NCBI GenBank assembly: GCA_013540605.1
Contig: JABVCK010000004.1
Coordinates: forward strand, 62,001-126,000
Length of the DNA: 64,000 nucleotides
Direction of reading: 5' to 3'
DNA from: Bacillota bacterium
GTDB lineage: Bacteria; Bacillota; Clostridia; Ch29
The notes under the pieces are model-generated. The model was given only the letters and a program-made list of their open reading frames with translations, made no database searches and was not told the DNA's origin. Positions within the stretch are counted from its first letter, which is position 1. Each line of letters begins with the position of its first letter. Shown here piece by piece: positions 1 through 64,000 of this stretch. Both the position numbers and the translations under genes were made by a program.

Positions 1-5
1 AAAAC

Positions 6-866
6 ATGAGAATTGACAAATACCTTATAGGCAGCCGTTCTAAAGATGAAAGGGAGCTACCGGTTGTCTCAATCAAATCCCTGGCCAGAAAGCTGGGAAA
101 AATCCTGATTAAGGAAAACAGGTCTGCCCGGCTTGAACTGCAGCTGATGCGGGCGGGTATCCTCCTGAAAAGTGAGGAGTTCATCCTTGTGATTTATTTC
201 TCTACCCTTATACCACCGGTTATCATATATCTTATCACAGGAAACATTTTTGCAGCTGCAATTACCTCGATAATAGGCTGCCTAACGCCAAAGCTGGCTC
301 TGAATGCTGCAATCAAAAGAAGGTTGGACAAGTTCAATCTACAGCTTCCGGATGCGATAAACATAATAATATATTCCCTAAAGTCCGGCTTGAGTTTGAT
401 GCAGGCAATGGAAAGCGTGGCAAATGAAATGGCAGACCCAATAAGGAGCGAATTTGAAAGGACTGTGAAGGAAATAACCGTTCTGAGCAGGCGAAAAGAG
501 GATGCCCTGGAAAATATGAACAAACGGGTTAACAGCGACGACCTTGACCTGGTAGTTACGGCGGTTATAATCCAGTCCCAGGTCGGCGGCAATCTTGCGG
601 AGATACTTGAAAATATAGTTGAAACGGTCAGGGACAGGATAAAAATAAAGGGAGAAATACGCGCCCTTACTGCCCAGGGCAGGATGTCCGGCATAATAGT
701 GGCTTCGGTTCCCGTATTTGTTGGCGCGGTTATTCTCTTTATCGACCCAACCTATTTTGAACCCTTTATTAAATATCCACTGGGCTGGCTTTTGATCGGG
801 TACTCAATCGTTTCAGAGGCCCTGGGCTTCATTTTTATAAAACAGATAATGAGCATCGATTTTTAG
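6..866 (+). CDS. tadB: TadB-like type II secretion F-domain membrane protein
   Basis: Inner-membrane platform protein of a Tad/Flp-type pilus or type II secretion-like machine. It has hydrophobic segments near residues 60-100, a T2SF-type cytoplasmic region near 110-220 (LPDAINIIIYSLKSGLSLMQ, then a helical stretch with QSQVGGNLAEILENI), and two hydrophobic segments near the C-terminus. Length (286 aa) fits TadB. It is followed 18 bp later by the paired tadC-like gene, the usual order. The ATG at 6 lies at the very edge of the window, so the true start could be further upstream; treat the 5' end as unproven. The ATPase and pilin genes would be expected to the left. Confidence 0.85.
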   Translation: MRIDKYLIGSRSKDERELPVVSIKSLARKLGKILIKENRSARLELQLMRAGILLKSEEFILVIYFSTLIPPVIIYLITGNIFAAAITSIIGCLTPKLALNAAIKRRLDKFNLQLPDAINIIIYSLKSGLSLMQAMESVANEMADPIRSEFERTVKEITVLSRRKEDALENMNKRVNSDDLDLVVTAVIIQSQVGGNLAEILENIVETVRDRIKIKGEIRALTAQGRMSGIIVASVPVFVGAVILFIDPTYFEPFIKYPLGWLLIGYSIVSEALGFIFIKQIMSIDF

Positions 867-884
867 TATCCGGAGGTTTTAGAT

Positions 885-1793
885 ATGCCATACATTTACC
901 TTTTAGTACCCCTCTCGTTGTTCTTCATCTTCTATATAACCGTACAATCGATAGGCAAGACGCGGAGCCGCAGCAGCAACCGCATTACAAAGTATATCAA
1001 GCATAAAGAAAAAACTGCCTATGACCTGGAGATGAACAGGTCATTGTCCGAAAGGGTAATACTGCCTGTATACAGGAAACTCTCCAATGCCATATCCAGG
1101 ATGGTGCCCCGCAACAGGCTGGATACTCTGACTTTAAAGCTTGACCGTGGGGGCCTCAAGATAAGCCCGCAGGAGTTTCTGACCGTCCATTTGCTTGTAA
1201 TGGCTGTCATTCCCTCCCTTACAGCATCAATCCTGTACTGGTCCGACTATAACACCGGTGATATTGTCATGATATTTATCCTTCTGGCGGCAGCAGGCTA
1301 CTTACTCCCAAAATACTGGCTAAGCTCGAAAGTCAGCAAGAGAAAGCGCCGGGTCCGAAGAGAGCTGCCCGGATTAATTGACCTTCTTACCGTAAGCATG
1401 GAAGCCGGTTTAAGCTTTGATATGGCTTTGGCAAAGATTATATCCAAATCCAGGGGATTTCTTATAGAAGAATTGGATCTGGCTTTAAACAAGATAAGAA
1501 GGGGTGTACCCCGGCGGGATGCTTTAAAGGAAATGGCTCAGAAAATGGACGTGGATGAGCTTACAAACTTTATTGGAACTATACTGCAAGCAGAAAAACT
1601 GGGTATAAGCATAAGCAATATCCTCAGGGTACAAGCCGGCCAGATGCGGGAAGTTAAAAAACAATGGGCGAAGGAGAAAGGCGGTAAGGCGGCGGTTAAA
1701 ATTATACTCCCGCTGGTAATATTTATTCTCCCGGTGATTTTTATTATCCTGCTGGGACCATCAATAATGAATTTAAATGAAGTATTCAAATAA
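885..1793 (+). CDS. tadC: TadC-like type II secretion F-domain membrane protein
   Basis: Second platform protein of the Tad system, paired with tadB. There is an N-terminal membrane segment (residues 3-20), a basic linker, two membrane segments near 95-145, a T2SF domain near 160-270 containing LPGLIDLLTVSMEAGLSFDM, and a C-terminal hydrophobic tail. 302 aa is normal for TadC. A GGAGG ribosome site sits just before the ATG at 885. Because TadB and TadC are usually co-translated and form a hetero-oligomer, this is the distal end of a pilus operon that begins outside the window. Confidence 0.85.
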   Translation: MPYIYLLVPLSLFFIFYITVQSIGKTRSRSSNRITKYIKHKEKTAYDLEMNRSLSERVILPVYRKLSNAISRMVPRNRLDTLTLKLDRGGLKISPQEFLTVHLLVMAVIPSLTASILYWSDYNTGDIVMIFILLAAAGYLLPKYWLSSKVSKRKRRVRRELPGLIDLLTVSMEAGLSFDMALAKIISKSRGFLIEELDLALNKIRRGVPRRDALKEMAQKMDVDELTNFIGTILQAEKLGISISNILRVQAGQMREVKKQWAKEKGGKAAVKIILPLVIFILPVIFIILLGPSIMNLNEVFK

Positions 1794-1815
1794 CCGGTTA
1801 AGGGGGTTGCAGACC

Positions 1816-2169
1816 ATGCTCTTTAATAAGACCACCGGGGTGATGCTCGCGAATAAAGTATTCCTGGCCCAGAATTTCTGGACCAGATTAAAAGGGCTTC
1901 AGTTCAGGAAGAGCGTCCCGGAAGACTACGCCTGCATAATATTAGACTGCAAAAGCATACACACCTGCTTCATGCGCTTTAACCTCGATGTCATTTTTGT
2001 TGACAGGGAATGGAGGGTGCTTCGAATACATAAGAGCCTCAAACCCTTCCGGTTCACCAAACCCTTGAAAAACGCCTATGCGGCAATAGAACTCAGGTCA
2101 GGGCACCTGCAGGTTGAAGCCGGTCAAACCCTAACCTTGATAGGTCACGGGTCAGATCTCATCAAATAG
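1816..2169 (+). CDS. DUF192 family protein
   Basis: Small protein (117 aa) of the DUF192 family, whose function is not firmly established. Family features visible are the N-terminal NKVFLAQNFWTRLKGLQFR block, the Cys/His stretch CIILDCKSIHTCFMRFNLDV and a C-terminal LRSGHLQVEAGQTL. An in-frame ATG exists at 1777 inside tadC, but the ATG at 1816 has a clear AAGGGGG site 9 bp upstream, so I use it. No signal peptide is present in this version. It probably belongs to the tad transcript. Its stop overlaps the 3' end of the convergent regulator gene by 8 bp. Confidence 0.8.
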   Translation: MLFNKTTGVMLANKVFLAQNFWTRLKGLQFRKSVPEDYACIILDCKSIHTCFMRFNLDVIFVDREWRVLRIHKSLKPFRFTKPLKNAYAAIELRSGHLQVEAGQTLTLIGHGSDLIK

Positions 2170-4030
2170 CATCAAGCAGGTCCAAAATTTCAAAGGCAAT
2201 CTGGATTTTCAGCCTGTCCGAATAATCATCCAGGTCTAACCCCAGGATTTCCTTAATGCGGTTCAACCGGTAATTCAGGGTGTTCCCGTGTATATGGAGT
2301 TTATCCCGTGTCAATGACCAGTTTCCGTTGCTCCGGATATAGTACTTGAGAGTGTTAAGGAATTCTTCCCGCGAACTGTTTTCATAATTTATAAGGCGGC
2401 CCAGAGTTTCATACGCAAATTCCTTTAACTCTGCAGGATTATTGCTGAACAGGAATTTTTTTATTTCCAGTTCGTCAAAGAATAATACCGGTCTCTTCTT
2501 TTGAAGTTTCCCCAGAATTCTCAATGCTTTCATCGCATCATCGTAGGATGATTTCAGTCTGAACAAATCAGAGAACTGCCTTCCCACACCCGTATATATT
2601 TCAAAATCGCTGTAGTATGCCGACATCTCAAAGACAACCGCTTCAACCATATGTGTTATGGCGTCTTTTATCGATTTGTTATTCCCATCCTCAGGCATTT
2701 CAAGTATAGAAATCATGCAACCGCCCTTGTTTATGGTAATTGAACCGGGAAAAAGTTTAAGCACGATCCTTGATATTATAAAGAATATGTTCTTCCTTCT
2801 GACGAAATTATGCCTGGTCAGGACCTCTCCCCTATCAATGTCGCTTCCCCTTTCGTACAGTTCCATTACCGCGATGCAGTAGTTTTTGGAAAAATCGTAC
2901 CCATAGTTTTCAGCGCACCTTTTAACGTAATCTCTATCCTGGTCTGCAAGAAGATTATCCAGAAAATCGCCCTTCAACCTCTGCTCAATCTCCTGAATCT
3001 CGTTCTGTTTGAGGAATTCAAGGGCAAGTATTGTCCTACCCCTTTCAACAGTGATTTTATCCATTTCCTTATAGGGCAGCCTTTCTCCGACAACCCCGAT
3101 CCAACCCAGTATATCCTCGCTTACCACTATCGGATTCATCACCATGGATAACCCGGTGTTCTCATCCCTGTATTCCCAGGGTGCAGTATCCATAATCCTG
3201 TCACTAAAAGAATCCCGGTTTATCAAATAGTCTCCGGCATGATCATCGTCACTGAAGCTGTGGGCTTTTATATTCAGAAAAGCATCATAAACTATTATCG
3301 ATTTTCCCATCAGTAAAGATATTTCCCCGGCAATATCCTGTAGCGTACATCCCTTAAGGACCATATTGGTCAGCCTGTTATGGATTATTGTGGAATGTCT
3401 GTACCGGCTGTGCTGTTCTTTAATTATCCTGTTGTACTGCTCCATCTTTTTCATCATTTTCATATCTTTCTCATAGTTGATCGCGTTCATAATGGCAATA
3501 GTAGCCTGGTTTGAAATTGCCTGCAGCAGCTCCAGATCCTCACCGGTGAACAGGTAATCCTTTTTAAAATTATCCACAACTATGACCCCTATACATTCAT
3601 CCCTGTATATTAAAGGACAGCATATCGAGCTCTTCAGCTTTGCCGGTATTCTGCCCAGCACCCTGTCGCTTAACTCCTGGCTCTCCCTGGTCAATGTCGA
3701 CTGCGCTTTTTGTATTTCCGCCGCAGTCTGGAAGAGCATCGGCGTTTTTCGGGCGAATGTAATGCCTGTCATTGATTCTCCGGGCCTAAGCCTTACATTC
3801 TCAATCTCCCGGTCAAATCCTGTATATGACCTGACTTCCAGCAAGTTGGTGGTGCTGTTGAGCAGGAACAAAATTGCGGCATCTCCTGCATCCAGGAGCC
3901 GCAAGGTTTCTTCTATCAGAGTTTTAAGAATGAAATCCGTTTCCAGGGTGGAATTAAGCATCTTTGTTGTGCTCAGAAGCGCTTCCAGTCGTTTTGCCTT
4001 TCTTTCCATTGCCTCAATATCAGCTGGCAT
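2162..4030 (-). CDS. GAF-domain PucR/CdaR-type transcriptional regulator
   Basis: 622-aa regulator. Residues about 15-190 form a GAF sensor domain (ending GVIVVDNFKKDYLFTGEDLE...AIMNAINYEK). The middle resembles the PucR/CdaR regulatory region, and the last ~60 residues are the PucR C-terminal helix-turn-helix (GNWSLTRDKLHIHGNTLNYR), a family that often regulates purine, amino acid or sugar-acid use. Start ATG at 4030 is preceded by GGGGG. It is divergent from the transporter/M20 hydrolase operon starting at 4291, so that operon is its most likely target (inference). It converges on the DUF192 gene with an 8-bp overlap. Confidence 0.85.
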   Translation of the reverse strand: MPADIEAMERKAKRLEALLSTTKMLNSTLETDFILKTLIEETLRLLDAGDAAILFLLNSTTNLLEVRSYTGFDREIENVRLRPGESMTGITFARKTPMLFQTAAEIQKAQSTLTRESQELSDRVLGRIPAKLKSSICCPLIYRDECIGVIVVDNFKKDYLFTGEDLELLQAISNQATIAIMNAINYEKDMKMMKKMEQYNRIIKEQHSRYRHSTIIHNRLTNMVLKGCTLQDIAGEISLLMGKSIIVYDAFLNIKAHSFSDDDHAGDYLINRDSFSDRIMDTAPWEYRDENTGLSMVMNPIVVSEDILGWIGVVGERLPYKEMDKITVERGRTILALEFLKQNEIQEIEQRLKGDFLDNLLADQDRDYVKRCAENYGYDFSKNYCIAVMELYERGSDIDRGEVLTRHNFVRRKNIFFIISRIVLKLFPGSITINKGGCMISILEMPEDGNNKSIKDAITHMVEAVVFEMSAYYSDFEIYTGVGRQFSDLFRLKSSYDDAMKALRILGKLQKKRPVLFFDELEIKKFLFSNNPAELKEFAYETLGRLINYENSSREEFLNTLKYYIRSNGNWSLTRDKLHIHGNTLNYRLNRIKEILGLDLDDYSDRLKIQIAFEILDLLDAI

Positions 4031-4290
4031 TCCGTCTTACCCCCATCCATGGTATTTATTCCTTTAATATATTTTTAATACTATATCATCAAGAATACAA
4101 AAATTTCAAGCCTTTTTTGTTGTGTACACCATAGAATATGCCTGTTAGTTCTGATAATATAGTGAAAATATTTTAAAACGGGATGCACTAATTATAAATA
4201 AACATGCATATTTATTAGTTAATTACAGCGGCCGCATCCAGTTCAAGGCCCTAGGGGGGTCAATAAAAGGAGCATTAAAGGAGGTAAACC
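4031..4290. other. Divergent intergenic region (regulator / transporter operon)
   Basis: 260 bp of AT-rich DNA between two divergent start codons, so both promoters should lie here. I did not find a convincing consensus -35/-10 pair in either direction and no -24/-12 sigma-54 motif. Near the right end is a GC-rich patch with CCTAGGGGGGT (ends at 4260), followed by a strong AAAGGAGG ribosome site for the transporter. The G-rich patch has an inverted partner at 5493-5510. Confidence 0.5.
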
Positions 4291-5510
4291 ATGAGTGTAA
4301 TAGTTGCTTTTGTTGTAGTCGCAGGTATCATGGCAATAGGTGATGTAGTGTCAGCCAAAACCAAAGCATTCATTCCGTCAGTTTTTGTGGCGGCCACCCT
4401 GTTCATGATTGGCTTCTGGACATTTATACCGGCCAATGTCATCGACATACCCGGTTTGGGAATGCCCCTTGCCCTCATGTCCATGTACCTGCTGTTGGTC
4501 CACATGGGAACACTGATGAGCGTGAGGGAGCTGGCCTCCCAGTGGAAAACCATAGTCATTGCCCTGAGCGGTATCGCGGGCATGTGCGCGCTTCTCCTGA
4601 CGGTTGGCCGCCTGATAGTGGGTAAAGAGGCAATCATTGCCGCTACCCCTCCGCTAACCGGTGGAATTGTGGCAGCCATTATGATGTCCGATGCCGCAAC
4701 CGCAAAGGGGCTTACAAGCATGGCGGTTCTTGCAATAGTAATGTACGTTATGCAGGGCTTTGCCGGGTATCCGCTGACAGCCCTCGCCCTCAAGAAGGAA
4801 GGCAACAGGCTTCTCGACATCTACAGAAACAATAAGGAAGGTTTGGATGAATCGAGTTCCCAGCAGACTGCTGCCGCTTCCGAATCAGGAAAGAGCAAGT
4901 TTCAGTTTATACCGCCGCTGCCGGATAAATACCAGACCGTGTTCGTGCTGATTACCAAGCTGGCCCTTGTCGCCTGGGCTTCAGTGGCCTTCGCGGGTCT
5001 TATAAACGAATTTGTTTCAAAGTATGTAATATGCCTGATCTTCGGTGTAATCGCAGCGGAGATAGGTTTCCTGGAAAGGAAGCCCCTTGTTAAATCCGGC
5101 TCCTTCGGCTGGCTGATGCTCTCGCTGATGGCCTATATATTTGCGCAGCTTGCCAAGGCCACCCCCGGGATGCTTGCGGAAATCGCCGGACCCCTGGTTA
5201 TAATAATAGTACTTGGAGTTGCCGGTATGGCCGTTGTCTGCATGCTGGTCGGTAAGGCGCTGGGCTATTCGAAGGAGATGGCCTTTGCCCTGTCATTGAC
5301 GGCATTGTACGGCTTCCCTCCAAACTATATACTTACCGAGGAAGCGGCAAACGCACTGGCAGAAACTCCGGAGGAAAAGGAATTTCTGATGGACCAAATG
5401 CTGCCTAAAATGCTGGTAGGCGGTTTCACAACGGTTACCGTTGTATCGGTCATACTCGCCGGCATATTTGTAAAAATGTTGTAGATGCAAGTACCCCCCT
5501 AGACCTTTGA
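4243..5510. repeat. Inverted G-run motifs flanking the transporter gene
   Basis: Positions 4243-4260 and the reverse complement of 5493-5510 match at 15 of 18 bases and share CTAGGGGGGT exactly. One copy lies just before the ribosome site of the transporter gene and the other just after its stop. The transcribed pair could base-pair around the whole gene, or the copies could be protein sites; the function is unknown. Confidence 0.45.
4291..5484 (+). CDS. Polytopic membrane transporter, possibly of the GltS-like carboxylate/amino acid type
   Basis: 397-aa integral membrane protein with about ten hydrophobic segments and a short hydrophilic loop near residues 175-205 (KKEGNRLLDIYRNNKEGLDE). 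Repeated halves with Gly/Pro-rich stretches (PPLTGGIVAAIMMSDAATAKG and ALSLTALYGFPPNYIL) resemble ion-coupled carboxylate symporters such as the sodium/glutamate type, but I cannot assign the family with certainty. Strong ribosome site AAAGGAGG. It is followed 58 bp later by two M20 hydrolases in the same direction, suggesting uptake of an N-carbamoyl or N-acyl amino acid, or of a ureide, for hydrolysis (inference). Confidence 0.7.
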   Translation: MSVIVAFVVVAGIMAIGDVVSAKTKAFIPSVFVAATLFMIGFWTFIPANVIDIPGLGMPLALMSMYLLLVHMGTLMSVRELASQWKTIVIALSGIAGMCALLLTVGRLIVGKEAIIAATPPLTGGIVAAIMMSDAATAKGLTSMAVLAIVMYVMQGFAGYPLTALALKKEGNRLLDIYRNNKEGLDESSSQQTAAASESGKSKFQFIPPLPDKYQTVFVLITKLALVAWASVAFAGLINEFVSKYVICLIFGVIAAEIGFLERKPLVKSGSFGWLMLSLMAYIFAQLAKATPGMLAEIAGPLVIIIVLGVAGMAVVCMLVGKALGYSKEMAFALSLTALYGFPPNYILTEEAANALAETPEEKEFLMDQMLPKMLVGGFTTVTVVSVILAGIFVKML

Positions 5511-5542
5511 CTATAGTGTAAGATTATTACTGGAGGGATTTT

Positions 5543-6787
5543 ATGAAAACCCGGTTAGACAGGATTAAGAAGGATATCGAAAAACTGGCTGAATATAATG
5601 CAACACCCGGTCAGGGCCTTACCCGGTTCTCCTTCTCGGAGGAAGACAGGAGGGCACGGGAATATATAAAGGAGCAGATGATCCTGGCAGGGCTTGAAGT
5701 ATACGAGGACGCCGCAGGAACCGTAGTTGGCCGGAGAAACGGCAGGGATAACAACCTCCCTTCCGTCATGGTGGGTTCCCACTTCGACTCGGTAAGAAAC
5801 GGGGGAAACTTTGACGGTCCGGCAGGGGTGGTCACTGCGCTGGAGATTGCCAGGCTGCTCCATGAGAATAATATTGAGACGGAACACCCCATAGAGTTCG
5901 TCGCTTTGGTTGAAGAGGAAGGCGGCAGGTTCGGCGCCGGGCTGTTCGGCAGCAGGGCTATGGTTGGAAGGGTTTCCGAGCAGGAGCTTAATTCAAACAG
6001 GGATGAAAACGGCATTACCACCGGTGAGGCAATGCTGAAATTCGGCCTGGATCCCTGCACTATCCAAAAGGCTAAGAGGCCCCCCGGATCTTTAAAAGCA
6101 TTTTTCGAGCTTCACATAGAACAGGGACCCGTACTGGAAGCCGAGCGGAAGGATATAGGAATCGTAAACACAATAGTCGGCATCAGGCACTATGAGGTAG
6201 AAATAACCGGCAGACCGGACCATGCAGGAACAACTCCCATGAACATGAGGGCCGATGCGCTGGTTCTGAGCTCTAAGGTGGTCATGGCAGTAAACAAGCT
6301 GGCAAAGGAAGCCGGCGAAGGAACGGTTGCCACCGTCGGCAGCCTCAGGGTAAGCCCGGGAGCGACGAATATTGTGCCCGGCAAGGTAGTATTTACAATA
6401 GATATCAGATCAAGAAACGAAGAAAACATTGAAACTATCATAGATGGAGTAAAAACTCTCCTGACAGAAGGATGCAAAGAAGAAGGGCTTTCCCATAGTG
6501 TAAACTGCAAAATTGCAGTGAGCCCGGTCCATGTGCCCGGCTATATAATAGATATCTTGAAGAAGAAATGCAGAGAACTCGGCCTTTCCTATAAGGAGAT
6601 GATAAGCGGTGCCGGTCATGATGCGATGGTTATGGCCGAAATCACCGATGCATGCCTCGTATTTGTTCCGAGCAGGGGCGGCCGAAGCCACTGCCCCGAG
6701 GAATGGACCGACTATGAACAGCTTCAGAAAGGCGTACAATTGATATTCAAAACCATATTGGATGTTGCGGGGGTGGCTAAACAATGA
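5543..6787 (+). CDS. M20 family N-carbamoyl-amino acid hydrolase / allantoate amidohydrolase-like
   Basis: Zn-dependent amidohydrolase of the hydantoinase/carbamoylase type, 414 aa, the usual length. Metal-site motifs are visible: GSHFDSVRNGGNFDGPAG, EEEGGRFGAGLFGS, and HIEQGPVLE, followed by the dimerisation domain with GRPDHAGTTPM. A late SGAGHDAMVMA block supplies another ligand. Enzymes of this group remove a carbamoyl group from N-carbamoyl amino acids, or act on allantoate or ureidoglycolate; the exact substrate cannot be read from sequence. The stop overlaps the next gene start by 4 bp (ATGA), showing translational coupling with the second M20 enzyme. Confidence 0.87.
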   Translation: MKTRLDRIKKDIEKLAEYNATPGQGLTRFSFSEEDRRAREYIKEQMILAGLEVYEDAAGTVVGRRNGRDNNLPSVMVGSHFDSVRNGGNFDGPAGVVTALEIARLLHENNIETEHPIEFVALVEEEGGRFGAGLFGSRAMVGRVSEQELNSNRDENGITTGEAMLKFGLDPCTIQKAKRPPGSLKAFFELHIEQGPVLEAERKDIGIVNTIVGIRHYEVEITGRPDHAGTTPMNMRADALVLSSKVVMAVNKLAKEAGEGTVATVGSLRVSPGATNIVPGKVVFTIDIRSRNEENIETIIDGVKTLLTEGCKEEGLSHSVNCKIAVSPVHVPGYIIDILKKKCRELGLSYKEMISGAGHDAMVMAEITDACLVFVPSRGGRSHCPEEWTDYEQLQKGVQLIFKTILDVAGVAKQ

Positions 6788-7947
6788 ACATTAGAGAAAT
6801 TGCAGAGAGTATCAAAGGCCAGGTGATAGACTGGAGAAGAGAGTTCCATGAGAATCCTGAGCTCACCTGGGAAGAGGTAAGGACAGGAAATAGGGTTGCG
6901 GAAGAACTGGAGAAGATGGGTATTGAGGTCAAAAGAATGGCCAAGACCGGAGTCCTGGGCATACTAAAAGGCGGAAAGCCCGGTAAAACCGTTGCCTTGA
7001 GGGCTGACATGGATGCCCTTCCGGTAACCGAAGCAAATGATGTGCCCTATAAATCCAAAAACGCCGGTATCATGCACGCCTGCGGCCATGACGGCCATGT
7101 TGCCATGCTTCTGGGCGCGGCAAAGATACTCAGCGGCATGAAGGACGACATCAAAGGGACGGTCAGGTTTATCTTCCAGCCCGCCGAAGAAATTGCGCAG
7201 GGAGCTATTAAGATGATTGAGGAAGGCGCAATGGACGGAGTGGGCGCTGTTTTGGGTATCCACCTCTGGTCCGGGCTTCCCAGCGGTAAAATATCCCTGG
7301 AACCGGGTCCCAGGATGGCTTCGACAGATATACTAAAGATTACCGTCAAGGGCAAGGGAGGGCACGGCTCAATGCCGCATCAGGGCATAGATGCTGCTGT
7401 CGCTGCCTCTGCTATTATAATGAACCTCCAGTCCATAGTGAGTAGAGAAGTAAGCCCCCTTGACCCTGCAGTGGTCACCATCGGGAAATTAAACGGAGGC
7501 TTCAGATGGAACGTATTATGCAGTGAGGTTACTCTGGAAGGTACAACCAGATGCTTCAACCCTGATTTAGTAAAAAGCTTTCCAACCATAATTGAAAGGA
7601 TAGCCAAGAATACCGCAGCTTCATACAGGGCCCAGGCTGAGGTCGAATACACGGTCGGTACTCCTCCGGTGATAAACGACCCTGCAATTTCAAAAATATG
7701 CTGCGGTGCAGTTGAAAAGCTCTATGGCAAAGATGCGGCCGTGGAGATGGAAAAGGTCATGGGAGGAGAGGACTTTGCCTTCCTCTGCGAAGCTGCCCCC
7801 GGAGTTATGGCCTTTGTCGGAACGGGCAACAGCGAGAAGGGCACCGATGTTGCCCACCACCATGAAAGGTTCAACATCGATGAAGATAGCCTTCCGGTCG
7901 GCACATCGCTGTATGCACAGTTTGCCGTTGATTTTCTATCACAATAG
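6784..7947 (+). CDS. M20 family amidohydrolase (N-acyl-amino acid / hippurate hydrolase type)
   Basis: 387-aa metal-dependent amidohydrolase of the M20D type. Signature MHACGHDGHVAMLLGAA (residues ~97-113), QPAEEIAQGA metal/catalytic Glu pair, and C-terminal MGGEDFAFL. These enzymes release amino acids from N-acyl conjugates. It overlaps the upstream carbamoylase gene by 4 bp, and with the transporter and PucR-type regulator forms a uptake-and-deacylation unit (inference). The gene ends directly at the edge of a long repeat element; no clear terminator was seen between them. Confidence 0.87.
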   Translation: MNIREIAESIKGQVIDWRREFHENPELTWEEVRTGNRVAEELEKMGIEVKRMAKTGVLGILKGGKPGKTVALRADMDALPVTEANDVPYKSKNAGIMHACGHDGHVAMLLGAAKILSGMKDDIKGTVRFIFQPAEEIAQGAIKMIEEGAMDGVGAVLGIHLWSGLPSGKISLEPGPRMASTDILKITVKGKGGHGSMPHQGIDAAVAASAIIMNLQSIVSREVSPLDPAVVTIGKLNGGFRWNVLCSEVTLEGTTRCFNPDLVKSFPTIIERIAKNTAASYRAQAEVEYTVGTPPVINDPAISKICCGAVEKLYGKDAAVEMEKVMGGEDFAFLCEAAPGVMAFVGTGNSEKGTDVAHHHERFNIDEDSLPVGTSLYAQFAVDFLSQ

Positions 7948-7964
7948 ACTAGGTGCTAGGTACT

Positions 7965-8213
7965 AGTTCGTAGTTGGTAGTTCGTAGTTCGTAGAATATA
8001 GATCGCAGGTACTAGTTCACAGATCACAGATCACAGTTCACAGATCACAGCTCACAGTTACCAGGGTAAGGCTTAAAGGTTTTCCCGTAGGCACTTCCCT
8101 GACATCTGTCATCTGTTATCTGACAACTGGTAACTGAATCTCTGACGTCTGTCATCTGACAACTGATAACTGGCAACTATACTCTGGCCACTGACCACTG
8201 GCCACTGCCAAAA
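7965..8213. repeat. Long intergenic repeat element, copy A
   Basis: About 250 bp built from degenerate short words. The left part repeats GATCACA/TTCACAG-like words, and the right part repeats complementary TGTCATCTG/AACTG-like words. A conserved centre (8062-8101) starts CAGGGTAAGGCTTA and ends GCACTTCCCTG, which are imperfectly inverted. The whole unit could fold as one long hairpin. A second copy at 63575-63805 shares several exact blocks, including TGTCATCTGTTATCTG and AACTGAATCTCTG. Not protein-coding. Confidence 0.75.
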
Positions 8214-8316
8214 GAAGTAACCGGGCAAAACTATGCAGAATAGTATGGAATCGGGGTAGTAGGAAATAGGAAATATCGCGTTTAATATCCGGTTTAATGG
8301 ATATATTATAATGTAA

Positions 8317-8414
8317 GGGGACACACCGCTGCTTTAGCGGAAAGGGGACACACCGCTGCTTTAGCGGAAAGGGGACACACCGCTGCTTTAGCGGAAAGGG
8401 GACACACCGCTGCT
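8317..8414. repeat. 27-bp tandem repeat, three copies plus a partial copy
   Basis: Unit GGGGACACACCGCTGCTTTA followed by GCGGAAA, with perfect copies at 8317-8343, 8344-8370 and 8371-8397, and a partial copy from 8398. Each unit contains an inverted CCGC...GCGG hairpin. It belongs to the GGGGAC hairpin family seen at several other places in the window. Confidence 0.9.
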
Positions 8415-8420
8415 CACGGG

Positions 8421-8500
8421 TATTCCTTGCCGCGGAATGTCCCCGATGTATTCCTTGCCGCGGAATGTCCCCGATGTATTCCTTGCCGCGGAATGTCCCC
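8421..8500. repeat. 28-bp tandem repeat, nearly three copies, upstream of hsp20
   Basis: Unit TATTCCTTGCCGCGGAATGT followed by CCCCGATG, at 8421-8448, 8449-8476 and 8477-8500 (the last lacks four bases). The unit holds the palindrome CCGCGG and ends in GTCCCC, the complement of the GGGGAC start of the adjacent 27-bp array, so the two arrays face each other in inverted orientation. Confidence 0.9.
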
Positions 8501-8512
8501 TTTTGATATAAT
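8483..8512 (+). promoter_or_regulatory. Candidate promoter of hsp20
   Basis: TTGCCG (8483-8488), 18 bp, TATAAT (8507-8512), 25 bp before the hsp20 start codon. The -35 hexamer lies inside the last 28-bp repeat unit. No CIRCE-type inverted repeat was seen. Confidence 0.55.
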
Positions 8513-8537
8513 AGAAAAATCTAAGGAGGGAAATTGC

Positions 8538-8975
8538 ATGTTCGACCTTATACCTTTCAGAAGAGGAAGCCACCGTGGAAGCATAATACCCGAAGACTTC
8601 TTTGACGGGTTCTTCGGCACGGATTTCCTGGCCCCGATGAATCAATTTGGCAGAGGCATGAAAGTGGATATTCAGGAAACCGATTCTCAATACGTTATCG
8701 AAGCGGATTTGCCCGGTTTTAATAAGGAGGACATAAACATCGATCTCAGCGATAACAGGGTCACAATCTCCGCACAGCATAATGAAGACACCGAGGAAAA
8801 GGGAGATAACTACATCAGAAGGGAAAGGAAATCGGGTGCGGTGATGCGAAGCTTTTTAGTGGATAACGTAAAACACGACCAGGCCTCGGCAAAATATGAA
8901 AACGGGGTATTGAAACTGGTGCTTCCCAAGGCAGACACGGATAATCCCAGAAAAAGAAGAATAGACATCGAATAG
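8538..8975 (+). CDS. Hsp20/alpha-crystallin family small heat shock protein
   Basis: 145-aa ATP-independent holdase chaperone. The alpha-crystallin domain runs from about residue 38 (MKVDIQETDSQYVIEADLPG) to 130, ending in the typical A-x-x-x-NGVLKLVLPK block, with a C-terminal Arg/Lys-rich tail. The ATG at 8538 is chosen because AAGGAGGG lies 8 bp upstream; the longer open frame begins inside the tandem repeats. Transcription probably starts from the TATAAT box at 8507, and a strong terminator follows. Confidence 0.93.
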   Translation: MFDLIPFRRGSHRGSIIPEDFFDGFFGTDFLAPMNQFGRGMKVDIQETDSQYVIEADLPGFNKEDINIDLSDNRVTISAQHNEDTEEKGDNYIRRERKSGAVMRSFLVDNVKHDQASAKYENGVLKLVLPKADTDNPRKRRIDIE

Positions 8976-8980
8976 TATGA

Positions 8981-9013
8981 AGCCCCCGTGGTACCTGAAA
9001 CCACGGGGGCTTT
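8981..9013 (+). terminator. Rho-independent terminator after hsp20
   Basis: Perfect 12-bp stem AGCCCCCGTGGT / ACCACGGGGGCT with a 7-base loop, followed by TTTC. It starts 5 bp after the hsp20 stop. Confidence 0.9.
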
Positions 9014-9030
9014 CTATGTCGGAAACCTTA

Positions 9031-9207
9031 CTATTCTGCTTGCTCAATATCTTCGGCTTGCTGCATATTTTCAGCTTTATTTTTAGGTTTATCACACACC
9101 GTATTTCCGGATAAAGCTGCAAAAAATATTATAATAATTATAAGCAGAAAGAAATACTTTCCATATAGTTGGACAAAAACTTCAAGGCTGTTGATTCTAT
9201 CCGACAT
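9031..9207 (-). CDS. Small single-span membrane protein, unknown function
   Basis: 58-aa protein with one strongly hydrophobic stretch (YFFLLIIIIIFFAALSG, about residues 17-33) followed by a charged Glu/Gln/Lys-rich tail. I do not recognise a family. Two adjacent ATG codons are present at 9210 and 9207; the second has the better distance from the AGGAGG at 9215-9220. It lies alone between hsp20 and megL. The clear ribosome site and coherent membrane segment make it a plausible real gene. Confidence 0.55.
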   Translation of the reverse strand: MSDRINSLEVFVQLYGKYFFLLIIIIIFFAALSGNTVCDKPKNKAENMQQAEDIEQAE

Positions 9208-9300
9208 CATGCCCCCTCCTTTATAGCTTCTATTATATTCATATGGGGGCAGCAATTAAAATGTTACTTTGAAAAGCAAAGCATAACCTTCCGGACAGTT

Positions 9301-10482
9301 TTATTTTATTCTGGCAAATGCTTGTTCTAAATCAGCCAAGATATCTTCCGGTTCCTCTATACCGACAGACAATCTCACCAGCCCGTCCGTGATTCCCGCC
9401 GCAAGCCGTTCCTCTTTGCTGTACGGAGAATGGGTCATGGAAGCGGGGTGCTGTATAAGGGTGTCCACATTGCCAAGGCTCACCGCCAGGTGTATCATCT
9501 CGACGCTGTTCATGAGAGTAACGCCTGCGTCCATCCCGCCCTTCAGTTCAAACGCAATCATAGCTCCAAAGCCCGAGGCCTGCTTCTTTGCCAGTTGATG
9601 CTGGGGATGGGACTCCAATCCGGGATAATATACCCTTTCTACCTTCGGGTTTGCCTCCAGCCACTTCGCAATTGCCATCGCATTGGCCTCATGTTTTTCC
9701 ATCCTTATTCCCAGGGTTTTCAGTCCGAGCAGCAGCAGCCAGGCATCAAAGGGGCTCATGGACGCACCGATATCCTTTAGTGTGGTAACTTTCATTTCAT
9801 TGATGAAATCCTTATCTCCCACCGCAACTCCCGCAATGACCGTTCCATGGCCACCTATATACTTGGTAGCGCTGTGAATTGCGACATCGCATCCCAGCTC
9901 CAAGGGCCTCTGCCAGTACGGGGTCATAAAGGTATTGTCAACCAGGGCTTTGGCCCCGTACCTGTGGGCAATCTCAGCGGTTGCCGCAAGGTCGACAAGG
10001 CTCATGGTAGGATTGGCGGGAGACTCGACATATACGATCTTTGTATTTGGTCTAATAGCTGCTTCAATATTGCTCACGTTGGTTGCATCCACAAAGGTCG
10101 TCTCCACTCCGAAGCGGGACAGCAGGTGGCTGAGAAAAGCATGAGTACAGCCGTACAGGGTTTTCGCCGCCACTATATGGTCGCCGGCGCTGACAAGGGC
10201 CATAATCGGAGCCGTTATTGCTCCCATCCCGGACGCAAAGGCTGCAGCGGCCTCCCCGCCTTCGAGAAGAGCCATCTTCTCTTCAAAATCCGTAACCGTA
10301 GGGTTTCCTAAACGGGTATAGATATAGCCTTCTTCTTCTCCGGCAAATCTTCTGGCTCCCTGGTCCACATCTTCAAACACAAAGGTGGAAGTCTGGTAAA
10401 TCGGACGTACGTGAGAGCCTGTCAATGGGCATGGCTCAGAATATAAGGCCTGGGTGGCCTTCTTGAGCTTACGTATCTCCAT
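9301..10482 (-). CDS. megL: Methionine gamma-lyase (PLP enzyme)
   Basis: Breaks L-methionine into methanethiol, ammonia and 2-oxobutyrate. 393 aa, Cys/Met-metabolism PLP family. PLP-binding lysine is in HSATKYIGGHG. The TLYGCT motif carries the Cys that in known methionine gamma-lyases (Cys116 in Pseudomonas) favours gamma-elimination, distinguishing it from cystathionine enzymes; ESPANPTM is also typical. Start ATG at 10482 is preceded by GGGAGGGG; a TTG at 10497 overlaps that site. It is transcribed from a sigma-54-type promoter with upstream activator boxes (10527-10662) and lies directly downstream of a TyrR-like sigma-54 activator gene. Confidence 0.88.
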   Translation of the reverse strand: MEIRKLKKATQALYSEPCPLTGSHVRPIYQTSTFVFEDVDQGARRFAGEEEGYIYTRLGNPTVTDFEEKMALLEGGEAAAAFASGMGAITAPIMALVSAGDHIVAAKTLYGCTHAFLSHLLSRFGVETTFVDATNVSNIEAAIRPNTKIVYVESPANPTMSLVDLAATAEIAHRYGAKALVDNTFMTPYWQRPLELGCDVAIHSATKYIGGHGTVIAGVAVGDKDFINEMKVTTLKDIGASMSPFDAWLLLLGLKTLGIRMEKHEANAMAIAKWLEANPKVERVYYPGLESHPQHQLAKKQASGFGAMIAFELKGGMDAGVTLMNSVEMIHLAVSLGNVDTLIQHPASMTHSPYSKEERLAAGITDGLVRLSVGIEEPEDILADLEQAFARIK

Positions 10483-10526
10483 AGTATCCCCTCCCAAATT
10501 GTCATCCTTATTCCACCTATAAATTT

Positions 10527-10542
10527 AGCAAAAACCATGCCA
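10527..10542 (-). promoter_or_regulatory. Sigma-54 (-24/-12) promoter of megL
   Basis: On the minus strand TGGCATGGTTTTTGCT: GG and GC are separated by exactly 10 bases, matching TGGCAC-N5-TTGC except for one base. The predicted start site is near 10516, giving a leader of about 35 nt. Confidence 0.85.
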
Positions 10543-10593
10543 TATTATACATTTAAATGTCCCCAATAGACCTGCTGCATCACGGTCTATAGT

Positions 10594-10662
10594 TGTAAAT
10601 ATATGTTTCCATTATAGCAATAACCGGAAACTAATATTTACAATTGTAAACAATGGTTTCCG
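10594..10662. promoter_or_regulatory. Three TyrR-like activator boxes upstream of megL
   Basis: Boxes at 10594-10611 (TGTAAA-N6-TTTCCA), 10625-10642 (CGGAAA-N6-TTTACA) and 10645-10662 (TGTAAA-N6-TTTCCG). All have the 6-6-6 design of TyrR boxes (TGTAAA-N6-TTTACA). Starts are 31 and 20 bp apart, about three and two helical turns. They lie about 80-145 bp upstream of the predicted megL start site, the normal place for sigma-54 enhancers. Confidence 0.75.
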
Positions 10663-10663
10663 G

Positions 10664-12235
10664 TTACTTTTCCAGATTATACTTCCTGAGCTTTTTTATT
10701 ACTGCAGTATGGGATAAGCCCAAGGCCTTTCCAATCTTTCTTGAACTCCCCAGCTTCTCAACCGCATGACTCAGCACCCGTTTTTCGGTTTCCTCCAATA
10801 TATCCTTAAGATTTTCCCCGTACCACGAACTGCCCGTTTCATAGCTGCTTTCCATGTACCTGGTATCCAAAATAATATGCCTTTCTTCAATGTAGCTGCC
10901 CTCAACCAGGTTGATACCCCTTTCTATAACATTGGAAAGCTCCCTTACGTTGCCCGGCCAGTGGTACTCCATGAGTCTCTCCATTGCCTGCCGCGTGATG
11001 CCTTTGATTGGCTTTCCCATGTTCTTACCGACCTGTTCAATAAAGTTCTCCACCAGTATGAGTATATCCTCTTTTCTGTCCCGCAGGGGCGGAATGAACA
11101 GGGGAACAACGTTCAGCCTGTAGTACAGGTCTTCCCTGAAGAGCCCTTCCTTCATCATCTCTTCAAGGTTGTTATTGGTTGCGGCAATAACCCTCACATC
11201 CACGCTTATCTCTTCCGTCCCGCCAACCCTTCTGACCTTTCCACCCTGCAGCACCCTCAGAAGTTTGACCTGCAGCTGGGGTGACAGCTCTCCAATCTCA
11301 TCAAGAAAAAGAGTTCCCCCATGGGCGAACCTGAACAAGCCCTGTTTGCCTCCCTTTCTGGCACCGGTGAAAGCACCCTCTTCATACCCGAACAGCTCAC
11401 TTTCAAGAAGAGTGTCGGGCAGCGCTCCGCAGTTAACGGGCACAAAGGGCTTGTCCTTTCTACTGCTTGACATGTGTATCGACCTGGCAAACAGCTCTTT
11501 TCCTGTTCCGCTTTCTCCTCTAATCAGGACCGTTGAGTTGCTTGTCGCCACCATCTTGGCAATGTTTTTCGCATAGGTGATGCTCTCACTTATTCCCAGT
11601 ATATCGCTAAAGGTGATGCTTGGCGGTGAAGTCATGCTGTAAACAAGTTCTATTACCTTGTTGATATCCTTTATGGAAGCCACGGCTCCCACTATATGCT
11701 CCTTCTCGTTCATTATAGGCCTGCCCGTTGTTATATAGTGGCTTGTGCCGCGGTTTGTCCGGAGAATAATCTCCTCATTGTCATAGCACTGTCCCGTTTT
11801 TATGGACCGGAGAATCGGGATATCCCCGGCAAGGATCTCGGCTGCAGGCTTTCCCAGCACCTCATCCTCATCAAGATTGAATATCCTCTCCGCGGAATGG
11901 TTGAATATCGTGATAGTACCGTTTTTATCTATTGCCACTATGCCTTCATCCACCGAATCTATTACCGCCCTTATCTGCCTCTCCCTCTCTTCAAAGGGTA
12001 AAAGTTCAATGAACCGGGTTTCGCTAACCCCGTCCAGGTTTTCAATTCTGTCAATCAGTTCTTCCATGGTTTCCTTCTCACACATATCAATTTTAAGGTA
12101 ACCCACACCCGGCGATACTTCCATAGCGGAAATATTCAGGTTAAGGCTGGAAACCACCTTCAGCAGGTCAAGGGCCATCCCCACCCTGTCTTCGGTTATC
12201 ACCATGAATCTCAAATACTCCTTCAAAAACAACAC
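10664..12235 (-). CDS. TyrR-like sigma-54-dependent activator (ACT-PAS-AAA-HTH)
   Basis: 523-aa enhancer-binding protein. An N-terminal ACT domain (residues ~8-80, [20 protein letters not shown]) suggests amino acid sensing. Next are a PAS domain (~85-195), a sigma-54 AAA+ domain with Walker A GESGTGKE and the sigma-54 contact loop GAFTGA, and a C-terminal Fis/TyrR-type HTH ([20 protein letters not shown]). It ends 2 bp from the last TyrR-like box and sits directly upstream of megL in the same direction, so control of megL is very likely (inference). The start is uncertain: GTG at 12235, or in-frame TTG/ATG codons up to 11 residues later. Confidence 0.88.
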
Positions 12236-12245
12236 CCCACAGACC

Positions 12246-13118
12246 CTATTGGCTAACCATGTTCTTCAATTCTTCTGCCTGGAACACATACCTTTGATTG
12301 CAGAAATGGCAGGTAATCTCGGCTTTCCCTTCCTGTTCGAGAATATTCCTGATTTCTTCTTTCCCCAGGCTTATAAGAACCCTTTCAATCCGCTCCCTTG
12401 AACAATCACAAACCAGCTTAAGGGAACGTTTTTCCAGAATCCTGATGTTTTTGTCATCAAGTACATATTCTAAAACCTGCTCAGGAGTATAGCCCCTGTT
12501 TACCAGTGACGAAACAGCTTCAATATCTTTAAGCCTCTTTTCAAGCCGGTCCGCTATGCCGGGGTCTGCGTCGGGCATAAGCTGTATCATGTATCCACCC
12601 GCCGCCAGAATTGCCAGGTCCCTGTCTACCAGCACTCCGAGAGCTGTGGCGGTTGGTACCTGTTCCGAATATGAATAATAGGCCGTTATGTCATCACCTA
12701 TCTCTCCTGATACAAGGTTTACCTGGCCTATGTACGGCTCCTTAAGACCAAGGTCCTTTATCACCAGGAGATACCCATTCCTGCCCACAAGCCCTCCGAC
12801 ATCCAGCTTCCCCAGCGGGTTCAGCGGAAGGTCTGCCTGGGGAAAATCCGCATAGCCCTTTACCTCCACCCTGGAATTGGCAACCGCAATAATCTTCCCT
12901 ATCGGCCCTCCACCCTTCACCTGGATGGTAAGAAGGTCTTTTTCATCCTTAAGCGTCATTCCCATTATGCATGCCGCGGTCAAAACTCTTGCCAAAGCCG
13001 CTGCTGCCGTAGCCGAACATTTATGTATCGCAGCAGCCTCCCTTGCCAATCCTGTGGTTGAAACGGCAAAAGCCCTTATGCTCCCGCTGCTGTCAATGGC
13101 TCTTACTGCAATATCCAA
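12246..13118 (-). CDS. hslO: Redox-regulated chaperone Hsp33
   Basis: Cytoplasmic holdase activated by oxidation. 290 aa. The C-terminal zinc/redox switch is present as CDC (in [14 protein letters not shown]) and CHFC (in [12 protein letters not shown]). Starts upstream to 13124 are open, but the TTG at 13118 (MDIAVRAID) is chosen because GGAGG lies 8 bp before it, whereas the TTG at 13124 would be only 2 bp away. It lies just before the TyrR-like activator gene (11 bp), so the two may be co-transcribed; a terminator separates it from csp. Confidence 0.93.
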
Positions 13119-13143
13119 TCCCAAATCCTCCCATCATAATGAT

Positions 13144-13168
13144 AAAACCCCGTCATTTGACGAGGTTT
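13144..13168 (-). terminator. Terminator downstream of the cold shock gene
   Basis: Minus-strand stem AACCTCGTCA / TGACGGGGTT (one G-U pair) with a 2-base loop, followed by TTATC. It lies between the csp stop (13209) and the hslO start. Confidence 0.75.
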
Positions 13169-13208
13169 GAGTGCTACTTCAATGCAAAAGCTTATATATC
13201 CATTTATA

Positions 13209-13409
13209 TTAAGCTCTCTGAACATTGGCAGCTTGCGGCCCCTTAGCTCCCTGAACGATTTCAAACTCAACTTCCTGTCCCTCTTCAAGGGTCTTGAAAC
13301 CGTCCATTTCGATAGCTGAGAAATGAACAAATACGTCTTCTCCGTTTTCTCTCTCGATAAAACCGTAACCCTTCTCAGCGTTGAACCACTTTACTCTACC
13401 TTTTTCCAT
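13209..13409 (-). CDS. Cold shock protein, CspA family
   Basis: 66-aa single OB-fold nucleic-acid chaperone. Both RNP motifs are visible: KGYGFIERE (RNP1-like) and DVFVHFSAI (RNP2). Nothing is missing relative to the family. AGGAGG lies before the ATG at 13409. It appears monocistronic, with its own terminator. Confidence 0.95.
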
Positions 13410-13490
13410 TTAACACATTCCTCCTAAAACCTAAATGTTGCATAGTCTTCCGACTACTACAACAAGTTTACCATACCGGGTTTCTTAATG

Positions 13491-14243
13491 TCAAATAGAA
13501 TCCCTTTTTACCACATATTGAACCCTTTCGCAGCCTTCTCCGGGACTCTCGAAAGTAAAGGCGCCATATACGCCGATTATCTTGAGTTTGTTTTTCTTTA
13601 GTAGTTTTTCCATTTCGCCGGTCAAATATGCTTTTTGTCTGTGTGTCTCCTCAAATTTCCGGTACAGGTTTGCATCTACCTTCTCAAAGAATGTCAGGTA
13701 GTATTCGCAAATCCTTGTACCCGAATCGTAATAATTCTCCCATACATAACTGATCTCTTCGCCGCTGTGGCCGAAAGTATTGCTGCCGATTATCTCGGAT
13801 ATTTTATAATGGGAATTCATGTCAAAGGCAAACAGCCCGCCGGCGTTAAGATTGTTGTACACACCTTTGCACACCTTTTCCATGTCATCATCATCCAAAA
13901 TATAATTCATTCCGTCGCACACACAAATAATACAGTCCACCGGCGCATCAAGCCGGATATCCCTCATATCCTGGTGCAAATACCTGACCCGAGCACCCAT
14001 TTCCAGAGCCTTGTCCTGAGCCAGTGCAAGCATGTCCTCGGAGCGGTCGGCGGCATACACGGTGTACCCCCTCTTTGCCAGGCGGTTGGATACGTTTCCC
14101 GTTCCGCAGGCAATTTCCAGAACCGTTGTAATGGGTGTGTCATTTGTATCAAAGATTTTCTCCAGGTAATCAACCCACATATCATAGTCAACATCTTCCA
14201 TGAGCCTGTCGTAATAATGGGCAAATCCTTTATAAGTGCTCAT
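13491..14243 (-). CDS. Class I SAM-dependent methyltransferase
   Basis: 250-aa soluble methyltransferase. SAM motif I VLEIACGTGNVSNRLAKRGY (residues ~41-60), acidic motif VYAADRSEDML, and DCIICVCDGMNYI as motif IV. The substrate is unknown; the family includes many small-molecule and protein methylases often found in this form (YqeM/YdfB-like) in Firmicutes. ATG at 14243 overlaps the sirtuin stop by 4 bp (ATGA), so the two genes are translationally coupled. Confidence 0.85.
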   Translation of the reverse strand: MSTYKGFAHYYDRLMEDVDYDMWVDYLEKIFDTNDTPITTVLEIACGTGNVSNRLAKRGYTVYAADRSEDMLALAQDKALEMGARVRYLHQDMRDIRLDAPVDCIICVCDGMNYILDDDDMEKVCKGVYNNLNAGGLFAFDMNSHYKISEIIGSNTFGHSGEEISYVWENYYDSGTRICEYYLTFFEKVDANLYRKFEETHRQKAYLTGEMEKLLKKNKLKIIGVYGAFTFESPGEGCERVQYVVKRDSI

Positions 14244-14998
14244 CTTGCCGACCGCTCCTCAATTGCTCTCTGCAGGCTGTCCAATACCTGCCCGGCCTTG
14301 TCCCGTATAATTATCTCGGCGAGGCCGTCATAGGGGGTAACTCCAATGTTAACGATCATGAGCCTCCGGCACAATGACGCCAGGTTATTGACCGGCCCTA
14401 CATTAAGGCTCGAACCGATGACCAGAAGCAGGTCGCATCTCTTGACAAGATCCCACGCTTCATTGAAACAGTCGGGCAGCATATCCCCGAAGAGGACGAC
14501 CCCTGGCCTCAGTATGCCTCCGCACTCTTCGCATACCGGGGGTATCTGGCCGCTGCCGACCTTATCGGCAAGCAGCCGTATGCTTACCCTCTTCCCGCAT
14601 TTGATACAATAACCCGTTCGCGTATCTCCATGAACCTCCAGCACTTTTTCGGAACCCGCCCTGTGATGGAGGTTGTCTATGTTTTGTGTTATCACCGCAT
14701 CAATAAGCCCTTCCTTTTCAAACCGGGCCAGAACATGATGCGCCCTGTTGGGGCGGGCATCCTGCATGGACATGATTATTTCAAACCCCGTACTATAAAA
14801 TTTCCTGGGGTTATTGTATAGGACCGCGGTTGACAGCGCTTCCATAGGGTCAACCCTTTCCCAGATCCCGGTGCCGGGGCTTCTGAAATCGGGAATCCCG
14901 CTCTCGGTTGATATGCCCGCTCCGGTCAGCACACATACGCTGCCGCTCTCCATGATTGCCTCTGCAACCCTTCTTATTGCTTGATCCTGCATATCCAT
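14240..14998 (-). CDS. cobB: NAD-dependent protein deacylase, Sir2 family
   Basis: 252-aa sirtuin that removes acyl groups from lysines with NAD. Visible are GAGISTESGIPDFR (NAD-binding), TQNIDNLHHRAG with the catalytic His, a four-Cys zinc site (CIKCGKR and CEECGG), and LLVIGSSLNVGP. The first in-frame start is GTG at 15001, but the ATG at 14998 has the better GAGGTG spacing. It is downstream of the spore protein gene and coupled to the methyltransferase. Confidence 0.93.
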   Translation of the reverse strand: MDMQDQAIRRVAEAIMESGSVCVLTGAGISTESGIPDFRSPGTGIWERVDPMEALSTAVLYNNPRKFYSTGFEIIMSMQDARPNRAHHVLARFEKEGLIDAVITQNIDNLHHRAGSEKVLEVHGDTRTGYCIKCGKRVSIRLLADKVGSGQIPPVCEECGGILRPGVVLFGDMLPDCFNEAWDLVKRCDLLLVIGSSLNVGPVNNLASLCRRLMIVNIGVTPYDGLAEIIIRDKAGQVLDSLQRAIEERSAR

Positions 14999-15017
14999 CA
15001 CCTCACCTCACGCAGAA

Positions 15018-15036
15018 AGGGGACGCACCGTCCCCT
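15018..15036. repeat. GGGGACG hairpin at the end of the spore protein gene
   Basis: AGGGGACG-CAC-CGTCCCCT, a perfect 8-bp stem with a 3-base loop, overlapping the last bases of the spore protein gene. On the minus strand it is followed by TTTC, so it may serve as a weak terminator. It belongs to the GGGGAC hairpin family. Confidence 0.7.
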
Positions 15037-15256
15037 ATCCTTCCAAAGTATTGCCGGATTGTGTTACCACCTTGCCGGCCTTCTTCCTGGTAGTAATAAT
15101 GCCGCCTATTCTCCCCGTCTCCGCAGCGGTGAGAGAGCCCCAACCGGATTTTCTCACCCTTTCGGCAAGGCCAAGCTCCTTCGCTATCTCATATTTCATC
15201 CTGTCCTCTGGGGTTTCAACCTTTTTCTTTTTATTCTTCTTTTTAGAAGCTGACAT
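15035..15256 (-). CDS. Alpha/beta-type small acid-soluble spore protein (SspF-like)
   Basis: 73-aa DNA-protecting protein of spores. The family core is seen as MKYEIAKELGLAERV, then GWGSLTAAETGRIGG, most similar in layout to the SspF/minor alpha-beta group. The N-terminus is unusually lysine-rich (ASKKKNKKKKVE). The second ATG (15256) is chosen because GGAGG lies 7 bp upstream; the first ATG at 15262 is too close. The gene marks the host as a spore former and is probably read by a forespore sigma factor, which I did not try to place. Confidence 0.85.
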   Translation of the reverse strand: MSASKKKNKKKKVETPEDRMKYEIAKELGLAERVRKSGWGSLTAAETGRIGGIITTRKKAGKVVTQSGNTLEG

Positions 15257-15317
15257 CGGCATACCTCCTTCAACTTCTATTATGCTGTAATCTAGGCCGA
15301 TTTATGTAAGGGGCCAA

Positions 15318-16244
15318 TTACAGGCCGTATATGATAACGTATAATTCCCTTATGACCATTACAGCAAAAATCAGCATGGTCACTGCCAGGGGAACCATTT
15401 CCTTTATCGTCATGCCATTGGCTCTTTCCTCCCTATCCGGCACGGAGATGCCGCTTTGTTCTGAAAGTCTCCTGAAAAGCCTGACCATAACGGTCGCAGA
15501 TAGGACCGCTATTATGCCCCAGAACAGAGTACCGCTTAGAATAACAGCGGTATTCAGGCCTTCCTCAGCTGCCTGTCCGGTTTCCCCTGCATACAGCTGC
15601 GCTCCGTAGGCTATTATCACCGACAGGGCATTATTGATGAAATGTCCCGTAATGGCCGGAAAAATCGACCCGGTTTTTGTTGCCATATAGCCGAAAATGA
15701 TGCCCAGGAATACCGGTCCGATTAAATTCTGTATGTTAAAATGAAATATGCCGAAGAGCAAAGCCGTAATCAGAACAGCCCTTTTTTCACCAAACGCCTC
15801 GTATCCCTTCAAAACCAGCCCCCTAAAGAACAGTTCTTCCGCCACACCTGCGGTTAGGGCAATAATAAGCAGGTTTACGGCAAGTTCGCTGAAATTCTCA
15901 GCCACGGGAACCGGCATAGGTATCAATTCACCGAACAGGCTCAGCACAAGATTGCCTACCAGGTTAAGAAACAGACCCACAGGGTAGGCAAAAAAGGTAA
16001 TCAGGGCGCAGAGTCCGACAATCTTCAGACTTGTTTTCTTGATTCTAAATACTTCTCTTAAGCTGGCTTTTCTGAACAGAACAAATAAAAACGCCGGTCC
16101 CAGGATTATTACCAGCTCTGTTAGAACAAGACCCGTATAAATATCCGTCATCTGCAGCGTATACCCTATAGTAACCAGCAATATCGCCGTAATCATATAT
16201 ACGATATTCACACCAAGCAGTGTTATTCCCGAATTCTCTTCCAA
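15318..16244 (-). CDS. CPBP family intramembrane metalloprotease
   Basis: 308-aa membrane protein with about eight hydrophobic segments. The family motifs are intact: EELFFRG (EExxxR type, residues ~138-145), FGIFHFNIQN (FxxxH) and HFINNAL (HxxxN/B). These are Rce1-like proteases; substrates in bacteria are mostly unknown. TTG start at 16244 with AGGAGG upstream; no better ATG was found. It stands alone between the spore protein gene and the MarR fragment. Confidence 0.85.
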   Translation of the reverse strand: MEENSGITLLGVNIVYMITAILLVTIGYTLQMTDIYTGLVLTELVIILGPAFLFVLFRKASLREVFRIKKTSLKIVGLCALITFFAYPVGLFLNLVGNLVLSLFGELIPMPVPVAENFSELAVNLLIIALTAGVAEELFFRGLVLKGYEAFGEKRAVLITALLFGIFHFNIQNLIGPVFLGIIFGYMATKTGSIFPAITGHFINNALSVIIAYGAQLYAGETGQAAEEGLNTAVILSGTLFWGIIAVLSATVMVRLFRRLSEQSGISVPDREERANGMTIKEMVPLAVTMLIFAVMVIRELYVIIYGL

Positions 16245-16339
16245 CGAATCTATTCCTCCTCAAACGGCCGTATAATACATAATATTCTACAGCGGCACGT
16301 TTTATCCTCCCTGTTCATAGTATCTACAAATTAACCAAA

Positions 16340-16368
16340 TTGACAATTTAAGGTAACATAAGTATAAT
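16340..16368 (+). promoter_or_regulatory. Consensus sigma-A promoter
   Basis: TTGACA (16340-16345), 17 bp, TATAAT (16363-16368): a perfect consensus promoter about 35 bp before the MarR-type fragment. Confidence 0.85.
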
Positions 16369-16403
16369 AGTTTTGTCCGGACTATCGATGGGAGGTGGGC
16401 TGG

Positions 16404-16673
16404 TTGAATAATCCCGATGTTATTGAAGAAATCGTTAAACTCATTTCCGAGATACTCAATACCCTTGAAAAAAAAGGGCTGGTTGAGAGGGTCAGGTGTG
16501 AAAGCGACAGGCGAAAACACCACATTAGCCTGACTTCGCATGGATTTCTCGTTAAATCTGCAATATCACCGGGTTTATATCATAAAGGAATCACCGGAAA
16601 GCTCGATATGACCGAACTGGAAAAAAAACTCCTGTATATACTTCTGAAAAAATTCTATAACCAGATCACTTAG
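16404..16673 (+). pseudogene. MarR-type regulator lacking its N-terminal half
   Basis: 89-aa frame containing only the second half of a MarR protein: recognition helix and wing (EILNTLEKKGLVERVRCESD then RRKHHISLTSHG) and the C-terminal dimerisation helix (ELEKKLLYILLKKFYNQIT). The usual first ~50 residues are absent. However, GGAGG lies 8 bp before the TTG at 16404 and a perfect promoter precedes it, so it is likely expressed. It may be a deletion remnant or a functional short protein. It overlaps the convergent M20 gene by 8 bp. Confidence 0.5.
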
Positions 16674-17841
16674 CCGTTTTTAAGCCTCCCAGTTTTTCCA
16701 GTATCCTCGCATAAACCTCAACCCCTGTCATCATGACATCTTCATTAAAATTGAAATAGCAGCTGTGCAGCGGATGGGTGTAGCCCTTGCCGGGATTCCC
16801 TGTCCCGAGCATAAAGAACAGTCCCGGTACTTTTTTTTGGTAATAGGAAAAATCCTCCGCCATCATGACCGGCTTTATCACGTCAATGCTATTTTCCCCC
16901 ACAACCTCCGTCAGAAGGTTGAACAGGCCTTCGTCATTTACCACCGGAGGCAGCCCGTTGCCAAATCCTACCTCTGCCTTGCATCCATAGACTTCTCCTA
17001 TGCCCTTTGCTATGGATACCGCCCTCTGTTTCATGAACTCAAAGTCCTCTTCGGAAAATGCTCTCATAGTGCCTTCGATACGTGCGTTTCGCGCTACGAT
17101 GTTTAACCTCTCACCGCCCGTAATCTTGCCGATGGAAAACACCGCGGGCTCCATTGGGTCCAATGACCTGCTTACTATTGTCTGAAAGGCCATAACCATA
17201 TTGCAGGCTGCCACCAGGGCATCCTTTCCCTTATGGGGCTGTGCTCCATGACTGCTCTGCCCTTCCACCTCGACGTAGATTTCTGCGGTCTGCGCCATTA
17301 TCGGCCCACGCCTCGCCCCAATTCTTCCTTCCTCCACATCCGGAAACATATGCAAACCGAAAATTGCATCAACCTTCGGTCTCTCCAGCAGCCCAGCCTC
17401 AATAAGCGGCAGAGCGCCCCCGGGAGCTTCTTCCGCGGGCTGGAACACCAGCCTTACATCGCTTTCCAGCCTGCTCCTGTTCATAGCCAGGTACCTGCCA
17501 AAGCCTGCAAGTATTGCCATGTGTGCGTCATGCCCGCAGGCATGCATCATACCGGCCTGCGCCGAAGAAAACTCAAGTCCTGTTCGCTCCTCAACCGGCA
17601 GGGCATCCATATCGGCTCTAAAGGCATAACACCTGTCACCTTTGCTTCCCTTGAAGTCCACAATAACAGCGGTCTCGAACAGGTTATCGGTGATCTGCAC
17701 GTCCATGCCCCGGAAATATTCCTTTATTTTCTGTGCGGTTCTATGCTCGTTCAGGCCCAATTCCGGATCTGAGTGCAGCCTTCTCCTCAGGTCTACAACA
17801 TCATCCCTGAGTCTTGCTATTTCATCCCTGATATCTATCAT
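16666..17841 (-). CDS. M20 family amidohydrolase (N-acyl-amino acid hydrolase)
   Basis: 391-aa metal-dependent amidohydrolase, a paralogue of the gene at 6784-7947. Motifs MHACGHDAHMAILAGF, FQPAEEAPGG and MMAEDFSYY are present. An open frame extends upstream to 17991 with a hydrophobic stretch, but the ATG at 17841 has a clear GGAGGG site and matches the family start (MIDIRDEIARLRDDVVDLRR). The function is most likely release of amino acids from N-acyl conjugates; the substrate is unknown. It is separated from the upstream IclR gene by a terminator. Confidence 0.87.
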   Translation of the reverse strand: MIDIRDEIARLRDDVVDLRRRLHSDPELGLNEHRTAQKIKEYFRGMDVQITDNLFETAVIVDFKGSKGDRCYAFRADMDALPVEERTGLEFSSAQAGMMHACGHDAHMAILAGFGRYLAMNRSRLESDVRLVFQPAEEAPGGALPLIEAGLLERPKVDAIFGLHMFPDVEEGRIGARRGPIMAQTAEIYVEVEGQSSHGAQPHKGKDALVAACNMVMAFQTIVSRSLDPMEPAVFSIGKITGGERLNIVARNARIEGTMRAFSEEDFEFMKQRAVSIAKGIGEVYGCKAEVGFGNGLPPVVNDEGLFNLLTEVVGENSIDVIKPVMMAEDFSYYQKKVPGLFFMLGTGNPGKGYTHPLHSCYFNFNEDVMMTGVEVYARILEKLGGLKTAK

Positions 17842-17911
17842 ATTACCCTCCTGGAATTCTGCTGTTTTATCTATTATACCCTTCCGTTTTTTGCAAAACA
17901 ACAGAAACAAG

Positions 17912-17943
17912 AAAAAAGGGACCAGGCTCACAAGCCTGACCCC
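17912..17943 (-). terminator. Terminator downstream of the IclR-type gene
   Basis: Minus-strand GGG-GT-CAGGCT-TGTG-AGCCTG-GT-CCC followed by TTTTTTC. It lies between the IclR-type stop (17981) and the M20 start (17841). Confidence 0.88.
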
Positions 17944-17980
17944 ATAACAGACATACGCCTGTGCTCCTGAAATCAAGTTC

Positions 17981-18730
17981 TTAAAATTCATATTTATAAG
18001 ATATGCCTTCCGCTTCCTTTATTAATTCCTTTCTATAATCCTCAACTTTATCCACTAATCTTTGATAAGGACCTGATATTGCTAGAGCAGCAGAAATCTT
18101 GCCATCACGGTTAAATATGGGAACAGCAATTGATATTATATTTTCTTCCCTTTCTCCATAGCTTACCGCGTAGCCTTCTTGCTTAATCTTCTCAAGTTCT
18201 TTGTAAAGTGTCTCTCTTTCAGTAATAGTATTATTCGTAAAGCCTTTAAGCCCTGTCTCGCATATCACCTCTTCCCAAAACTCCTTTTCTGAATAAGCAA
18301 GCAGGACTTTGCCTGAGGCCCCGCAGTATAATGGCAGGGTATCCCCTATTCTGCTGAATTTTTTTAATAGCCTATCTGTTACCAATTGGTCAATGCATAT
18401 CCTGTTTATTCCACTTTTTATATAAATATTAACAGTTTCATCGCTTATCTGTTTAAGTCTCTCCATTGCAGGCCGGGCAATCGACCTAATATCTATATTT
18501 TCGAGCACCACATTAGCCAAATCAATAAATGCAGGACCAAGTATATAAGTATTACTAGCGTTATTCTTTACAATAAATCCTTCCGTTTCCATGGTAAGTA
18601 AAAGCCTTAGAAGCGTGGGTTTGGGCAGTTCTGTATAGTCGTAGAGTTCTGATAAGCTTAAGGACCTTCGCTCTTTTCTAAATGCATTTAATATACTTAT
18701 GGACCTTTCAACTGCCCTAATTGTTTTCAT
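17981..18730 (-). CDS. IclR family transcriptional regulator
   Basis: 249 aa. N-terminal winged helix (residues ~1-65; AVERSISILNAFRKERRSLS, then LPKPTLLRLLLTMETEGFI) and the C-terminal IclR effector domain (~75-245). IclR proteins sense small carboxylates and usually repress catabolic or transport genes. It is the last gene of the TctABC transporter group (21 bp after tctA), so it probably controls that operon, which originally included the AtuA-like and DUF4387 genes. Confidence 0.92.
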   Translation of the reverse strand: MKTIRAVERSISILNAFRKERRSLSLSELYDYTELPKPTLLRLLLTMETEGFIVKNNASNTYILGPAFIDLANVVLENIDIRSIARPAMERLKQISDETVNIYIKSGINRICIDQLVTDRLLKKFSRIGDTLPLYCGASGKVLLAYSEKEFWEEVICETGLKGFTNNTITERETLYKELEKIKQEGYAVSYGEREENIISIAVPIFNRDGKISAALAISGPYQRLVDKVEDYRKELIKEAEGISYKYEF

Positions 18731-18751
18731 GTGCTAACCCCTGCCATAAAT

Positions 18752-20257
18752 TTATTTAGCAAGCGCCTGTTTTTTTGACTTCTTCATTAATTTGCTAATT
18801 ATTGAAGCAGCTACTGCGCCCACTATAACGATGAATATTCCCAAACTTACAGGTCGTGCAAAGAATGCCCCATAGTTACCGTGGGAAATCATCAAAGACT
18901 GCCTGAAATAGTTCTCTGTAAGAGGAGCCAAAACAACCGAAAGTATAAGCGGCCCTGAAGGGTACTGCAGCTTTTTCATAAAATACCCTATTATCCCAAA
19001 AACCAGTATTACCCAGACATTGAATAATCCGTAGTTAAGTGAATATGCGCCAAGAACGCATAGCGCTGCAACTATCGGTGACAAATATTTTTGTACCAAC
19101 CTAATTATATTAATAAATACAGGAATTAACAAGATATTGCTGAACAAAAGCATTATATTTGCTATTATAAGGCCTGCTATCATTGCCCAGACAATATTAC
19201 CTGATTCTACCATGAGCAGGGGGCCGGGCCTCAACCCATACATAATAAGAGCTCCAAGCATAATTGCCGTACCGCCCGAACCGGGTATGCCCAAAGTAAC
19301 CAACGGAATCAATGCTCCGGGGACGGACGCGTTATTTGCCCCTTCCGGTGCTGCAACCCCTTCAAGAGCCCCATTTCCAAACTTTTCAGGATGTTTGGAT
19401 ATTTTCTTCTCAACCGCATATGAAAGGAAAGTAGCTATTGTCCCGCCTGCACCGGGAAGTATACCAATAAGAGTACCGATTACTGAACCCCTCAATGTCG
19501 GCATGGACGTTGCAGCAATATCTTTTTTTGTGGGAATAAACTCCTTTATCTTAAACGCGGGCTTCCCCAAATCTAACCTAACCGACTTTTCAATATTAAT
19601 CAATACTTCCCCTATTCCATACAGCCCTATAATTATGGCAACAAAATCCACCCCTTCGATCAACTCGGGTGTAAACGCAAACCTTACAAAGCCTGAAACA
19701 TAATCACTACCAATCATGCCGATAAGAAAACCAAACAAACTCATAAAGATTGCTTTAAGTATTGATTTCCCGGCTAGTAAACTGATCGTACACAGCCCCA
19801 TAACCATCAGCATGAAGTATTCATGGGGACCAAAGTTTACTGCAATTCTTGTCACAACAGGCGCCCCAAAAACCAGAACCAATAACCCGAAAAATCCCCC
19901 TGCAAATGAGCTGAAGGCCGAAATTCCCAACGCTAATCCGCCTTTCCCCTGGATCATCAGGGGATATCCGTCTATAGCAGTCATTATAGCCGGTGCATCT
20001 CCGGGTGTATTAATTAAAATCGACGTTATGCGGCCTCCATACATCGTACCCATATACACACCAACCAATAAACACAGCGCTGAATTAACCGGCATGCTGA
20101 AGGTCAGAGGAAGCATTAGCGCTATCCCGGCTGAGGGACCCAGTCCGGGAAGTGCTCCAACCACTGTACCTATCATTGATCCTGCGAAGATTACCAGCAT
20201 ATTGTACATTGAAAAAATCTCTTTGAACCCAATAGCTAATCCCTGAAGAGATTCCAT
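18752..20257 (-). CDS. tctA: Tripartite tricarboxylate transporter, large permease TctA
   Basis: 501-aa integral membrane protein with about twelve segments. Family motifs: GALPGLGPSAGIALMLPLTF near the N-terminus, GTMYGGRITSILINTPGDAP, and later GILPGAGGTIATFLSYAVEK and GIPGSGGTAIMLGAL. Start at 20257 (MESLQG) has AAGGAGG; the frame is open further upstream to 20311 but that has no ribosome site. Works with TctB and the binding protein TctC in sodium- or proton-driven carboxylate uptake. Confidence 0.93.
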   Translation of the reverse strand: MESLQGLAIGFKEIFSMYNMLVIFAGSMIGTVVGALPGLGPSAGIALMLPLTFSMPVNSALCLLVGVYMGTMYGGRITSILINTPGDAPAIMTAIDGYPLMIQGKGGLALGISAFSSFAGGFFGLLVLVFGAPVVTRIAVNFGPHEYFMLMVMGLCTISLLAGKSILKAIFMSLFGFLIGMIGSDYVSGFVRFAFTPELIEGVDFVAIIIGLYGIGEVLINIEKSVRLDLGKPAFKIKEFIPTKKDIAATSMPTLRGSVIGTLIGILPGAGGTIATFLSYAVEKKISKHPEKFGNGALEGVAAPEGANNASVPGALIPLVTLGIPGSGGTAIMLGALIMYGLRPGPLLMVESGNIVWAMIAGLIIANIMLLFSNILLIPVFINIIRLVQKYLSPIVAALCVLGAYSLNYGLFNVWVILVFGIIGYFMKKLQYPSGPLILSVVLAPLTENYFRQSLMISHGNYGAFFARPVSLGIFIVIVGAVAASIISKLMKKSKKQALAK

Positions 20258-20274
20258 GGCCTTTCCTCCTTCCG

Positions 20275-20727
20275 CTAGAAACTGAAGCCCGGTATCGGAA
20301 CTCCCAGCCATACTTTAAAGATAAAATAGAAGACTATAACTGATACAACAGATACTTTAACAGACGAAAGCCAACTATACCTTTCTACAAATTTAAAAAT
20401 CAAAATCATAAAGATGCCAAGGGGAATAAACATACCAACGAAGTCAACTGAAACAACAGCTAGAAGCAGTAAAATAAAAAAGCTTATCAGGCGCATAAAA
20501 CCTGCTTTGACAATAAAGGGTTTCCCTTTGCCATCTGTTTTGTTCTTATTAAAGCTCTTTACTAAAAGCATTATAGAAATCAAAAGCATTGCATATGCGA
20601 TAAATCTTGGTAGAAAGCCCGGTCCTATGGTATACTCCGATCCAATAGGCAACTTGCTGCATTCTTTGATTATTACCGCTGCAAAAACTCCCATAAATAA
20701 TATAAAGATCCGTTCTGCTATCTTCAT
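20275..20727 (-). CDS. tctB: Tripartite tricarboxylate transporter, small subunit TctB
   Basis: 150-aa membrane protein with four hydrophobic segments, the size and layout of TctB. It starts MKIAERIF at 20727 with GAGGTG 6 bp upstream; the upstream open frame to 20763 is not used. It lies 17 bp before tctA and 66 bp after tctC, in the standard CBA order. Confidence 0.85.
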   Translation of the reverse strand: MKIAERIFILFMGVFAAVIIKECSKLPIGSEYTIGPGFLPRFIAYAMLLISIMLLVKSFNKNKTDGKGKPFIVKAGFMRLISFFILLLLAVVSVDFVGMFIPLGIFMILIFKFVERYSWLSSVKVSVVSVIVFYFIFKVWLGVPIPGFSF

Positions 20728-20793
20728 CTTTTCACCTCTTTTGCCATTTAGTGGATGGGGCAAGGGTACAACCCTTACCCCGAAAATTCGATA

Positions 20794-21771
20794 CTATTTA
20801 ATAATCCCGAGTTCCCTTAGTGTCTCTTCGTATATTTGATTCATCTCATCAAGGTATTTCGCATACTCTTCTCCTTCAAGATAACCGGGTGTAATCATAT
20901 TTTTTTCAAGATAGTCCTTCTTCCATGTTTCTGTCTCAACCATTTTTTTAATAATATCCACGTAATAGGCTTTGGCTTCTTCCGGTATATCTTTGGGTGC
21001 CGCGACGCCCCTAAAGAGGCTGAGCGTTATGTCATATCCAAGTTCCCTGAATGTAGGCACATCAGCCATTAAGTCAATTCTTTCGGTCGTGCTTATTGCT
21101 AACGCTCTAAAATCGCCGGATTTTATGTAATCATAAGCTGTATTTGGATTAGTTATGGTCATATCTATCTGGTTACCCATGAGGGCAGCAATTACCTCTC
21201 CGTCACCTTGATATGGTATAAAGTTTAATTTTTTACCTGAAAGTTTAGACAGCCTGACTGTAACAAGGTGTTCGATTGTTCCCTGGCCGGTTCCCCCGAC
21301 GTTTATCGGCTTGTCGCTTTTCAATATATCATCAAGGGTCTGATAACCGGATTTTGAATTGACCAATACAAGTTCCGGGTCAATGCCTAGTCGGGCGATT
21401 GGCGTAAAGTCCTTATAGTTGATGCCGATATCTGAGTTGAGCGGTGTAGTAATAAATGATGATGTTGTAGCCATAAGGTAATGTCCGTCACCCGCATGAC
21501 CATTAACATACCCCATACCTACAGCGCCGCTTCCACCGGGCTTGTTGACGACATTTATTGCCGTATCGACTATACCTTCATCTGCGAGTATCTTAGCCAT
21601 TGTCCTCAGCATAACATCATGTCCGCCTCCCGGGGCATAACATGCGACAAATTCCAGTGGTCTTTCCGGAAATGTTGTTTTTGGCTGCTCAGGGGCTTGA
21701 TTTTCTTTACTACAGCCAACTGCAAGGATAAACAAGCTGACAATCAACAATACCATTATAGTTTTTTTCAT
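20794..21771 (-). CDS. tctC: Tripartite tricarboxylate transporter binding protein TctC (Bug family)
   Basis: 325-aa extracellular substrate-binding protein anchored as a lipoprotein: signal MKKTIMVLLIVSLFILAVGC with lipobox LAVGC. The mature part has the Bug-family PLEFVACYAPGGGHDVMLRT start and VVNKPGGSGAVGMGYV. The ligand is a carboxylate but cannot be named. GGAGGAGG lies before the ATG, and a Tn554-like element begins only 3 bp upstream of that site, so its original promoter is now about 3.7 kb away. Confidence 0.92.
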   Translation of the reverse strand: MKKTIMVLLIVSLFILAVGCSKENQAPEQPKTTFPERPLEFVACYAPGGGHDVMLRTMAKILADEGIVDTAINVVNKPGGSGAVGMGYVNGHAGDGHYLMATTSSFITTPLNSDIGINYKDFTPIARLGIDPELVLVNSKSGYQTLDDILKSDKPINVGGTGQGTIEHLVTVRLSKLSGKKLNFIPYQGDGEVIAALMGNQIDMTITNPNTAYDYIKSGDFRALAISTTERIDLMADVPTFRELGYDITLSLFRGVAAPKDIPEEAKAYYVDIIKKMVETETWKKDYLEKNMITPGYLEGEEYAKYLDEMNQIYEETLRELGIIK

Positions 21772-21800
21772 CTTTATTAACCTCCTCCGGGAATCTCGTG

Positions 21801-21860
21801 GTCAGGGGCGTCCAGCCCCTGAAACACGGCATTTCTTACAGCGACTACATGTAGTCGCTG
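21801..21860. repeat. Left-end hairpins of the Tn554-like element
   Basis: CAGGGGC-GTCCA-GCCCCTG stem-loop just inside the left terminus, and a perfect 22-bp palindrome at 21839-21860 made of CAGCGACTAC and its complement. Likely recombinase binding or end-recognition sequences. Confidence 0.65.
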
Positions 21861-21911
21861 TTGACTATTTCATACTGTATAGCAAACCTCTCAGATGTTC
21901 TACTTCAACTT

Positions 21912-22238
21912 TTAGTTCCTGTTTTCTTCCTCAAGCTTTGCAATACGTTTCTCTTTTGCTTCGATAACGACATCCTGTGATTTTGCTGTCTTATCGTATT
22001 TAGCCCTTTTATTCATTTCTTTGTTTACTGTTTTTTCGCGGAGCTGTTCAATGCGTTCCTTCATCTGCTCATCGCCATACAGAAAACTTTTTGACACTCC
22101 GCTTTGCTTTGAGACACTGTTGAAATTTATGGCTTTTCCCATAAACTGAAGCTCCACAATGGCTTTTTCTGCCTTTTCTCGGGCATCTTCTTCCTGTTTT
22201 CTCCTATAGGCTACTATGCCTTTCATGCTTCCAACCAT
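21912..22238 (-). CDS. tnpC: TnpC-like small transposition protein (DUF6262-like)
   Basis: 108 aa, highly charged. The N-terminal part contains a short helix-turn-helix-like SVSKQSGVSKSFLYG, and the C-terminal ~50 residues are a predicted coiled coil (AKSQDVVIEAKEKRIAKLEE). This is the layout of TnpC of Tn554, thought to influence orientation or efficiency of transposition. ATG at 22238 overlaps the tnpB stop by 1 bp (TGATG), with GGGAGG upstream, so it is coupled to tnpB. Confidence 0.78.
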   Translation of the reverse strand: MVGSMKGIVAYRRKQEEDAREKAEKAIVELQFMGKAINFNSVSKQSGVSKSFLYGDEQMKERIEQLREKTVNKEMNKRAKYDKTAKSQDVVIEAKEKRIAKLEEENRN

Positions 22239-24208
22239 CACATACCCTCCCGGAATTGCCCGTTTTTATGGACAATTCCTTCTTTACGGATACGTTCCAG
22301 CATCTTTTTTAACAGTGTCAAATATTCTGTATTCTTTTCCTCCCAATCCTTGCGGCTAATGTATCGGCTGAGTCTGATTAATTCCTCCACCCGCTTAATC
22401 TCAGCCTCATACTCAGGAATGTTATCTTTTGTGCTGCAAAAATTTGGACACTCCAAGCATTTTTCCATCTGGTGCTTACAAGCTATCTTTGATGGTTTAA
22501 AACAGGTCCCGAAAGGCACCCTTACCGCATCCAGGGTCTTCCTTACGAATTCATATCGTATACTTTCTTCCTGTGCCCTTTCGGAAGAAACTTTTGGTGG
22601 CTCTGCGCCCTCCACATGGAATAGATTCAGCCTTTCTGTAACTTTCCATTTCTCATATAGGGCATTTTCAGAAACCTTTGCATAGTGCAGTGTCATCTGC
22701 AAGCTGCAGTGCCCGAGTATCTGCTGGATGACGCCTATCGGCATACCCTGTTCCGCATATTCGACAGCCCTTGTATGCCTTAATGCATGCGTTTTGAAAT
22801 GGTAAAGCTCCCCTGATGCATCCGTTATCCCTTTTCTTGCTATAAGCTCCCTGACAGCCTGCACAAAAGCCGGTTTGCTAATCGGCATCCCCATATTTCT
22901 TCCTTCATAGGTGTTGAAAAGGTACTTTTCCGGGTTGTTGTCATCAGTGCTTCTTTCTCCTGCTTCATCTGCAAGCTCCCTTATTATCTTCTCCACTTCA
23001 TCCCTTATCGGGATCTTAAGCCGTGGTATCCCGGTCTTGGTTATTTCCCCGCAAAGGTAGGGGACGTAACGGTTTTCAACCTTGTTCCAAAGATAATCGA
23101 GACAATTGTCATATCTCAGGTTCAGCACATCCGTACCACGCCAGCCTGTTTCTCTGAGTAACACATAGACTGTCATCATTTCCTTTGGTTCTATGTCCGT
23201 GATGGCGGCATCAAGCTGTTCCCTGACCGGTTCCGGTATATATTTCACTTTCTCCATGGTATCAGAAATCCGTTCACGCCTTGGAATGTCATCATCAAAG
23301 ATCAGCCTGTCGACATCTTTCTCCGGTGCCAGTGGAAACTCAGCCATCTGGATATAATCCAGGAAATATCTTATGAACGACACGGCTTTGCTTCTGTAGG
23401 TGGCATTACTGTCCTTATGTTCTTCCATCGTCCATACGAGATACTTTTCCATATCCTCCCTGCAAAGATTTTCAAGAAAACCATTCCCGTGACCGTGCCT
23501 GTAAAATATCCCGAAAAAATACTTCAGATATACCAGCATCTCGCCACAGTAAGACCAGCTCCTGCGTGTAACCAGTTTTCCGAGATACCTTTTCACCATC
23601 GGCCGGTAATACTCCGGGATATCGGCAAAGGATATGGAACCCCTTCCTCGTCTGTCGCAGGCGGATATCCTTATCCCCGGAAGCTTTGCAGCATGCCAGA
23701 CATCCTTTTCCATTTCCTCCCGCTCGTCATAAAAATCATGGATGAATTCCACAAAACCGTTTTTAAAGGCAAGATAATGGGTCCAATTTTTACGGCCTCC
23801 TTTTCTTCCGGCATAATGCTGATTCAGATATCTGATGAATCTTTCATCCTCCTTGAGTTCTTCTATTCCGCGGATATCTGATGCACTTAAATAGTCACCC
23901 AGCCTTTTTACCGGCATGCTGTATATATTCAGCACATTGCCCAGTTTAAGGTCTCCCTTTTTAAGCGAACTCAGCAGATAATACTTCGCCTCATTCCGTA
24001 TCGTTTCTTCCTCATAGTGGCTGAAATCAATTTTTGTTGCGGTTTTTCGTAAATACGGAAACAGACCATTGTCCGTAAACGCTTTATTCTGTACTTCCCA
24101 TACATCATTTTCTATCCAGTAGCCATCATCTTCGGACAGATAGGAAAGAATTTCACCATATCTGCCTGTATTCTGTTCCTTTAACGCAAGTGCTCCATTA
24201 TTCAACAT
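22238..24208 (-). CDS. tnpB: Tn554 TnpB-like tyrosine recombinase
   Basis: 656 aa, close to TnpB of Tn554. Catalytic residues are visible: Arg in ETGWRGTDVLNLRY, HxxR in KTHALRHTRAVEYAEQGM, GH in LGHCSLQMTLHYAKV with the nucleophile Tyr. After the catalytic domain there is a Cys-rich patch (CKHQMEKCLECPNFC) typical of TnpB. The start is taken at the second of two ATG codons behind GGAGG; the frame is open to 24229. It overlaps tnpA by 11 bp. Confidence 0.87.
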   Translation of the reverse strand: MLNNGALALKEQNTGRYGEILSYLSEDDGYWIENDVWEVQNKAFTDNGLFPYLRKTATKIDFSHYEEETIRNEAKYYLLSSLKKGDLKLGNVLNIYSMPVKRLGDYLSASDIRGIEELKEDERFIRYLNQHYAGRKGGRKNWTHYLAFKNGFVEFIHDFYDEREEMEKDVWHAAKLPGIRISACDRRGRGSISFADIPEYYRPMVKRYLGKLVTRRSWSYCGEMLVYLKYFFGIFYRHGHGNGFLENLCREDMEKYLVWTMEEHKDSNATYRSKAVSFIRYFLDYIQMAEFPLAPEKDVDRLIFDDDIPRRERISDTMEKVKYIPEPVREQLDAAITDIEPKEMMTVYVLLRETGWRGTDVLNLRYDNCLDYLWNKVENRYVPYLCGEITKTGIPRLKIPIRDEVEKIIRELADEAGERSTDDNNPEKYLFNTYEGRNMGMPISKPAFVQAVRELIARKGITDASGELYHFKTHALRHTRAVEYAEQGMPIGVIQQILGHCSLQMTLHYAKVSENALYEKWKVTERLNLFHVEGAEPPKVSSERAQEESIRYEFVRKTLDAVRVPFGTCFKPSKIACKHQMEKCLECPNFCSTKDNIPEYEAEIKRVEELIRLSRYISRKDWEEKNTEYLTLLKKMLERIRKEGIVHKNGQFREGM

Positions 24209-25328
24209 CATGCACCTCCACACTTCCAAGAGGGCATCGAATGGTCTCTACAGTCTTTCTGAATGCTTCTGTGACTTCCTCGTCTGTAGGATGCACATAC
24301 GTGTTCAGTGTTGTATAGATGTTTTTATGGCCTGCTCTTTTTCTTAACAGTTCCGGTTCCCATCCGGCAGAGTAGAGCATGCTCAGCGATGTGTGCCGAA
24401 ACATGTGCGGGGTAATCTCCACGCCGGTTTTTCTGCGTATGGTACGGAACAGGTTATCCACATCCGCATAGTCCATGGCTTTTCCCGTGGATTCGCCCCG
24501 GAGCTTTATGAATACATGGTTTGTTCGCACTTCTTCTGTATGGTATTTACATACATACTGAAGGAATAAATCGGACAGCTCCTGCGTTATGTCAAGCCGT
24601 CTAGGACTTGACACCGTCTTTATTTCAGCCAGATTTTCCATCTCGCCCCTGTCCCGGATATGGATGATACATTCTGACATATCAAAATCTTCCAGCCATA
24701 CTGACAAGGCTTCCCCAATCCTCATTCCTGTTTCGAAGAGCATGTATAAAAGCAGATAATCCCTTAAATTCGTGCATGCGTTCAACAGGGATGGGATATC
24801 CTCCTTTTTCACTGTACGTATTTCCTGCCGGGGTGTTTTCAGCTTTAATTCGTGGCTTTTGACAGGTTTCCTGTCTGCGATTCCATACAGAAAGCTACGG
24901 TAATTCCGCCCAGGTGCCTTAACAAACTTAACCAATGCCGCAGGGAGATTTTTTTCATACTCATCATGCCTTACAAGATACCCATAGAATGCTACTACTG
25001 TATCGACTGTCTTGTTTACCGTCTGTGGCAGTCTTGCATTTTCATACCGGATGGGGACTACTTTCTGTCCCAGGTATGGGTTCTGCAGCCACGCAACAAA
25101 TCCGGCCAGATCATCAATGTTTACTTCCCGATAACTTTTCCCCCTTTCTGCTAAATATTCATAATACTGTTTCAAATGAGTACAATACATGCGCAGTGTG
25201 TTCCTGGCATATCCTGTATTGTCCTTGAATTTCAGGAACTTCAGGATTTCTTCAATGGGCTCCCCATTGTCATCATTCAGATAATATCTGATATGGTTAT
25301 CCTCATTCCTTACCTTTACTATTTCCAT
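24198..25328 (-). CDS. tnpA: Tn554 TnpA-like tyrosine recombinase
   Basis: 376 aa. N-terminal SAM-like core-binding domain (residues ~25-110, TGYARNTLRMYCTHLKQYYE) and a C-terminal catalytic domain with Arg (FETGMRIGEALSVW), HxxR (TPHMFRHTSLSMLY), GH (RAGHKNIYTTL) and Tyr in NTYVH. It is the first gene of the transposon, with an AAAGGGG site before the ATG at 25328. Confidence 0.88.
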   Translation of the reverse strand: MEIVKVRNEDNHIRYYLNDDNGEPIEEILKFLKFKDNTGYARNTLRMYCTHLKQYYEYLAERGKSYREVNIDDLAGFVAWLQNPYLGQKVVPIRYENARLPQTVNKTVDTVVAFYGYLVRHDEYEKNLPAALVKFVKAPGRNYRSFLYGIADRKPVKSHELKLKTPRQEIRTVKKEDIPSLLNACTNLRDYLLLYMLFETGMRIGEALSVWLEDFDMSECIIHIRDRGEMENLAEIKTVSSPRRLDITQELSDLFLQYVCKYHTEEVRTNHVFIKLRGESTGKAMDYADVDNLFRTIRRKTGVEITPHMFRHTSLSMLYSAGWEPELLRKRAGHKNIYTTLNTYVHPTDEEVTEAFRKTVETIRCPLGSVEVHDVE

Positions 25329-25392
25329 TGTCTGAACCCCTTTCTTTTGAGATACAGACAATGTATATACCATTTACCTTTATCTTTCAACA

Positions 25393-25500
25393 GCGACTAC
25401 TGCGACTACTGCGACTACTATCACGAGATTCCACTAATTTTTCCCCTTAAAACCCTACAGCGACTACTAAGACTACTATATTTTCCTATCACGAGATTCC
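25393..25500. repeat. Right-end repeats of the Tn554-like element
   Basis: GCGACTACT three times in tandem (25393-25419), then CACGAGATTCC (25422-25432); a second block has GCGACTACT (25460-25468), a variant AAGACTACT, and CACGAGATTCC (25490-25500). CTATCACGAGATTCC is shared exactly by both blocks. The outer copy is taken as the terminus, but the inner copy could also act as an end. Confidence 0.8.
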
Positions 25501-25512
25501 TAGATAATATAT

Positions 25513-25842
25513 TTAACCCTCCAGGGGAACTTGGAGACTCATGAGCGGGGCATGCTGCTGTGCCCCATAAACGTCTGTATCTCCTACGCTGCCTGAGTCA
25601 ACAGGTCTCTTGATAGTAATTTTCACAGCCAGTGCCGGGTCATAGAATACCAGGTGGGAAATATCTTCCGGTTTAAGTCCATAAAGCCTGCATATGGTTT
25701 CTCTGTTTATTACATCGCTGCGTTTGACTAGTTCATAATAAGCAGGATTATCAAATATTACGTCAAAGGTCAGCTCGAATGGACCGGAATTCTTGCTGCG
25801 CAACACTTTAGCCATATTGTATAAGCTATCCGTTTTGTTCAC
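25513..25842 (-). CDS. DUF4387 family protein
   Basis: 109-aa soluble protein; residues 9-35 (NMAKVLRSKNSGPFELTFDV) and 60-90 (DISHLVFYDPALAVKITIKR) match the DUF4387 pattern as I know it. Members are typically encoded next to AtuA/DUF1446 proteins, as here, and probably act with them on a carboxylate or CoA-linked substrate; the reaction is unknown. GTG start with GGAGGGG. The stop is 12 bp from the transposon end. Confidence 0.8.
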   Translation of the reverse strand: MNKTDSLYNMAKVLRSKNSGPFELTFDVIFDNPAYYELVKRSDVINRETICRLYGLKPEDISHLVFYDPALAVKITIKRPVDSGSVGDTDVYGAQQHAPLMSLQVPLEG

Positions 25843-25856
25843 GTCTGCCCCTCCTT

Positions 25857-27212
25857 CTATAGTTCCAGATATTCAAACCTGGCCAGTTCACACGGGTCTT
25901 CAACATCTACCAGGTGGTAAACAGTAAATTTATACACAGGTCCAAATTCTATGTCTGAAGGGGAATAAAGGAATGCAAGGTTCCCAGCCGTAGCCTTTCT
26001 TCCTTTGTACGGGAAGTGAAGCATTGTTGACCTTACTGCCGCGCAGATAGTATTGGCCAGTTCCTGGGTTTTGGCTACGACTTCCAGCACCAATCCAAGC
26101 TCATGGCATGCTGTATCAACCGGTTCCAGCATTCCCATTACCCCGTTTTTACCATATGTATGGTAAATAATTCTGTAATCTTCGCCCGGAATATCATCGA
26201 AATACGCCCTTACCTGCTCTTCCACCTCCTTTTTAATCTCTTCAATGCTGTCAATCATAATGGGATCGCGTACACCTGCTATTATAAGTGTCCTGTAGCC
26301 CACCTGCGCTGACCCTTCCAGCTTTATTCTGTATTTTTCGGGTTTAATCAGCTTGCTGCCAGATACCTTCACTAATCCGTCGCCATACTGTTCAAATACA
26401 CACTGGGATAAATCAAGTTGAATGCCCGGCCCATGCAGTAAATATGGATGGTCTTTTTCGTACAGGGTATGTGCAGCAACAGAAGTTGTATAGCATTTTC
26501 TTTTTTCGTTCAAGGGTTCTACGACGAAATGATCTTTTCTAATATACCCAATTATACAGTCTTTTGTAGTACCGGGCTCTGCACATAGAGCTCCGCATTC
26601 TAATATTTTGCCTAAGTGGTAGGATAGTCCCGGATCAAACCCATGCATTATTGGTAATGCTGCAAAGACTGCAGGGTCATAGGTTCTTCCTGCTACAACC
26701 AGTGTTGCTCCATTTTGAAGCGCCTCAATTATGGGTTCACATCCAATTTGGCCTACAATACTTTTGGTGATTTTTAGTTTTTCTTCTGATAATTCAGGAA
26801 CAGGACCTAAGGGTAAAATCTTGTTCTCTTTCATCTTTTCCCTTATGTAATCCTTTTGAACATCAGAATATATTATTGCCGTTTTGAACTTCAACTGCTT
26901 TTCTTGAACAACTTCCCGTACTATCTTCATGGTCCATTCAACATGTGGTTTTGCTCCGGCTCCTCCCGCTGAGCCGATTATTACCGGAATATTCAGCTCA
27001 AATCCTGCAGTTAGGATTAAATTTAAATCTTTCTTTACCGCTCTTTCGCTTACAATCCCAACGCCAGCTCCGAGTTTATGCGGACCTGCATCTGTTGAAC
27101 CTGCATCAACAGCTATAACATTAGGTTTCCTATTTATTCCGTTTATAAAAGATTCCTTTGGGAAACCATATCCTAAAATACCGCAAGGTGAAAGAATTTT
27201 TAGTTCATCCAA
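25857..27212 (-). CDS. AtuA-like / DUF1446 family protein
   Basis: 451 aa, full-length DUF1446. Visible blocks: IAVDAGSTDAGPHKLGAG near the N-terminus, ATLVVAGRTYDPAVFAALPI, and GFDPGLSYHLGKILECGAL. In Pseudomonas AtuA takes part in acyclic terpene degradation, but many homologues lie next to carboxylate transporters and their role is open. TTG start at 27212 with GGAGG 8 bp away. It was the first gene of the operon AtuA-like, DUF4387, tctC, tctB, tctA, IclR before the transposon entered. Confidence 0.85.
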   Translation of the reverse strand: MDELKILSPCGILGYGFPKESFINGINRKPNVIAVDAGSTDAGPHKLGAGVGIVSERAVKKDLNLILTAGFELNIPVIIGSAGGAGAKPHVEWTMKIVREVVQEKQLKFKTAIIYSDVQKDYIREKMKENKILPLGPVPELSEEKLKITKSIVGQIGCEPIIEALQNGATLVVAGRTYDPAVFAALPIMHGFDPGLSYHLGKILECGALCAEPGTTKDCIIGYIRKDHFVVEPLNEKRKCYTTSVAAHTLYEKDHPYLLHGPGIQLDLSQCVFEQYGDGLVKVSGSKLIKPEKYRIKLEGSAQVGYRTLIIAGVRDPIMIDSIEEIKKEVEEQVRAYFDDIPGEDYRIIYHTYGKNGVMGMLEPVDTACHELGLVLEVVAKTQELANTICAAVRSTMLHFPYKGRKATAGNLAFLYSPSDIEFGPVYKFTVYHLVDVEDPCELARFEYLEL

Positions 27213-27432
27213 AAATACCGCCTCCGTTTCACTCTATGAAATTATATATCACCTAGTGTAATTATTATATCTATTCTAGATAAAATTTAAGAATCCTCCC
27301 ATAAATATTTTTTTTATAAAATAACAGACAGGATTTTGAACTGCTACTGACTAACACCTAGCACCTGCCATTTGGCCTCAAAATCATTGACAAAAGAAAA
27401 ATATAGTGTTATCATTAAACAAAATTAATACC

Positions 27433-27609
27433 CGAATGATAGAGGCGCATTTTTCATCAGTACGCAAACGGAGAATAATAGGATTCGTTGAAGCTTGCCG
27501 AAAGGGAACGATGCCGAAGGTGTTTTCTGCCCTATTCAGAAGGCTCCTGGGTATGCAGTTAACAGCTGCATAACTGTCACCTGGAAACGGGTGGAGCGCT
27601 ATCGCATTA
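27433..27609 (+). ncRNA. Lysine riboswitch (L box)
   Basis: Conserved L-box blocks in order: GATAGAGGCGC (27439-27449), AGTACGCAAACGGAG (from 27470), GGGAACGATGCCGAAGGTG (about 27505-27523), and CTGTCACCTGGAAACGGGTG followed by GAGCGCTATC, which closes the P1 helix with the 5' part. It lies about 195 bp before asd and is followed by a terminator, so lysine would stop transcription of the lysine operon. Confidence 0.95.
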
Positions 27610-27661
27610 ACAAAAGCTCTGCTTTCTTTTATTGCAGGCTTAAGTGTTTATGTGATTGTTT

Positions 27662-27690
27662 GCCGGCCCTGGGTTTGTGCCGGTTTTTTT
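27662..27690 (+). terminator. Lysine riboswitch expression-platform terminator
   Basis: CCGGC / GCCGG stem with an 11-base loop, then TTTTTTT, about 55 nt after the aptamer. Confidence 0.85.
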
Positions 27691-27803
27691 ATGGCTGGGG
27701 CAAGGCTCAGTCCAGAACGGCAAGGCTATTTTATTTAACATATTTCGGGCATCAACATATCATAATATAAAGGATAACTTTAACATCTGGAGGAGGAAAC
27801 AGG

Positions 27804-28793
27804 ATGAAAACTTACAGGGTAGCCGTAGTCGGAGCTACAGGAATGGTAGGGCGTACCATGCTTAAAGTGTTGGAGGAACGGGACTTTCCGGTTGGAGAGC
27901 TTAAACTGTTTGCTTCCGGAAAGTCCGCAGGAAAACAGCTTCCATTTAAAGGAAAGGACTACGTTGTCGAGGAACTGACCGAGAACTCCTTTGACCGGGG
28001 AATAGATATTGCCCTGTTCTCCGCAGGCGGAGACATCAGCAGGAAATTTGCTCCAATCGCTGCTTCCAGGGGAGCGGTAGTAATAGACAACAGCAGCGCC
28101 TGGAGGATGGATGAAGCAGTACCGCTGGTGGTGCCGGAGGTAAACCCCCAGGACATCGATTGGCATAAAGGCATAATCGCCAATCCCAACTGTTCAACCA
28201 TTCAGGCCGTCGTGGCATTAAAGCCCCTCCACGATAAATACAGGATTAAACGGATTGTATATTCAACCTATCAAGCAGTGTCTGGTTCAGGTTATAAAGG
28301 GGTTAACGATTTAAGAGAAGGCCTATTGGGAAATAAACCCCGCTTCTATCCGCACCCCATAGTAAACAACTGTCTCCCCCACATCGATGTGTTCCTGGAT
28401 AATGGGTATACTAAGGAAGAGATGAAAATGGTAAACGAAACCAAAAAGATTATGGGGGACTACTCGCTCAAGATAACGGCGACAACAGTAAGGGTACCGG
28501 TGGAAAACTGCCACAGCGAATCGATTAACGTCGAATTCGAAAAGGAATTTGACCTCTTTGAACTAAAGAATATACTGGCAGGAAGCAAAGGGGTAAAATT
28601 AATCGATGACCCGGAAAAAAATCTATACCCGATCGCCACAATGTCGGAAGACACCGATTTAGTTTACGTAGGACGCATAAGAAGGGATGAGAGCTTAACA
28701 AGCGGAATTAACATGTGGGTAGTAGCCGACAATATACGTAAAGGTGCAGCCACCAACGCGGTACAGATTGCAGAACTGCTGATAAATAAATAA
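27804..28793 (+). CDS. asd: Aspartate-semialdehyde dehydrogenase (lysine operon copy)
   Basis: 329 aa. Makes aspartate semialdehyde from aspartyl phosphate with NADPH. N-terminal Rossmann motif VGATGMVGRTMLKVLEER, active-site Cys in NPNCSTIQ, and substrate-binding EEMKMVNETKKIMG, all intact. GGAGGAGG before the ATG. First gene of the riboswitch-controlled lysine operon; a paralogue lies at 36499-37509. Confidence 0.95.
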   Translation: MKTYRVAVVGATGMVGRTMLKVLEERDFPVGELKLFASGKSAGKQLPFKGKDYVVEELTENSFDRGIDIALFSAGGDISRKFAPIAASRGAVVIDNSSAWRMDEAVPLVVPEVNPQDIDWHKGIIANPNCSTIQAVVALKPLHDKYRIKRIVYSTYQAVSGSGYKGVNDLREGLLGNKPRFYPHPIVNNCLPHIDVFLDNGYTKEEMKMVNETKKIMGDYSLKITATTVRVPVENCHSESINVEFEKEFDLFELKNILAGSKGVKLIDDPEKNLYPIATMSEDTDLVYVGRIRRDESLTSGINMWVVADNIRKGAATNAVQIAELLINK

Positions 28794-28832
28794 GAATTGC
28801 ACGAAAAAATATCTTGGAAAGGATGGTCTTTT

Positions 28833-29798
28833 ATGTCAATATTCATGGGTTCCGGTGTTGCGCTTGTTACTCCTTTTACTGATACTGGAATAGCCCTTGA
28901 AAAGCTTGAAGAACTCATAGAAATGCATATTGAACAGTCCACCGATGCCATCATTATCTGTGGCACCACCGGTGAAGCCTCTACCATGACCGAAGATGAA
29001 TTGAAAACAGCAATAAAATTCACAGTGGAAAGAGTCAAGAACAGAATCCCGGTAATTGCAGGCACCGGAACAAACGATACGGCAAAGACAATCAGGAGAA
29101 GCCTATACGCTCAGGAAGTGGGAGCGGATGGCTTGCTGGTTATAACTCCCTACTACAATAAAACCTCTCAAAAGGGTCTGGTTGAGCACTTTACAGCCGT
29201 TGCAGACGCCGTAGACCTTCCGATCATCATTTATAACGTTCCCAGCAGAACCGGCCTGAACATGCTGCCCAAAACGCTGGAGACCCTTTCCCATCATAAG
29301 AATATAGCGGCGGTCAAGGAAGCAAGCGGCAACATCAGCCAGATTGCTGAAATCGCATATCTGTGCGGCGACAGGCTTGATATCTATTCCGGGAACGATG
29401 ACCAGGTGGTTCCCATACTCTCATTGGGAGGGAAAGGAGTAATATCGGTGGTGGCTAATATAGCACCCAAGGAGATGCATGATATGGTTGATCTCTATCA
29501 CCAGGGACGCGTAAAGGAAAGCAAGGATATGCAGTTGAAGATCAAACCATTGAACGATGCAGTATTCCTGGAAGTAAATCCAATACCGATAAAAACAGCA
29601 ATGAACCTCCTGGGATATAATGTAGGCAAGCTTCGTCTTCCTCTGACTTCAATGTCCGGGGAAAACCTCGACAAACTTATGAAGGCGCTGACTGAGTATG
29701 GGTTCACTGTAAAGGAGAATGGACACACCTCATCGAGCATGGCGCCTTGCCCGGGTGTGGGGAGAATATCGCCGATAAGGGAGAATGATATATGCTGA
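28833..29798 (+). CDS. dapA: 4-hydroxy-tetrahydrodipicolinate synthase (lysine operon copy)
   Basis: Condenses aspartate semialdehyde with pyruvate. TIM-barrel aldolase with [20 protein letters not shown] (substrate-binding Arg) and the Schiff-base Lys in KEASGN. The first ATG of the frame is at 28797, but the ATG at 28833 has an AAAGGA site and matches the family start. 321 aa, about 25 longer than usual: after [10 protein letters not shown] there is an extra C-terminal tail with [17 protein letters not shown], running 7 bp into dapB. Confidence 0.94.
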
Positions 29799-30550
29799 AG
29801 CTTGTAATAAACGGATGCAACGGTAAAATGGGCCACGTCTTGGTAGAAACCGCAGAAAAAGACCCGGGAGTTATTGTAGTCGCCGGAGTGGATAAAAATA
29901 TAGAAAGCTATAAGAATAAATTCCCTGTATACAGCAGCATTAACGAGTTTGAGGGAAGCGCCGACGTATTGTTGGACTTCTCCCGCCCTGAGGCGATAAA
30001 ACCCCTTCTTGAATATGCTGTAAATACAAAAACCCCGTTAATAGTTGCTACTACAGGTATTAAGGAAGAAGATCTACAGCATATAAGAGAGGCGGCAAAG
30101 CACATCCCGGTTTTCGTCTCTGCAAACATGTCCCTGGGCGTGCTGGTAATGGTGGAAATAAGCAAATTAGCCGCTTCAATTCTAGGTGAAAACTTTGATA
30201 TTGAGATTGTTGACTTCCACCACAATGAAAAGGTTGATGCACCGAGCGGCACCGCTTTAATGCTGGCTGATGCTATCAATACGCAACTGGATGGAGATAA
30301 ATATTATGTGTACGGAAGAAATGCCGAACACGGCAAGAGAAAACCCGGTGAAATTGGGATTCACGCACTGAGGGGTGGAACCTACCCCGGTGAGCACAGG
30401 GTTATATTTGCAGGGCAGGATGAAATAGTGGAAATAAAGCACCTTGCCCTTTCCAGGAAAATTTTTGCCTTCGGCGCCTTAAAAGCTGCAAAATTCCTAG
30501 CTTCTCAGAAGGAGGGGCTGTATAATATGAATCATTTGATTAAACAGTAG
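29792..30550 (+). CDS. dapB: 4-hydroxy-tetrahydrodipicolinate reductase
   Basis: 252 aa. NAD(P)H-dependent reduction in lysine biosynthesis. N-terminal [11 protein letters not shown] dinucleotide motif and the family signature [17 protein letters not shown], with [16 protein letters not shown] in the C-terminal domain. Overlaps the dapA end by 7 bp and is followed 11 bp later by dapH. Confidence 0.95.
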
Positions 30551-30561
30551 AAAGGACTGAT

Positions 30562-31317
30562 ATGCACATGATAAAGGAAACCCACGGTACCGGACACTTG
30601 GATTCTGTCGATGAAAACCTCACTGACCCATACAAAATCGCAGCATACATTAAAAATGCAGCAAAATCCACCCCTGTCAAGGCATACATAAAGGGCAACC
30701 TGAGGGATGTGGAAATGTCCAACGTGGAGGTCTACGGGCAGGAGAACTTCTGGATACTGTTTGGAGAATATAGGGATGTATCTGTGGTTCTCAAGCAATA
30801 CAGTGACCGCATCGACCACTTCCGTCTGGAGTGCGACAGGAGGAATTCAGCCATCCCCCTGCTTGATATTAAGAACATCAACGCCCGTATTGAGCCCGGT
30901 GCTATTATCAGGGATAAGGTGGTAATCGGGAATAACGTAATCATTATGATGGGCGCTGTTATCAATATCGGAGCTGTAATCGGTGATGGAAGTATGATAG
31001 ATATGAATACGGTGATAGGTGCCAGGGGAATCATAGGGAAAAACGTTCATGTGGGTGCCGGCGCGGTGATTGCAGGCGTGCTTGAACCGCCCAGCAGCAC
31101 ACCGGTCATAATCGAGGATGAGGTTCTGATCGGCGCAAACGCAGTGGTCCTCGAAGGCGTAAGGGTAGGTAAAGGCGCTGTAATAGCTGCGGGGTCGGTT
31201 GTTATTGAAGATGTGGAACCGGGAGTTGTTGTTGCCGGAACCCCGGCAAGGTTTATTAAAAGGGTTGACCAGACAACCAGGGATAAAACAAAATTGCTTG
31301 AAGACTTAAGAGGATAA
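30562..31317 (+). CDS. dapH: Tetrahydrodipicolinate N-acetyltransferase
   Basis: 251 aa. N-terminal domain (residues ~1-85, [20 protein letters not shown]) followed by a left-handed beta helix of hexapeptide repeats ([20 protein letters not shown], then [20 protein letters not shown] and [20 protein letters not shown]). This is the acetylase branch of the lysine pathway, common in Firmicutes. No dapL-type aminotransferase or later acetyl-branch genes occur here, so the remaining steps are encoded elsewhere. Confidence 0.93.
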
Positions 31318-31324
31318 TTTACTT

Positions 31325-31347
31325 AAGCGGCGCAAGCCGCTTTTTTT
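31325..31347 (+). terminator. Internal terminator between dapH and lysC
   Basis: AAGCGGC-GCAA-GCCGCTT followed by TTTTT: a short but canonical terminator only 8 bp after dapH and 31 bp before lysC. It probably lowers lysC expression relative to the dap genes, or lysC has its own weak promoter. Confidence 0.8.
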
Positions 31348-31377
31348 GAAAACCATTTAGGACAAGGATGTGATGTA

Positions 31378-32583
31378 ATGGATATTGTCGTACAGAAATA
31401 CGGAGGAACCTCAGTAGGAGATCTGGAAAAGATAAAGCAGGTTGCAGCCAGGATCAAGCAGAAAAAAGAAAGCGGCTGCAGGCTGGTTGTTGTAGTATCA
31501 GCCATGGGAAAAACTACCGATAATCTTCTCTCCATGGCTTACAACCTGAGCAGCAGGCCGAAACCCAGGGAACTTGACGTGCTGATGTCAACCGGAGAGC
31601 AGATTTCCATATCTCTTCTGTCGATTGCCCTTAATGAAATCGGCTGCAAGGCAAGGTCCTTTACCGGGCAGCAAGTAGGAATAATCACCGAAGGCTATCA
31701 CACAAAATCTAAAATTGCAGATATCAATTCATCCATAATAATTGAAGAACTGGAAAAGGACAGTGTTGTAATAATCGCAGGGTTCCAGGGTGTAAACGGA
31801 AACAATGAAATCACAACCCTGGGAAGAGGCGGATCGGATACGACAGCGGTAGCCCTGGCTGCCAAACTCGGCGCAGTATGCGAAATTTTCACCGATGTCG
31901 ACGGTATCTATACCGTTGATCCACGCATTTATCCGAATGCACGAAAGCTTGAATGCATAAGCTATGAAGAAATGATGGAAATGGCGAGCCTCGGGGCCGG
32001 CGTAATGCATCCTCGTTCAATTGAGATTGGGCACAAGTATAAGGTTCCTATATACGTTGCAATGAGTACAGGCGAGTTTCCAGGGACATTCATTAAGGAG
32101 AGTGATGATTTCATGGAAAAAACCGTAATAACCGGAATGGCAGTTGATAATAACGATGCCATGGTCACAGTAATAAACCTTCCCTATTCAACAAGATCCA
32201 TCTCTAGAATCTTCCAGAGCCTTGCTGAAAGGCATGTGAATGTTGACATGATAAGTCAGACCACCCCGGTTAACGGCCTGATTAATGTCTCCTTTACAAT
32301 TCCAAAGAACGACCTTGCAGCAGCAATGGATGGGCTGGAAGAATTAAAACCGGAGCTGGGACCCTTTGGAATAGACACGGATACTGCAATTACAAAACTA
32401 TCGGTTGTCGGTATGGGCATGCGGACCCAATCGGGCGTTGCTGCCCGGATGTTTACAGCTCTGTCCGAGAGCAATGTTGACCTGAAAATAATAACAACCT
32501 CTGAGATCAGGATATCATGCGCCATAGACCCAAAGGACCAAAACAGAGCCGTTACCGCCATAGCAAAAGAATTTGATCTGTAA
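31378..32583 (+). CDS. lysC: Aspartate kinase with two ACT domains
   Basis: 401 aa. Kinase motif VQKYGGTSVGD at the N-terminus, TLGRGGSDTTAVALAA, and FTDVDGIYTVDPRI, followed by two ACT domains (residues ~265-400), the usual feedback-regulated form. Last gene of the lysine operon. It ends 16 bp before an ARG-box-like sequence, and a strong terminator follows at 32666. Confidence 0.94.
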   Translation: MDIVVQKYGGTSVGDLEKIKQVAARIKQKKESGCRLVVVVSAMGKTTDNLLSMAYNLSSRPKPRELDVLMSTGEQISISLLSIALNEIGCKARSFTGQQVGIITEGYHTKSKIADINSSIIIEELEKDSVVIIAGFQGVNGNNEITTLGRGGSDTTAVALAAKLGAVCEIFTDVDGIYTVDPRIYPNARKLECISYEEMMEMASLGAGVMHPRSIEIGHKYKVPIYVAMSTGEFPGTFIKESDDFMEKTVITGMAVDNNDAMVTVINLPYSTRSISRIFQSLAERHVNVDMISQTTPVNGLINVSFTIPKNDLAAAMDGLEELKPELGPFGIDTDTAITKLSVVGMGMRTQSGVAARMFTALSESNVDLKIITTSEIRISCAIDPKDQNRAVTAIAKEFDL

Positions 32584-32599
32584 AAATTCATTTTAGATA

Positions 32600-32628
32600 T
32601 TGAATATTTATTCAAAAAACAGTATAAT
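32600..32628 (+). promoter_or_regulatory. ARG-box-like site overlapping a promoter-like sequence
   Basis: TGAATATTTATTCA (32601-32614) matches the ArgR box core TGAAT-N4-ATTCA exactly. A promoter-like TTGAAT-17 bp-TATAAT (32600-32628) overlaps it. The terminator at 32666 follows only 40 bp later. Confidence 0.6.
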
Positions 32629-32665
32629 ATTATTGCATATAAGATATTTTTGAATCCCCCCATAG

Positions 32666-32705
32666 AATTTAGGCCAGGCTTTTTTGGCTGGTCTAAATTT
32701 TTTTA
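32666..32705 (+). terminator. Terminator after lysC
   Basis: AATTTAGGCCAG / CTGGTCTAAATT, a 12-bp stem (one G-U), followed by TTTTTT. It separates the lysine operon from argGH. Confidence 0.9.
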
Positions 32706-32822
32706 TCTATAATTTTTATTCACATTCGCTTCCCGGATGAAATAATCCGCCAGGCACAGCTGTTCCAAGACCTCCCCTATAAAATACTATAAAAATAATT
32801 TCCTTTTATCTAATAAAAAGGG

Positions 32823-32876
32823 TTGCATATATATAAAAAAGTAGTATAATTAATAGCATAATTGAATATTTATACA
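32823..32876 (+). promoter_or_regulatory. argG promoter with ARG-box-like operator
   Basis: TTGCAT (32823-32828), 16 bp, TATAAT (32845-32850), followed by TGAATATTTATACA (32863-32876), an ARG-box core with one mismatch placed just after the expected start site. Repression by an ArgR-type protein is likely. Confidence 0.7.
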
Positions 32877-32914
32877 GTAAGTAATTGGAACATTCGCAAA
32901 AAGGAGGAGGTTCT

Positions 32915-34162
32915 ATGAGCTCTAAAAAGAAGGTTGTCCTGGCTTACTCCGGTGGGCTTGACACTTCTATAATTATACCATGGTTGAAGGAAAACTATGA
33001 TTATGAAGTAATTGCGGTATGCGTGGACGTGGGACAGGGCAGCGAAATCGAAGCAGTGAGGGAAAAAGCCATAAAATCAGGAGCCAGCAAATTGTATGTG
33101 GAGGATGTTAAGGAGGAATTTGTTGAGGATTATATATTTCCAACACTAAAATCCGGAGCAATGTACGAAGGAAAATATCTCCTCGGCACATCCTTTGCCC
33201 GTCCTCTCATAGCCAAAAAACTTGTAGAGATTGCCCATAAGGAGGGCGCAGACGCAATAGCCCATGGTGCGACAGGCAAAGGTAATGACCAGGTGCGTTT
33301 TGAGCTGGCGATCAAAGCCCTAAGCCCCCATATGAAGGTCATAGCTCCCTGGAGGATATGGAACATAAAATCGCGGGAAGAGTCCGTTGATTATGCCAAC
33401 GCCAGGGGGATACCCATCCCGGTAACAAAGGACCACCCGTACAGTATGGACAGGAATATATGGCACCTGAGCCATGAAGGCTCTGACCTCGAAGACCCGT
33501 GGTTTACACCGGACGACAGCATTTACCTGATGACCGTTCCGCCGGAAAAGGCGCCGGATAAACCGACCTATGTGGAAATATATTTCGAGAAGGGCGTTCC
33601 AAAGAAGATCAATGGTGTTGAGTATAAACCCGTCGCCCTGGTGGAAAAGCTAAATACACTCGGTGGAGAGAACGGTGTAGGTATAATCGATATGGTAGAA
33701 AACAGGCTTGTGGGTATGAAGTCAAGGGGAATTTACGAGTGCCCTGCCGGCACCATCCTTTATACAGCCCATAAGGAGCTTGAAAGGCTTACACTGGACC
33801 GTCAGACCATGTTCTTCAAGGATATGGTAGCTAACAAATACGCCCAGATGGTATACGACGGCCTCTGGTATACACCATTGAAGAAAGCCCTTGATGCCTT
33901 TGTCGACAGCACCCAGGAAACAGTTACCGGAACGGTAAAGCTCAAGCTCTTCAAGGGAAATTGCTCAGTTCACGGCACCAAATCGCCCTATTCGTTGTAT
34001 AACCATGAATACGCTACCTTCGGAGAAGATGAGGTATACAACCAGCAGGACGCTGAAGGCTTCATAAACCTGTTTGGGCTGCCCCTCAAGGTCAGGGCTC
34101 TTATGGAAGAAAAGCTGGAAGAAGAGAAAAATGTCATGAAAAGGAAGATTAAAGCCGTATGA
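32915..34162 (+). CDS. argG: Argininosuccinate synthase
   Basis: 415 aa. Joins citrulline and aspartate with ATP. N-terminal ATP pyrophosphatase loop AYSGGLDTS, with [10 protein letters not shown] and [18 protein letters not shown] further on. ATG at 32915 has GGAGGAGG upstream; the frame is open back to 32885. It overlaps argH by 4 bp, so the last two steps of arginine synthesis are coupled. Confidence 0.96.
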
Positions 34163-35559
34163 AACTGTGGTCAGGAAGGTTTATAAAGGATACAAGCAAG
34201 GAAATGGATGACTTTAACTCATCCATTTCCTTTGATATGAGATTGTACAAACAGGACATTATGGGCAGCATGGTCCATGCAGAGGCCTTGTTTAAATGCG
34301 GTATAATTTCCCTGGAAGAAAAGGAGAGCATCCGGAAGGGTCTTCTGTCCATACTGAAGGATATCGAGGATGGCACCTTCGAGTTCAGCGTTCAATATGA
34401 AGACATACATATGAATATTGAAAAGGCATTGACCGATAGGATAGGAGAAGCGGGCAAAAAACTGCACACAGCCAGGAGCAGAAACGATCAGGTTGCCCTT
34501 GACCTTAGGCTTTTCCTAAAGGATGAGATTCTGGAGGTTCAAAGGAAACTCGTTGTATTGCTGGACACCCTTGTGACAATCTCTGAAGACAACCTGTATA
34601 CCATTATGCCCGGCTATACCCACCTTCAACCGGCGCAACCAATAACCCTGGCCCACCATCTCATGGCATACTACGAAATGTTCAAGCGGGATTTGGATAG
34701 GCTGAAGGACTGTTATAGAAGAACCGACACAAACCCCCTCGGAAGCTGCGCTCTGGCTTCGACTACTTACAGCATTGACAGGGAGCTGACTACAAAGCTG
34801 CTTGGTTTCAGTAACTATACAATGAACAGCCTTGACGGAGTGAGCGATAGGGATTATGCCATTGAATTCATTTCGGTTTCATCAATTATCATGATGCACC
34901 TGAGCCGTCTTTGTGAAGAGCTGATCCTTTGGTCGACAAACGAATTCGGGTACATTGAGATGGATGATGCATACAGCACCGGGAGCAGCATCATGCCGCA
35001 GAAGAAGAATCCCGACGTTGCCGAACTGATTAGGGGTAAAACCGGAAGGGTGTTCGGAAACCTGATGGCCCTTTTAACCGTTATGAAAGGCCTTCCTCTG
35101 GCCTACAACAAAGATATGCAGGAGGATAAGGAAAGTTTGTTCGATACCCTCGACACCGTTAAAGCATGCCTGTCCATCATGTCCCCTATGTTATCAACCT
35201 TGAAAATCAACAGGGATAATATGCAGAAGGCAGCAAACAAGGGCTTTATCAATGCCACCGATGTGGCAGACTACCTGTCGAAGAAAGGTGTGCCTTTCAG
35301 AACCGCTCACCGGATAGTGGGCGAACTTGTTTTGCACTGTACCGGTAAAGGAGTTTCCCTGCAGGACCTTTCGCTGGAGGATTTCAGAAAGGCCTCGCCG
35401 GTATTTGAAGAAGATATCATGGATATAGTAACCCCTTATAGCTGTGTGGTTTCACGGAACATACCGGGAGGCCCTGCACCAGAACAGGTAAGATTGCACA
35501 TTGATAGCGCAAAAACGTATATTCGTGACACAAAATCCTTTTTGTCACAACAGTCATAA
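34159..35559 (+). CDS. argH: Argininosuccinate lyase
   Basis: 466 aa. Splits argininosuccinate into arginine and fumarate. Fumarase-superfamily signature [28 protein letters not shown], and [13 protein letters not shown] are intact. Coupled to argG by an ATGA overlap. It converges on the FCD regulator gene with a 9-bp gap and no clear terminator. Confidence 0.96.
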
Positions 35560-35568
35560 AGACTGAAT

Positions 35569-36291
35569 TTAATTGTATGACTCCCAGTATTTCTTTACGT
35601 CTTCCATCAGGCTGTCAATATGTTCCTTCATGCACTCCACTGCCAGTTCTTCGTTATGACTCTTGATTGAATCGAGTATTTTCCAGTGGGAGACCATATA
35701 AGGTGAATTTACCTTCTTTCTTATATACTCAAATAGCTCAGACTGCTGCCCCGAGTAGGATACTATATTGTAGAGGGATTCAAGCACTTTATTCCTCGAC
35801 GCCCTGGCGATTGCCCTGTGAAAATCAATATCCGAGGATGCAATACTGGACTGCTCGCTGTATTTTTTCTCCTGAGAATGTAGAATCCTCTCCATCTCTT
35901 CTATCTCATCGGGTGTTGCGTGCCTGGCGGCAAGGCGTGCGGTTTCCTTTTCTATCGAAAGGCGCGCTTCCAGTACCATAATGAAGTTTTCCAGGACATT
36001 TGTGTTTATATATTCATCCAGTCTTTTCTTATGATAGTCGATCTTATTCATCTGATTCGCGATTCTTATGGCCTCTTCCCCTTTGTCTGTTATAACCCTT
36101 CCTTTAAACTGTTTCTTCTTAACGTATCCCATTCTTTCCAGCTTATTAAGTATTCTTCCGATAGTGGCGGAACTCGCATTAACACCCCTCTCCTCCAACC
36201 GTTCAACAAGGGCCCAGGACCCTATAGGTTTATCGGAATCCGATACAAACTCAAGAATCATCAATTCCTTTTGGTCCATATTGTTTGCCAT
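35569..36291 (-). CDS. FCD-domain regulator with an NrpR/RNase-R-type winged helix
   Basis: 240 aa. The N-terminal ~65 residues (KELMILEFVSDSDKPIGSWA, then SSATIGRILNKLERMGYVKK) look like the winged helix seen in NrpR or RNase R, not the normal GntR helix. Residues ~85-235 are an FCD ligand domain (VLEARLSIEKETARLAARHA, DIDFHRAIARASRNKVLESL, and a late HNEEL block giving metal/ligand residues). ATG at 36291 has AAGGGGG upstream; the frame is open to 36339. Divergent from asd2-ask2. Candidate operators at 36332, 36446 and 45241 point to autoregulation and control of both neighbouring operons (inference). Confidence 0.8.
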   Translation of the reverse strand: MANNMDQKELMILEFVSDSDKPIGSWALVERLEERGVNASSATIGRILNKLERMGYVKKKQFKGRVITDKGEEAIRIANQMNKIDYHKKRLDEYINTNVLENFIMVLEARLSIEKETARLAARHATPDEIEEMERILHSQEKKYSEQSSIASSDIDFHRAIARASRNKVLESLYNIVSYSGQQSELFEYIRKKVNSPYMVSHWKILDSIKSHNEELAVECMKEHIDSLMEDVKKYWESYN

Positions 36292-36331
36292 TGGAAATCC
36301 CCCTTTTGTTTCCAAACCAATCATGAATATA

Positions 36332-36350
36332 CTGCTCATACACTGGTTAG
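36332..36350. promoter_or_regulatory. Candidate operator upstream of the FCD regulator gene
   Basis: CTGCTCAT-ACA-CTGGTTAG: 12 of 16 arm positions match the perfect operator CTACTCAT-TGT-ATGAGTAG at asd2. It lies about 40 bp before the regulator's start codon. Confidence 0.5.
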
Positions 36351-36404
36351 TAATACTTATATATTACAATTTATTAACCTTAATGTCAACTTGCACGGGT
36401 TGTA

Positions 36405-36433
36405 TTGACACCTTCATCGCATTGGGATATAAT
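36405..36433 (+). promoter_or_regulatory. Consensus sigma-A promoter of asd2-ask2
   Basis: TTGACA (36405-36410), 17 bp, TATAAT (36428-36433), a perfect consensus. The expected start site, near 36440, lies inside the large palindrome. Confidence 0.9.
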
Positions 36434-36480
36434 AAAATCATGCTACTACTCATTGTATGAGTAGTAGCATGATTTTATTA
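36430..36480. promoter_or_regulatory. 51-bp perfect palindrome (operator) at the asd2 promoter
   Basis: Two perfect 24-bp arms (36430-36453 and 36457-36480) around TGT. The centre is CTACTCAT-TGT-ATGAGTAG (36446-36464). It overlaps the -10 box and the start site, ideal for a repressor, and the transcript would also begin with a very stable hairpin. Confidence 0.85.
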
Positions 36481-36498
36481 GTTGTAGGGGGTAAAAAA

Positions 36499-37509
36499 AT
36501 GAGAGGATTTAAGTTTGCAGTCCTTGGAGCCCTTGGCGCTGTTGGACAACAAATGCTGAACATGCTTGACCAAAGCGATCTTCCCATAGAGAGCGTAAAA
36601 CCGCTTGATGTGAAACAAAACAACGGGAAAAAACTAGTTTTCAGGAACAAGGAGATAACGGTAGAGGAAGTGGTAGAAGGTTCTTTTAAGGATGTGGATA
36701 TCGCATTATTCTCCGCCGGAGCAGAAGCCAGTATGTCCATCGCACCAATGGCGGTACAGGAAGGAGCAGTAGTAATAGATAACAGCAGCGCGTGGAGAAT
36801 GGACAACGATGTGCCCCTGGTCATACCAGAGGTCAATCCCCATGACCTGGACCGGCATAAGGGATTGATAGCAAATCCAAACTGCTCAACAATTCAGATG
36901 CTGGTTGCCCTTAAACCCATACATGATAGATACATTATCAAACGAATTGTCGTATCGACCTACCAGGCTGTATCCGGCAGCGGCCAGAGGGCAATTGATG
37001 AACTCATTTCACAGATTACAGGCTTTGTCAACAAGTCGCCAATAGAAAGCAGTGTCTATCCATACCAGATAGCATTTAACGCCCTTCCCCATATAGATAT
37101 ATTTCAGGATAATGGATATACAAAAGAAGAGATGAAGATGGTAAACGAAACCAAGAAAATCCTTGACAGAGCCATCGAAGTAAACGCTACTGCGGTAAGA
37201 ATTCCTGTGTTCAGGTGCCATTCTGAGTCAGTTAACATAGAAACAGCAAAGCCAATCGATCCCCATGATGTGAGATTACTGCTGAAAGACGCACCCGGCA
37301 TCAGGGTCATTGATGATGTCGGCTCCCTGAAATACCCCATGGCAATACAAGCCGAAGGCAAAGGTGAAGTATTCGTAGGCAGGATAAGGAAGGACTATAC
37401 CATCCCCAATGGGCTGAACATGTGGATAGTAGCTGACAATTTGTTAAAAGGTGCCTCCCTCAACGCCGTACAGATTGCAGAAACACTCATTGCAAGAAAT
37501 CTTGTGTAG
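36499..37509 (+). CDS. asd: Aspartate-semialdehyde dehydrogenase, second copy
   Basis: 336 aa, a paralogue of the lysine-operon enzyme. VLGALGAVGQQMLNMLDQSD dinucleotide motif (GxxGxxG changed to GALGAVG but compatible), active Cys in NPNCSTIQML, and EEMKMVNETKKIL. ATG at 36499 is preceded by AGGGGG; an upstream frame beginning in the palindrome is not used. It is not under the lysine riboswitch but under the palindromic promoter, and is followed 16 bp later by an aspartokinase gene. Confidence 0.92.
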   Translation: MRGFKFAVLGALGAVGQQMLNMLDQSDLPIESVKPLDVKQNNGKKLVFRNKEITVEEVVEGSFKDVDIALFSAGAEASMSIAPMAVQEGAVVIDNSSAWRMDNDVPLVIPEVNPHDLDRHKGLIANPNCSTIQMLVALKPIHDRYIIKRIVVSTYQAVSGSGQRAIDELISQITGFVNKSPIESSVYPYQIAFNALPHIDIFQDNGYTKEEMKMVNETKKILDRAIEVNATAVRIPVFRCHSESVNIETAKPIDPHDVRLLLKDAPGIRVIDDVGSLKYPMAIQAEGKGEVFVGRIRKDYTIPNGLNMWIVADNLLKGASLNAVQIAETLIARNLV

Positions 37510-37525
37510 GGGAGGCTGCACCAGC

Positions 37526-38539
37526 ATGGGACCGGTAGTACTGAAGTTTGGCGGGACGTCCTTAAACAGCGCTTCCGCAAGGCAGGCAGCCATCAGGCAT
37601 ATAGCCGACGCCAAAAATCGCGGCAATAGAGTTGCCGTAATAGTATCGGCTATGGGACGCAGGGGCGAACCCTATGCAACAGATACCTTATTAGCCCTGC
37701 TTGAAACCATCGACTCACGGATAGACGCAAGAAAGAAAGACCTGCTGCTTTCATGCGGGGAGATAATCTCGGCGGTTCTTATCTCGCATATGTTAGAGAG
37801 TATTGGAATTGCTTCGGTTCCCTTATCGGGATTTCAGGCCGGTATAATTACGGACGGGAAGTACACTGACGCTACTATAATCGATGTAAAAACCGAACCA
37901 ATAATCCGCTGCCTTGAAGAGGATAAAGTAGCTGTAATAGCGGGTTTTCAGGGTTACAGCCGCAACCTCGAAATAACCACTTTAGGAAGAGGTGGGAGCG
38001 ATATTTCAGCTATAGTGATAGGTGGATATATTGGTGCCGATACGATTGACATCTTTACCGATGTACCGGGTGTGGCCGTGACGGACCCAAGAATTATACC
38101 TGAATCCCCCTTCATAAAGCTGCTAAGCCGTGAGCATATGTATAGGCTGTCTAAACATGGAGCAAAGGTAGTTCACCCGAGAGCGGTTAAAGCAGCGATA
38201 GACTTCAAAACCCCTTTTAGGGTTCGGTCTACCTTTTCACAGGATCCGGGTACTTTGATCGATAGTGAGACACACTGCCTCTCGGACCGTGGTCTTATAG
38301 GAATAGCCTCAGAAGACGGGATGAATCTGATCAGTCTGGTGTTTAGCAAATCAGAGGCCAGGGAAATGGAAGAAGAAGTTTGTACCCTTCTATCGGATAA
38401 GGGAGTAGTTCCCCTGGGAATTTTCTATGAGCCATATACTCTGCTGCTTGCCTTAAATCAAGAGGACAAACAGAAGGCGGTAAGGATTATCTATGATGGA
38501 TTCTTTTGCAACTATAAAAGAGTAAATACCGCTGGTTGA
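37526..38539 (+). CDS. Aspartate kinase-type protein, second copy with a shortened regulatory part
   Basis: 337 aa. Kinase motifs LKFGGTSLNSASARQ, TTLGRGGSDISAIVIG and FTDVPGVAVTDPRIIPES are intact. The C-terminal ~80 residues hold a reduced ACT region (LIGIASEDGMNLISLVFSKS) instead of the two full ACT domains of lysC, so feedback control by lysine or threonine may be lost (inference). Start ATG at 37526 has GGGGAGG 9 bp away. With asd2 it would supply aspartate semialdehyde outside normal lysine control. Confidence 0.87.
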   Translation: MGPVVLKFGGTSLNSASARQAAIRHIADAKNRGNRVAVIVSAMGRRGEPYATDTLLALLETIDSRIDARKKDLLLSCGEIISAVLISHMLESIGIASVPLSGFQAGIITDGKYTDATIIDVKTEPIIRCLEEDKVAVIAGFQGYSRNLEITTLGRGGSDISAIVIGGYIGADTIDIFTDVPGVAVTDPRIIPESPFIKLLSREHMYRLSKHGAKVVHPRAVKAAIDFKTPFRVRSTFSQDPGTLIDSETHCLSDRGLIGIASEDGMNLISLVFSKSEAREMEEEVCTLLSDKGVVPLGIFYEPYTLLLALNQEDKQKAVRIIYDGFFCNYKRVNTAG

Positions 38540-38550
38540 CTATATCACGT

Positions 38551-38604
38551 ATATCACGGGGACGGTTCTACTGATATATATCAGTAGAACCGTCCCCGTG
38601 ATAT
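38551..38604. repeat. 54-bp perfect palindrome of the GGGGACGG family
   Basis: Two 27-bp perfect arms meeting at 38577/38578, each containing ATCACGGGGACGGTTCTACT; an extra half copy (CGTCCCCGTGATATA) follows at 38606-38620. It lies between convergent genes ask2 and the flavin reductase gene. No T tract follows, so I class it as a repeat that may also stop transcription. Confidence 0.88.
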
Positions 38605-38628
38605 ACGTCCCCGTGATATATAAGCATC

Positions 38629-39198
38629 TTAACGGGCCTTAAAATCCAACCCTATATTGAAGCACTGGCCCAGAGGGCCGTCCGTTCCCCAATATTCGCC
38701 AAACGCCGATACCAGCAAATTTCCCGTCTTTATATTATACTCTTCATCAAGAATATCCTGATCTATATGCTCATAAACCAGCTCTGCTATAAACATGTCA
38801 TGTGTTCCCAGGGATATTATTTCTTTGACAATACATTCGAAATTTATGAGACATTCGTATATATACGGAGATTTGGTTTTTACTCCTGGTTTGAGCGTCA
38901 GGCCGCTTGCTTTAATCTTATCAACCTTTCTTCCGGAAACGATACCACAATAGTCGGTCAATTTCACCTGATGTACCGAAGGAATATTTATAACGAAGTC
39001 TCCAACCTTTTTAATCAGGCCAGACGAATATCTATTAGGACGTAAAGAGATATAAACAAGCAGAGGGCTGGAGCAAAGTACACCGGTCCAGGAGACTGTT
39101 ACTAGATCGGCGCCCTTTTCCCCGTCGCTGCAGCTTACAATCACCACAGGTCTGGGTACATAACCAATCTGGGGATTTCTGGACAGTTTAATGCTCAT
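38629..39198 (-). CDS. Flavin reductase-like FMN-binding protein (flavoredoxin type)
   Basis: 189 aa, split-barrel flavin-binding fold: MSIKLSRNPQIGYVPRPVVI at the N-terminus, VSWTGVLCSSPLLVYISLRP, and later GTHDMFIAELVYEH. Flavoredoxins of anaerobes carry electrons as bound FMN. Last gene of the DAO/HcnABC-like operon, 28 bp after the ferredoxin gene, so it may accept electrons from that oxidase (inference). Confidence 0.88.
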   Translation of the reverse strand: MSIKLSRNPQIGYVPRPVVIVSCSDGEKGADLVTVSWTGVLCSSPLLVYISLRPNRYSSGLIKKVGDFVINIPSVHQVKLTDYCGIVSGRKVDKIKASGLTLKPGVKTKSPYIYECLINFECIVKEIISLGTHDMFIAELVYEHIDQDILDEEYNIKTGNLLVSAFGEYWGTDGPLGQCFNIGLDFKAR

Positions 39199-39226
39199 AA
39201 ATATAACCTCCCGAAAAATCTACACT

Positions 39227-39724
39227 TTACAGGCGTATCATTGTGACCACATCTTCAAAGTATTCTTGGGGGTATTCCGCCCAAACAATCGCAGTCCTGT
39301 TATTCTTGGCGGATACGTCTACTTTTATTACCTTACCCTTGCATAGGGTATTCCCGTACCGGTCAGCCAGTTCAACCTCCCTCCCCTCTTCAGGCAGGGG
39401 AAGATACTCATATGGGAATTTTATCAATGACATCCCTTCCCTATAATCATAGGTCTTAACGTATATAGCAAGACCCGGGCACGCCGCCACGCACAGCGCG
39501 CAACCGGTGCACTTATCCTCATCCAATTGAGGCAGGTTTGTTATTGGCCTGCCAACCTTAATAGCCCCCCGCAAGCAGGCGGTTTCACACGGATTGCACG
39601 GTATTTCCTCTATGCATTCAATAAACGCTATACTTCTCTTTCTAGCCCTTTCAATACCAGGATATCCGGGGGTGCCTCGCAGCTCATCAATGGAAGGCGC
39701 CCCATCTATTTTAAGCCCTTTCAC
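39227..39724 (-). CDS. Two-cluster ferredoxin-like 4Fe-4S protein
   Basis: 165 aa. Cys motifs: ECIEEIPCNPCETACLRGAI and DEDKCTGCALCVAACPGLAI, consistent with two Fe-S clusters, followed by a small beta domain (PLPEEGREVELADRYGNTLC). Such proteins accompany HcnB-like FAD subunits in anaerobes. GTG start overlaps the stop of the FAD subunit gene by 4 bp, so the two are coupled. Confidence 0.82.
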   Translation of the reverse strand: MKGLKIDGAPSIDELRGTPGYPGIERARKRSIAFIECIEEIPCNPCETACLRGAIKVGRPITNLPQLDEDKCTGCALCVAACPGLAIYVKTYDYREGMSLIKFPYEYLPLPEEGREVELADRYGNTLCKGKVIKVDVSAKNNRTAIVWAEYPQEYFEDVVTMIRL

Positions 39725-40815
39725 TGTTCGTCCCCTCCTGCCATTACTTGCTGTTTTGCTATCTTTCTATTTTCACCAAAGGGTCCGCACCGCAAGGCAT
39801 CCAGTCTCTCCCATATTTCCCCTGCTATCTTTTCCAATCTCTCGGTATCGATTAGCCCTATGGCAGCTGCAGCGCTTACGCCGGCCAACCTGCCTTCTTC
39901 CATTGCAGTGCTTGCTTCTTCAATTCCCGTAATATCTCCGGCTATATATATACCCTTTTTACTTGTAGCCATATACCGGTCATGCCATGGTACATGTCCT
40001 CCAAGCACCCGGTTGAATACAAATTTACAACCTGCTATCCATGCAAGCTCCGCCAAAGGGGTAAGCCCTGTTGCCAGGCAGATGGTGTCTACGTTGATAG
40101 CAATCTCGCTTCCGTCAACCGGCTTAAATCTTTCATCCACCCGGGCTATTATTGCCCTTTCAACCTTTCCATCACCTTCTGCCCTGACAATGGTATGTGA
40201 AACATAGAATGGGACTCCCGCTCTCCTCACCTTTGCAGTATGCACTCCGTAAGCCCCAAGTCTTGGAGCTGCTTCCACTATTGCAGCGACTTCCGCACCC
40301 GCCTGCAGCAGCTGGTACGATACAATAACTCCGACATTTCCGGAACCCACCATCAATACCTTCCTGCCCGGAAGCACACGGTTGACATTTATCATTGTCT
40401 GGGCTGCGCCTGCACCCATTACGCCGGGCAGCGTCCAACCCTCAAAGCTGATTGAGTTCTCTACTGCCCCGGTACATAAAATTACAGCAGCTCCCTTAAC
40501 CTGGAAGCTTTTCCTTTCATCCTTAACCACCCATAAAACGTTATCATCATAAATACCGCATACCTTGGAGTTTAACCAAACATCCATTCCAAGTTCCTTT
40601 GTTTCCTTCAATAGCTGCAATCCTATTTCTAACCCTCTAACCCCTGCTTTGTGCTCAGCAGAGCCGAAAAATTTATGAATCTGCTTGAATAACTGTCCTC
40701 CGGGTCTTGAGTTCTCATCGATCAGAAGCACCCTCGCGCCGTTTTTTGCAGCTTCAATTGCGGCACACAGACCGGCGGGACCGCCGCCTACAACCACAAT
40801 ATCCCATACCCTCAT
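39721..40815 (-). CDS. HcnB/OoxA-like NAD(P)/FAD-dependent oxidoreductase subunit
   Basis: 364 aa. N-terminal FAD motif DIVVVGGGPAGLCAAIEAAK, second nucleotide motif VLMVGSGNVGVIVSYQLLQA, and GIYIAGDITGIEEASTAMEE near the end. It lacks the C-terminal BFD-type Fe-S domain of HcnB/OoxA, which is encoded separately at 42091-42357. ATG at 40815 overlaps the upstream 2Fe-2S gene by 4 bp. By analogy with opine, D-hydroxyproline and HCN-forming oxidases it passes electrons from the DAO-like subunit. Confidence 0.87.
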   Translation of the reverse strand: MRVWDIVVVGGGPAGLCAAIEAAKNGARVLLIDENSRPGGQLFKQIHKFFGSAEHKAGVRGLEIGLQLLKETKELGMDVWLNSKVCGIYDDNVLWVVKDERKSFQVKGAAVILCTGAVENSISFEGWTLPGVMGAGAAQTMINVNRVLPGRKVLMVGSGNVGVIVSYQLLQAGAEVAAIVEAAPRLGAYGVHTAKVRRAGVPFYVSHTIVRAEGDGKVERAIIARVDERFKPVDGSEIAINVDTICLATGLTPLAELAWIAGCKFVFNRVLGGHVPWHDRYMATSKKGIYIAGDITGIEEASTAMEEGRLAGVSAAAAIGLIDTERLEKIAGEIWERLDALRCGPFGENRKIAKQQVMAGGDEQ

Positions 40816-41144
40816 TCGTCTCCAGCACCTTCCTTCCATTTACCGCAGCCGTGTTGTGTCTCTACTCTCATCCCTTCTTCAACCGGCGTCACACAGGTAC
40901 GGACATTGGGCATTCCATTCACCGTCATTACACAATCGGTACATCGGCCTATTCCACAAAAAATACCTCTAGGGGCATGATGCTTTTTTGTATACCTAAA
41001 TGTTTTTATCCCGGCTGCCAGTAATGCAGATGCTATCATTTCGCCCTCAATAGCCTCTAATTCCTGCCCATCCACATAGATCTTAACCTTTCGGTCATAT
41101 TCAATGTCTCCAAGTATCGGGTGCTTTGTTATCCTCATGTTCAT
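40812..41144 (-). CDS. HcnA-like 2Fe-2S ferredoxin subunit
   Basis: 110 aa, plant-type ferredoxin fold: VDGQELEAIEGEMIASALLA and the Cys set CGIGRCTDCVMTVNGMPNVR followed by C. It is the small Fe-S subunit of HcnABC/opine oxidase-type complexes. Overlaps the FAD subunit gene by 4 bp. ATG at 41144, GAGGAG about 10 bp upstream. Confidence 0.87.
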   Translation of the reverse strand: MNMRITKHPILGDIEYDRKVKIYVDGQELEAIEGEMIASALLAAGIKTFRYTKKHHAPRGIFCGIGRCTDCVMTVNGMPNVRTCVTPVEEGMRVETQHGCGKWKEGAGDE

Positions 41145-41159
41145 ACGTCAACAACTCCT

Positions 41160-42035
41160 CTATAACAGCCCTAGTTTAACCATTTCTTCAACCAGAATTT
41201 TCTCAACATATGCACCGGCATCCACCATAGGAAGCCTTAACCCTCCTGCATTTCTCCCCATGAGGTTCAGTGCCTTTTTCACGGGTATAGGGTTTGTGGT
41301 AATAAACAGCGCATCGAATATCGGTTTAAGTTTGTTATGCAGCTGTGCCGCGTTTTTTACGTCTCCCTCCAGGAAACTGTCAATCATCCGCCTCATCATC
41401 GGACCAACCACCTGTGATGCTACGCTGACCACTCCCGCGCCCCCCATGGCCATAATCGGTATTGTGAGGAAGTCATCCCCGCTGTAGACATTAAATCCTT
41501 CCTTTGCCCTCCTGATAACCTCACAGACCTGGCTGAGGTTACCGCTTGCCTCCTTCAATGCAACTATGTTTTCAATCCTTGACAGCTCTATCACTGTCTC
41601 TGCATCCATATTACCACCCGTTCTGCCGGGGACATTGTACATCATTATCGGAAGTTTTACTTCCTCGGCCACCGCCTTGAAATGCCTGTAAATACCCTCC
41701 TGGTTAGGTTTATTGTAATAGGGCACAACCACAAGAACACCATCAACGCCACACTCCACTGCCATCCTTCCCATCTCAATGGTGGCCTTTGTGGAATTTG
41801 TACCTATTCCGGCGATCACCGGCACATCGACCGAGGCTTTTATTTCTTTAAACAGCTTAATTTTTTCATCGGTTGTCAGGGTCGGAGCCTCCCCGGTTGT
41901 ACCGCAGACCGTCAAAGCCGTAGTTCCCTCTTCAACCAGTTGTTTTGCCAGTTCAACAGCCCCACCGTAGTTTACATTTAACTCCTCATCAAAAGGCGTA
42001 ACCATCGCTGTGATAAGACTACCCCATCGTTGCAT
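41160..42035 (-). CDS. dapA: Dihydrodipicolinate synthase family protein, second DapA
   Basis: 291 aa, standard length. All DapA residues I can check are present: GTTGEAP (Thr-Thr), PYYNKP (Tyr), YNVPGRTG (Arg that binds the semialdehyde carboxylate) and KEASGN (Schiff-base Lys). It could therefore truly make hydroxy-tetrahydrodipicolinate; homologues in amino acid operons can also be deaminases or aldolases, for example in hydroxyproline breakdown. The second of two ATGs (42035) is best placed after GGGAGG. It sits inside an oxidoreductase operon, not with lysine genes. Confidence 0.85.
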   Translation of the reverse strand: MQRWGSLITAMVTPFDEELNVNYGGAVELAKQLVEEGTTALTVCGTTGEAPTLTTDEKIKLFKEIKASVDVPVIAGIGTNSTKATIEMGRMAVECGVDGVLVVVPYYNKPNQEGIYRHFKAVAEEVKLPIMMYNVPGRTGGNMDAETVIELSRIENIVALKEASGNLSQVCEVIRRAKEGFNVYSGDDFLTIPIMAMGGAGVVSVASQVVGPMMRRMIDSFLEGDVKNAAQLHNKLKPIFDALFITTNPIPVKKALNLMGRNAGGLRLPMVDAGAYVEKILVEEMVKLGLL

Positions 42036-42090
42036 TGCCATAACCTCCCTTTAATGTCATCCTACTGATAAAATAAGAAAGCCATAAGGA

Positions 42091-42357
42091 CTAATTGTCA
42101 TCTTCTTCGAAGTTGCTTATTGGTACAGGTCTCACCGGTGACCGGTATGTCGATGGCTGAATCTTCTCCATCTCAATTCCCGTTTCATCAGCGAAAACCT
42201 TTTCTACCAGTTTTCTGCAAGTTCTTCCCTGACACAATCCCATGCCGGCTCTTGTCTTTCTCTTTATTTCATTAACCGTTGTACAACCGCTCAAAATAGC
42301 TTCTCTTATTTCCTCCTCCGTTACCTCTTCGCATCTGCAGATTATTATATTATTCAA
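42091..42357 (-). CDS. BFD-type 2Fe-2S protein
   Basis: About 88 aa. The BFD motif is clear: IICRCEEVTEEEIREAILSG, then GMGLCQGRTCRKLVEK, four Cys for a 2Fe-2S cluster. It corresponds to the C-terminal domain of HcnB/OoxA as a separate subunit. The open frame runs to 42423, but those first residues are encoded by a 39-bp palindrome; a TTG at 42357 behind AGGGGG (12 bp) is my choice. The start is uncertain. Confidence 0.78.
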   Translation of the reverse strand: MNNIIICRCEEVTEEEIREAILSGCTTVNEIKRKTRAGMGLCQGRTCRKLVEKVFADETGIEMEKIQPSTYRSPVRPVPISNFEEDDN

Positions 42358-42390
42358 TTTTTCCGATAACCCCCTATTTGCCGTTAAACA

Positions 42391-42429
42391 GGTATTTTGG
42401 GGATTCTTTAAAAGAATCCCCAAAATACC
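42391..42429. repeat. 39-bp palindrome between symporter and BFD genes
   Basis: Arms of 19 bp (GGTATTTTGGGGATTCTTT and its complement) around one base. It lies 11 bp after the symporter stop and before the BFD gene, with no T tract. It may be an RNA-stability or partial-termination hairpin inside the operon. Confidence 0.8.
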
Positions 42430-42439
42430 ACCAGTCTAT

Positions 42440-43885
42440 CTAGACTGTCTTAACAGTGTCTTTATTCATCTTTTCCCTTGTCATACTGGAAACAACTACG
42501 ATTAGCAGAGCAGAAACCACAAGGGCGATAAGCACTCTGTTGGGACCCAGGGCGGTAACCTGGCTCAGTACCGCCCCGGATACAATGCCTATCCTGGCTC
42601 CCCAGGGGGTAACCTTGCTGTTTTTCTTGCCCATCTGGAAACCTTCCGCTGGATTCTCCTTCCAGATCAAACCTACAAGCAGAAGGGGTACAAGACCTCC
42701 GCCCGCCATCGCGTATGCCCTTGAGAACAGGCCGAGAATGCTGCTGGCATAGATAGCTGCCAGAGCAGCAAAAATACCGATAACTACGGTTAAGTACTTT
42801 GCGTATTTGACGAGCTGTTCATCTGAAAGCTGCGGGTTGAAGGGTTTGATAAGGTCATTTACAACGAGGATTGATGCGGAGTTCAGGTTTGAGTCCGCCG
42901 ATGACATGCCGGCAGCAAGAACAAGAGCAAAAATCATGGCGGAAACCCCCACAGGTACATAGTTCATCATAAACCAGGGCATTGCGTCATCTGGCTTCAG
43001 TCCCTGGTTCATTGTGAGGACTACCATACCCACAAAGGCAGTCAGCATAACCATGATTATCGCTGCAATCCCGCTCCACAAAAGGCCATTTCGAGCTGTT
43101 TTGGCATCCTTTGCAGCGAAACACCTCTGCCAGTAAATCTGTGCCGCAAGGATACCTACACAGCCGGTTACAAAGTTAGTAATGAGAGTTATCGGAGGTA
43201 CCCCCGAAAAGGTCCATAGTTCACCTTTGCCTACATCGGCAAGCCTTGTCCCCAGCTCTGCAAAGCTCCAGTGTACCGGCGAAAATGCATATATATAAAA
43301 CGCGACTCCAAATATCACAACCATTACACCCTGCAGCAGGTCGGTCCATACGACCGAATATATGCCGCCCAGAGTTGTATACAAAATGAAAACGCCGGAA
43401 AACAGCAGTATAATCGGCAGCTCATTGGCACCGGTTACTATCTTGAATATGTTGCCAAACGCTTTTCCCTGTCCTCCTACCCAGGCTATCATAATCATTG
43501 AGGCCAGCAAACCTCCCAGTGCCCGGGTTACCTTGTCGTTTACCATCAAATCGTCTATCATCTCGGTAAAGGTGTTATAGGTGAACTTTCCTGCTAGCCC
43601 CGCAAAGAATAGGGCAAATATAATCTTCGACCCCTGCTCGCCCAGTATGAATGCCATCCAGGGCAAACCTACCGAATACCCTTTCCCTGCATGACCTATG
43701 AAGTTGCCCACACCCATGATCGTGGCAAACTGAGTAAATAGTACCAGATAAATCGGAAAAGTACCGCTACCTATGGCATAGTTCGAGAAACTTAATGCAG
43801 CACTGTCCTTTACTCTCCATGAAATATACAAGAATGCGCCACACATAACCAGAGTAATGACCCACAATAAGGTTCCTAAACCCAT
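42440..43885 (-). CDS. Sodium:solute symporter (SSS) family transporter
   Basis: 481 aa with about 13 hydrophobic segments. SSS features: GFNY-like N-terminal region (SNYAIGSGTFPIYLVLFTQF), GGIYSVVWTDLLQGVMVVIF, and AAGMSSADSNLNSASILVVN (sodium-site region). Relatives carry proline, pantothenate or other amino/carboxylic acids. It lies in the DAO/HcnABC-like operon, so it probably imports the substrate of that oxidase (inference). Confidence 0.88.
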   Translation of the reverse strand: MGLGTLLWVITLVMCGAFLYISWRVKDSAALSFSNYAIGSGTFPIYLVLFTQFATIMGVGNFIGHAGKGYSVGLPWMAFILGEQGSKIIFALFFAGLAGKFTYNTFTEMIDDLMVNDKVTRALGGLLASMIMIAWVGGQGKAFGNIFKIVTGANELPIILLFSGVFILYTTLGGIYSVVWTDLLQGVMVVIFGVAFYIYAFSPVHWSFAELGTRLADVGKGELWTFSGVPPITLITNFVTGCVGILAAQIYWQRCFAAKDAKTARNGLLWSGIAAIIMVMLTAFVGMVVLTMNQGLKPDDAMPWFMMNYVPVGVSAMIFALVLAAGMSSADSNLNSASILVVNDLIKPFNPQLSDEQLVKYAKYLTVVIGIFAALAAIYASSILGLFSRAYAMAGGGLVPLLLVGLIWKENPAEGFQMGKKNSKVTPWGARIGIVSGAVLSQVTALGPNRVLIALVVSALLIVVVSSMTREKMNKDTVKTV

Positions 43886-43939
43886 TCTTTAGCCCCCTTT
43901 AATAATATTTTTGGCGTGAAAGTGATTGACATTAATTTG

Positions 43940-45130
43940 CTATGCCACACCTCCCTCCTTCCTTTGGAACCTGTCAAAGTTCAGCTCCTCGATATCCAAA
44001 CTGTTTGTCCTGCCGAGTACCAGGTTATTTATGATCTTCCCTGTAACCGGTGCAAGGGCAATCCCATCACCCTCATGACCGGCTGCTATAAAAAACCCGG
44101 GCAACGTCGCTACTTCACCGATTATTGGCTTTCCGTCCTGGCATGCCGGTCTTAGCCCTGCAAAGCTTCTAATAATACTGACATTGTTCATAACAGGAAA
44201 GAACCTTGCCGCCTGGGATACCATTATCTGTAATGCCTCAAAGGTAGTATTCTTATTGTATCCCACATATTCCCTTGTACTTCCGATAAAGCAGTTGCCA
44301 TCTGCGGTACGGGTAAATGAAAACCCCACACCAAGGTCCTCCAGCACCTTCTCCCTCTTCTTTGCTTTTCCCGGGTTAAGCTTGGATACTATATAGTCAG
44401 CGCTCCAGACATTGGTCTCGCCAAGGGGTGGAACCTGCTCGGTAACGGCTATTTGTCCTCTCTTTGGCTTTATCGGTATTTCTATACCTACCATCTTCCC
44501 TATAAATGGCGCCCATGGACCCGCTGCATTTATCACCGTCTCCGCCACGTACCTTTCGCCATTTGCAGTTCCGATTGTCCAGTCACCGGAACCGTTCCTA
44601 TCTATAGAAACAACCTCAGCATTCTTCTTAATCTGCATGCCCAGTTCCTTCCCCCTGTTGGCAAAAGCAAACATAACCCTTAGGGGATTCACCTGCGCAT
44701 CAATAGCGCTGTATGTTGACGCGATTACCCCCTCACTTACATGGGGCTGCTTTTTTTTCACCTGCTTCTTTCCTACTATTTCCACTTCCAGACCGCACTT
44801 CTTCTGCTCAATAACGAAATCCTCCATAATGCGCAAATCATCCTCGGTTTCTATTAAAATCATTGCACCGGGACTCATAAACTCCAGGTCCGTACCCAGC
44901 TCATCCGATAGACCCCTGTACATATCTATACTTTCCAGGGCCATCTCCAGAACTATTCCGGGTTTTTTTGATTGGAGCAGTATTGCGTCGTCACAGGAGC
45001 CGGAGGCACCATTACCTATATCTTTCTTCTCCAAAACCAACACCTTCTTCCCAGATTTGCTCAAATAATATCCGGATGAAAGGCCGATTATGCCCGAACC
45101 TATTATTATAACATCGTACCCCCTACCCAT
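43940..45130 (-). CDS. DAO-family FAD-dependent amino acid/imino acid oxidoreductase (HcnC/OoxB-like)
   Basis: 396 aa. FAD motif DVIIIGSGIIGLSSGYYLSK, LEKKDIGNGASGSCDD, and C-terminal SFAGLRPACQDGKPIIGEV with GHEGDGIALAPVTG. This is the catalytic subunit type of opine oxidase, D-hydroxyproline/proline dehydrogenase and HCN synthase: oxidation of a secondary or alpha-amine. ATG at 45130 follows AAGGAGG; the frame is open to 45214. First gene of the eight-gene operon, with its own promoter and candidate FCD operator. Confidence 0.87.
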   Translation of the reverse strand: MGRGYDVIIIGSGIIGLSSGYYLSKSGKKVLVLEKKDIGNGASGSCDDAILLQSKKPGIVLEMALESIDMYRGLSDELGTDLEFMSPGAMILIETEDDLRIMEDFVIEQKKCGLEVEIVGKKQVKKKQPHVSEGVIASTYSAIDAQVNPLRVMFAFANRGKELGMQIKKNAEVVSIDRNGSGDWTIGTANGERYVAETVINAAGPWAPFIGKMVGIEIPIKPKRGQIAVTEQVPPLGETNVWSADYIVSKLNPGKAKKREKVLEDLGVGFSFTRTADGNCFIGSTREYVGYNKNTTFEALQIMVSQAARFFPVMNNVSIIRSFAGLRPACQDGKPIIGEVATLPGFFIAAGHEGDGIALAPVTGKIINNLVLGRTNSLDIEELNFDRFQRKEGGVA

Positions 45131-45240
45131 GAGTTTTCCTCCTTTTAAGGAATGTCTCCAATTAAACGATTTGTATAGGGCTAGATTTGTGGATTTAAAA
45201 TGGTCGTTTATCAAGGCCGGAATGTTTTGAGATAATGCTG

Positions 45241-45259
45241 CTAATCATGTTGTGAGTAG
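45241..45259. promoter_or_regulatory. Candidate FCD-regulator operator at the oxidoreductase operon
   Basis: CTAATCAT-GTT-GTGAGTAG, 14 of 16 arm positions equal to the perfect operator core at asd2 (CTACTCAT-TGT-ATGAGTAG). It lies about 4-22 bp after the predicted start site, the same relative position as at asd2. Confidence 0.7.
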
Positions 45260-45269
45260 TGTTAATCTA

Positions 45270-45298
45270 ATATTACTCCTAATATTAGCCCGTGTCAA
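45270..45298 (-). promoter_or_regulatory. Promoter of the DAO/HcnABC-like operon
   Basis: Minus strand TTGACA (45293-45298), 17 bp, TAATAT (45270-45275). The start site should be near 45263, with the candidate operator just downstream. Confidence 0.6.
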
Positions 45299-45345
45299 GA
45301 TAAAAACTGACTTTTTTGATAATTGGGTTGAGTATTTTATTCAAT

Positions 45346-45372
45346 AAAAAAAAGCAGCGTGGCTGCTGCTCC
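45346..45372 (-). terminator. Terminator after the cysteine desulfidase-like gene
   Basis: Minus-strand AGCAG-CCACG-CTGCT followed by nine T residues; the stop codon is at 45377. Confidence 0.85.
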
Positions 45373-45376
45373 CCAT

Positions 45377-46696
45377 CTAACATCCTGCACAATCCCTTTT
45401 GTTCGTATGGCTGTTTTCCACCATAACCTCCAGTATCGCTTTGTCCGTTTCGGTCATCCCCGGATAGCTAACCTTACCAAGGTTCTGAATGGTTTTTTCC
45501 ACACTGCAGTGTATAATACCGTTATCACAGGGTACCACCACTCCATCCATAGCAAGGAGGGCGGACTGAAATGCCGCGGAGGCAGCTGTGGAAAGTTTCA
45601 GTGCACAGCCCGCCTTCCCACCGTCGCATATCATTCCCGTTACATTTGCAATCATATTCTTTATCGTACCCTCTATCTGTCTGTTTGTTGCTCCCATCAG
45701 CAAGGCTATACCTGTGCTTGCCCCTATCGCCGCGGCCACAGCGCACCCGCATAATGCGGAAAGCTTTCCGGTATAGTTTTTAATATAAATTGTCACGAGA
45801 TGGCTGAGGGCAAGGCCTCTGGCTAAGTCCCCATCATTCTTTCCGTACTTCTCAGCTACTGCAACAACGGGAAGAATTGCGGTCAAACCGTGATTTCCGC
45901 TTCCCGCGCTGCTCATAACAGGCATTTTCACCCCGGCCATCCGTACATCGGCTCCTGCAGCGGTCAGGGCAGAAACGTAGTAGCCTGTATCATCCGAAAC
46001 CATTCCCTTTTTAATCATACTGTACAAATTATAGCCGACTCCCATTCCTATTCTCTCCTGCAGCCCCTTCCTGGCAACCGCAAGGTTCATATCCCTTCCG
46101 TTCAGCATAAAAGCAATATCCTCATCCGGTATCTCCCTGACCAGGTTGATTATATCTGATATTCGCTTACCCTGAAGCCATGTCCTTGGATCGTCCTTGG
46201 CCTTTTCTCCGGTTTTCTCCCCGGCAGAAAGTCCTATAGACTTGCCGTTGCTCTCAACCAGTACTATATTAGTATGGGATTCCTCAATAATGCATCTTCC
46301 GTTTCCTGCATCCGCTGCCACCCGGCAGTCAATGTACACCCCTGACCTGTCCAACACTTCCACTTCCACCGCTTCACTGTCAACAAGCTCCATTGCCCGG
46401 CTGGCAGCTTTACCGTCAATGTTCTCCAGCACTTCAAGCCCCTTTGCGGGGTCACCGCCCACAGCCCCCAAGGCCGCTGCTATATCAATTCCAACCCTGT
46501 CTATTCCCGGTATTCCAACGGCCATGCCGTTCTTATAAATGCCACTGCTCACTATAACCTTAATGTGCTTCACCCCATCGCCCGCAGCCTTTGCAGCGTT
46601 CGATGCGGCGAGGGCTACGGCAACGGGTTCGGTACACCCCAAGGCAGGAACAACTTCCTTCTTGAGTATTTGAATTATGTTTTTATACTCATCCAT
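45377..46696 (-). CDS. L-cysteine desulfidase-like protein (UPF0597/CyuA family)
   Basis: 439 aa. Related to the alpha chain of Fe-S serine dehydratase. Conserved Cys occur in VPALGCTEPVAVALAAS, SALCGCAVAAAIGAS and MICDGGKAGCALK, consistent with a 4Fe-4S cluster. The family converts L-cysteine to pyruvate, ammonia and sulfide. ATG at 46696 behind GGGGGTG; the frame is open to 46726. It is preceded by a sigma-54 promoter and activator sites next to a sigma-54 activator gene, the same design as megL. A GGGGAC-type repeat lies in its leader. Confidence 0.83.
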   Translation of the reverse strand: MDEYKNIIQILKKEVVPALGCTEPVAVALAASNAAKAAGDGVKHIKVIVSSGIYKNGMAVGIPGIDRVGIDIAAALGAVGGDPAKGLEVLENIDGKAASRAMELVDSEAVEVEVLDRSGVYIDCRVAADAGNGRCIIEESHTNIVLVESNGKSIGLSAGEKTGEKAKDDPRTWLQGKRISDIINLVREIPDEDIAFMLNGRDMNLAVARKGLQERIGMGVGYNLYSMIKKGMVSDDTGYYVSALTAAGADVRMAGVKMPVMSSAGSGNHGLTAILPVVAVAEKYGKNDGDLARGLALSHLVTIYIKNYTGKLSALCGCAVAAAIGASTGIALLMGATNRQIEGTIKNMIANVTGMICDGGKAGCALKLSTAASAAFQSALLAMDGVVVPCDNGIIHCSVEKTIQNLGKVSYPGMTETDKAILEVMVENSHTNKRDCAGC

Positions 46697-46710
46697 AGTA
46701 TCACCCCCGA

Positions 46711-46786
46711 TAATGTAAGGGGACACTTTCTATCAGTGGCCAGTGGCTAGTACCTGCGAACTGTGATCTGTGATCTAGTCCCCGAT
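46711..46786. repeat. GGGGAC-type and degenerate word repeats in the desulfidase leader
   Basis: ATAATGTAAGGGGACAC (46712-46728) is also found at 8309-8325 in front of the tandem arrays. It is followed by CAGTGGCCAGTGGCTAG and CTGTGATCTGTGATC words and closes with AGTCCCC, giving a GGGGAC...GTCCCC stem. It occupies the leader between the sigma-54 promoter and the ribosome site. More of the same word repeats continue to about 46875. Confidence 0.6.
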
Positions 46787-46796
46787 TAGAATAGCA

Positions 46797-46812
46797 CGCA
46801 AGTTCCATGCCA
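46797..46812 (-). promoter_or_regulatory. Sigma-54 (-24/-12) promoter of the desulfidase-like gene
   Basis: Minus strand TGGCATGGAACTTGCG, GG-N10-GC spacing exact. It shares TGGCATGG with the megL promoter. Confidence 0.85.
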
Positions 46813-46884
46813 TGTCTTACAAGTTACCAAAGGTCTAACCCAGACACCTGTGATCTAACATCTGTGATCTGCATTCCATCTCCC

Positions 46885-46940
46885 GTATCAAACTGATACT
46901 CGCCGGCGTATCATTTTGATATTCAGTATCAATATGATAC
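46885..46940. promoter_or_regulatory. Three palindromic activator boxes GTATCA-N3-TGATAC
   Basis: 46885-46899 (GTATCA-AAC-TGATAC), 46908-46922 (GTATCA-TTT-TGATAT) and 46926-46940 (GTATCA-ATA-TGATAC). They lie between the activator's stop (46945) and the sigma-54 promoter, about 100-155 bp upstream of the predicted start site. Confidence 0.85.
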
Positions 46941-46944
46941 TTTC

Positions 46945-48705
46945 CTATCCCAACCCGTATTTTTTTATCTTTCTGAACAGCGTAGCCCTGCCTATGCCCA
47001 GGGCTTGAGCCGCTTTTTCTTTACTCTCGTAAGTCCTTATGGCCTTATCAATCATTTCCCGTTCCATGTCTTCAAGGGCGCTTATCCCATTTGATTTGCC
47101 GTCACTGTGTTTAACTGTCCCATCCCTCATCCTCAGCGGCAGGCTTGATAATGTTATAAGCTTTCCCTGTTCCATATTTACAGCGTATTCGATTGCATTC
47201 TCCAGCTCCCTTACATTTCCTTTCCAGTTGTATTTCAGGAACAAACCCAATACCTCATCGCTGAAGCCCTCGATTGCCTTTCCGAGCTTGCTGTTGCATT
47301 TATCAAGCAGATAATCCATTAATATGGGTATATCTTCCTTCCTTTCCGCCAGCGAAGGTATATGCATGGGAATCACATTTAGCCTGAAGAACAGATCTTC
47401 CCTGAACTCACCAAGGCTTACCCGGTTTTCCAGGTCAGAGTTCGTCGCTGCTATTATCCGGACATCAATGGGTATGGGTATCTTTCCCCCTACCCTGTCT
47501 ATCTTCCTCTCCTGGAGCACCCTGAGCAGCTTGACCTGCAAGTGCAGGGGCATATCTCCTATTTCATCCAGGAACACAGTTCCTCCGTCTGCCAGTTCAA
47601 ACTTCCCGGACCGGCCTCCCCTTACCGCCCCTGTGAAGGCCCCCTCTTCGTAACCGAACAATTCGCTTTCAAGGAGCTGTTCAGGAATGGCGGCACAGTT
47701 GATTGCAACAAATGGTTTGTTCTTTCTCGGACTTGCCGAATGTATCGCCCTGGCAAACAGTTCTTTCCCCGTACCGCTCTCCCCGTGTATCAATACGGTG
47801 GATGACGATTTCGCCGCCTTCATTGCCCTGTCCTTTATTTCAATAATCGCAGGACTTTCGCCGATGATAGTGTCGAAGGAAGTACTGTACGTTGAGCCGA
47901 TTGTATCATTAATAACCTTGTGTATCTGGGAAATCTCCCTTATTGTGAATACGAGGCCTGAGAAATTCGCATCGTGGACTATGGGTTTTGCCGAAAAAAC
48001 CCCCCTTATGTAATAGCTGCTGTGCTGGTAGAGAAACTCTCTATTTTTTATATCGGAGGTGCGGGAATAATCCACACCGGATTCCCCGAACTCTCCAAAT
48101 ATCCGGCTGATTTTAACAGGATGCTTGTGTTTTCTTAGGTTGAAGAGGATGTTCGCCGCTTCATTATACCTGATTATTTCGCCTGTAGAATCGGTAGCTA
48201 TTATACCCTCATCGATGGAATTGATTATTATGTTCATCTGATTGGTCATGACTTCAAGGGTACTGGTCTTTTCCCTTTCCAGGACCTTAGCCGCAAGGAG
48301 GTCAGCCATTCTCTCCAGAAACTCCATAACGCTGGTCTTGTCGGTGAAAAGCCTGACCTTCTGTTCCTTGCTGAAAGCAATCAGCCCTATTATGCCTATG
48401 GCCTTGCCTGCTATGACAATCGGTGTTGAAATCTCTCCGTATTCAATACAGCCGCTCTTTATCCCGCAATCTTCACAAAGCGCTTCGGTCCTTGGATTTT
48501 CTACAAGGTAGCCTTTCCCTGTTTCCAGCACCTTCCGGAACACCGAGCTTCCGTCAACTGCTTGTCCTGCCAGGCTGCTGTACGCACCGGTACCGGCAAC
48601 TCTTATCAGGTTTTCGTCCACGATCGTCACGTCCACCCCAATTACACTGGCAATTGCATCTGCAATATTCTGTACGTCCTTTCCAACGCTCATGAGACCG
48701 CTCAT
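46945..48705 (-). CDS. Sigma-54-dependent activator with Cys-containing sensor and PAS domains
   Basis: 586 aa. Residues ~1-150: GAF-like sensor with Cys77, Cys80 and Cys86 (EALCEDCGIKSGCIEYGE), a possible thiol, metal or cysteine sensor. PAS ~155-270. AAA+ sigma-54 domain ~290-520 with GESGTGKE and GAFTGA. Fis-type HTH at the C-terminus (EKAAQALGIGRATLFRKIKK). ATG at 48705 with AAAGGAGG. It lies just upstream of the desulfidase-like gene; the palindromic boxes at 46885-46940 are its probable binding sites (inference). Confidence 0.88.
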   Translation of the reverse strand: MSGLMSVGKDVQNIADAIASVIGVDVTIVDENLIRVAGTGAYSSLAGQAVDGSSVFRKVLETGKGYLVENPRTEALCEDCGIKSGCIEYGEISTPIVIAGKAIGIIGLIAFSKEQKVRLFTDKTSVMEFLERMADLLAAKVLEREKTSTLEVMTNQMNIIINSIDEGIIATDSTGEIIRYNEAANILFNLRKHKHPVKISRIFGEFGESGVDYSRTSDIKNREFLYQHSSYYIRGVFSAKPIVHDANFSGLVFTIREISQIHKVINDTIGSTYSTSFDTIIGESPAIIEIKDRAMKAAKSSSTVLIHGESGTGKELFARAIHSASPRKNKPFVAINCAAIPEQLLESELFGYEEGAFTGAVRGGRSGKFELADGGTVFLDEIGDMPLHLQVKLLRVLQERKIDRVGGKIPIPIDVRIIAATNSDLENRVSLGEFREDLFFRLNVIPMHIPSLAERKEDIPILMDYLLDKCNSKLGKAIEGFSDEVLGLFLKYNWKGNVRELENAIEYAVNMEQGKLITLSSLPLRMRDGTVKHSDGKSNGISALEDMEREMIDKAIRTYESKEKAAQALGIGRATLFRKIKKYGLG

Positions 48706-48952
48706 TTACCAGCCTCCTTTCTGCGCTTTATTCACCAACGGCGGATTCAACCATTACCCGAATTAAACTTCCCATAGATTTATTGCAAATCCACCAGCTA
48801 ATCAACAATAATATTTATTTCAAAGAATAAAGAATGTTAATTAGGGGAAGGAATCGCATAAATTTTGTAGAATATTTATATTAGTTAACTGATATATTAC
48901 CATGGCTACTTTGCAGTTAACACTCCCTTTTGAAGTCGGATATATTTCGACT

Positions 48953-49759
48953 TCACTTTTTTTGCCTCCTTGACGCTTTTTTCTTTATCACCTCTTCTTT
49001 GGGCGCTGGTTTATCGGACTTTTTTTCACTTTCTGTTTCCATGTCAATCCCAAACATAGCCGAAATATCACCGTCACTAATAACCCTGCCGCTTTTCCTG
49101 CCAGATTTTCTGAGAAGCGTTTCTGTTTTCTGTGCAACTGCCTTTGAAACAAGTTCATCGATATTTACATTACGCAAGACAAAAAACAGCGCGGGGTTTT
49201 CATCCAGTCTGGCGCCGACACCGTAAAGGACTGCCGCTACATGCTTGCACATAGTCGCCCAATCAGGACAGCTGCAATCGAAGGATATTTCCTTTGGAGC
49301 CGGGAAAAGTCCCTTCCCCTGGGCAGTAAACAATTCGGCAAGCGCTTTCGGAAACTTGCCTTCTAAAAGTTCCTGTAATGAATCTATTTTGCCCTCACAG
49401 GCCTTTGCAATTGTGTCCCATGTATTCTTGCTCAACGGCTCTATGGCAATATCCACCTGATATGGTTTTGCCCTGCTTCCCTGTACCAGAGCTGCTATCT
49501 TGCCCGGAGTAATCTTCAAATCCAGCACGGCTCCATTACGGACATAACTGCGCCCTCTCCCTATGCGGTTTGAATAATCCGAATAGCGCTCCAGATTGTC
49601 ATTCCAAGTTTTTCCCCACCATGTCTTTGCTATATTTCTTCCATTTATTATGACCGGAGCAATATCGGGATTTTTCTTTCTCAATTTTTCAAGGCTTTTT
49701 TGTGCTTTTGCTTTATTTTGCGCTACCGTAACATATTCATAGCCATCATAATATGACAT
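48953..49759 (-). CDS. SWIM zinc finger protein
   Basis: 268 aa. SWIM motif CSCPDWATMCKHVAAVLYGV (CxC...CxH) near residue 165, with the YxRNGAVLDLKITPGKIAAL block before it. C-terminus is lysine-rich and likely disordered (KKSDKPAPKEEVIKKKASRR). These proteins are usually encoded next to SNF2-type ATPases, as here (19 bp after the helicase stop). Probably DNA- or protein-binding partner of that enzyme; function not established. Confidence 0.87.
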   Translation of the reverse strand: MSYYDGYEYVTVAQNKAKAQKSLEKLRKKNPDIAPVIINGRNIAKTWWGKTWNDNLERYSDYSNRIGRGRSYVRNGAVLDLKITPGKIAALVQGSRAKPYQVDIAIEPLSKNTWDTIAKACEGKIDSLQELLEGKFPKALAELFTAQGKGLFPAPKEISFDCSCPDWATMCKHVAAVLYGVGARLDENPALFFVLRNVNIDELVSKAVAQKTETLLRKSGRKSGRVISDGDISAMFGIDMETESEKKSDKPAPKEEVIKKKASRRQKK

Positions 49760-49777
49760 ATGCATCACCCTGCCATT

Positions 49778-52432
49778 TTATATTGAAAGCCTGAACAAAT
49801 CCATAAGCTGTTTATTGTCCATTTCAGTGATCCAGTTTTCCTGAACGTCCGGAATGATCTCTTTTGCCAGTTTTGTTTTTTCTTCTATCAATAAATCTAT
49901 CTTTTCTTCTATGGTACCCTTTGTTATGAATTTGTGCACAACGACATTTTTCTTCTGGCCTATTCTGAAAGCCCGATCTGTTGCCTGATTTTCCACCGCC
50001 GGGTTCCACCACCTGTCAAAATGTATGACATGGTTTGCCGAGGTAAGATTCAGACCTACACCCCCTGCCTTTATGGAAAGCACCAGGAACGGTACATATT
50101 CATGCCCCTGGAATCTTTCAACTATATCTCTTCTTTTTGCCACAGGAGTTTCTCCGTGCAGAACAAGCCCCTTATGGTGAAATACTGTCTCAAGAAATTC
50201 CTGCAGAGGTTTAGTGATTTCTTTGAACTGTGTAAACACTAGGACCCTTTCTCTTTTTTCATAAATGGTTTCACATATCTCCCGAAGCCTTGCAAATTTC
50301 CCGCTCTCGCCTTCAGCATAAAAGTCCTGACCGAGATATTGATCCGGATGATTGCATATCTGTTTGAATTTCATAAGGGAAGAAAGAATCAAGCCCTTTC
50401 TTTCAATCCCTTCTTCAGCAGACTCGAGCTTGGTTTTAAGCTCGTTGACAAGGGCATTGTAAAGCGCCGCCTGTTTTTTAGTAAGCGTTGAAAATGTCAT
50501 CATTTCTATCTTTTCGGGCAGGTCCGAAATGATGGCTTTATCCGTTTTCAGCCTTCTCAGTATGAAGGGGCTTACCACCTTCTTGAGCCTGGAATAACCT
50601 TCCTGATTTTCTTTCAACTCCTTAGTAAAATCTGTAAACTCCTTTGCACTCCCCAAAAATCCCTTGTTCAAGAAGTCAAACAAGGACCATAGATCCGAAA
50701 GGCGGTTTTCTATGGGGGTGCCGGTCATGGCTATTTTATAAGCTGCCTTTATTTGCTTCACGGCTCGTGTCTGCTTGGTTCCCGGATTTTTGATAGCCTG
50801 AGCCTCATCCAATACTAGTGTGTCCCACTCGACCTCCTTTAGTCCGTCATATTTCAGAAGCATTCCATAGGTCGTAATAAAAACATCATAATCCTTCAGA
50901 AGGCCTTTGATATCCCCAACATCGGCTTTGTTTTCGGAAGGATGCAAAACATAGTACTTTAATGAAGGTGCGAATTTTACGATCTCATTTATCCAATTCC
51001 CGATAAGTGATGCCGGGATAACTAAAAGAGTTTTTTCATGCTTCTTGCCCCGGATATAATTGAGAAGCGCTATGACCTGGACGGTTTTTCCAAGACCCAT
51101 ATCATCGGCAAGACATGCTCCCAACCCGAGCGTCTTCATAAAATGGAGCCAGGCAAGTCCTTTTTGCTGGTAGGGCCTCAGTCTGGCATGAAAATCATTT
51201 CCACCACTAATCTGCGCTATTTTATCAGGGTGTGTCAACCTTGCAACCACCGTATCAAGCCATTCACCATTGGTTATTTCAAGCTCACATGCCTCTTTCG
51301 GGATATTTATCATCTTCGAAGCGTTTAATTGAAAGCGCATTGCTTCAACCATGTTCATGTCCGCTTTTCGCATAAGCTTCTGCGCCTGTTCATAAGCCAA
51401 CAGGGTCTCTTTGAGCTTCTCGTGGTTTACCTCCACCCACTTGCCTTTTATGAATGCAAGCCCTTCGGCTTCCGAAAGCATTTTTTTCAATTCATCCACC
51501 GTTATTGTCTCATTTCCCATGGACAATTGAGCGTTAAAATCCACGAGGGCATCAAATCCCAGGTGGGAAGGGGGTCTATTGCCGATGCTTATAGATATTC
51601 TCATGGAATTGGATTTATTTTTCCACCAATTAGGAATGCGGCAAAGAATGCCGGCTTCTTCATATAAAGGGATTTCCTTTAGAAAAGTATAGGCTTCATG
51701 ACTCGTAAGCCCGAGAGGATGAAATATCTCCCCAGAATCTACCAGTTCTGAAATGAAAGTACTCTTTTCTGAAGCTTTGTTCACCGTCGACAATAACTCC
51801 AGGAGCTTCTTTTTATCATCTTTATATTCGATCAGTGCGTTTTTGAGTGGTAGATGCTTTGATTTCCCATCTCTAGCAACGCTGGAAGAATATGTTGCCA
51901 AAAAAGCAAAGGGGTACTCATCCTTATTGCTCTCAACAAGATGAAAAAAGACCCGTCCAACAAGACGTATACCAGAGCTTTTTGAAGTAAAATAATCGGC
52001 AACACTGCCCTTGTATGACTTGATTTCAGTTGAAAACGCATGGTTCAGTCCGCTCCAGATATCCTTGATCCAATCTCGGTTCAGGTACTCTGAGCCATTC
52101 ATGTATGGAGCGCTATGTAAAATATGTTCAATTTCTTGACTTTCCGGTTCAACAATGATTTTCTCTCTTAAAAACTCAACATCCGGGTTTTTTGAAAGAG
52201 CTTGTACAAAGGAAGCCGCTATAATGCCAAGAAAATGGATGGAATCCGACATAGGCACAGATTGATCCGAAAAACCCAGGAAAAGTAGAAATTTATATGC
52301 ATCTTCTTGGAATCTTCCATACAATTCTTGCTGCAGAAGTATTTGTCTTTTGTCTAATTGTTGCTCTGTTTCCTGAAAATCAAGTTCAAAGCCTTCCCGA
52401 TGAATCAAGGCAATGAGTTCTTCATTTGCCAT
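49778..52432 (-). CDS. SNF2-family DEAD/DEAH-type ATPase
   Basis: 884 aa. N-terminal ~380 residues form a bacterial SNF2-associated region of unknown role. The ATPase core follows: RPYQQKGLAWLHFMKTLGLG, Walker A ADDMGLGKTVQ, Walker B LDEAQAIKNP, TGTPIENRL, and motifs V/VI SIKAGGVGLNLTSANHVIHF and ATDRAFRIGQKK. ATG at 52432 (MANEELIAL) has GGGGTG upstream; the frame is open to 52501. It probably translocates on double-stranded DNA or remodels protein-DNA complexes. Paired with the SWIM gene. Confidence 0.9.
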   Translation of the reverse strand: MANEELIALIHREGFELDFQETEQQLDKRQILLQQELYGRFQEDAYKFLLFLGFSDQSVPMSDSIHFLGIIAASFVQALSKNPDVEFLREKIIVEPESQEIEHILHSAPYMNGSEYLNRDWIKDIWSGLNHAFSTEIKSYKGSVADYFTSKSSGIRLVGRVFFHLVESNKDEYPFAFLATYSSSVARDGKSKHLPLKNALIEYKDDKKKLLELLSTVNKASEKSTFISELVDSGEIFHPLGLTSHEAYTFLKEIPLYEEAGILCRIPNWWKNKSNSMRISISIGNRPPSHLGFDALVDFNAQLSMGNETITVDELKKMLSEAEGLAFIKGKWVEVNHEKLKETLLAYEQAQKLMRKADMNMVEAMRFQLNASKMINIPKEACELEITNGEWLDTVVARLTHPDKIAQISGGNDFHARLRPYQQKGLAWLHFMKTLGLGACLADDMGLGKTVQVIALLNYIRGKKHEKTLLVIPASLIGNWINEIVKFAPSLKYYVLHPSENKADVGDIKGLLKDYDVFITTYGMLLKYDGLKEVEWDTLVLDEAQAIKNPGTKQTRAVKQIKAAYKIAMTGTPIENRLSDLWSLFDFLNKGFLGSAKEFTDFTKELKENQEGYSRLKKVVSPFILRRLKTDKAIISDLPEKIEMMTFSTLTKKQAALYNALVNELKTKLESAEEGIERKGLILSSLMKFKQICNHPDQYLGQDFYAEGESGKFARLREICETIYEKRERVLVFTQFKEITKPLQEFLETVFHHKGLVLHGETPVAKRRDIVERFQGHEYVPFLVLSIKAGGVGLNLTSANHVIHFDRWWNPAVENQATDRAFRIGQKKNVVVHKFITKGTIEEKIDLLIEEKTKLAKEIIPDVQENWITEMDNKQLMDLFRLSI

Positions 52433-52501
52433 AACTGCACCCCAATCTGGGACACAGGGTACGGTTCTCCCTGTTCCATGCCCCATATCGTCCCGCATCA
52501 A

Positions 52502-52738
52502 TCAAGCCTCTGCGCCGTTGACTCGCCGATAACCGTACCCTTTATTCTACCTTATGTATATATCTTAACACAGCAATAAGCTGTCTGTCATCTTATATAG
52601 TATGCTTACAATACTTTTCTATATTATGGGCAAAGATCAAAAAATATGCAATGATGTCAGCGAAATGGGACAAAGAACCGTCTTTGTCCCACCTTGTCCC
52701 ATGTCCCACTAAATGAATAAACGTGAAACATAAGCTTG
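52502..52738. other. Intergenic region with a GGGAC hairpin
   Basis: 237 bp. It contains the perfect stem-loop GGGACAAAGA-ACCG-TCTTTGTCCC (52667-52690), then more TTGTCCC/TGTCCC half copies. It belongs to the GGGGAC hairpin family. It marks the boundary between the SNF2 gene and the AT-rich peptide cluster. The rest shows nothing I recognise. Confidence 0.75.
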
Positions 52739-53764
52739 TTATATACTGTAAGTATCAAACATTTTATTAATTATTTCTACTGCGTTTGTAAAAGATCTGT
52801 GAATAGAAAGATTAGATGTTAAAATGACTCCATTAGCTCTTTTCTTTGCAAGATAATTAAGATCTACAATATCTGCCCTACTAGGGATACTCCTCGTAGT
52901 TAACGATTGCAAAACATCTGTTGCAATAATTACCTTCACTTGTTCTTTGCAACATAGTTCTGATATAAAATCAATCGTATCGGTTAAATGAATATAATCA
53001 GTAAGTAATCCTAAATCTCCTCTTCCGATTATTATTTCTGTACAACTCTTTAAGATAGAGGAAAGGCCTTTAACAGATTTGGGTGTCTCAATTTTAGGTA
53101 TCAAGTGAAAATCATAGATGTTATGTTCATTTATTTCTTTCTTTATTATTTGAACTTGTTGATGATTTTCAACTAAAGACAGACAAATATTTTTTATATT
53201 GTAATTTCTTATAAGTCCACAGATAGCATTAAACATGCTTTTATTTGAGTTTTCCTGATACGCATGTTGTGAAAAGATTACAGATCTAGGACCTCTTAAT
53301 TCAGATGAATTTAAGGCTCTTGCTGTTAAAGTATTATGATTGGTTTGAATGACAGTCAATAATAATTCCCCATCACCAATAATAATTGTACTATTATTTT
53401 TTATTGACGCTAGCGGCAAATTTGCATCAACAATAAAAGTATGTCGGTCATTTGTATCATACTCTGTTGTGAGTATTATTATATCGTTTTCTTTTATATA
53501 TTGCGCCTGCGTATGGTCTTGATAAATTCTATTTTTGTAGCAAGGATAAGGTATATCCAGCAATATATTAGGAATAGAATGTATGGCAGTATAATATGTT
53601 TCATATAGTTTACTAAAAAAATCATGATAATCATGGATATCATTATTAACCAAGTTAAATCTAATTCGATTAATATGTAGTGTTGCGTAATTTTTCACTA
53701 TTTCATAGCAATTATCAAAATTCTTAAAATACCTTAAGGTCGGTATAATTTCAACATTAGACAT
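52739..53764 (-). CDS. Pyruvate kinase-like protein without the C-terminal domain
   Basis: 341 aa, against about 470 or more for true pyruvate kinase. Pyruvate kinase features: RFNLVNNDIHDYHDFF (like the RLNFSHG region), a B-domain-like part with GDGELLLTVI and GPRSVIF, PKIETPKSVKGLSSIL (catalytic Lys and metal Glu), GRGDLG (metal Asp), and IATDVLQSL...SRADIVDL. The C-terminal regulatory domain is absent. It follows the radical SAM gene by 53 bp in an AT-rich cluster, so a special role, perhaps phosphoenolpyruvate- or pyruvate-based peptide modification, is possible (speculative). Confidence 0.78.
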   Translation of the reverse strand: MSNVEIIPTLRYFKNFDNCYEIVKNYATLHINRIRFNLVNNDIHDYHDFFSKLYETYYTAIHSIPNILLDIPYPCYKNRIYQDHTQAQYIKENDIIILTTEYDTNDRHTFIVDANLPLASIKNNSTIIIGDGELLLTVIQTNHNTLTARALNSSELRGPRSVIFSQHAYQENSNKSMFNAICGLIRNYNIKNICLSLVENHQQVQIIKKEINEHNIYDFHLIPKIETPKSVKGLSSILKSCTEIIIGRGDLGLLTDYIHLTDTIDFISELCCKEQVKVIIATDVLQSLTTRSIPSRADIVDLNYLAKKRANGVILTSNLSIHRSFTNAVEIINKMFDTYSI

Positions 53765-53817
53765 ATATTCCTTCCTTCCATTTCACATTATAAAGAATAA
53801 ACTCGGTGTTAAACTTC

Positions 53818-54863
53818 TTATGGTTTGAAAGAGAAGCATAAGGGTACAATATTCTCATTTTGAATATATTTCATTCGATGTGTACATGGTGTATCAATAT
53901 TCAATTTATGATCATATGCCTCATTTGTAAAACCTTCCTCCCATTTAATTTCATTATTATGGTATTTAGCTATACAGTACTGAGAACCAATCATAGCTGA
54001 ACAGATTTGTATTAGTCCATCAGGGTGTACCAAAACTCTTTCTCCCAGCTTAACTGGACAAAATCCATAGTAAGACTTGTTACTGTTAAAAGTATCCAGG
54101 TCAACAAATTGGAGAGGTATTCTAATTTCCATTTTATATTGAACACGATCTAATTCTGCTCTAATTTGCTGCAAAATATTTTCCCAGTCATTATACTCAA
54201 TTAATACGGATTCGGTCCAAGCATCCATAGGTATTCCATGTTTTAATAAGACATGGAAATTTAAGCTCTTGACACCAAGGTTTTCACAATATTTCATCAT
54301 ATCAACTATATTATACTTTTCCCTGTGTTTAACATAAAAATTGTGTACGCATGAAGTAATAGATACATAAAACCCGGCTTTTAATGCTGCGATAATATTC
54401 CTTATTGTAACGTCAAATGATCCATGAGATCTTAGATAATCATTTGTTTCTTGATTATATCCATCCAGACTAAAATTCAATTTGCATAATTCTTTTAATT
54501 TTTCGTAACTAAGTAATATCTCATCAAAGAAACCGTTAGTATCTATCCTAATTTCTGTATAACCAATATTATGAAGCTCCTCAACTAACGTCAACAGATA
54601 CCTATAGTCTGATTGATAATATAGTGTAGGCTCTCCACCGAGTAAGGTTATTTTCCGGGCTCCTAGGTAGTAGAAATCTTGTGAGAGTTTAATGGCCTCA
54701 TTCAAATCAATCTCCTGTCTCTTCGTTTTAAATGTTAGGTTTGTTTTATAATAGCAATGCTTACATCTTAACTGACAATTGTTCGTAATATATAAAAATA
54801 CTTGTTTTAACCTATTGTAAAAAAACTTATAAATCTGTCATCAATTATATAGTTATATTTCAA
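53818..54863 (-). CDS. Radical SAM enzyme with a -1 frameshift near its start
   Basis: About 348 aa if the shift is made. The CxxxCxxC motif CQLRCKHCYY is at 54751-54780, upstream of the first normal start in that frame (TTG at 54705). That frame is open only from a stop near 54840 and has no good start. The preceding frame starts at TTG 54863 with GGGAGG 8 bp away and runs into T7 (54819-54825); slipping -1 there joins MKYNYIIDDRFISFF to YNRLKQVFLYITNN and the motif. GGEPTL follows, and later Cys (FCPVKLG, ICSAMIGSQYC) suggest a SPASM/Twitch-like auxiliary cluster. It probably modifies a peptide; it lies in a PqqD/ABC cluster. Confidence 0.82.
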
Positions 54864-54966
54864 TATATTTACCTCCCTTAACCCGGACAAAGTAAAACAA
54901 CTGTATCCTTGCTGCATACTTTAATTTTCCTTGTTTTAAACTTTGATACTTAATAGTAAAATCCTG

Positions 54967-55053
54967 CTATAAAATTCCACAAAATTCAGATAAATATCGA
55001 CAAAGCTGAGGTTCAGCTATATCCAGGTACTTATCCTGGTAGTATTCGGACAT
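54967..55053 (-). CDS. Possible small protein of 28 residues
   Basis: Short frame MSEYYQDKYLDIAEPQLCRY plus SEFC-containing end, two Cys. It lies between the CYTH terminator and the radical SAM gene, where a precursor peptide could lie. The ribosome site is poor (AGGA about 17 bp away), and it could be a remnant of another gene. Low confidence. Confidence 0.2.
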   Translation of the reverse strand: MSEYYQDKYLDIAEPQLCRYLSEFCGIL

Positions 55054-55133
55054 AATAATAATGTGGTTATCCTAACAAATGTGCCAAAAATTCTTGACAC
55101 TACCATTAATATTTCAGACTCATGCAAAAGGCA

Positions 55134-55162
55134 GAAAAAAACATACTCGGTTTTGTCCGAGT
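55134..55162 (-). terminator. Terminator after the CYTH gene
   Basis: Minus-strand ACTCGG-ACAAAA-CCGAGT, then ATG and TTTTTTT. It divides the peptide cluster into two transcripts, unless read through. Confidence 0.8.
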
Positions 55163-55184
55163 AAAGCGAGAAAACTTCAAGATA

Positions 55185-55808
55185 TTATTGTTTATCTTTT
55201 TCATATCGTATAATCTCAATAAATCTTTTATATTTACTCTTATTATTGATCTTCCATCTAATGCCTATAGAATAAAGTTCTTCCATCAAACCCTTTAAAT
55301 GTTCAGGACGAATTCCCTCGATTTCTAATTCATATGTTACTAGCCCATTTGGAAATGTTGTTTTATCGAGTTCAAATATATATCCATAAATACCTTGTAA
55401 ATAATGCCTGCTATTTTGAATACTACCCAATAAAATCAATTCGTCATTTTCTTCACAAAAAGTATTGAAAATATTATAGGCTTCACTAGAAAGAAAATCC
55501 AATATTTTTTTTGGTTTATATAGAATTTGCATAAAGTCATTTTCATTTATCATAACATTATATTCAGCAGATTTATTAACCAAATCGTTGTAAGTATTTT
55601 CCTTTACTTTCATGCACAGTAGATATGATGTACACTCCTTTCGAATTCGCAGTGTAACATTGTATTTTTCCAAAGTATAATAAGAACTATCAAAATAATA
55701 ATTTATTTGTTCAACTGGATCTCTAATGGAGGAAAAGTCATTTCTGATTTTTTCATAATATTGACTTTCAATTAATAACTTTAGCTCATTCTCCTTGATA
55801 GCTTCCAT
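55185..55808 (-). CDS. CYTH-domain protein
   Basis: 207 aa. CYTH/triphosphate-tunnel features: N-terminal ENELKLLI (ExExK-like), TLRIRKECTSYLLCMKVKEN, and ELEIEG later. The family binds inorganic or organic triphosphates (thiamine triphosphatase, class IV adenylate cyclase). ATG at 55808 with GGAGG 8 bp upstream. It is 29 bp after the ABC permease gene in the same direction. A role in a peptide cluster is unexpected and unknown. Confidence 0.72.
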   Translation of the reverse strand: MEAIKENELKLLIESQYYEKIRNDFSSIRDPVEQINYYFDSSYYTLEKYNVTLRIRKECTSYLLCMKVKENTYNDLVNKSAEYNVMINENDFMQILYKPKKILDFLSSEAYNIFNTFCEENDELILLGSIQNSRHYLQGIYGYIFELDKTTFPNGLVTYELEIEGIRPEHLKGLMEELYSIGIRWKINNKSKYKRFIEIIRYEKDKQ

Positions 55809-55837
55809 CTTAAAATCCTCCAATTGTTTTCTTCAAT

Positions 55838-56647
55838 TTAGTAAAAAACAAAGTTTCCATTCTTACGAGCATTTTTCTCAGCCTTTTTTAGTAACCACAA
55901 TGTTAGGGATACTATAAGCAATAGGCTTATTAACAATTTGTAGATACCTTGTAAACTTGCTGATAAGCTACCTTCTATTAATAGTGGACGAACAATCATT
56001 AAAGCATAGGTCAAAGGGAACAACGCAGAGATAATTTTAGCCCAAATAGGAAATACAAATGTTGGCATTCTTACTCCAGAAAATAAAATCATTGGTTCAT
56101 CAAAAACTGCCATTAAGAAGCTGGCATCACGCGAGAAGAGAAAAATAACATTCATTAACCCTCCCCATACCGCTGCAGAGACTATCAAGACTATGAAGGA
56201 AATAGGTATATAAATTAAACTCTCTACCGGAATCCTACGTATCCATACAGTTACAAATACACAAAAAACCGAAAACATCCAAATGTTTTCAATTAATGCT
56301 CCAAACGCCCGACCATATATTATTGCAATTCGATTAGCAGGGGTTAAAAAAATAGTTTCCAGAGTGCCGTTGATTCTTTCATGTCCCATATAGAAAGCAC
56401 TCTGAAGTAAAGACTTGAATGATATATATCCTAAGAATCCGGTTATCAAAAACATTATGATATCTTCTTGTGAAGCAAAAGTATTCCAAGGACCCTGAGA
56501 TAGATTAAATGGTTTGTAACTATAATAAGCGTTAAAGAATACTACTATTGGCCAAATTAACAAAGTAAAATATACCCCATAAGAATGAAACGAATTACGA
56601 TGTTGCTTTATAACTTCTGCTCTCACAATTTGAAATATTTCTTTCAA
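55838..56647 (-). CDS. ABC transporter permease (ABC-2 type), second
   Basis: 269 aa, six hydrophobic segments. ABC-2 features: GHERINGTLETIFLTPANRI region and MRMPTF-like exit (SGVRMPTFVFPIWAKIISAL). The start is taken at TTG 56647, 6 bp after GGAGGGG; the ATG at 56662 lies inside that site. It overlaps the ATPase gene by 53 bp, so the two are tightly coupled. Confidence 0.82.
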   Translation of the reverse strand: MKEIFQIVRAEVIKQHRNSFHSYGVYFTLLIWPIVVFFNAYYSYKPFNLSQGPWNTFASQEDIIMFLITGFLGYISFKSLLQSAFYMGHERINGTLETIFLTPANRIAIIYGRAFGALIENIWMFSVFCVFVTVWIRRIPVESLIYIPISFIVLIVSAAVWGGLMNVIFLFSRDASFLMAVFDEPMILFSGVRMPTFVFPIWAKIISALFPLTYALMIVRPLLIEGSLSASLQGIYKLLISLLLIVSLTLWLLKKAEKNARKNGNFVFY

Positions 56648-57632
56648 TACTATCCCCTCCATACGATAATTGAATAAGTGCATCTTCTAAACGCGGTTCG
56701 ATTATTTTAAGGTGCAGAATAGGTAGTCCGTTACTAGTTAAAATATGTGCAAGTTGTCCAGTAAGATTTTCTTGAGCACTTATACTAACAGAAACATCAG
56801 TAGTATTTTCTTGAAATTCAATTTTAGCTTGATGGACTTTCGCTATTTCATATATCTCCTTTTTTACACCACTTGTTAGTTCAGGTATTGATACTAAAAT
56901 ATTAGTATTCATTTTCGTGGAATAGGCTAGCTCACTTGGAGTTCCGGTTGCAATAATACAGCCTTTATCTATTACATATATCCAATCACAAAGCTCTTCT
57001 GCTTCTGTTATATAATGTGTTGTTAATAGTATTCCTTTATTCCTTTTTTCAGCCAAATGACGCACATGATTCCTTAATTCTTTTGCAATGGCTACATCTA
57101 AACCCAGCGTTGGTTCATCAAGAAATAAAAATTTTGGATCGTTTACAAGTCCACGCGCTATCTGCAGACGTTGCTTCATACCCTTTGAATAACGCTCTAC
57201 TGGCATATCGGCTGCTTCCTTTAAATCGACTAATTCCAGTAACTCATCAATAGAATCGTTTAATTTGTGTCTAGGCAAATTATAAAGGGAAGCGAAATAC
57301 TCCAGGTTTTCCCGTGCCGTCAAACGCCAATATATATTACGTTCTCCGCCGGTAATAACATTGACAATCCTCTTAATTTCCTGAGGATAGCGTATGCCGT
57401 CAATACCATTAATCGAAAATGAACCGGATGTCGGTTCCAAGAGAGCAGACAACATTTTTATTGTTGTCGTTTTCCCGGCACCATTTATACCAAGAAGTCC
57501 TATGATTTGACCAGGTTTTATTTCTAAGCTAACATCATTAACAGCCATAATTTCTTTCAATGTCTTTGGTCCAAACAAACCTTTTCGCTCTTTAAGCTGG
57601 TAAACTTTACATAAATTATTTGCGATTAGCAT
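56595..57632 (-). CDS. ABC transporter ATP-binding protein
   Basis: 345 aa. Walker A GINGAGKTTTIKML, Q-loop region, signature YSKGMKQRLQIARGL, Walker B FLFLDEPTLGLD, and H-loop THYITEAEELCD. Residues after ~240 form an extension found in drug/peptide-type ABC-2 exporters. ATG at 57632 with AAGGGGGG. With two permeases it probably exports the product of the cluster and may confer immunity (inference). Confidence 0.93.
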   Translation of the reverse strand: MLIANNLCKVYQLKERKGLFGPKTLKEIMAVNDVSLEIKPGQIIGLLGINGAGKTTTIKMLSALLEPTSGSFSINGIDGIRYPQEIKRIVNVITGGERNIYWRLTARENLEYFASLYNLPRHKLNDSIDELLELVDLKEAADMPVERYSKGMKQRLQIARGLVNDPKFLFLDEPTLGLDVAIAKELRNHVRHLAEKRNKGILLTTHYITEAEELCDWIYVIDKGCIIATGTPSELAYSTKMNTNILVSIPELTSGVKKEIYEIAKVHQAKIEFQENTTDVSVSISAQENLTGQLAHILTSNGLPILHLKIIEPRLEDALIQLSYGGDSIERNISNCESRSYKATS

Positions 57633-57645
57633 AATACAGCCCCCC

Positions 57646-58455
57646 TTATCCGAAAGTTTTCTCAATCAATTGTTTCTCTACCCTAGAAAGCCACCAAAAG
57701 CCGAACAATAAGTACATTAAGCTTAAAGCTACTAACTTTATTATTAGGATCCAGTGGTGCCAAAGTAAGTCTCCAAAAATAACTACTTTGCGAAATAGTT
57801 CCAGTACATGAGTTAGCGGCAATACATGTGAAATTACTTGTAACCATGTAGGTAAATACTGAATTGGATAAGATATTCCACAGACAAGACTTACTATTAT
57901 AAATAAAGTATTCTGCGTTATATAAGTATCGCGAGTTCGCAACATAACTGTAGCAAGTGAAACCCCCATTGAAAAAAAGCTGAAAATAGAGAGAATTAAT
58001 ACAATTATTAGTTGCTCAATTTTGATATTCAGCAACTTAGCTCCCAATAACCATCCTACTATTAACACAACAAAGAATTCTAGAAAAGACCGTCCTACTT
58101 GTTCAATTAAATTGCCAAGAAAATACCCTTTCCTCGAACAGGGAGACAATAATAATGCTTCTAAAGTTCCTTCTCTTAACTCATTCATTAAAGAACGTCC
58201 AACATTCATTAAAGTAGATACTGCAAATGTGTAAAGAGACACTCCAAGAATAGTATAGGTTATATAATCAGAACTTCCAGTATAAGTTTCAAATCGGCTA
58301 TCCAAATATCCTCTAAACATATAATGATAAATAAAATATGAAAACAAAACTGTATATAATCCTATAACAATCCTTTGAACTATAAAGGACCATGGGAAAA
58401 CACGTTTTGCAATGTAATAGTTACGTTTTGCAGTTGCTAGCATTGTAGTTAGCAT
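57646..58455 (-). CDS. ABC transporter permease (ABC-2 type), first
   Basis: 269 aa, six hydrophobic segments; ELREGTLEALLLSPCSRKGY is the typical ABC-2 motif, followed by ISYPIQYLPTWLQVISHVLP. AAAGGAGG lies before the ATG at 58455. It overlaps the CPBP gene by 35 bp and precedes the ATPase gene by 13 bp. Confidence 0.85.
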   Translation of the reverse strand: MLTTMLATAKRNYYIAKRVFPWSFIVQRIVIGLYTVLFSYFIYHYMFRGYLDSRFETYTGSSDYITYTILGVSLYTFAVSTLMNVGRSLMNELREGTLEALLLSPCSRKGYFLGNLIEQVGRSFLEFFVVLIVGWLLGAKLLNIKIEQLIIVLILSIFSFFSMGVSLATVMLRTRDTYITQNTLFIIVSLVCGISYPIQYLPTWLQVISHVLPLTHVLELFRKVVIFGDLLWHHWILIIKLVALSLMYLLFGFWWLSRVEKQLIEKTFG

Positions 58456-59182
58456 GCTGATTTTCCTCCTTTACCCTCTTACTCATCCGAAATCTAGCAA
58501 AAGATGTATAAGCAATTGGAATATTATAAGTAAGATGTATCAAGATTGGTATTAGCACGGAGCCACTATACACAAAAAGAAGTCCTGCGCTGAGGCTGAG
58601 CATAAACTGTTTGAAAAAGTCACGCGGACGGAATCTCTGTTGTGCTGCAAAATGTAATATATGTTCCGCTACGAATAAAAACGCTGAAATTAAAAGCGCT
58701 GGAGCTACTCCGATTAGCGGTAATAAAGATAAAATCACAAAAGCTTTGTAGAATAACTCTTGTAATATTGCAGAAGCAATATTACTATATGCGTCTAAAG
58801 ATGCACTCCGTAAAGTAATAGTAGGAAATAAAGTCATTAGTTCTTGATTATAGAAAGGACGAAGTTCTTTAATAAGCGGAATCAAAAAACATATACTTAC
58901 AATAATGGCAAATAATAATGATATTGGCATATGCTTAGTAACAGGAACATCTGGAGTGAATAGCAAAAATGCTAATAAATATGGAATAAAATAAACAGTT
59001 CTGCGTAACCAATCAGCACCGTTAAATAATTTATCATGGATTTTTCTCGCTTTTCTGATGACTAATAATTCAAGATGTACAATCAAGAATAACACTATAG
59101 TCCCTTTAGATGGAAAAAATATAGCAAGTGAAATAATTATAAACTCCATTAAGGTAAAAACTATCCATTGCTGTTTACTCAT
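58421..59182 (-). CDS. CPBP-like membrane protein with altered catalytic motif
   Basis: 253 aa, about seven hydrophobic segments. The CPBP layout is present, but motif 1 reads LQELFYKAF where active enzymes have EExxxR; motif 2 FLFVAEHILHF and motif 3 LIHLTYNI remain. It may be inactive or act differently. CPBP proteins in peptide clusters can serve in maturation or self-protection. ATG at 59182 behind GAGGTG; it starts 5 bp after the PqqD-like stop. The frame is open to 59212. Confidence 0.75.
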   Translation of the reverse strand: MSKQQWIVFTLMEFIIISLAIFFPSKGTIVLFLIVHLELLVIRKARKIHDKLFNGADWLRRTVYFIPYLLAFLLFTPDVPVTKHMPISLLFAIIVSICFLIPLIKELRPFYNQELMTLFPTITLRSASLDAYSNIASAILQELFYKAFVILSLLPLIGVAPALLISAFLFVAEHILHFAAQQRFRPRDFFKQFMLSLSAGLLFVYSGSVLIPILIHLTYNIPIAYTSFARFRMSKRVKEENQHANYNASNCKT

Positions 59183-59186
59183 TTCG

Positions 59187-59438
59187 TTACACCTCGACAA
59201 GTTCGTTTTCAAGCAATTCTTTCATAAATTGTTGAATATCTTTTAATACCATTGCTTTATCAACATTGTATTTTTCTGCTATTTTATCAGCTATTTGCTC
59301 TATTGATGTTTTACCATCAATGGAATCCCAAACCAATTCGCCTACTTCATCAAGTTGAAATGCTTTATAGTTTTTAGCTATATATTTTATGCCATTAACA
59401 ACACGGTATTGTACAAATACATCGCGTCTCGGTATCAT
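59187..59438 (-). CDS. PqqD-like peptide-binding protein
   Basis: 83 aa, winged-helix RiPP recognition element. YRVVNGIKYIAKNYKAFQLD, then GELVWDSIDGKTSIEQIADK and a last helix with LLENELVEV match the PqqD family. PqqD-type proteins bind a precursor peptide and bring it to a radical SAM enzyme. GAAGGAG lies before the ATG at 59438. This gene is the best single sign that the cluster makes a modified peptide. Confidence 0.85.
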   Translation of the reverse strand: MIPRRDVFVQYRVVNGIKYIAKNYKAFQLDEVGELVWDSIDGKTSIEQIADKIAEKYNVDKAMVLKDIQQFMKELLENELVEV

Positions 59439-59506
59439 AAAATCAACTCCTTCACTAAAATATGGTATAATTAAATATATCTTTGCCTTTAAGGATATAG
59501 ATTCAA

Positions 59507-59702
59507 TTGTGTCTTCTCTACACAATTTGTTTACGAAATAAGTTAAATCCTGAAGAATATGCAACCTTTAGAAATTAGTGATATTTGCTGTTATGCATTA
59601 TCCATTGCAGCAGGAAGCTTAACAACGATTAATTTAGGAGCTTTATACACGAACCCCACCCCCTTTATAACAAATTTATTTTTTAGGGTAGAGAAGACAC
59701 AA
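59507..59702. repeat. 15-bp inverted repeats around the small peptide frame
   Basis: TTGTGTCTTCTCTAC (59507-59521) and its exact complement GTAGAGAAGACACAA (59688-59702), separated by 166 bp. The 19-residue frame is between them. They could be paired protein sites or the stem of a large RNA loop. The left copy also continues as TTGTGT...ACACAA, a small palindrome. Confidence 0.8.
59591..59650 (-). CDS. Candidate small peptide (possible precursor)
   Basis: GTG start at 59650 with a strong AAAGGGGGTGGGG upstream; 19 residues: MYKAPKLIVVKLPAAMDNA, then TAA. It lies 150 bp before the PqqD-like gene and inside 15-bp inverted repeats. A short Lys/Pro peptide could be a modified product or signal, but it is very short for a leader plus core, so it may instead be a leader peptide. 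Unproven. Confidence 0.4.
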   Translation of the reverse strand: MYKAPKLIVVKLPAAMDNA

Positions 59703-59712
59703 ACATTAATGG

Positions 59713-60540
59713 TCAACTTACCTGCTTTTTCTTGAGAATAGTCTGTACTTGAACATTAAGATCTTGACAAAACCACAGAGCCTCTTTGGTATATCGTTCC
59801 ACCGTTGTTTCATCAAACGGACGGGTTTGGAAATCTAGATACTTACTAAGTAGAATTTTATCGCCTGTTTTCTCCTGATAACGAATTATCTTACGATATA
59901 GCCACTTGGAACTCGGATTTGTCTCCCCATAAGCAGCTAAATAAGATGTCACCATTGTATCTATCAGCATTCGTGCCATGAAGAAAGCTGAACCTAGGTC
60001 TTTGGAAAGTAATGCGCCTTGTACGTCCTCAACCATACCTGCGTAAAACTCTGATTTGATAACAATCTGATAGAAACCTAGGTTATTGAATTGAATAGAT
60101 TTATAAATTTCTTCAAACTTTTCTTTGTTTATTACCGGTCTACCAAATTTTAAACGATGTAAAAAATCAAATTCAGTTTCAGATAGGCGTTGGATATAAT
60201 GCTCCGTCTTAAAATCTAACCCATTCAGTTTAGCTATCATTTGATTAAATTCATTCCAACTCCAATATTCAAAATCATATCGAATTCCATCGTGTCTAAT
60301 GTTACGTACAATAGCTTGTTGAGTTGATAAGATTAATTCCTCGGAAGAAGGGTCTCCTCGAAACCGGTCAGTACTAATATCCTTACAAATTACATATACA
60401 TCAATATCGGAAGTTTCGTTTCCAAACCCCTCCATTAGCGATCCCGCTATGTAGACTAGTGAGGTATCTAGATCTATTCCTTTCAAATGTTGCAAAATAA
60501 GATGTGGATGATTTTCAATATTTCGTTTATCAAGCACCAT
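59713..60540 (-). CDS. Nucleotidyltransferase-domain protein
   Basis: 275 aa. Pol-beta-type nucleotidyltransferase motif: AGSLMEGFGNETSDIDVYVI (residues ~32-51; GS...SDID metal ligands). The rest is helical. ATG at 60540 (MVLDKRN) with AAAGGAGAGG upstream; the frame is open to 60561, overlapping the GGDEF-RHH stop. Relatives are aminoglycoside and minimal nucleotidyltransferases; the substrate is unknown. Its place just before the small peptide suggests it belongs to the cluster. Confidence 0.75.
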   Translation of the reverse strand: MVLDKRNIENHPHLILQHLKGIDLDTSLVYIAGSLMEGFGNETSDIDVYVICKDISTDRFRGDPSSEELILSTQQAIVRNIRHDGIRYDFEYWSWNEFNQMIAKLNGLDFKTEHYIQRLSETEFDFLHRLKFGRPVINKEKFEEIYKSIQFNNLGFYQIVIKSEFYAGMVEDVQGALLSKDLGSAFFMARMLIDTMVTSYLAAYGETNPSSKWLYRKIIRYQEKTGDKILLSKYLDFQTRPFDETTVERYTKEALWFCQDLNVQVQTILKKKQVS

Positions 60541-60557
60541 CAATAATCCCTCTCCTT

Positions 60558-61121
60558 TCACACGTTATATTTTTTTAAAAACAATTCCAAGCTCTCTCTT
60601 AATATTTCTGCTTCACTCTTACTGAGATATCTAGCCAAACTACGTAATCTTTCCAACTGACTTGGACTATAGTAGTTGGAACGTAAAACCATTTTCTCTT
60701 CTGCGATACAAGCTCTATTGCGTCCACATCGCTTTGCTTTATTCAGTACTTCTTCAGCCTTACGCCACAATTCAGCTGCATCACGCCCGTCCCATGGATA
60801 TTGAGCTATCCCTGCGCTACAAGTTAATCCGTCTGTTTTAAAAAATCCAGCAAACTTCTTCAAAAGTTCATCAGTAAAATCTTTAGCTTGCTTCTTATTT
60901 ATCCCAGGCATGATTAAAAGAAATTCATCCCGTTCCGCCCAAAACAGTTGAACTTTATTGCTGTTAATTTGCTCATTCAAAAACTCCCTAACTTCATGTG
61001 CTAATCGAGTTTTATCTTCTTGAGAATAAGTATTGAAACGGTCAAGATCGAAAAATACTATTGAAAATAAATCATTTTCATGAGTCGCTATGAAATATTC
61101 TAAGTTATCAAAAGCATTCAT
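60558..61121 (-). CDS. Degenerate GGDEF domain fused to a ribbon-helix-helix-like end
   Basis: 187 aa. Residues ~1-140 have the GGDEF fold (VFFDLDRFNTYSQEDKTRLA, SAGIAQYPWDGRDAAELWRK, ALNKAKRCGRN-like), but the signature is AERDEF, so cyclase activity is doubtful. Residues ~148-187 (SPSQLERLRSLARYLSKSEA, then ILRESLELFLKKYNV) look like an RHH DNA-binding unit. A 44-bp perfect palindrome lies 37 bp upstream, the likely operator. It could be a nucleotide-sensing repressor of the cluster (inference). First gene of the AT-rich group. Confidence 0.68.
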   Translation of the reverse strand: MNAFDNLEYFIATHENDLFSIVFFDLDRFNTYSQEDKTRLAHEVREFLNEQINSNKVQLFWAERDEFLLIMPGINKKQAKDFTDELLKKFAGFFKTDGLTCSAGIAQYPWDGRDAAELWRKAEEVLNKAKRCGRNRACIAEEKMVLRSNYYSPSQLERLRSLARYLSKSEAEILRESLELFLKKYNV

Positions 61122-61157
61122 TAGCTACATTCCTTTCATGTATGGATTATATAATAA

Positions 61158-61201
61158 TACACCGATGTATATATATGTTAACATATATATACATCGGTGT
61201 A
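61158..61201. promoter_or_regulatory. 44-bp perfect palindrome upstream of the GGDEF-RHH gene
   Basis: Arms of 22 bp (61158-61179 and 61180-61201), each reading TACACCGATGTATATATATG and TT, meeting without a spacer. Likely operator for the RHH end of the adjacent protein. Confidence 0.8.
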
Positions 61202-61290
61202 AATACATTTTATGGATTTATATATAAAATTTACCCCAACTTAATATAATGATACCTCCAATAAAGAATAACATTAAAAAGACTGCCCTG

Positions 61291-61968
61291 TCAGCAGTCC
61301 CCCTGTGAATCGTCATCAGAACTGTAAGTTCTGTTGTTCTCATTAACCCGTTCCATTTTGGAGATAGATACTTCATAGGCAATCTTATTGAGTACAGTTC
61401 CGTTCACCAGTCTTTTTTGATACTCCCTGCTCTGAATCCTGCCCCATATTTTAATTCTGTCTCCCACCCTGAGTTTTTCTGAAAACCTGGCATTTCTCCC
61501 CCACGCTATACAAGGTATGTAATCGGATTTTCCATAAGACCTGTTAACAGCTAAAAGCAAGTCTGTAATCTCTCTGCCAAAGGGTGTTGTCCTATATAGG
61601 GGGTCCTTGCATATATAACCATCCAAAAAAATCTGGTTTGGGTTCTTTATTTCTTCAGGATTTTTTAAAATGTTCATATCCCGGGTAAACACTGTAAGAA
61701 CCAATCTATTATTCCCGTCGATATACTTGTTGTACGAGCGCAGCTGTCCTTCTATCTGTATTGTGCCGTCAATATGCTCCAAGTCAATCCCGAAAATCAA
61801 TCTTTCTGAAATGGTTATCGGTAAAACATCCTTATAATCGCTTAACCTTGGAACAACAAGGTTGAACGAGTAAAACCCCTCTCCGTAAATCTTGTGGCTA
61901 AACTCAAGACCACCATGATACCTTCCAACAACCGTTACGGTATTGGTATTCACCGCCTTTTCTGTCAT
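61291..61968 (-). CDS. Single-stranded DNA-binding-like protein with two OB folds
   Basis: 225 aa. Two SSB-type halves: residues ~8-105 (NTNTVTVVGRYHGGLEFSHK) and ~112-215 (NQIFLDGYICKDPLYRTTPF, then IPCIAWGRNARF and GDRIKIWGRIQSREY). The second half is a good SSB OB fold. The end is acidic (SSDDDSQGDC), like SSB tails, though not the usual DIPF. ATG at 61968; another ATG 21 bp earlier also has a ribosome site. Its specific role next to a Mur ligase is unclear. Confidence 0.8.
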   Translation of the reverse strand: MTEKAVNTNTVTVVGRYHGGLEFSHKIYGEGFYSFNLVVPRLSDYKDVLPITISERLIFGIDLEHIDGTIQIEGQLRSYNKYIDGNNRLVLTVFTRDMNILKNPEEIKNPNQIFLDGYICKDPLYRTTPFGREITDLLLAVNRSYGKSDYIPCIAWGRNARFSEKLRVGDRIKIWGRIQSREYQKRLVNGTVLNKIAYEVSISKMERVNENNRTYSSDDDSQGDC

Positions 61969-62036
61969 TGACCCCACACTCCCTTTCATTCTCTTGCGTA
62001 TCTCTTACCTATGAATATGTTTATTCAACTGCTGTC

Positions 62037-63554
62037 CTATTTATGAAGGCTTTTATCAGTTTGCTGGCATAGGTATTCAAAAGGCAGTGCGGTAATGTCT
62101 TTTTTCTTAATCTTAGATACCCTGTTCAATTTATCGAACAATATATCCTGGCCCCTGTTCATTCCCTGCGCTCCCATCAGGAGGACTATATCGCCCTTTT
62201 GGACGTTTTGCAGCACCTCCTCTATCGCTTTTTCCAAGGTGTCGAAATGAACAAAACAGGTTCCGGCTTTATTCAACTCAGATAAGAATGCTTCCCGTTC
62301 AAACATCGTAACTCTATCCCCATCTCCAACGGTATCCGAACTGCTGGTAACAATAATCTCTTCTGCGCCAAGAAGGCCTGCCCAGCTAGCTATGACCTTA
62401 CCGTTTGCCCTGTTGATCTCGGGGCCCCTATTCCCCCTTATTGCGCTTAGAATGTGAATATCATTGTAATTCATAGCCTGGACGGTCTCAAATACCGCTT
62501 CATAGCTCCCCGGGTTGTGGCTGAAATCATCAATCACCGTGAAACCTTCCTCATAAACTATCTGCATACGTCTCCAAACCCCCTTGAAGCCTGTCAGGGC
62601 ACTCTGAACAACCTGGGGTTCTACACCGTACAAGAGGCCTACGGTAGTTGCGGCCAGGCTGTTATATACGTTGTGCTTTCCCGGCACCTTGAGCTTTAAT
62701 GGTATCTCCTGAGGCTCAACATCATTGCCTACCATGTTGGTAAAGGACCTCTGGACACAGCAGGTATAGCTTGCGCCAATCGAGCTCGTATCTATGCTTG
62801 AGGCTGTTATGCTAGACTTTGCACCGAGGCCGTAGGTTAGTATAAGGGGCTTGGGGTTTTCCCTGACCAGGTCGAGACCGTGGGGGTCATCCCCGTTAAT
62901 CACCGCCGTTGTGCCGGGCCCCAGCATATTGAACAGTCTCCTCTTTGTATTCACATAGTCTTCGAAGGACCCATGGGTATCGATATGATCTTCGGAAATA
63001 TTCGTGTGCACCGCCACGTTAAAATCAATGCAGTCCACCCTATGGTACTTTAACCCGTGGGAAGACACCTCCATTACTGCTGCGTACACATCCTGCTCAA
63101 CCATCTGGGCCAAAGCTCTCTGCAGGCATTCACTGTCAGGAGTTGTAAGGGTATGGGGATAGTACCTGCTTCCTATTTTCATCGATACAGTTCCGATAAG
63201 CCCCGTTGAAAAACCCGCTTTCCGCAGTATTTCCTCAATCATGTACGTCGTTGTTGTCTTGCCGTTGGTTCCCGTCACCCCGATTACGTTTATCTTTTCA
63301 GAAGGGTATTTGTAAAAACGCGCAAGAAGCCTGGCCAGGGTGAGCCTGGCGTTTTCTACCTTGACCACAGGCACGTCAAAGGGGAGTGGTTTCAAATCCT
63401 CTTCGGTAAAGATCACGGCTGCCCCCTTTGCTATAGCCTCTTCAATATAACTATTCCCGTCCTCCTTCTCACCTTTAACGGCTACAAAGGCATAGCCCGG
63501 TTTAACCTTTCTTGAATCACAGGTAATACCTTTAAGCTTAGCATCAAAATACAT
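62037..63554 (-). CDS. MurE-like Mur ligase without the DNPR motif
   Basis: 505 aa. ATP-binding VTGTNGKTTTTYMIEEIL, TTPDSECLQRALAQMVEQDV, EVSSHGLKYHRVD, HTNISEDHIDTHGSFEDYVN followed by TKRRLF (position of the carbamylated Lys) all match MurE. In the C-terminal domain, where MurE has DNPR for the third amino acid, this protein has TSSSDTVGDGD, and the VDYAHTP segment is IDDFSHNPGSYEAVF. It may thus be a paralogue that adds a different group. ATG at 63554. Repeat copy B lies upstream. Confidence 0.82.
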   Translation of the reverse strand: MYFDAKLKGITCDSRKVKPGYAFVAVKGEKEDGNSYIEEAIAKGAAVIFTEEDLKPLPFDVPVVKVENARLTLARLLARFYKYPSEKINVIGVTGTNGKTTTTYMIEEILRKAGFSTGLIGTVSMKIGSRYYPHTLTTPDSECLQRALAQMVEQDVYAAVMEVSSHGLKYHRVDCIDFNVAVHTNISEDHIDTHGSFEDYVNTKRRLFNMLGPGTTAVINGDDPHGLDLVRENPKPLILTYGLGAKSSITASSIDTSSIGASYTCCVQRSFTNMVGNDVEPQEIPLKLKVPGKHNVYNSLAATTVGLLYGVEPQVVQSALTGFKGVWRRMQIVYEEGFTVIDDFSHNPGSYEAVFETVQAMNYNDIHILSAIRGNRGPEINRANGKVIASWAGLLGAEEIIVTSSSDTVGDGDRVTMFEREAFLSELNKAGTCFVHFDTLEKAIEEVLQNVQKGDIVLLMGAQGMNRGQDILFDKLNRVSKIKKKDITALPFEYLCQQTDKSLHK

Positions 63555-63574
63555 GTGTATTCACTCCATATAGT

Positions 63575-63805
63575 TGGTAGAATATAGACCGCAGTCGGCA
63601 GATCGCAGATCGCAGGTGTAGTAGTTCAGTTTCTAGTTCACAGATCACAGTTGCCAGGGTAAGGCTTATAGGTTCTGCCCATAAGCACTTCCCTGACGTG
63701 TGTCATCTGTTATCTGTCAACTGATAACTGAATCTCTGGAGTCTGCCAACTGCCAACTGCCAATTGCCATCTGGTAACTGGTAACTGATAACTATACTCT
63801 GGCAA
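63575..63805. repeat. Long intergenic repeat element, copy B
   Basis: Second copy of the element at 7965-8213, same orientation. Shared blocks in the same order: TAGAATATAGA, TTCACAGATCACAG, GGTAAGGCTTA, GCACTTCCCTGAC, TGTCATCTGTTATCTG, AACTGAATCTCTG, ACTATACTCTGG. Conserved centre at 63655-63695. Right and left parts are mutually complementary in composition. Not coding. Confidence 0.75.
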
Positions 63806-63862
63806 CTGATTTTATGTTTTGTTATTTCGTTTGAATTTATGTGTTTGAGCGAAAACTATAAG

Positions 63863-63888
63863 GCCCGGTGAACTGTAGTTCACCGGGC
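63863..63888. terminator. Terminator-like stem before the end of the transporter gene
   Basis: GCCCGGTGAACT-GT-AGTTCACCGGGC, a perfect 12-bp stem. On the minus strand it follows the transporter gene stop by about 10 bp and is followed by CTTATAGTTTT, so it probably ends that gene. Confidence 0.75.
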
Positions 63889-63897
63889 TTATTTCTT

Positions 63898-64000
63898 CTA
63901 TCTCATATGACAGGCGCAGTAATGGCCACCGCCAATGTCTTTGAATTCGGGAACGACTTCCCTGCAAATGGGCTGCGCTTCCCTGCACCTGGTATGGAAC
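63898..64000 (-). CDS. Oligopeptide/dipeptide ABC transporter ATP-binding protein, C-terminal end (partial)
   Basis: Only the last 34 codons are in the window; the rest lies to the right. Reading the minus strand gives FHTRCREAQPICREVVPEF, then GGGHYCACHMR and stop. This is the oligo_HPY-type Cys-containing end of OppD/DppD/OppF-like ATPases. It cannot be assigned to D or F type from this part. Confidence 0.8.
   Translation of the reverse strand, partial: FHTRCREAQPICREVVPEFKDIGGGHYCACHMR

Follow-up and report, generated by a model that had tools for sequence, protein, structure and literature searches.

The intergenic region at positions 46,797 to 46,940 of a 64,000-nucleotide stretch of DNA from a Clostridia-class Bacillota bacterium (hereafter the window) raised the question of whether it holds a sigma-54-dependent switch for the gene that follows it, and whether the signal read by that switch can be recognized in its binding sites or in its activator. 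The locus is very likely a CdsR-cdsB unit, in which a one-component sigma-54 activator would use three boxes to bring about cysteine-induced transcription of the L-cysteine desulfidase gene cdsB. On the minus strand, the activator gene was followed by the three boxes, a consensus -24/-12 promoter, the L-cysteine desulfidase-family gene and a terminator-like hairpin (Table 1). Open reading frames, motif searches and shuffled controls confirmed the sigma-54 unit described in the original prediction, which had comprised these boxes, promoter, activator and enzyme gene.

Table 1. Features of the cdsB locus, in window coordinates.
Feature	Position	Strand	Detail
cdsR-like gene	46945..48705	(-)	ORF; 586 aa sigma-54 enhancer-binding activator
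Sensor domain, aa 1-145, GAF fold (predicted)	48271..48705	(-)	AlphaFold model, pLDDT 94.5
Cys77, Cys80, Cys86 codons (C-x2-C-x5-C)	48448..48477	(-)	Sensor alignment
Box 1 GTATCATATTGATAC	46926..46940	(-)	Centre about -147
Box 2 ATATCAAAATGATAC	46908..46922	(-)	Centre about -129; one mismatch, at the outermost base
Box 3 GTATCAGTTTGATAC	46885..46899	(-)	Centre about -106
Sigma-54 -24/-12 promoter TGGCATGGAACTTGC	46798..46812	(-)	Predicted start site near 46786
cdsB/cyuA, [4Fe-4S] L-cysteine desulfidase	45377..46696	(-)	SDH_alpha 1.7e-59; 439 aa from ATG 46696
Terminator-like hairpin with T run	45349..45374	(-)	Directly 3' of cdsB

The identity of the target enzyme as a cysteine desulfidase is well supported by sequence comparison. 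In addition to the SDH_alpha domain, its closest solved relatives were L-cysteine desulfidases (9fsl, 1.3e-41), the cysteines of the cluster region were kept (CGC and ICDGGKxGC), and its GCTE motif aligned with Cys23/Glu25 of Methanococcus maripaludis CyuA, a pair that is needed for desulfidase activity and is not conserved in SdaA/B serine dehydratases (PMC12647591). The ATG at 46696, with GGGGGT upstream, was preferred as start codon over a less good alternative, GTG at 46726. Hairpins of the type found near cdsB occurred at chance level by count in the region, and the argument for this one is its position. Farther downstream on the same strand (39227-45214), genes for a DAO-type oxidoreductase, a sodium symporter, a BFD-like 2Fe-2S protein, a DHDPS-family protein, 2Fe-2S and FAD subunits and a ferredoxin were observed, a cluster that resembles an operon for amino-acid oxidation (perhaps of proline or hydroxyproline) and not a sulfur-related one. 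Elsewhere in the genome (L086, G000:C1:12000-19500), a second, short SDH_alpha ORF of 226 aa (2417-3097), covering the C-terminal half of the family, was present upstream of an aminotransferase and of a related activator whose sensor is without the Cys triad.

The protein encoded upstream of cdsB comprised a GAF-type sensor, a linker or PAS-like region, an AAA+ domain with the GAFTGA motif and a Fis-type helix-turn-helix, with Pfam matches to Sigma54_activat (1.6e-72), the AAA lid and HTH_8/HTH_50, and weaker ones to GAF_2 and SpoVT_C. The best PDB matches of the sensor model were SpoVT and GAF domains, and a GAF domain is predicted with confidence on this structural basis. The features that define a CdsR were found together at this locus, namely the AAA+ sigma-54 interaction domain with GAFTGA and the Fis-type helix-turn-helix, adjacency to cdsB, palindromic upstream sites with a -24/-12 promoter ahead of cdsB, and grouping with other cdsB-adjacent activators in the activator tree. 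Identity with PrdR, the proline reductase regulator, was rejected (NCBIfam NF041552, score of 433 bits, below the cut-off of 795). The genome contained rpoN (466 aa, on contig C9); a second Sigma54_DBD match was located in a 241-aa open frame (G000:C35:201077-201550).

The three boxes, which begin just past the stop codon of the activator gene, share the palindromic core TATCA-N3-TGATA; their centres were counted from the predicted start site. Two of them match GTATCA-N3-TGATAC exactly, the middle one departing from it by a single base. In the 3.35 Mb genome the exact sequence has no copies outside this locus. Within the genome, core boxes in tandem pairs occurred at the cdsB locus only; across the bacterial family they were confined to the window genome and one relative (G001), and the reversed-pattern controls gave none in either search. 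Within the 320 bp upstream of cdsB, three boxes were counted, whereas shuffled sequences averaged 0.08 and not one of 500 reached three. A loose search of the window for the 15-mer with up to two mismatches showed no enrichment by count (3 found vs. 2.15 expected), and loose-match counts within the window are uninformative. The strict promoter pattern TGGCAY-N5-TTGC had a single further site in the window, at megL. The three-box array and the sigma-54 unit at cdsB are a real switch, and to judge from the sequence the boxes are very probably bound by the adjoining activator, CdsR.

To assess conservation, relatives of the enzyme were gathered from named genome contigs and from 391 genomes belonging to the class. 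TMTCA-N3-TGAKA boxes and a TGG[C/T]-N8-TGC promoter were present at nine more CdsR-cdsB loci, which come from several families and have activators of the window's clade; this gives ten loci with the window, two of which are near-identical. The further loci had 2-4 boxes each with one mismatch allowed, a count matched in 0 or 1 of 500 shuffles at the loci so tested, and a -24/-12 element was located upstream of cdsB at every CdsR-adjacent locus examined. Boxes were thus present in all ten loci of the window's clade, as opposed to the absence from relatives with the same gene pair that would have spoken against the original prediction. Among 17 cdsB genes without an adjacent CdsR, on the other hand, none had boxes and 14 had no -24/-12 site; this set included genes of the same family with 69-70% identity. 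The genomes of that family in which boxes were absent had no sensor-type activator (G002, G004 and G005) or only a distant one (G003). In the activator tree, the proteins from the window, G001 (which carries the same box array) and Alkaliphilus transvaalensis grouped with support of 100/99, within a wider clade of 10 cdsB-adjacent rows (93/90; 93/91 after addition of G155). In A. transvaalensis, where about 1.2 kb with another gene parts CdsR from cdsB, the boxes are found at the cdsB promoter; their centres lie at -147/-130/-106, compared with -147/-129/-106 for the window. A role of the boxes as an autoregulation site of the activator gene is therefore not favoured, because in that genome they sit at cdsB, away from the activator end.

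Two departures from this arrangement were detected. The cdsB-adjacent activators L069-L071, which form a second clade, were associated with the same half-sites separated by a 4-base spacer (N4 vs. N3). In G155 (L129, contig C7, 2921-6349), an activator of the CdsR clade was followed by N3 boxes and a -24/-12 promoter that precede, instead of cdsB, the gene of a SufS-like class V PLP enzyme; this target swap is in keeping with cysteine handling as the common thread of the clade.

Dispersed repeats were also observed at the locus: copies of TAGATCACAGATCACAG and its variants, at 46761-46777 and about 46846-46877, flank the promoter between the boxes and cdsB. The 17-mer TAGATCACAGATCACAG was found at 89 places in the genome with at most one mismatch, the first of these two positions being one of them, and its reversed control at none. 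Since the intergenic region carries such GATCACAG repeat copies, the boxes might be regarded as chance or repeat-derived sequences, but the probability of this is negligible: they are not part of the dispersed repeat, they are kept in loci without it, and they are missing where CdsR is missing, so that a chance or repeat origin is refuted by conservation. A more substantial alternative is that the main protein bound to the boxes is a paralogous activator, or that both proteins bind there, with cdsB belonging to a wider amino-acid regulon. The same genome encodes a 592-aa paralog with a Cys sensor on contig C23 (L084, G000:C23:14000-21000, at about 4500-6533); its gene is followed by TATCA-N3-TGATA-type boxes and a -24/-12 promoter, and then by genes for a YfcC-like transporter and an amidohydrolase, with TTATCATTTTGATAA-type boxes and TTGGCATTCTTTTTGCT ahead of these neighbour genes. 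The core pentamers at C23 are those at cdsB, and related activators in other genomes have the same N3 core ahead of purine-type genes (YgfK, SsnA). Since the core is shared with activators of other pathways (L013, L019 and L084, the last in the window genome), CdsR may not be the only protein to bind the boxes, and crosstalk between CdsR and its relatives is possible. The outer base pair is nevertheless unlike (G/C at cdsB vs. T/A at C23) and may separate the two sets of targets; moreover, across genomes the boxes track CdsR together with cdsB, G001 included, and the C23 protein falls outside the CdsR clade of the tree. This alternative is accordingly considered unlikely. The same observations overturn the claim that the box sequence marks a cysteine switch: a cysteine-specific box was rejected because the N3 core also serves YgfK-, SsnA- and YfcC-type neighbours, the last beside the C23 paralog itself.

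The original prediction had also taken Cys77, Cys80 and Cys86, which are indeed present in the sensor, as a sign of cysteine sensing. No variation of the triad was seen among the 25 aligned sensors of the activator family, and it was present in all 29 sensor loci with a readable frame. It also occurs in activators located beside YgfK, SsnA, YfcC-like and diaminopropionate-lyase-like genes, and it therefore offers no basis for inferring cysteine sensing. Its role may be a shared one, of a structural, metal or redox kind; in VnfA and AnfA, which are GAF-type sigma-54 activators, iron-sulfur binding by cysteine motifs is known or presumed. This invariance lends some weight to a further alternative, in which the triad would read redox state, sulfide, a metal or an iron-sulfur cluster, instead of cysteine, and pass that signal on to cdsB. 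We regard this as a minority possibility, given that the occurrence of the triad beside unrelated targets makes a structural or general role likelier, that the inducer of C. difficile cdsB is cysteine (Gu 2018, PMC5767170), and that the cysteine motif of A. vinelandii lies just ahead of the GAF domain, unlike that of the window sensor. A broader and equally tentative proposal is that the C-x2-C-x5-C GAF sensor may be the common redox, metal, iron-sulfur or thiol input of a large clostridial family of sigma-54 activators that control the anaerobic breakdown of amino acids and purines. Its members would be distinguished by their targets and by minor variations on a shared box (TMTCA-N3/N4-TGAKA), and CdsR would form a branch where even the target enzyme is exchangeable, as in G155. 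In the window genome, TGTCA-N4-TGACA variant boxes and TGGCATATTATATGC were also observed past the stop codon (near 3534) of another Cys-sensor activator (L085, G000:C19), upstream of a diaminopropionate-lyase-like gene.

Taken as a CdsR-cdsB unit, the locus would operate as follows. The one-component activator would occupy the three TATCA-N3-TGATA boxes in dimeric or higher oligomeric form, and abundant cysteine, or a product of cysteine, would turn on its AAA+ ATPase. By DNA looping it would reach the sigma-54 RNA polymerase stationed some 100 bp downstream at the -24/-12 promoter, and transcription of cdsB as a single gene would follow. The encoded enzyme would cleave cysteine into pyruvate, ammonia and sulfide. 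What was directly observed comprises the identities of the genes, the boxes and the promoter, the conservation of these elements, their co-occurrence with the activator and the presence of rpoN, while we infer cysteine as the inducer, and the dependence on CdsR and SigL/sigma-54, by analogy with C. difficile.

In that organism, induction of cdsB by cysteine requires SigL and CdsR; the start site has been mapped, the promoter is of the -24/-12 type, and an upstream region containing two inverted repeats is needed as well (Gu 2018, PMC5767170). The promoter, ATGGCATGTATTTTGCTAT, is also contained in a start-site survey table (PMC7438776). The core of this published promoter matches that of the G300 locus, with different flanking bases. 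The C. difficile and window systems are alike in having the activator gene directly upstream of cdsB, a PAS/AAA+/Fis activator of similar length (591 vs. 586 aa), a -24/-12 promoter, upstream inverted repeats and a cysteine desulfidase as target. They differ in the arrangement of the sites, C. difficile having two inverted repeats, at -179..-190 and -200..-211, and the window three boxes at the positions given above, and in that cysteine induction was tested experimentally in C. difficile only, the window unit being known from its sequence. With respect to the enzyme, M. maripaludis CyuA (PMC12647591; PDB 9fsl) is homologous to the window protein over nearly its full length and both contain the Cys/Glu pair and the cluster-region cysteines; CyuA is archaeal, unlike the window enzyme, and the comparison covered the enzyme.

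At the level of regulons, Nie 2019 (PMC6615313) reports a reconstruction across Clostridiales of the sigma-54 regulons of CdsR (cdsB, cysteine) and MdeR (mdeA-metT, methionine) with their upstream sites, and defines two CdsR types, CdsR1 and CdsR2, to which the N3 and N4 clades may correspond. The CdsR regulons described there resemble the window in gene pair, multiple upstream sites and sigma-54 promoter; the parts consulted do not name genomes of the window's family, and the motifs are given as figure logos, which do not lend themselves to base-by-base comparison. The proposal of separate methionine and cysteine switches agrees with the window in that its methionine gamma-lyase (megL) unit has its own sigma-54 activator and promoter. 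Its novelty did not stand: the separate MdeR regulon is already paired there with cysteine catabolism, and with both regulons in print (Nie 2019) and CdsR-cdsB experimentally tested (Gu 2018) the pair of switches is not a new idea. The CdsR-cdsB unit of the window is a further example of the published system. It adds another family of anaerobic Bacillota to those with the switch, corrects an easy mistake, in that the sensor cysteines are a family trait and not a pointer to cysteine as the signal, and provides a base-level anatomy (box core, spacing, and N3/N4 variants) as a guide for binding tests.

Follow-up and report, generated by a model that had tools for sequence, protein, structure and literature searches.

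Gene content and origin of the island

Which genes of a compact AT-rich island act together, and on what substrate? The island lies in a stretch of 64,000 nucleotides that was analysed as a whole (the window; all positions refer to it). An earlier note on this DNA had read a radical SAM enzyme, a PqqD-like protein and an exporter as RiPP logic, in an unfamiliar combination with CYTH, pyruvate kinase (PK)-like and nucleotidyltransferase (NTase) genes. Each gene it named was found, all on the minus strand between 52739 and 61121 and with agreeing Pfam families. The features, in the order of transcription, are:

61158..61201, no strand: 44-nt perfect palindrome, directly upstream of the GGDEF-RHH gene (repeat search)
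60558..61121, minus: GGDEF-RHH protein, with a degenerate GGDEF (ERDEF) and a ribbon-helix-helix domain (Pfam GGDEF 1e-11, RHH_3 0.0017)
59713..60540, minus: NTase, 275 aa, ANT(4')/kanamycin-nucleotidyltransferase-like, core enzyme (alignments A4/A5, AlphaFold2, Foldseek, VIA-align)
59591–59650, minus: precursor peptide gene, 19 codons, GTG start, VYKAPKLIVVKLPAAMDNA, ribosome-binding site AAAGGGGGTGG
59187..59438, minus: stand-alone PqqD-like RiPP recognition element (RRE), 83 aa (Pfam PqqD 3e-15)
58421..59182, minus: CPBP (Rce1-like) membrane protein (Pfam Rce1/CPBP 8e-11)
57646..58455, minus: ABC-2 permease 1 of the exporter (Pfam ABC2_membrane; syntenic in L022, L023, L025, L028 and L029)
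56595..57632, minus: ABC ATPase of the exporter (Pfam ABC_tran 2.4e-29)
55838..56650, minus: ABC-2 permease 2 of the exporter (Pfam ABC2_membrane)
55185..55808, minus: CYTH/triphosphate tunnel enzyme (Pfam CYTH 8e-11; syntenic homologues in L022 and L028)
55144..55163, minus: intrinsic terminator, closing the core operon after CYTH (sequence scan)
55076..55100, minus: remnant end of an IS256-type element (own-genome match to an IS256-type element end; unique in the window)
53818..54863, minus: radical SAM enzyme, CxxxCxxC and C-terminal Cys, payload position (Pfam Radical_SAM 1.1e-21)
52739..53764, minus: short PK-like protein, barrel and B domain, payload position (Pfam PK 1.3e-22; phmmer against PDB pyruvate kinases 5.8e-14)

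The island (52739–61201) has a G+C content of 32.4%, against 45.6% on both flanks, as the earlier note's description of AT-rich, transferred DNA implied. Since the NTase is also absent from 390 other genomes of the class and nests among Bacillales sequences, a horizontally acquired gene cluster is supported. The SNF2 gene flanking the island is absent from the five relatives compared for an empty site.

The precursor peptide gene

The 19-codon gene between the NTase and PqqD genes had been overlooked in the earlier note. Y-x-x-P peptides of 18–25 residues, one to three per cluster, are encoded in all 21 clusters that combine an NTase with a stand-alone PqqD (hosts: Bacillus, Paenibacillus, Brevibacillus, Streptococcus and actinobacteria), and in none of 15 NTase loci without a stand-alone PqqD; the pattern is also absent from 170 kb of more distant flank, and shuffled sequence yields about two matches per set of shuffles. 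The search pattern was fixed after several peptides had already been seen, and the fairest controls are the 15 PqqD-less loci and the outer flanks. In the related clusters the peptide genes have a ribosome-binding site upstream and change mostly at third codon positions; for example, the two copies in L028 differ by four synonymous and no replacement codon differences. The last residue of the peptides is A, V, N, R, Y, L, Q, G or D, and they share no hydroxyl or terminal residue that would identify an acceptor. All records with gene tables (L011, L017, L018 and L021) leave the gene unlisted; at only 18–25 codons, such genes are likely skipped by gene finders.

A conserved precursor gene next to an RRE domain thus upholds the RiPP logic, whereas the proposed pairing of PqqD with the radical SAM enzyme does not survive: the constant partners of PqqD are the NTase and the tiny peptide. 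For this RiPP-type module, neither a Pfam or NCBIfam model nor an open-access paper was found.

The Y-x-x-P-x-L leader and the RRE, whose nearest NCBIfam model is lasso_PqqD_Bac (1.7e-11, below cut-off), are reminiscent of lasso peptides, and some lasso clusters include nucleotidyltransferase genes (PMC8498205). However, by Pfam the window encodes neither a C protein (asparagine-synthetase-type cyclase) nor a B2 transglutaminase-like protease, and the peptides stop where a lasso core would start, leaving none long enough for folding. Among eight related-locus peptides, seven match no lasso precursor model and that of L011 gives a sub-threshold lasso_cyano match (18 of 33 bits). A lasso peptide cluster was ruled out on the missing cyclase and protease, and even a disguised one is disfavoured as highly improbable. 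In pseudomycoidin, by difference, the nucleotidyltransferase acts on a phosphorylated lasso.

The NTase and the other core proteins

Pfam matches of the NTase are weak (NTP_transf/Polbeta, 0.001–0.015); its GS...SDID motif and Asp89 are invariant in alignments A4/A5. The AlphaFold2 model has a clear fold (pLDDT 90), and its closest folds are small-molecule nucleotidyltransferases, with ANT(4') kanamycin nucleotidyltransferase as the best structural match (Z 11.8; Foldseek, VIA-align) and LinB at Z 10.6. The modelled protein resembles these over its full length, with a polymerase-beta palm (GS..DxD) and a C-terminal helical bundle as in aminoglycoside nucleotidyltransferases, but identity is ~10% and the context is a peptide and an RRE, not resistance. 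The collection was scanned with NTase alignment A3, A2 being too divergent. Evidence for an NTase–PqqD fusion in actinobacteria is no more than suggestive (hhalign E 8.5e-4, probability 24%), and the nucleotidyltransferase genes beside the Nocardia and Kitasatospora radical SAM (L006, L007) were rejected, having only the core NTase motif in common with that of the window.

In the CPBP protein of the window's clade, Gln replaces the first Glu of the EExxxR motif, so protease activity may be lacking. The CYTH protein has intact ExExK and R/K/E tunnel residues; its PDB relatives are adenylate cyclase and inorganic triphosphatase. The GGDEF-RHH protein is a probable nucleotide-responsive regulator; its homologue in the L028 cluster aligns with it, RHH end included. 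The 44-nt palindrome is a candidate operator for the RHH domain, and in L028 a similar repeat (TATATATA-GG-TATATATA) precedes the GGDEF-RHH gene.

Related clusters and exchangeable genes

The gene set that had seemed unfamiliar is in part a recurrent one: NTase, PqqD, CPBP, ABC exporter, CYTH and GGDEF-RHH occur together elsewhere. Related clusters yielded neither the radical SAM nor the PK-like gene as such. Of the extra genes named in the earlier note, CYTH and NTase are thus not confined to this genome. NTase–peptide–PqqD–CPBP–exporter makes up the conserved module, at times with CYTH and GGDEF-RHH, and the core gene order is kept in Bacillales clusters; the radical SAM and PK-like genes fall outside the module.

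At the place of these two genes, relatives carry interchangeable ones, mostly for nucleotide enzymes (thymidylate-kinase fold, NDK, PPDK, radical SAM, NUDIX and phosphoribosyltransferase). A nucleotide-phosphorylating enzyme is encoded near the NTase in 16 out of 21 clusters (thymidylate-kinase fold in 11, NDK in three, PK-like in the window and PPDK-like in L035); the other five have no such kinase. Genes for AICARFT, phosphoribosyltransferase and nucleoside phosphorylase are also found near related NTases, related clusters further contain a GMP-synthase-like amidotransferase with B12 radical SAMs, and NUDIX with HhH-GPD genes, and folE–queD–queE adjoins a related NTase without PqqD. Other payload enzymes are not nucleotide enzymes: AsnB in actinobacterial loci, myo-inositol-1-phosphate synthase, MAT and an aminotransferase in L011, and PALP and an aminotransferase in L024/L056. 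The same payload genes recur in Bacillus (L026), Pseudomonas (L030) and Paenibacillus (L062).

The radical SAM and PK-like genes

The terminator and the IS256 end part CYTH from the radical SAM–PK pair, so these are not one operon; the stretch between CYTH and the radical SAM gene is apparently non-coding. The reported radical SAM enzyme with CxxxCxxC stands in so far as the motif is encoded and the Pfam match is clear, but the open reading frame from the first usual in-frame start (54705) does not include the motif. It lies upstream, in a frame without a usual start codon, and only a −1 shift at a seven-T run (54825–54819) connects it with a TTG (54863) behind a ribosome-binding site; the frame may be broken. 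The enzyme has distant relatives only: no close one was found in 390 other genomes of the class, 388 of the phylum or viral contigs, and the core clusters L022-L029 have no homologue.

Direct modification of the 19-residue peptide by this enzyme, with NTase and PK-like protein as accessories (YydFGHIJ, PQQ or sactipeptide logic), would fit its C-terminal Cys pattern and PDG motif, which resemble SPASM/twitch enzymes, its NCBIfam matches (WgkB and ScmF among them) and a 29% identical relative that adjoins a PqqD-like gene. In a YydG/PqqE-type system, however, the radical SAM would be conserved with RRE and precursor; none of the homologous core clusters found carries this one, so the peptide does not depend on it. 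The separate transcription unit past terminator and IS scar, the doubtful reading frame and a peptide without Cys for thioethers also count against this explanation, which we regard as improbable. The module shares with YydFGHIJ, PQQ and mycofactocin a PqqD-type RRE, an exporter and a nearby radical SAM, but what it conserves is the NTase.

Alternatively, an IS256 insertion and deletion after transfer could have removed the original payload, leaving only the core operon intact and the radical SAM and PK-like genes as unrelated remnants. The IS256 end with its apparently non-coding stretch, the apparent frameshift and the lack of this gene pair in the genomes searched (the class, the phylum and, for the PK-like protein, the class of the L022 host) point this way. 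Against it, the PK-like frame is intact (341 codons), low G+C equals that of the core, and L022 carries radical SAM and kinase-type genes at the equivalent position. Such degeneration seems somewhat unlikely. Alignment with four pyruvate kinases indicates that the catalytic Lys, the Mg ligands Glu/Asp and the PEP Thr are kept (IPKIE, GRGDLG, ATDVL); the regulatory C domain is absent, and Ser is changed to Val and Thr to Ile at positions that we take to be K+ ligands of pyruvate kinase. Searches of viral contigs and of 379 genomes from the class to which L022's host belongs revealed no close relative of the PK-like protein (the genome search had no positive control).

Proposed mechanism and comparison with known systems

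From gene content, peptide conservation, synteny, co-occurrence and the NTase fold, all observed, we cautiously favour a pathway in which the RRE guides the nucleotidylation of a tiny ribosomal peptide and the nucleotide payload can be swapped, giving a peptide–nucleotide conjugate that would act like microcin C. The substrate would be the 19-residue peptide (59591–59650): PqqD would bind its lasso-like Y-x-x-P-x-L leader and offer it to the ANT-fold NTase, which would move an NMP from a probably modified NTP onto it. Cleavage after a conserved small-residue pair would leave a core of four to eight residues (here about MDNA), to exit through the ABC-2 exporter; CPBP and CYTH may serve processing or self-protection. 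Genes outside the core would supply the payload: in the window, the radical SAM enzyme would modify the nucleotide and the PK-like enzyme recharge NDP to NTP, a role that would fall in relatives to thymidylate-kinase-fold, NDK or PPDK-like proteins. Points against this reading are that the peptides lack a common acceptor residue, that five of the 21 clusters have no kinase of the listed kinds, that the radical SAM gene, with its doubtful frame, and the PK-like gene lie past the terminator and IS scar, that CPBP has an altered motif, and that radical SAM relatives adjoin PqqD without an NTase (L067).

The peptide could instead be a scaffold: a small molecule (amino acid, aminosugar or modified nucleoside) would be built or joined on it and later set free, in the manner of PEARL-scaffold pathways or PQQ, with the NTase only capping or activating an intermediate as aminoglycoside nucleotidyltransferases do. 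This would account for the varied, partly non-nucleotide payload genes and the small-molecule folds closest to the NTase. The Pseudomonas and Paracidovorax loci also have the NTase (in Pseudomonas with the shared payload genes) without stand-alone PqqD and peptide, so its substrate may be a small molecule instead. The kinases that would make NTPs in 16 of 21 clusters, the lack in the window of a ligase for loading such a payload and the non-uniform peptide ends speak against a scaffold, which we consider unlikely.

The nucleotidylation proposal shares with microcin C the very short peptides and a minimal logic of precursor peptide, nucleotidyltransferase and exporter, with optional nucleotide-decorating genes (PMC9239234). 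Microcin C differs in its ThiF-like MccB and in an MccA with terminal Asn (PMC9239234). In the window, the enzyme has a polymerase-beta/ANT fold and is accompanied by a PqqD RRE, the leader is of the Y-x-x-P type, and a terminal Asn is not conserved among the peptides; none of the window's ten proteins matches a ThiF family (Pfam, NCBIfam). Prokaryotic viperin with a nucleotide kinase offers a likeness as an idea, namely a radical SAM and a thymidylate-kinase-like enzyme making a modified NTP. The cluster kinases match PDC-M51B of the PADLOC candidate PDC-M51 (9e-20) and VakA (1e-9). A viperin-like payload was dropped as evidence and we make no viperin claim, because control radical SAMs score as high on pVip models (2.3e-13 for the window's enzyme, 5.5e-19 for a MoaA-type protein of the same genome).

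The relatives in many bacteria point to a way of making peptide–nucleotide compounds that has not been described. More tentatively, they could form a RiPP class that is widespread but undescribed, where a kanamycin-nucleotidyltransferase-like enzyme guided by the RRE joins a nucleotide antimetabolite to a peptide of 18–25 residues through a fixed coupling and export core with exchangeable payload, the window's being an unusual nucleotide made by the radical SAM enzyme and charged to the triphosphate by a stripped-down pyruvate kinase. This would be a second, unrelated route to peptide–nucleotide 'Trojan horse' compounds across Firmicutes and actinobacteria. With the core fixed and the payload genes changing, each cluster would lead to a nucleotide antimetabolite of its own and, in many cases, to the gene for self-protection against it, a direct genome-mining route. 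Related clusters occur on plasmids too, and in a human oral commensal.

A short peptide gene accompanies the nucleotidyltransferase and PqqD

The ten proteins listed in an earlier note on the AT-rich island (52739-61201 of the window) are all present. Their genes lie within 52739-61121 on the minus strand, and their Pfam matches agree with those implied in the note. A small gene was overlooked between the genes for the nucleotidyltransferase (NTase, 275 a.a.) and PqqD (a stand-alone RRE-type protein of 83 a.a.):

59650-59591, minus strand: precursor gene of 19 codons, between NTase (60540-59713) and PqqD (59438-59187)

It starts with GTG, is preceded by AAAGGGGGTGG and encodes VYKAPKLIVVKLPAAMDNA. 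Related clusters were retrieved with the NTase, not the peptide, as query: Parageobacillus and actinobacterial loci came from a plasmid search, 20 loci from a scan of 84,980 genomes, and further ones from Paenibacillaceae genomes. All 21 clusters with both an NTase and a stand-alone PqqD contain one to three ORFs, each with a ribosome-binding site, for peptides of 18-25 residues that have Y-x-x-P in their N-terminal part (e.g. MYKAPKLVAVKGVAGMINA in Brevibacillus, MYKKPKLVKVKLPTALVNV in Bacillus xiamenensis, MAKKKYQTPKVSELKSAAGINVKA in Streptococcus mitis and MRKYTKPTAKTISQGTVLRDNA in Streptomyces). The same rule gave no match in 170 kb of flanking sequence farther out, and about two matches per set of shuffled sequence. 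Because the rule was fixed only after several peptides had been seen, NTase loci without a stand-alone PqqD are the fairest control, and none of these 15 loci matched (versus 21/21 with PqqD; Fisher 1.8e-10). Related peptide copies differ mostly at third codon positions: the two copies in locus L028 have four synonymous and no replacement codon differences, and the genes of L024 and L056 differ by 7, 3 and 12 bases at positions 1, 2 and 3. As judged from sequence, the peptides thus show the marks of translation and selection.

Three parts recur in most peptides: Y-x-x-P (extended to Y-x-x-P-K-L in most of those from Bacillales), a middle stretch that is often V-K, and a small-residue pair (AA, AG, PG, TA, GT or GA) with a variable tail of four to eight residues behind it (e.g. 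MDNA, MINA, MQNA, LVNV, MELA, NLPN, LTHEA and VLRDNA). We infer that this variable tail is the product core. Y-x-x-P resembles the lasso leader motif and fits the W/Y/LxxP type that has been described for RREs like PqqD (PMC12710340). None of eight peptides from related loci (21-24 residues; the 19-residue peptide of the window is not among them) reached the NCBIfam cut-off. No description of NTase, PqqD and tiny peptide together was found in open-access full text; subscription papers and bioRxiv lie outside this scope, and an earlier description is possible.

Conserved core

The commonest order in Bacillales is NTase-peptide-PqqD-CPBP-ABC permease-ATPase-ABC permease; some relatives have the peptide gene after PqqD, and other clusters have MFS transporters in place of the ABC exporter. 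CYTH recurs at the same position after the exporter (L022 and L028) and GGDEF-RHH upstream of the core (L028). In the genomes searched, no close relative was found of either the pyruvate-kinase-like (PK-like) or the radical SAM gene. The CYTH protein of the window retains ExExK and the tunnel residues. Its CPBP protein and the nearest relatives of that protein have Gln in place of the first Glu of EExxxR, so it might lack protease activity. The GGDEF-RHH protein may be a nucleotide-responsive repressor. The fusion of a GGDEF-type with a ribbon-helix-helix DNA-binding domain is unusual in itself; a 44-nt perfect palindrome (61158-61201) precedes this degenerate gene.

NTase and variable genes

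The NTase has no NCBIfam or Pfam model beyond weak generic matches, the Pfam match being located at the GS...SDID motif. G33, S34, G38, S44, D45, D47 and D89 are invariant among 17 aligned sequences. Compared over its whole length, its AlphaFold2 model (mean pLDDT 90) comes closest, among solved structures, to ANT(4') kanamycin nucleotidyltransferases (Z 11.8, rmsd 5.0, 232 residues) and LinB (Z 10.6). ANT(4') enzymes and LinB take the NMP group of an NTP and attach it to a small-molecule hydroxyl. The predicted fold is like theirs, which is no proof of the same reaction. Actinobacterial NTases of L016, L034 and L041 are extended at the C-terminus by a PqqD-like stretch and may be fusions of an NTase with an RRE.

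Outside the core the clusters differ, yet have a common theme: in 16 of 21, an enzyme of a nucleotide-phosphorylating type is encoded close to the NTase. About 0.2 thymidylate-kinase or NDK genes would be expected by chance in equal sequence, a figure that is our estimate and not a computed control.

Variable genes by cluster
Thymidylate-kinase fold: 11 clusters (L020, L021, L023-L027, L056-L058, L062)
NDK: three clusters (L018, L022, L061)
PK-like: window
PPDK-like: L035
AICARFT, phosphoribosyltransferase, nucleoside phosphorylase: L024
GMP-synthase-like amidotransferase and B12 radical SAM: L025
NUDIX: L026, L035
HhH-GPD glycosylase: L035

Bacillus (L026), Paenibacillus (L062) and Pseudomonas (L030) have variable genes in common, which suggests a mobile unit whose genes travel together. 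L035 (2176-11084) is a full cluster in the human oral commensal Streptococcus mitis SK564, with PPDK-like, NUDIX and glycosylase genes; the glycosylase could serve self-protection against an incorporated base analogue. Two NTase loci without a stand-alone PqqD have other sets: FolE, QueD, QueE and an NDK-domain protein in a Paenibacillaceae genome (L059, 12623-15515), where the payload is possibly a 7-deazapurine, and a deoxynucleoside kinase with an annotated S66 peptidase (14348-15382) in an Exiguobacterium plasmid (L012), where the locus also includes an additional gene for alanine-tRNA ligase. The S66 family includes MccF, the peptidase that confers immunity to microcin C. Plasmids of Nocardia (L006, 7708-12147) and Kitasatospora (L007, 8156-12771) share a conserved NTase-radical SAM-radical SAM set beside an extra gltX, which suggests a glutamyl-tRNA synthetase inhibitor with its own resistance copy.

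Proposed mechanism

The analysis establishes a precursor, an RRE, a predicted NTase fold, an exporter, their conservation and the surrounding payload genes. We propose that PqqD would present the precursor, the NTase would attach a payload nucleotide, and cleavage would yield a short peptide-nucleotide for export, which other cells may take up as a peptide, like microcin C. In the strongest rival model the peptide serves as a scaffold and the substrate of the NTase is a small molecule, since the NTase occurs with neither a stand-alone PqqD nor the peptide at loci of Pseudomonas and Paracidovorax. Microcin C requires a precursor, a ThiF-like nucleotidyltransferase and an exporter (PMC9239234). 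Transferase fold, RRE and leader differ in the window, so under the peptide-nucleotide proposal its cluster at most works like microcin C and is not a member of that group.

Origin of the island and its radical SAM and PK-like genes

The island is AT-rich as had been noted (G+C 32.4% versus 45.6% in the surroundings). Together with the placement of its NTase within a Bacillales group (support 0.93) and the absence of the NTase from 390 other genomes of the host's class, this supports the suggested horizontal transfer.

The radical SAM and PK-like genes (at the 52739-54863 end) occupy a position equivalent to that of the radical SAM and NDK genes in L022, yet form a separate unit, with two features at the boundary:

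55163-55144, minus strand: intrinsic terminator between the core and these two genes
55076-55100, minus strand: scar, almost the same in sequence as one end of an IS256-type element at another site of this genome

That element, with the matching stretch at 1500-1531 of locus L065, has an apparently interrupted transposase frame. Upstream of CxxxCxxC, the radical SAM frame lacks a usual start codon; the TTG at 54863, preceded by GGGAGGT, is in another frame, which joins that of CxxxCxxC solely via a -1 shift at seven T (54825-54819; LKYNYIIDDRFISFF/YNRLKQVFLYITNNCQLRCKHC). The shift could reflect a mutation, slippage or an error in the assembly. The PK-like protein consists of barrel and B domain only; its catalytic Lys, Glu, Asp and Thr are retained in the alignment, and the Ser and Thr that we take to be K+ ligands of pyruvate kinase are lost. 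Because pyruvate kinases are able to phosphorylate several NDPs, it could, by analogy, fill the NDK role.

Elsewhere in the window, a lysine riboswitch is found at 27432-27609 (120 bits).

Follow-up and report, generated by a model that had tools for sequence, protein, structure and literature searches.

A radical SAM gene divided between two reading frames

Why should the gene for a radical SAM enzyme be divided between two reading frames at a run of seven T residues, and is this run a device for setting the amount of enzyme or the mark of a gene that has been broken? We asked this question of a locus on the minus strand of a 64-kb stretch of DNA (hereafter, the window), the features of which are listed in Table 1.

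Table 1. Features of the radical SAM locus and its surroundings, in window coordinates.
Feature	Position	Strand	Basis
Shine-Dalgarno-like sequence, AAGGGAGGT	54879-54871	minus	sequence; 8-nt spacer to TTG 54863
ORF1, 18 sense codons from TTG, N-terminal piece, LKYNYIIDDRFISFFTIG and stop	54807-54863	minus	read directly
T7 run, phase AGT TTT TTT (U_UUU_UUU), heptamer codons at 54827-54819	54819-54825	minus	sequence
28-nt overlap of the two open frames	54810-54837	minus	bounded by TGA 54840-54838 and TAA 54809-54807
ORF2, 339 codons, CQLRCKHC and the remaining radical SAM protein	53818-54837	minus	open frame; Pfam PF04055
Pyruvate-kinase-barrel-like protein, 341 aa, downstream gene	52739-53764	minus	Pfam PF00224
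CYTH-domain protein, upstream partner gene	55185-55823	minus	Pfam PF01928
ABC-2 permease	55838-56683	minus	profile match
ABC ATPase	56595-57665	minus	profile match
ABC-2 permease	57646-58455	minus	profile match
CPBP (Rce1-like) membrane protease	58421-59212	minus	profile match
PqqD-like RiPP recognition element protein	59187-59564	minus	Pfam PF05402
Candidate 19-aa RiPP precursor, VYKAPKLIVVKLPAAMDNA, GTG start	59591-59650	minus	putative, from sequence and ribosome site GGGGGTGG
Spacer separating the CYTH and radical SAM genes, with mobile-element relics (~320 bp)	54864-55184	minus	
32-bp IS256-type end	55073-55104		full IS copy in L023
19-nt inverted arms	54873-54891 and 55152-55170		pair

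As an earlier note on this DNA had claimed, the frame that contains the cysteine motif CQLRCKHC (ORF2) lacks a good start codon. This frame opens just after a TGA at 54840-54838 and ends at a TAA at 53820-53818, and its first ATG, GTG or TTG is a TTG at 54705, which lies 44 codons in and beyond the CxxxCxxC motif, whose first Cys codon is at 54777. Among the window's ORFs of at least 110 codons, a start-less lead of comparable length was found only in ORF2 and in a tandem-repeat artefact at 8298. Direct reading likewise bore out the claim that the upstream ribosome site serves the TTG at 54863, whose frame (frame 0, ORF1) ends after 18 codons at a TAA at 54809-54807. A second upstream start in frame 0, an ATG at 54917, is located within mobile-element-like sequence.

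As the TGA closes the radical SAM frame on one side and the TAA closes frame 0 on the other, the change of frame must fall inside 54837-54810. A -1 step anywhere within this zone unites both frames into a 348-residue protein that matches the Pfam Radical_SAM profile PF04055 (1.1e-21; 78.1 bits, cut-off 29.5). A7 or T7 runs occur at 39 positions in the window, which gives a chance of ~1.3% that one falls in the 28-nt zone; the presence of the T7 is by itself weak evidence, as indels also favour such runs.

The 295-codon ORF that begins at TTG 54705 was considered as the true gene and rejected, as it is without CxxxCxxC. The locus should be annotated as one frameshifted radical SAM gene and not as a gene of 295 codons from 54705 that is without the catalytic cysteines.

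An unbroken relative of the divided gene

The sole near relative that we found, L028, is encoded in the Eubacteriales MAG S32M_St_metabat_46 (JAUNNI010000021.1). It was recovered by a second genome scan, in which the alignment used as query included distant actinobacterial proteins. No relative came from scanning GTDB contigs with the single sequence or from two scans of viral contigs, and no further close relative was present among up to ~1,200 genomes from the neighbourhoods of the window's taxon and of L028's genome, in a set with one genome per species. Plasmid and phage records yielded only radical SAM proteins of ~25-29% identity, mainly actinobacterial among the best matches, whose operons are unrelated and include nucleotidyltransferase and glutamyl-tRNA ligase genes. 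Loci L018, L019 and L021 represent an actinobacterial plasmid operon with a nucleotidyltransferase gene, two radical SAM genes and a glutamate-tRNA ligase gene, and an FAD monooxygenase is additionally found in L018 and L021.

The L028 gene is unbroken, being a single frame of 366 codons with an ATG start. Its product is 44% identical to the joined window protein over residues 5-348 (344 residues), in an alignment that spans the junction, as one would expect if joining the frames restores a normal radical SAM N-terminus, as previously claimed. The N-terminus of L028, MYYDIDEKFRNHFKGLKQVFLY, pairs with both ORF1 (YIIDDRFISFF, aligned to YDIDEKFRNHF of L028) and ORF2 (LKQVFLY). When the ORF1 stretch was compared with this N-terminus in a shuffle test, 0.8% of shuffles did as well as frame 0, and 80% and 95% did as well as the other two frames. 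As the L028 N-terminus matches both halves, we conclude that one gene has been split into ORF1 and ORF2; as only frame 0 resembles it, ORF1 is the ancestral N-terminus and it is the window's frame that is broken.

The earlier note had also called for a comparison of T-run length in relatives, and had named an intact relative lacking the run as evidence against its proposal. At the equivalent site L028 has T4 where the window has T7 (CATTTTAAA), and it reads CAT TTT AAA with no shift needed. At this site L028 is therefore a relative of that kind, although its identity is no more than 44% and an in-frame T7 follows ~18 nt further downstream. This downstream run does no harm to the frame in which it sits, and it shows such runs to be ordinary in these AT-rich genes. 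The exact position of the indel is not fixed by this comparison, as L028 also differs in length there.

Enzyme family and predicted fold

By its CQLRCKHC motif (CxxxCxxC) and its PF04055 score above the cut-off, the joined protein is, as judged from sequence, a member of the radical SAM superfamily. In the alignment, the full set of SPASM auxiliary-cluster cysteines, including CxxC(x)5CxGGC, was absent from both the window protein and L028, and all NCBIfam matches listed were below cut-off (moaA, 72.9 vs 284 bits; viperin_w_prok, 48.4 vs 180 bits). The protein belongs to a rare family in which the SPASM cysteines are not all present, and an intact enzyme would be predicted to cleave SAM.

The AlphaFold model of L028 (pLDDT 82, pTM 0.84), in which the window protein enters only as an alignment row, has a predicted TIM-barrel radical SAM fold. 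With this model, Foldseek returned matches that include SuiB, SkfB, CteB, BlsE, viperin and MoaA, with a best TM-score of ~0.5-0.6 by query length and 13-21% identity among the matches listed. The region of the model that corresponds to ORF1 is a short helix (7-12) ahead of the first barrel strand (18-24). As the helix comes from the ORF1 region and the first barrel strand from ORF2, neither piece alone would be predicted to make the fold. ORF2 keeps the catalytic and family residues that are common to L028.

These results bear on whether ORF2 could be translated from a non-canonical or internal start of its own, with no shift. The frame is open from 54837 and ATT codons are present ahead of the cysteines. 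However, the first conventional start is the one at 54705, where the product would be without the cluster-binding cysteines. Any start inside ORF2 would omit the helix with which the ancestral protein began, and the L028 N-terminus has its counterpart in ORF1. We regard such a start as extremely improbable.

Cause of the frame break

As a relative carries the same gene unbroken, an ordinary indel or a base-call error is a better explanation of the break than a programmed frameshift. We consider the likeliest cause, with about an even chance of being correct, to be a recent indel that left the sequenced strain without a functional radical SAM gene. Under this explanation, an indel of one base (or the equivalent modulo three) within 54837-54810 would have put the gene out of frame, most plausibly because the polymerase slipped in the T7. 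Ribosomes starting at TTG 54863 would then halt after 18 codons, and no usable start in ORF2 would retain both the first barrel strand and the cluster loop of CxxxCxxC, so an active enzyme would not be expected. If the break is present in the cell, the strain is probably without the mature product of the operon.

The setting of the gene favours a recent disturbance, as the spacer upstream holds mobile-element relics and the overlap between the CYTH and radical SAM genes has been lost. The right inverted arm in this spacer includes part of the radical SAM ribosome site. No other copy of the arms was found in the genome, so a second mobile element cannot be named, and the arms may have arisen by chance. 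No Rfam family matched in the region. At ~1017-1080 of L023 (genome contig C34), the frame of an IS256-type transposase is likewise interrupted, apparently by a difference of one base. Elsewhere in the window, a perfect tandem array of 27 nt x 3.7 lies next to another of 28 nt x 2.9 (positions 8315-8500).

Counting against a real indel, ORF2 is otherwise undamaged over 339 codons, with no second sign of decay, the remaining operon genes are intact, and a base-call error would give an identical picture. A sequencing or assembly error in the homopolymer, in which case the real gene would be unbroken and its enzyme produced as usual, is a less probable but still substantial alternative. The same preservation of ORF2 and of all neighbouring operon genes is in its favour, and T7 runs are classic error sites. 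In one published survey (PMC3711429), frame breaks that were validated by BLASTp but occurred as singletons were assigned to indels or sequencing errors, and most were expected to be sequencing errors. Against an error here, each of the 59 ABC ATPase domains encoded in this genome is read in an open frame that no stop interrupts, and 40 other A/T runs of at least 7 bases lie within intact ORFs in the 120 kb examined. From these two observations, we conclude that errors are infrequent here and that frame breaks are not a general fault of the assembly. Codon usage was also tried as an indicator of frame breaks, but the test was insensitive in the AT-rich island and was dropped.

The indel and the sequencing error are thus the two of the four causes offered in the earlier note that stay in place; its programmed frameshift found no support. 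Were the ribosome programmed to step back by one base at U_UUU_UUU (or RNA polymerase to slip there), a controlled amount of enzyme would be made. Formally, the run fits the X_XXY_YYZ heptamer pattern, is correctly phased and falls where the frames overlap, and the joined product is a normal enzyme. However, the site is not conserved in L028, the only near homologue, which needs no shift, and the same survey demands conservation before recoding is called (PMC3711429). Moreover, the 25 nt upstream of the run contain no Shine-Dalgarno-like sequence, the RNA downstream is no more stably folded than shuffled sequences (z +0.8 and +0.9), and the 18-residue product made before the stop has no evident use. 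The heptamer is also weak, as U_UUU_UUU was a poor bacterial slip site in published tests: in E. coli it is far less shift-prone than A_AAA_AAG (PMC5009743). In a survey of heptamers, the gain over background was at most ~tenfold without stimulators and reached over a thousandfold with a strong stimulator (PMC4066793). We therefore consider programmed frameshifting very unlikely.

Phase variation, in which the length of the T tract would vary in the population and switch the enzyme on and off, fares only slightly better and is in our judgement unlikely. A tract of 7 is the shortest length used in PMC3711429, and it is placed early in an otherwise intact gene, at its 5' end and ahead of the codons for the active-site residues. 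Against this, the tract is short, L028 has no such tract at the site, and among the ~1,200 genomes the gene is in no related species except the one behind L028. A limited literature search found no radical SAM example of such a T-run switch. That the T7 is a deliberate switch of either kind, controlling the radical SAM dose of a RiPP-type operon by phase variation or by frameshifting, is, overall, doubtful.

The operon and its RiPP-like gene set

The broken gene lies in an operon (~52.7-61.9 kb) with a GC content of 28-38%, compared with 43-48% in its surroundings. This low GC content suggests that the AT-rich island (52700-61900) was horizontally gained. A RiPP-type gene set co-occurs in the operon, namely an RRE (PqqD), an exporter, a protease and a modification enzyme, and we infer from it a RiPP function. 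The 19-codon ORF of the candidate precursor, which has a strong ribosome site, sits between nucleotidyltransferase-like and PqqD genes, and its YxxPxL motif is one that we take to resemble the leader motif of lasso peptide precursors. The downstream pyruvate-kinase-barrel-like protein scores far below the NCBIfam pyruvate kinase cut-offs.

A CYTH gene is found upstream of the radical SAM gene in both the window and L028 (at 7408-7995 in the latter), although BLAST shows no similarity between the two CYTH proteins. We found no literature on a radical SAM protein paired with a CYTH domain, and for CYTH alone only incidental phage work. In our view, the wider operon, with its CYTH, radical SAM, PqqD, CPBP and pyruvate-kinase-like genes and its short precursor candidate, is of more interest than the break itself.

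Comparison with known systems

The window protein and L028 share a C-terminus without SPASM that ends in VPLCFSFKP, and at both loci the CYTH gene is directly upstream of the radical SAM gene. The loci differ in that the radical SAM start overlaps the CYTH stop in L028, and in that the PqqD, CPBP and ABC genes of the window operon were not detected in the 17-kb L028 locus. The actinobacterial homologues, unlike the window protein, contain the central SPASM Cys stretch. With the RiPP maturases SuiB, SkfB and CteB, and with BlsE, viperin and MoaA, the protein would have its general fold in common, and the PqqD-type gene in the operon adds to the likeness to the RiPP maturases. It differs from all of these proteins in its low identity and in sequence scores that are far under the NCBIfam cut-offs.

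The genes known to use programmed -1 frameshifting, such as dnaX and the IS3 and IS1 transposases, have an X_XXY_YYZ heptamer in common with the window gene. Unlike them, the window gene combines a poor heptamer with an absence of stimulators and of conservation. The indel/error class of GeneTack (PMC3711429), in contrast, likewise consists of isolated, homologue-validated and non-conserved breaks, and the break described here shows no notable difference from it.

Follow-up and report, generated by a model that had tools for sequence, protein, structure and literature searches.

PqqA of the PQQ pathway (PqqA/PqqD/PqqE) is a short precursor peptide, and the pathway is defined by its PqqE and PqqC partners and by a Glu-Tyr core. 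The enzyme MccB of microcin C (MccA/MccB) is a ThiF/E1-like protein. In the available part of the source, MccA is mostly 7 aa long, has a C-terminal Asn and is adenylated by MccB, and a termination mechanism in the mcc operon lifts the mccA transcript above the enzyme genes (PMC6495379). Linear polyphosphorylated peptides (LPP) are described, in the accessible portion of their report, as products of precursors of 35–200 aa with the motif YxxPxVLxHQxIxFETxxS, and their clusters as carrying a discrete PqqD-type RiPP recognition element (RRE) for which YxxP is essential to binding, an NTP transferase, an HprK-like kinase, a SipW-like peptidase and an MsbA-like pump (PMC13381572). The same portion states that discrete lasso RREs bind [Y/W]xxPx[L/V/I/A/F/Y] in the leader (PMC13381572), and some lasso clusters carry a nucleotidyltransferase (NTase) as well, according to the part of PMC8498205 available.

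The locus described here lies in a 64,000-nt stretch of a Clostridia contig (JABVCK010000004.1), referred to as the window. The cluster neighbors are all on the minus strand and are transcribed in the order GGDEF-like protein, NTase, peptide, PqqD, CPBP, permease, ATPase, permease, CYTH, radical SAM and pyruvate-kinase-like protein. The features, by window position, are:

52739..53764, minus strand, pyruvate-kinase (PK)-like barrel protein (domain search)
53818..54705, minus strand, radical SAM protein, with CxxxCxxC just upstream in the same frame (domain search)
55185..55823, minus strand, CYTH-domain protein (HMM; found in 6 of 24 loci)
55838..56683, minus strand, second ABC-2 permease (domain search)
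56595..57665, minus strand, DrrA-like ABC transporter ATPase (domain search)
57646..58455, minus strand, ABC-2 permease (domain search)
58421..59182, minus strand, CPBP/Rce1-like intramembrane protease, candidate leader peptidase (HMM)
59187..59438, minus strand, PqqD-family RRE, 83 aa (PF05402, 57 bits, cut-off 23.4)
59507..59521, minus strand, downstream arm of an exact 15-nt inverted repeat, predicted to form an RNA stem with the other arm
59591..59650, minus strand, precursor peptide gene, 19 aa, GTG start, VYKAPKLIVVKLPAAMDNA (sequence, relatives, codon test)
59654..59666, minus strand, ribosome-binding site AAAGGGGGTGGGG (sequence; upstream of the GTG start)
59688..59702, minus strand, upstream arm of the exact 15-nt inverted repeat (repeat search)
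59713..60540, minus strand, NTase with the kanamycin-nucleotidyltransferase fold (alignment, predicted structure)
60558..61121, minus strand, GGDEF-like protein with an altered signature motif, encoded immediately before the NTase, an arrangement shared with locus L042

The window cluster resembles LPP in its discrete PqqD-type RRE, YxxP leader motif, exporter and occurrence in Bacillota and, going by the available description, in having an NTP transferase (PMC13381572). However, the window family has precursors of only 18–24 aa and a CPBP protease, the 19-aa window peptide has no HQxIxFET, and neither an HprK-like kinase nor an SpI-like peptidase was found among the 10 window proteins scanned. 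Lasso systems with a discrete B1 protein (paeninodin type) share the motif [Y/W]xxPx[LVIAF], and a B1 protein, TbiB1, is the nearest solved relative of the window PqqD, but the window core is far too short for a lasso peptide. The 10 window proteins include no lasso B2 protease or Asn-synthetase-like macrolactam cyclase, and in two related loci, L029 and L031, the AsnB-like genes do not reach the cut-off for lasso cyclases. With PQQ the cluster has in common a very short precursor with the leader motif and a PqqD adaptor, but none of PqqB, PqqC, PqqE and PqqF was found among the 10 window proteins scanned, and the core has no Glu/Tyr pair. The likeness to microcin C lies in the very short gene-encoded peptide, the possible attachment of a nucleotide and, from the part of PMC6495379 available, a termination mechanism that yields more transcript of the precursor than of the enzyme genes; the window peptide has NA as its last two residues, and no MccB relative was found among the 10 proteins scanned. 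The cluster is therefore outside the lasso, LPP, PQQ and microcin C families, since it fails their defining features.

The precursor frame comprises 19 codons and a TAA stop, with the initiator methionine encoded by GTG rather than ATG. A longer reading of the same ORF, from TTG 59716, would give 41 aa, but an M-Y start at the position equivalent to the GTG is common to many relatives. A 19-residue frame with a strong ribosome site inside an exact 15-nt inverted repeat had been picked out from the sequence alone, and this description was borne out; its placement before the PqqD-like gene also holds, but not directly before it, as the PqqD ATG (59438) is about 150 nt after the peptide stop. The frame at 59591–59650 is almost certainly a real precursor gene. 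The proposal that it encodes a minimal precursor is strongly supported by the conserved sequence, the RRE-binding motif, the close association with PqqD and the tandem copies seen in relatives, and the final product may act as a signaling peptide, as had also been proposed. A degenerate DNA pattern for the peptide had no match in the window's own genome (3.35 Mb), because the pattern required ATG and the precursor starts with GTG.

Relatives of the precursor, 18–24 aa in length, were found in 23 further loci with the same NTase and PqqD-type RRE, giving 24 loci with the window included and 23 distinct peptides. A Geobacillus plasmid, reached through the window CPBP protein, has PqqD, NTase, CPBP, CYTH and an ABC pump, with the unannotated frame MKKYEKPQVIVIKMPTAIVEI between NTase and CPBP, and a Streptococcus salivarius plasmid has MVYKKPIVEDIKLSASALLV behind the NTase. 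Searches with the NTase led to nine more plasmids and 20 genome loci, and small Y..P frames were found in Bacillus, Paenibacillus, Brevibacillus, Geobacillus and Parageobacillus, and also in Streptococcus, Streptomyces, Nonomuraea and Corynebacterium. The NTase alignment matched only the window's own genome among 398 genomes of the phylum, and a PqqD query run on 147 other genomes matched only distant PqqDs, in 18 of them. The Geobacillus plasmid (L022, 2489–2644) encodes a second YxxP precursor, a 51-aa peptide that contains three KCR repeats; its gene precedes another PqqD and adjoins QueA-like and thymidylate-synthase-like genes. At the corresponding place on the S. salivarius plasmid (L025, about 1877–1951), a frame of 24 aa has a Cys close to its end and again adjoins QueA-like and thymidylate-synthase genes.

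A fixed pattern (16–26 codons, Y..P.[LVIAFYT] after 1–4 residues, and a ribosome site of at least five matching bases) matched 16 of 17 PqqD loci and none of 15 NTase loci without PqqD. Simulated sequence gave three matches in total over ten copies of the whole PqqD set. The sole PqqD locus missed was L049, where the Tyr comes one residue too late. Twenty of the 21 strict matches in the first set are plausible precursors; a strict match in L038 (minus strand, 5449) and the match in L074 were excluded as chance-like. Since the pattern had been devised with the first loci already in view, new loci were sought, and genomes related to L036 and L037 supplied ten more. Two of these (L059 and L061) were not counted, being repeats of L042 and L039 by equal HMM scores and peptides, and A5 does not include L041, which is near-identical to L040. 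On the initial short stretches the pattern matched four of the eight new loci. With stretches of 13–19 kb and the pattern unchanged, all seven new PqqD loci matched, each time with a CPBP gene within 400 nt; the eighth, L074, is without PqqD and gave only a weak, chance-like match. Live tandem precursor copies occur in L040 (two), L041 (two) and L042 (three). At 9380–9445 of L040 there is also a third copy without its ATG, and the near-identical L041 has two copies only.

The Tyr and Pro of the YxxP leader motif are invariant in all 23 distinct peptides. The synonymous substitution pattern, proposed earlier as a check on the frame, was biased toward silent changes: in 12 of 14 aligned pairs, among them all five that include the window gene, the base changes altered fewer amino acids than they would if placed at random (P < 0.05), the pairs being non-independent and the relatives having been picked by an amino-acid motif, a bias toward conservation. 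Two of the L042 copies differ at four bases and the two L041 copies at three, and every one of these differences is silent. At the gene level the precursor fits a RiPP, being gene-encoded, under protein-level selection and next to modifying genes. After the motif there is no conserved nucleophile, and seven of the 23 peptides, that of the window included, are without Ser, Thr, Tyr or Cys, which leaves the C-terminus, a Lys or an added group as the only candidate acceptors. The penultimate Asn was considered as the modification site and rejected, as only 10 of the 23 peptides have it. Like cores go with like tailoring genes: AICAR-transformylase-like, inositol-phosphatase and kinase genes occur both in L038 (core PGMQNA) and in L070 (core PGMMNY), and L071 and L072 have in common the core PAASQK and a similar upstream gene set.

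The cluster has the features of an RRE-dependent RiPP, namely a PqqD-like RRE and a leader, YKAPKL, that fits [Y/W]xxPx[LVIAF]. An alignment of the PqqD proteins matches the solved RREs TbiB1 (E 3e-11), 9x90, 9x8z, 3g2b and others. From motif and homology, the leader is very probably held by the PqqD-type RRE; the N-terminal half would serve as leader and the last 6–8 residues as core. In 21 of the 24 loci NTase and PqqD are neighbors that share a strand, sometimes with the peptide between them, and in 22 the peptide is within 400 nt of NTase, PqqD or CPBP; in L030 and L031 it is at least 4.7 kb from NTase and PqqD. An apparent NTase-PqqD fusion in L028 was rejected, having no support from Pfam or from our own PqqD HMM.

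Nine NTase sequences all have G33, S34, D45, D47, D89 and E91 (GS, DxD and a third acidic pair). The predicted structure of the window NTase (pLDDT 87.7) matches kanamycin nucleotidyltransferase and ANT(4') with Z 12.0–12.3 over 231–233 residues at rmsd 4.8–4.9 (for ANT(4'), Z 12.3, 232 residues, rmsd 4.8), and the GS...DxD motif together with the modeled fold places it in the ANT/kanamycin nucleotidyltransferase fold. ANT-fold NTases can also serve as resistance enzymes. A relative without PqqD is found in L074 (9786–15069) alongside a nucleoside diphosphate kinase (NDK), GTP cyclohydrolase I and two radical SAM genes, a gene set that might serve to make a deazapurine nucleotide.

A CPBP membrane protease was detected by HMM in 21 of the 24 loci and was not found in L025, L029 or L031. 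Kinases (TMK-, NDK- or PK-like) are present in 19: thymidylate-kinase-like in 14, by our own TMK model trained partly on these loci, NDK in L031, L036 and L076, and PK in the window and, as a second PK-like gene, in cluster L073. The TMK-model member of L026 has AAA-type matches in Pfam and a dNK match only below threshold. Among the ORFs scanned, no kinase was found in L029, L042, L043, L049 or L075. Proteins of the CYTH family act on triphosphates, and NUDIX genes occur in several loci. The GGDEF-like protein of the window (60558–61121) is 34% identical to that of L042 (6651–7220), both with altered signatures (AERDEF, GRDEF).

At 54705–54870 (minus strand) the radical SAM motif CQLRCKHC is encoded ahead of the listed start and in its frame, another frame offers a TTG with a good ribosome site, and the frames meet at a T run; a sequencing error, decay or frameshifting is possible. 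The window radical SAM protein is not claimed to be MoaA-like (43 bits, below the cut-off of 325). In L036 (13713–15186) a radical SAM protein has prokaryotic viperin as its best NCBIfam match, with an NDK-like gene after it; at 60 bits, below the cut-off of 180, it is not claimed as a viperin. A 300-nt gap to which no gene is assigned, with a hairpin inside, separates the CYTH and radical SAM genes (54880–55180), and a palindrome with 22-nt arms upstream of the GGDEF-like gene (61158–61201) is possibly an operator or terminator.

The arms of the inverted repeat around the precursor (59507–59521 and 59688–59702) are separated by 166 nt, and the 15-mer has no other copy in the 3.35-Mb genome, even allowing one mismatch. 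None of 200 simulated flanks equaled the window repeat score (best 14, against 15). Folding of RNA from 59507–59702, which the sequence-only reading had put forward as a check, gave a structure better than shuffles (z = −3.64; 1 of 200 shuffles folded at least as well). By the same simulation test (0/200), bracketing repeats are present in seven of the 24 loci, the window included, with arms of 26 nt in L036, 22 nt in L040 and L041, 23 nt in L042, 31 nt in L072 and 21 nt in L073; L039 (2/200) and L071 (4/200) are borderline, and 15 loci have no bracketing repeat. Strong local hairpins follow the precursor in seven others (L022, L029, L031, L037, L043, L049 and L070). The repeat brackets the precursor cistron or cistrons, and its arm sequence differs from cluster to cluster; those of L036, L042 and L073 are alike by eye, with differences that are paired changes. 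Fold z values are −3.6 for the window, −4.6 for L041 and −7.3 for L036. G-U pairs in the stems were rejected as proof of an RNA structure, the mismatches being too few and mixed. Because different repeats bracket the precursor in six more loci, that of the window is probably an RNA stem, and by analogy with the mcc operon, as the available text presents it (PMC6495379), it is fairly likely to set the precursor cistron apart in the mRNA, so raising precursor over enzyme.

Two readings of the repeat compete with the mRNA stem. If the arms were recombination sites, the precursor cassette would be invertible or mobile as DNA, and the exact arms of 15 nt in the window and 22 nt in L040/L041, which frame whole cassettes, would be accounted for. 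Arm sequences vary between loci, however, unlike recombinase sites, no target duplication is seen and the genome has no second copy, so that this reading is quite improbable. The other was raised in the sequence-only reading, where the frame was a leader peptide in an attenuation loop, its translation controlling the stem and the downstream genes; a short frame within an inverted repeat, in RNA that folds better than shuffles, invites it. Yet the amino-acid sequence is conserved, the peptide gene shifts position among clusters and is duplicated in tandem, no regulatory codon run is present, 17 of the 24 loci are without a clear bracketing repeat and no Rfam family matches, and we consider the idea scarcely credible.

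As a whole, the locus is probably explained by a minimal RiPP precursor that is bound by PqqD, modified with the help of the NTase, cleaved by CPBP and exported. The NTase would act on the RRE-held peptide or on a group attached to it, a step that we favor by a narrow margin of confidence. The presence of nucleotide kinases in 19 of the 24 loci suggests a nucleotide-derived group; together with CYTH/NUDIX, the core-matched tailoring genes and the L074 cluster, they suggest that such a group is made and transferred. Tentatively, a special nucleotide might be produced and policed by the cluster kinases (PK-like in the window, thymidylate-kinase-like or NDK-like in other loci) together with the radical SAM and CYTH/NUDIX proteins, and its NMP part transferred. 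Leader removal at the membrane would fall to CPBP, and export of the product to the DrrAB-like ABC pump. More speculative again is the idea of a second, independently evolved route to ribosomal peptide-nucleotide conjugates, with Trojan-horse antimetabolites as products: the radical SAM, kinases and base-modifying enzymes of each cluster would build its own altered nucleoside triphosphate, and the resistance-fold NTase would transfer the altered nucleotide to the 19-residue peptide on the PqqD-type RRE.

The peptide could instead be a disposable scaffold for a small molecule, as with PQQ or with the 3-thiaglutamate carried on TglA (the latter as given in the available part of PMC9016710), the NTase and kinases modifying the small molecule rather than the peptide and proteolysis releasing it. 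The short core, the PqqD-type RRE and the highly varied small-molecule enzymes of the clusters (AICAR transformylase-like, PALP, aminotransferase, inositol monophosphatase, ThyA-like and QueA-like) agree with this, and PQQ too is made from a short precursor, in which the motif is present (PMC13381572, in its available portion). Against it, the core is highly variable and offers no conserved chemical handle, Asn being penultimate in 10 of 23 peptides, and a scaffold role is judged unlikely, though a serious contender. That the NTase is a self-resistance enzyme adenylylating the product, with the peptide modified by radical SAM or other enzymes only, is improbable: its fold is that of the aminoglycoside nucleotidyltransferases and some clusters hold resistance-like genes such as extra tRNA synthetases, but NTase and PqqD remain adjacent in 21 of 24 loci as the tailoring genes change around them, and the PqqD-less relative in L074 belongs to another nucleotide-related cluster, with GTP cyclohydrolase and NDK.

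The precursor is a real, conserved and unusually short RiPP type, in a cluster type for which no report of the combination of PqqD, NTase, CPBP and precursor was found in the open-licence literature. Six annotated plasmid records with such a tiny precursor were examined and none lists it in its gene table, the PLSDB tables being incomplete; such short genes are easily overlooked by annotation. The combination of RRE, NTase, CPBP and a tiny YxxP precursor provides a genome-mining rule that yielded new members at once. In clusters of the window type, the RiPP leader peptidase might be a CPBP protease. Should the NTase indeed act as proposed, peptide-nucleotide compounds would be reached by a new route, and a fold known from aminoglycoside resistance would be tied to RiPP biosynthesis.
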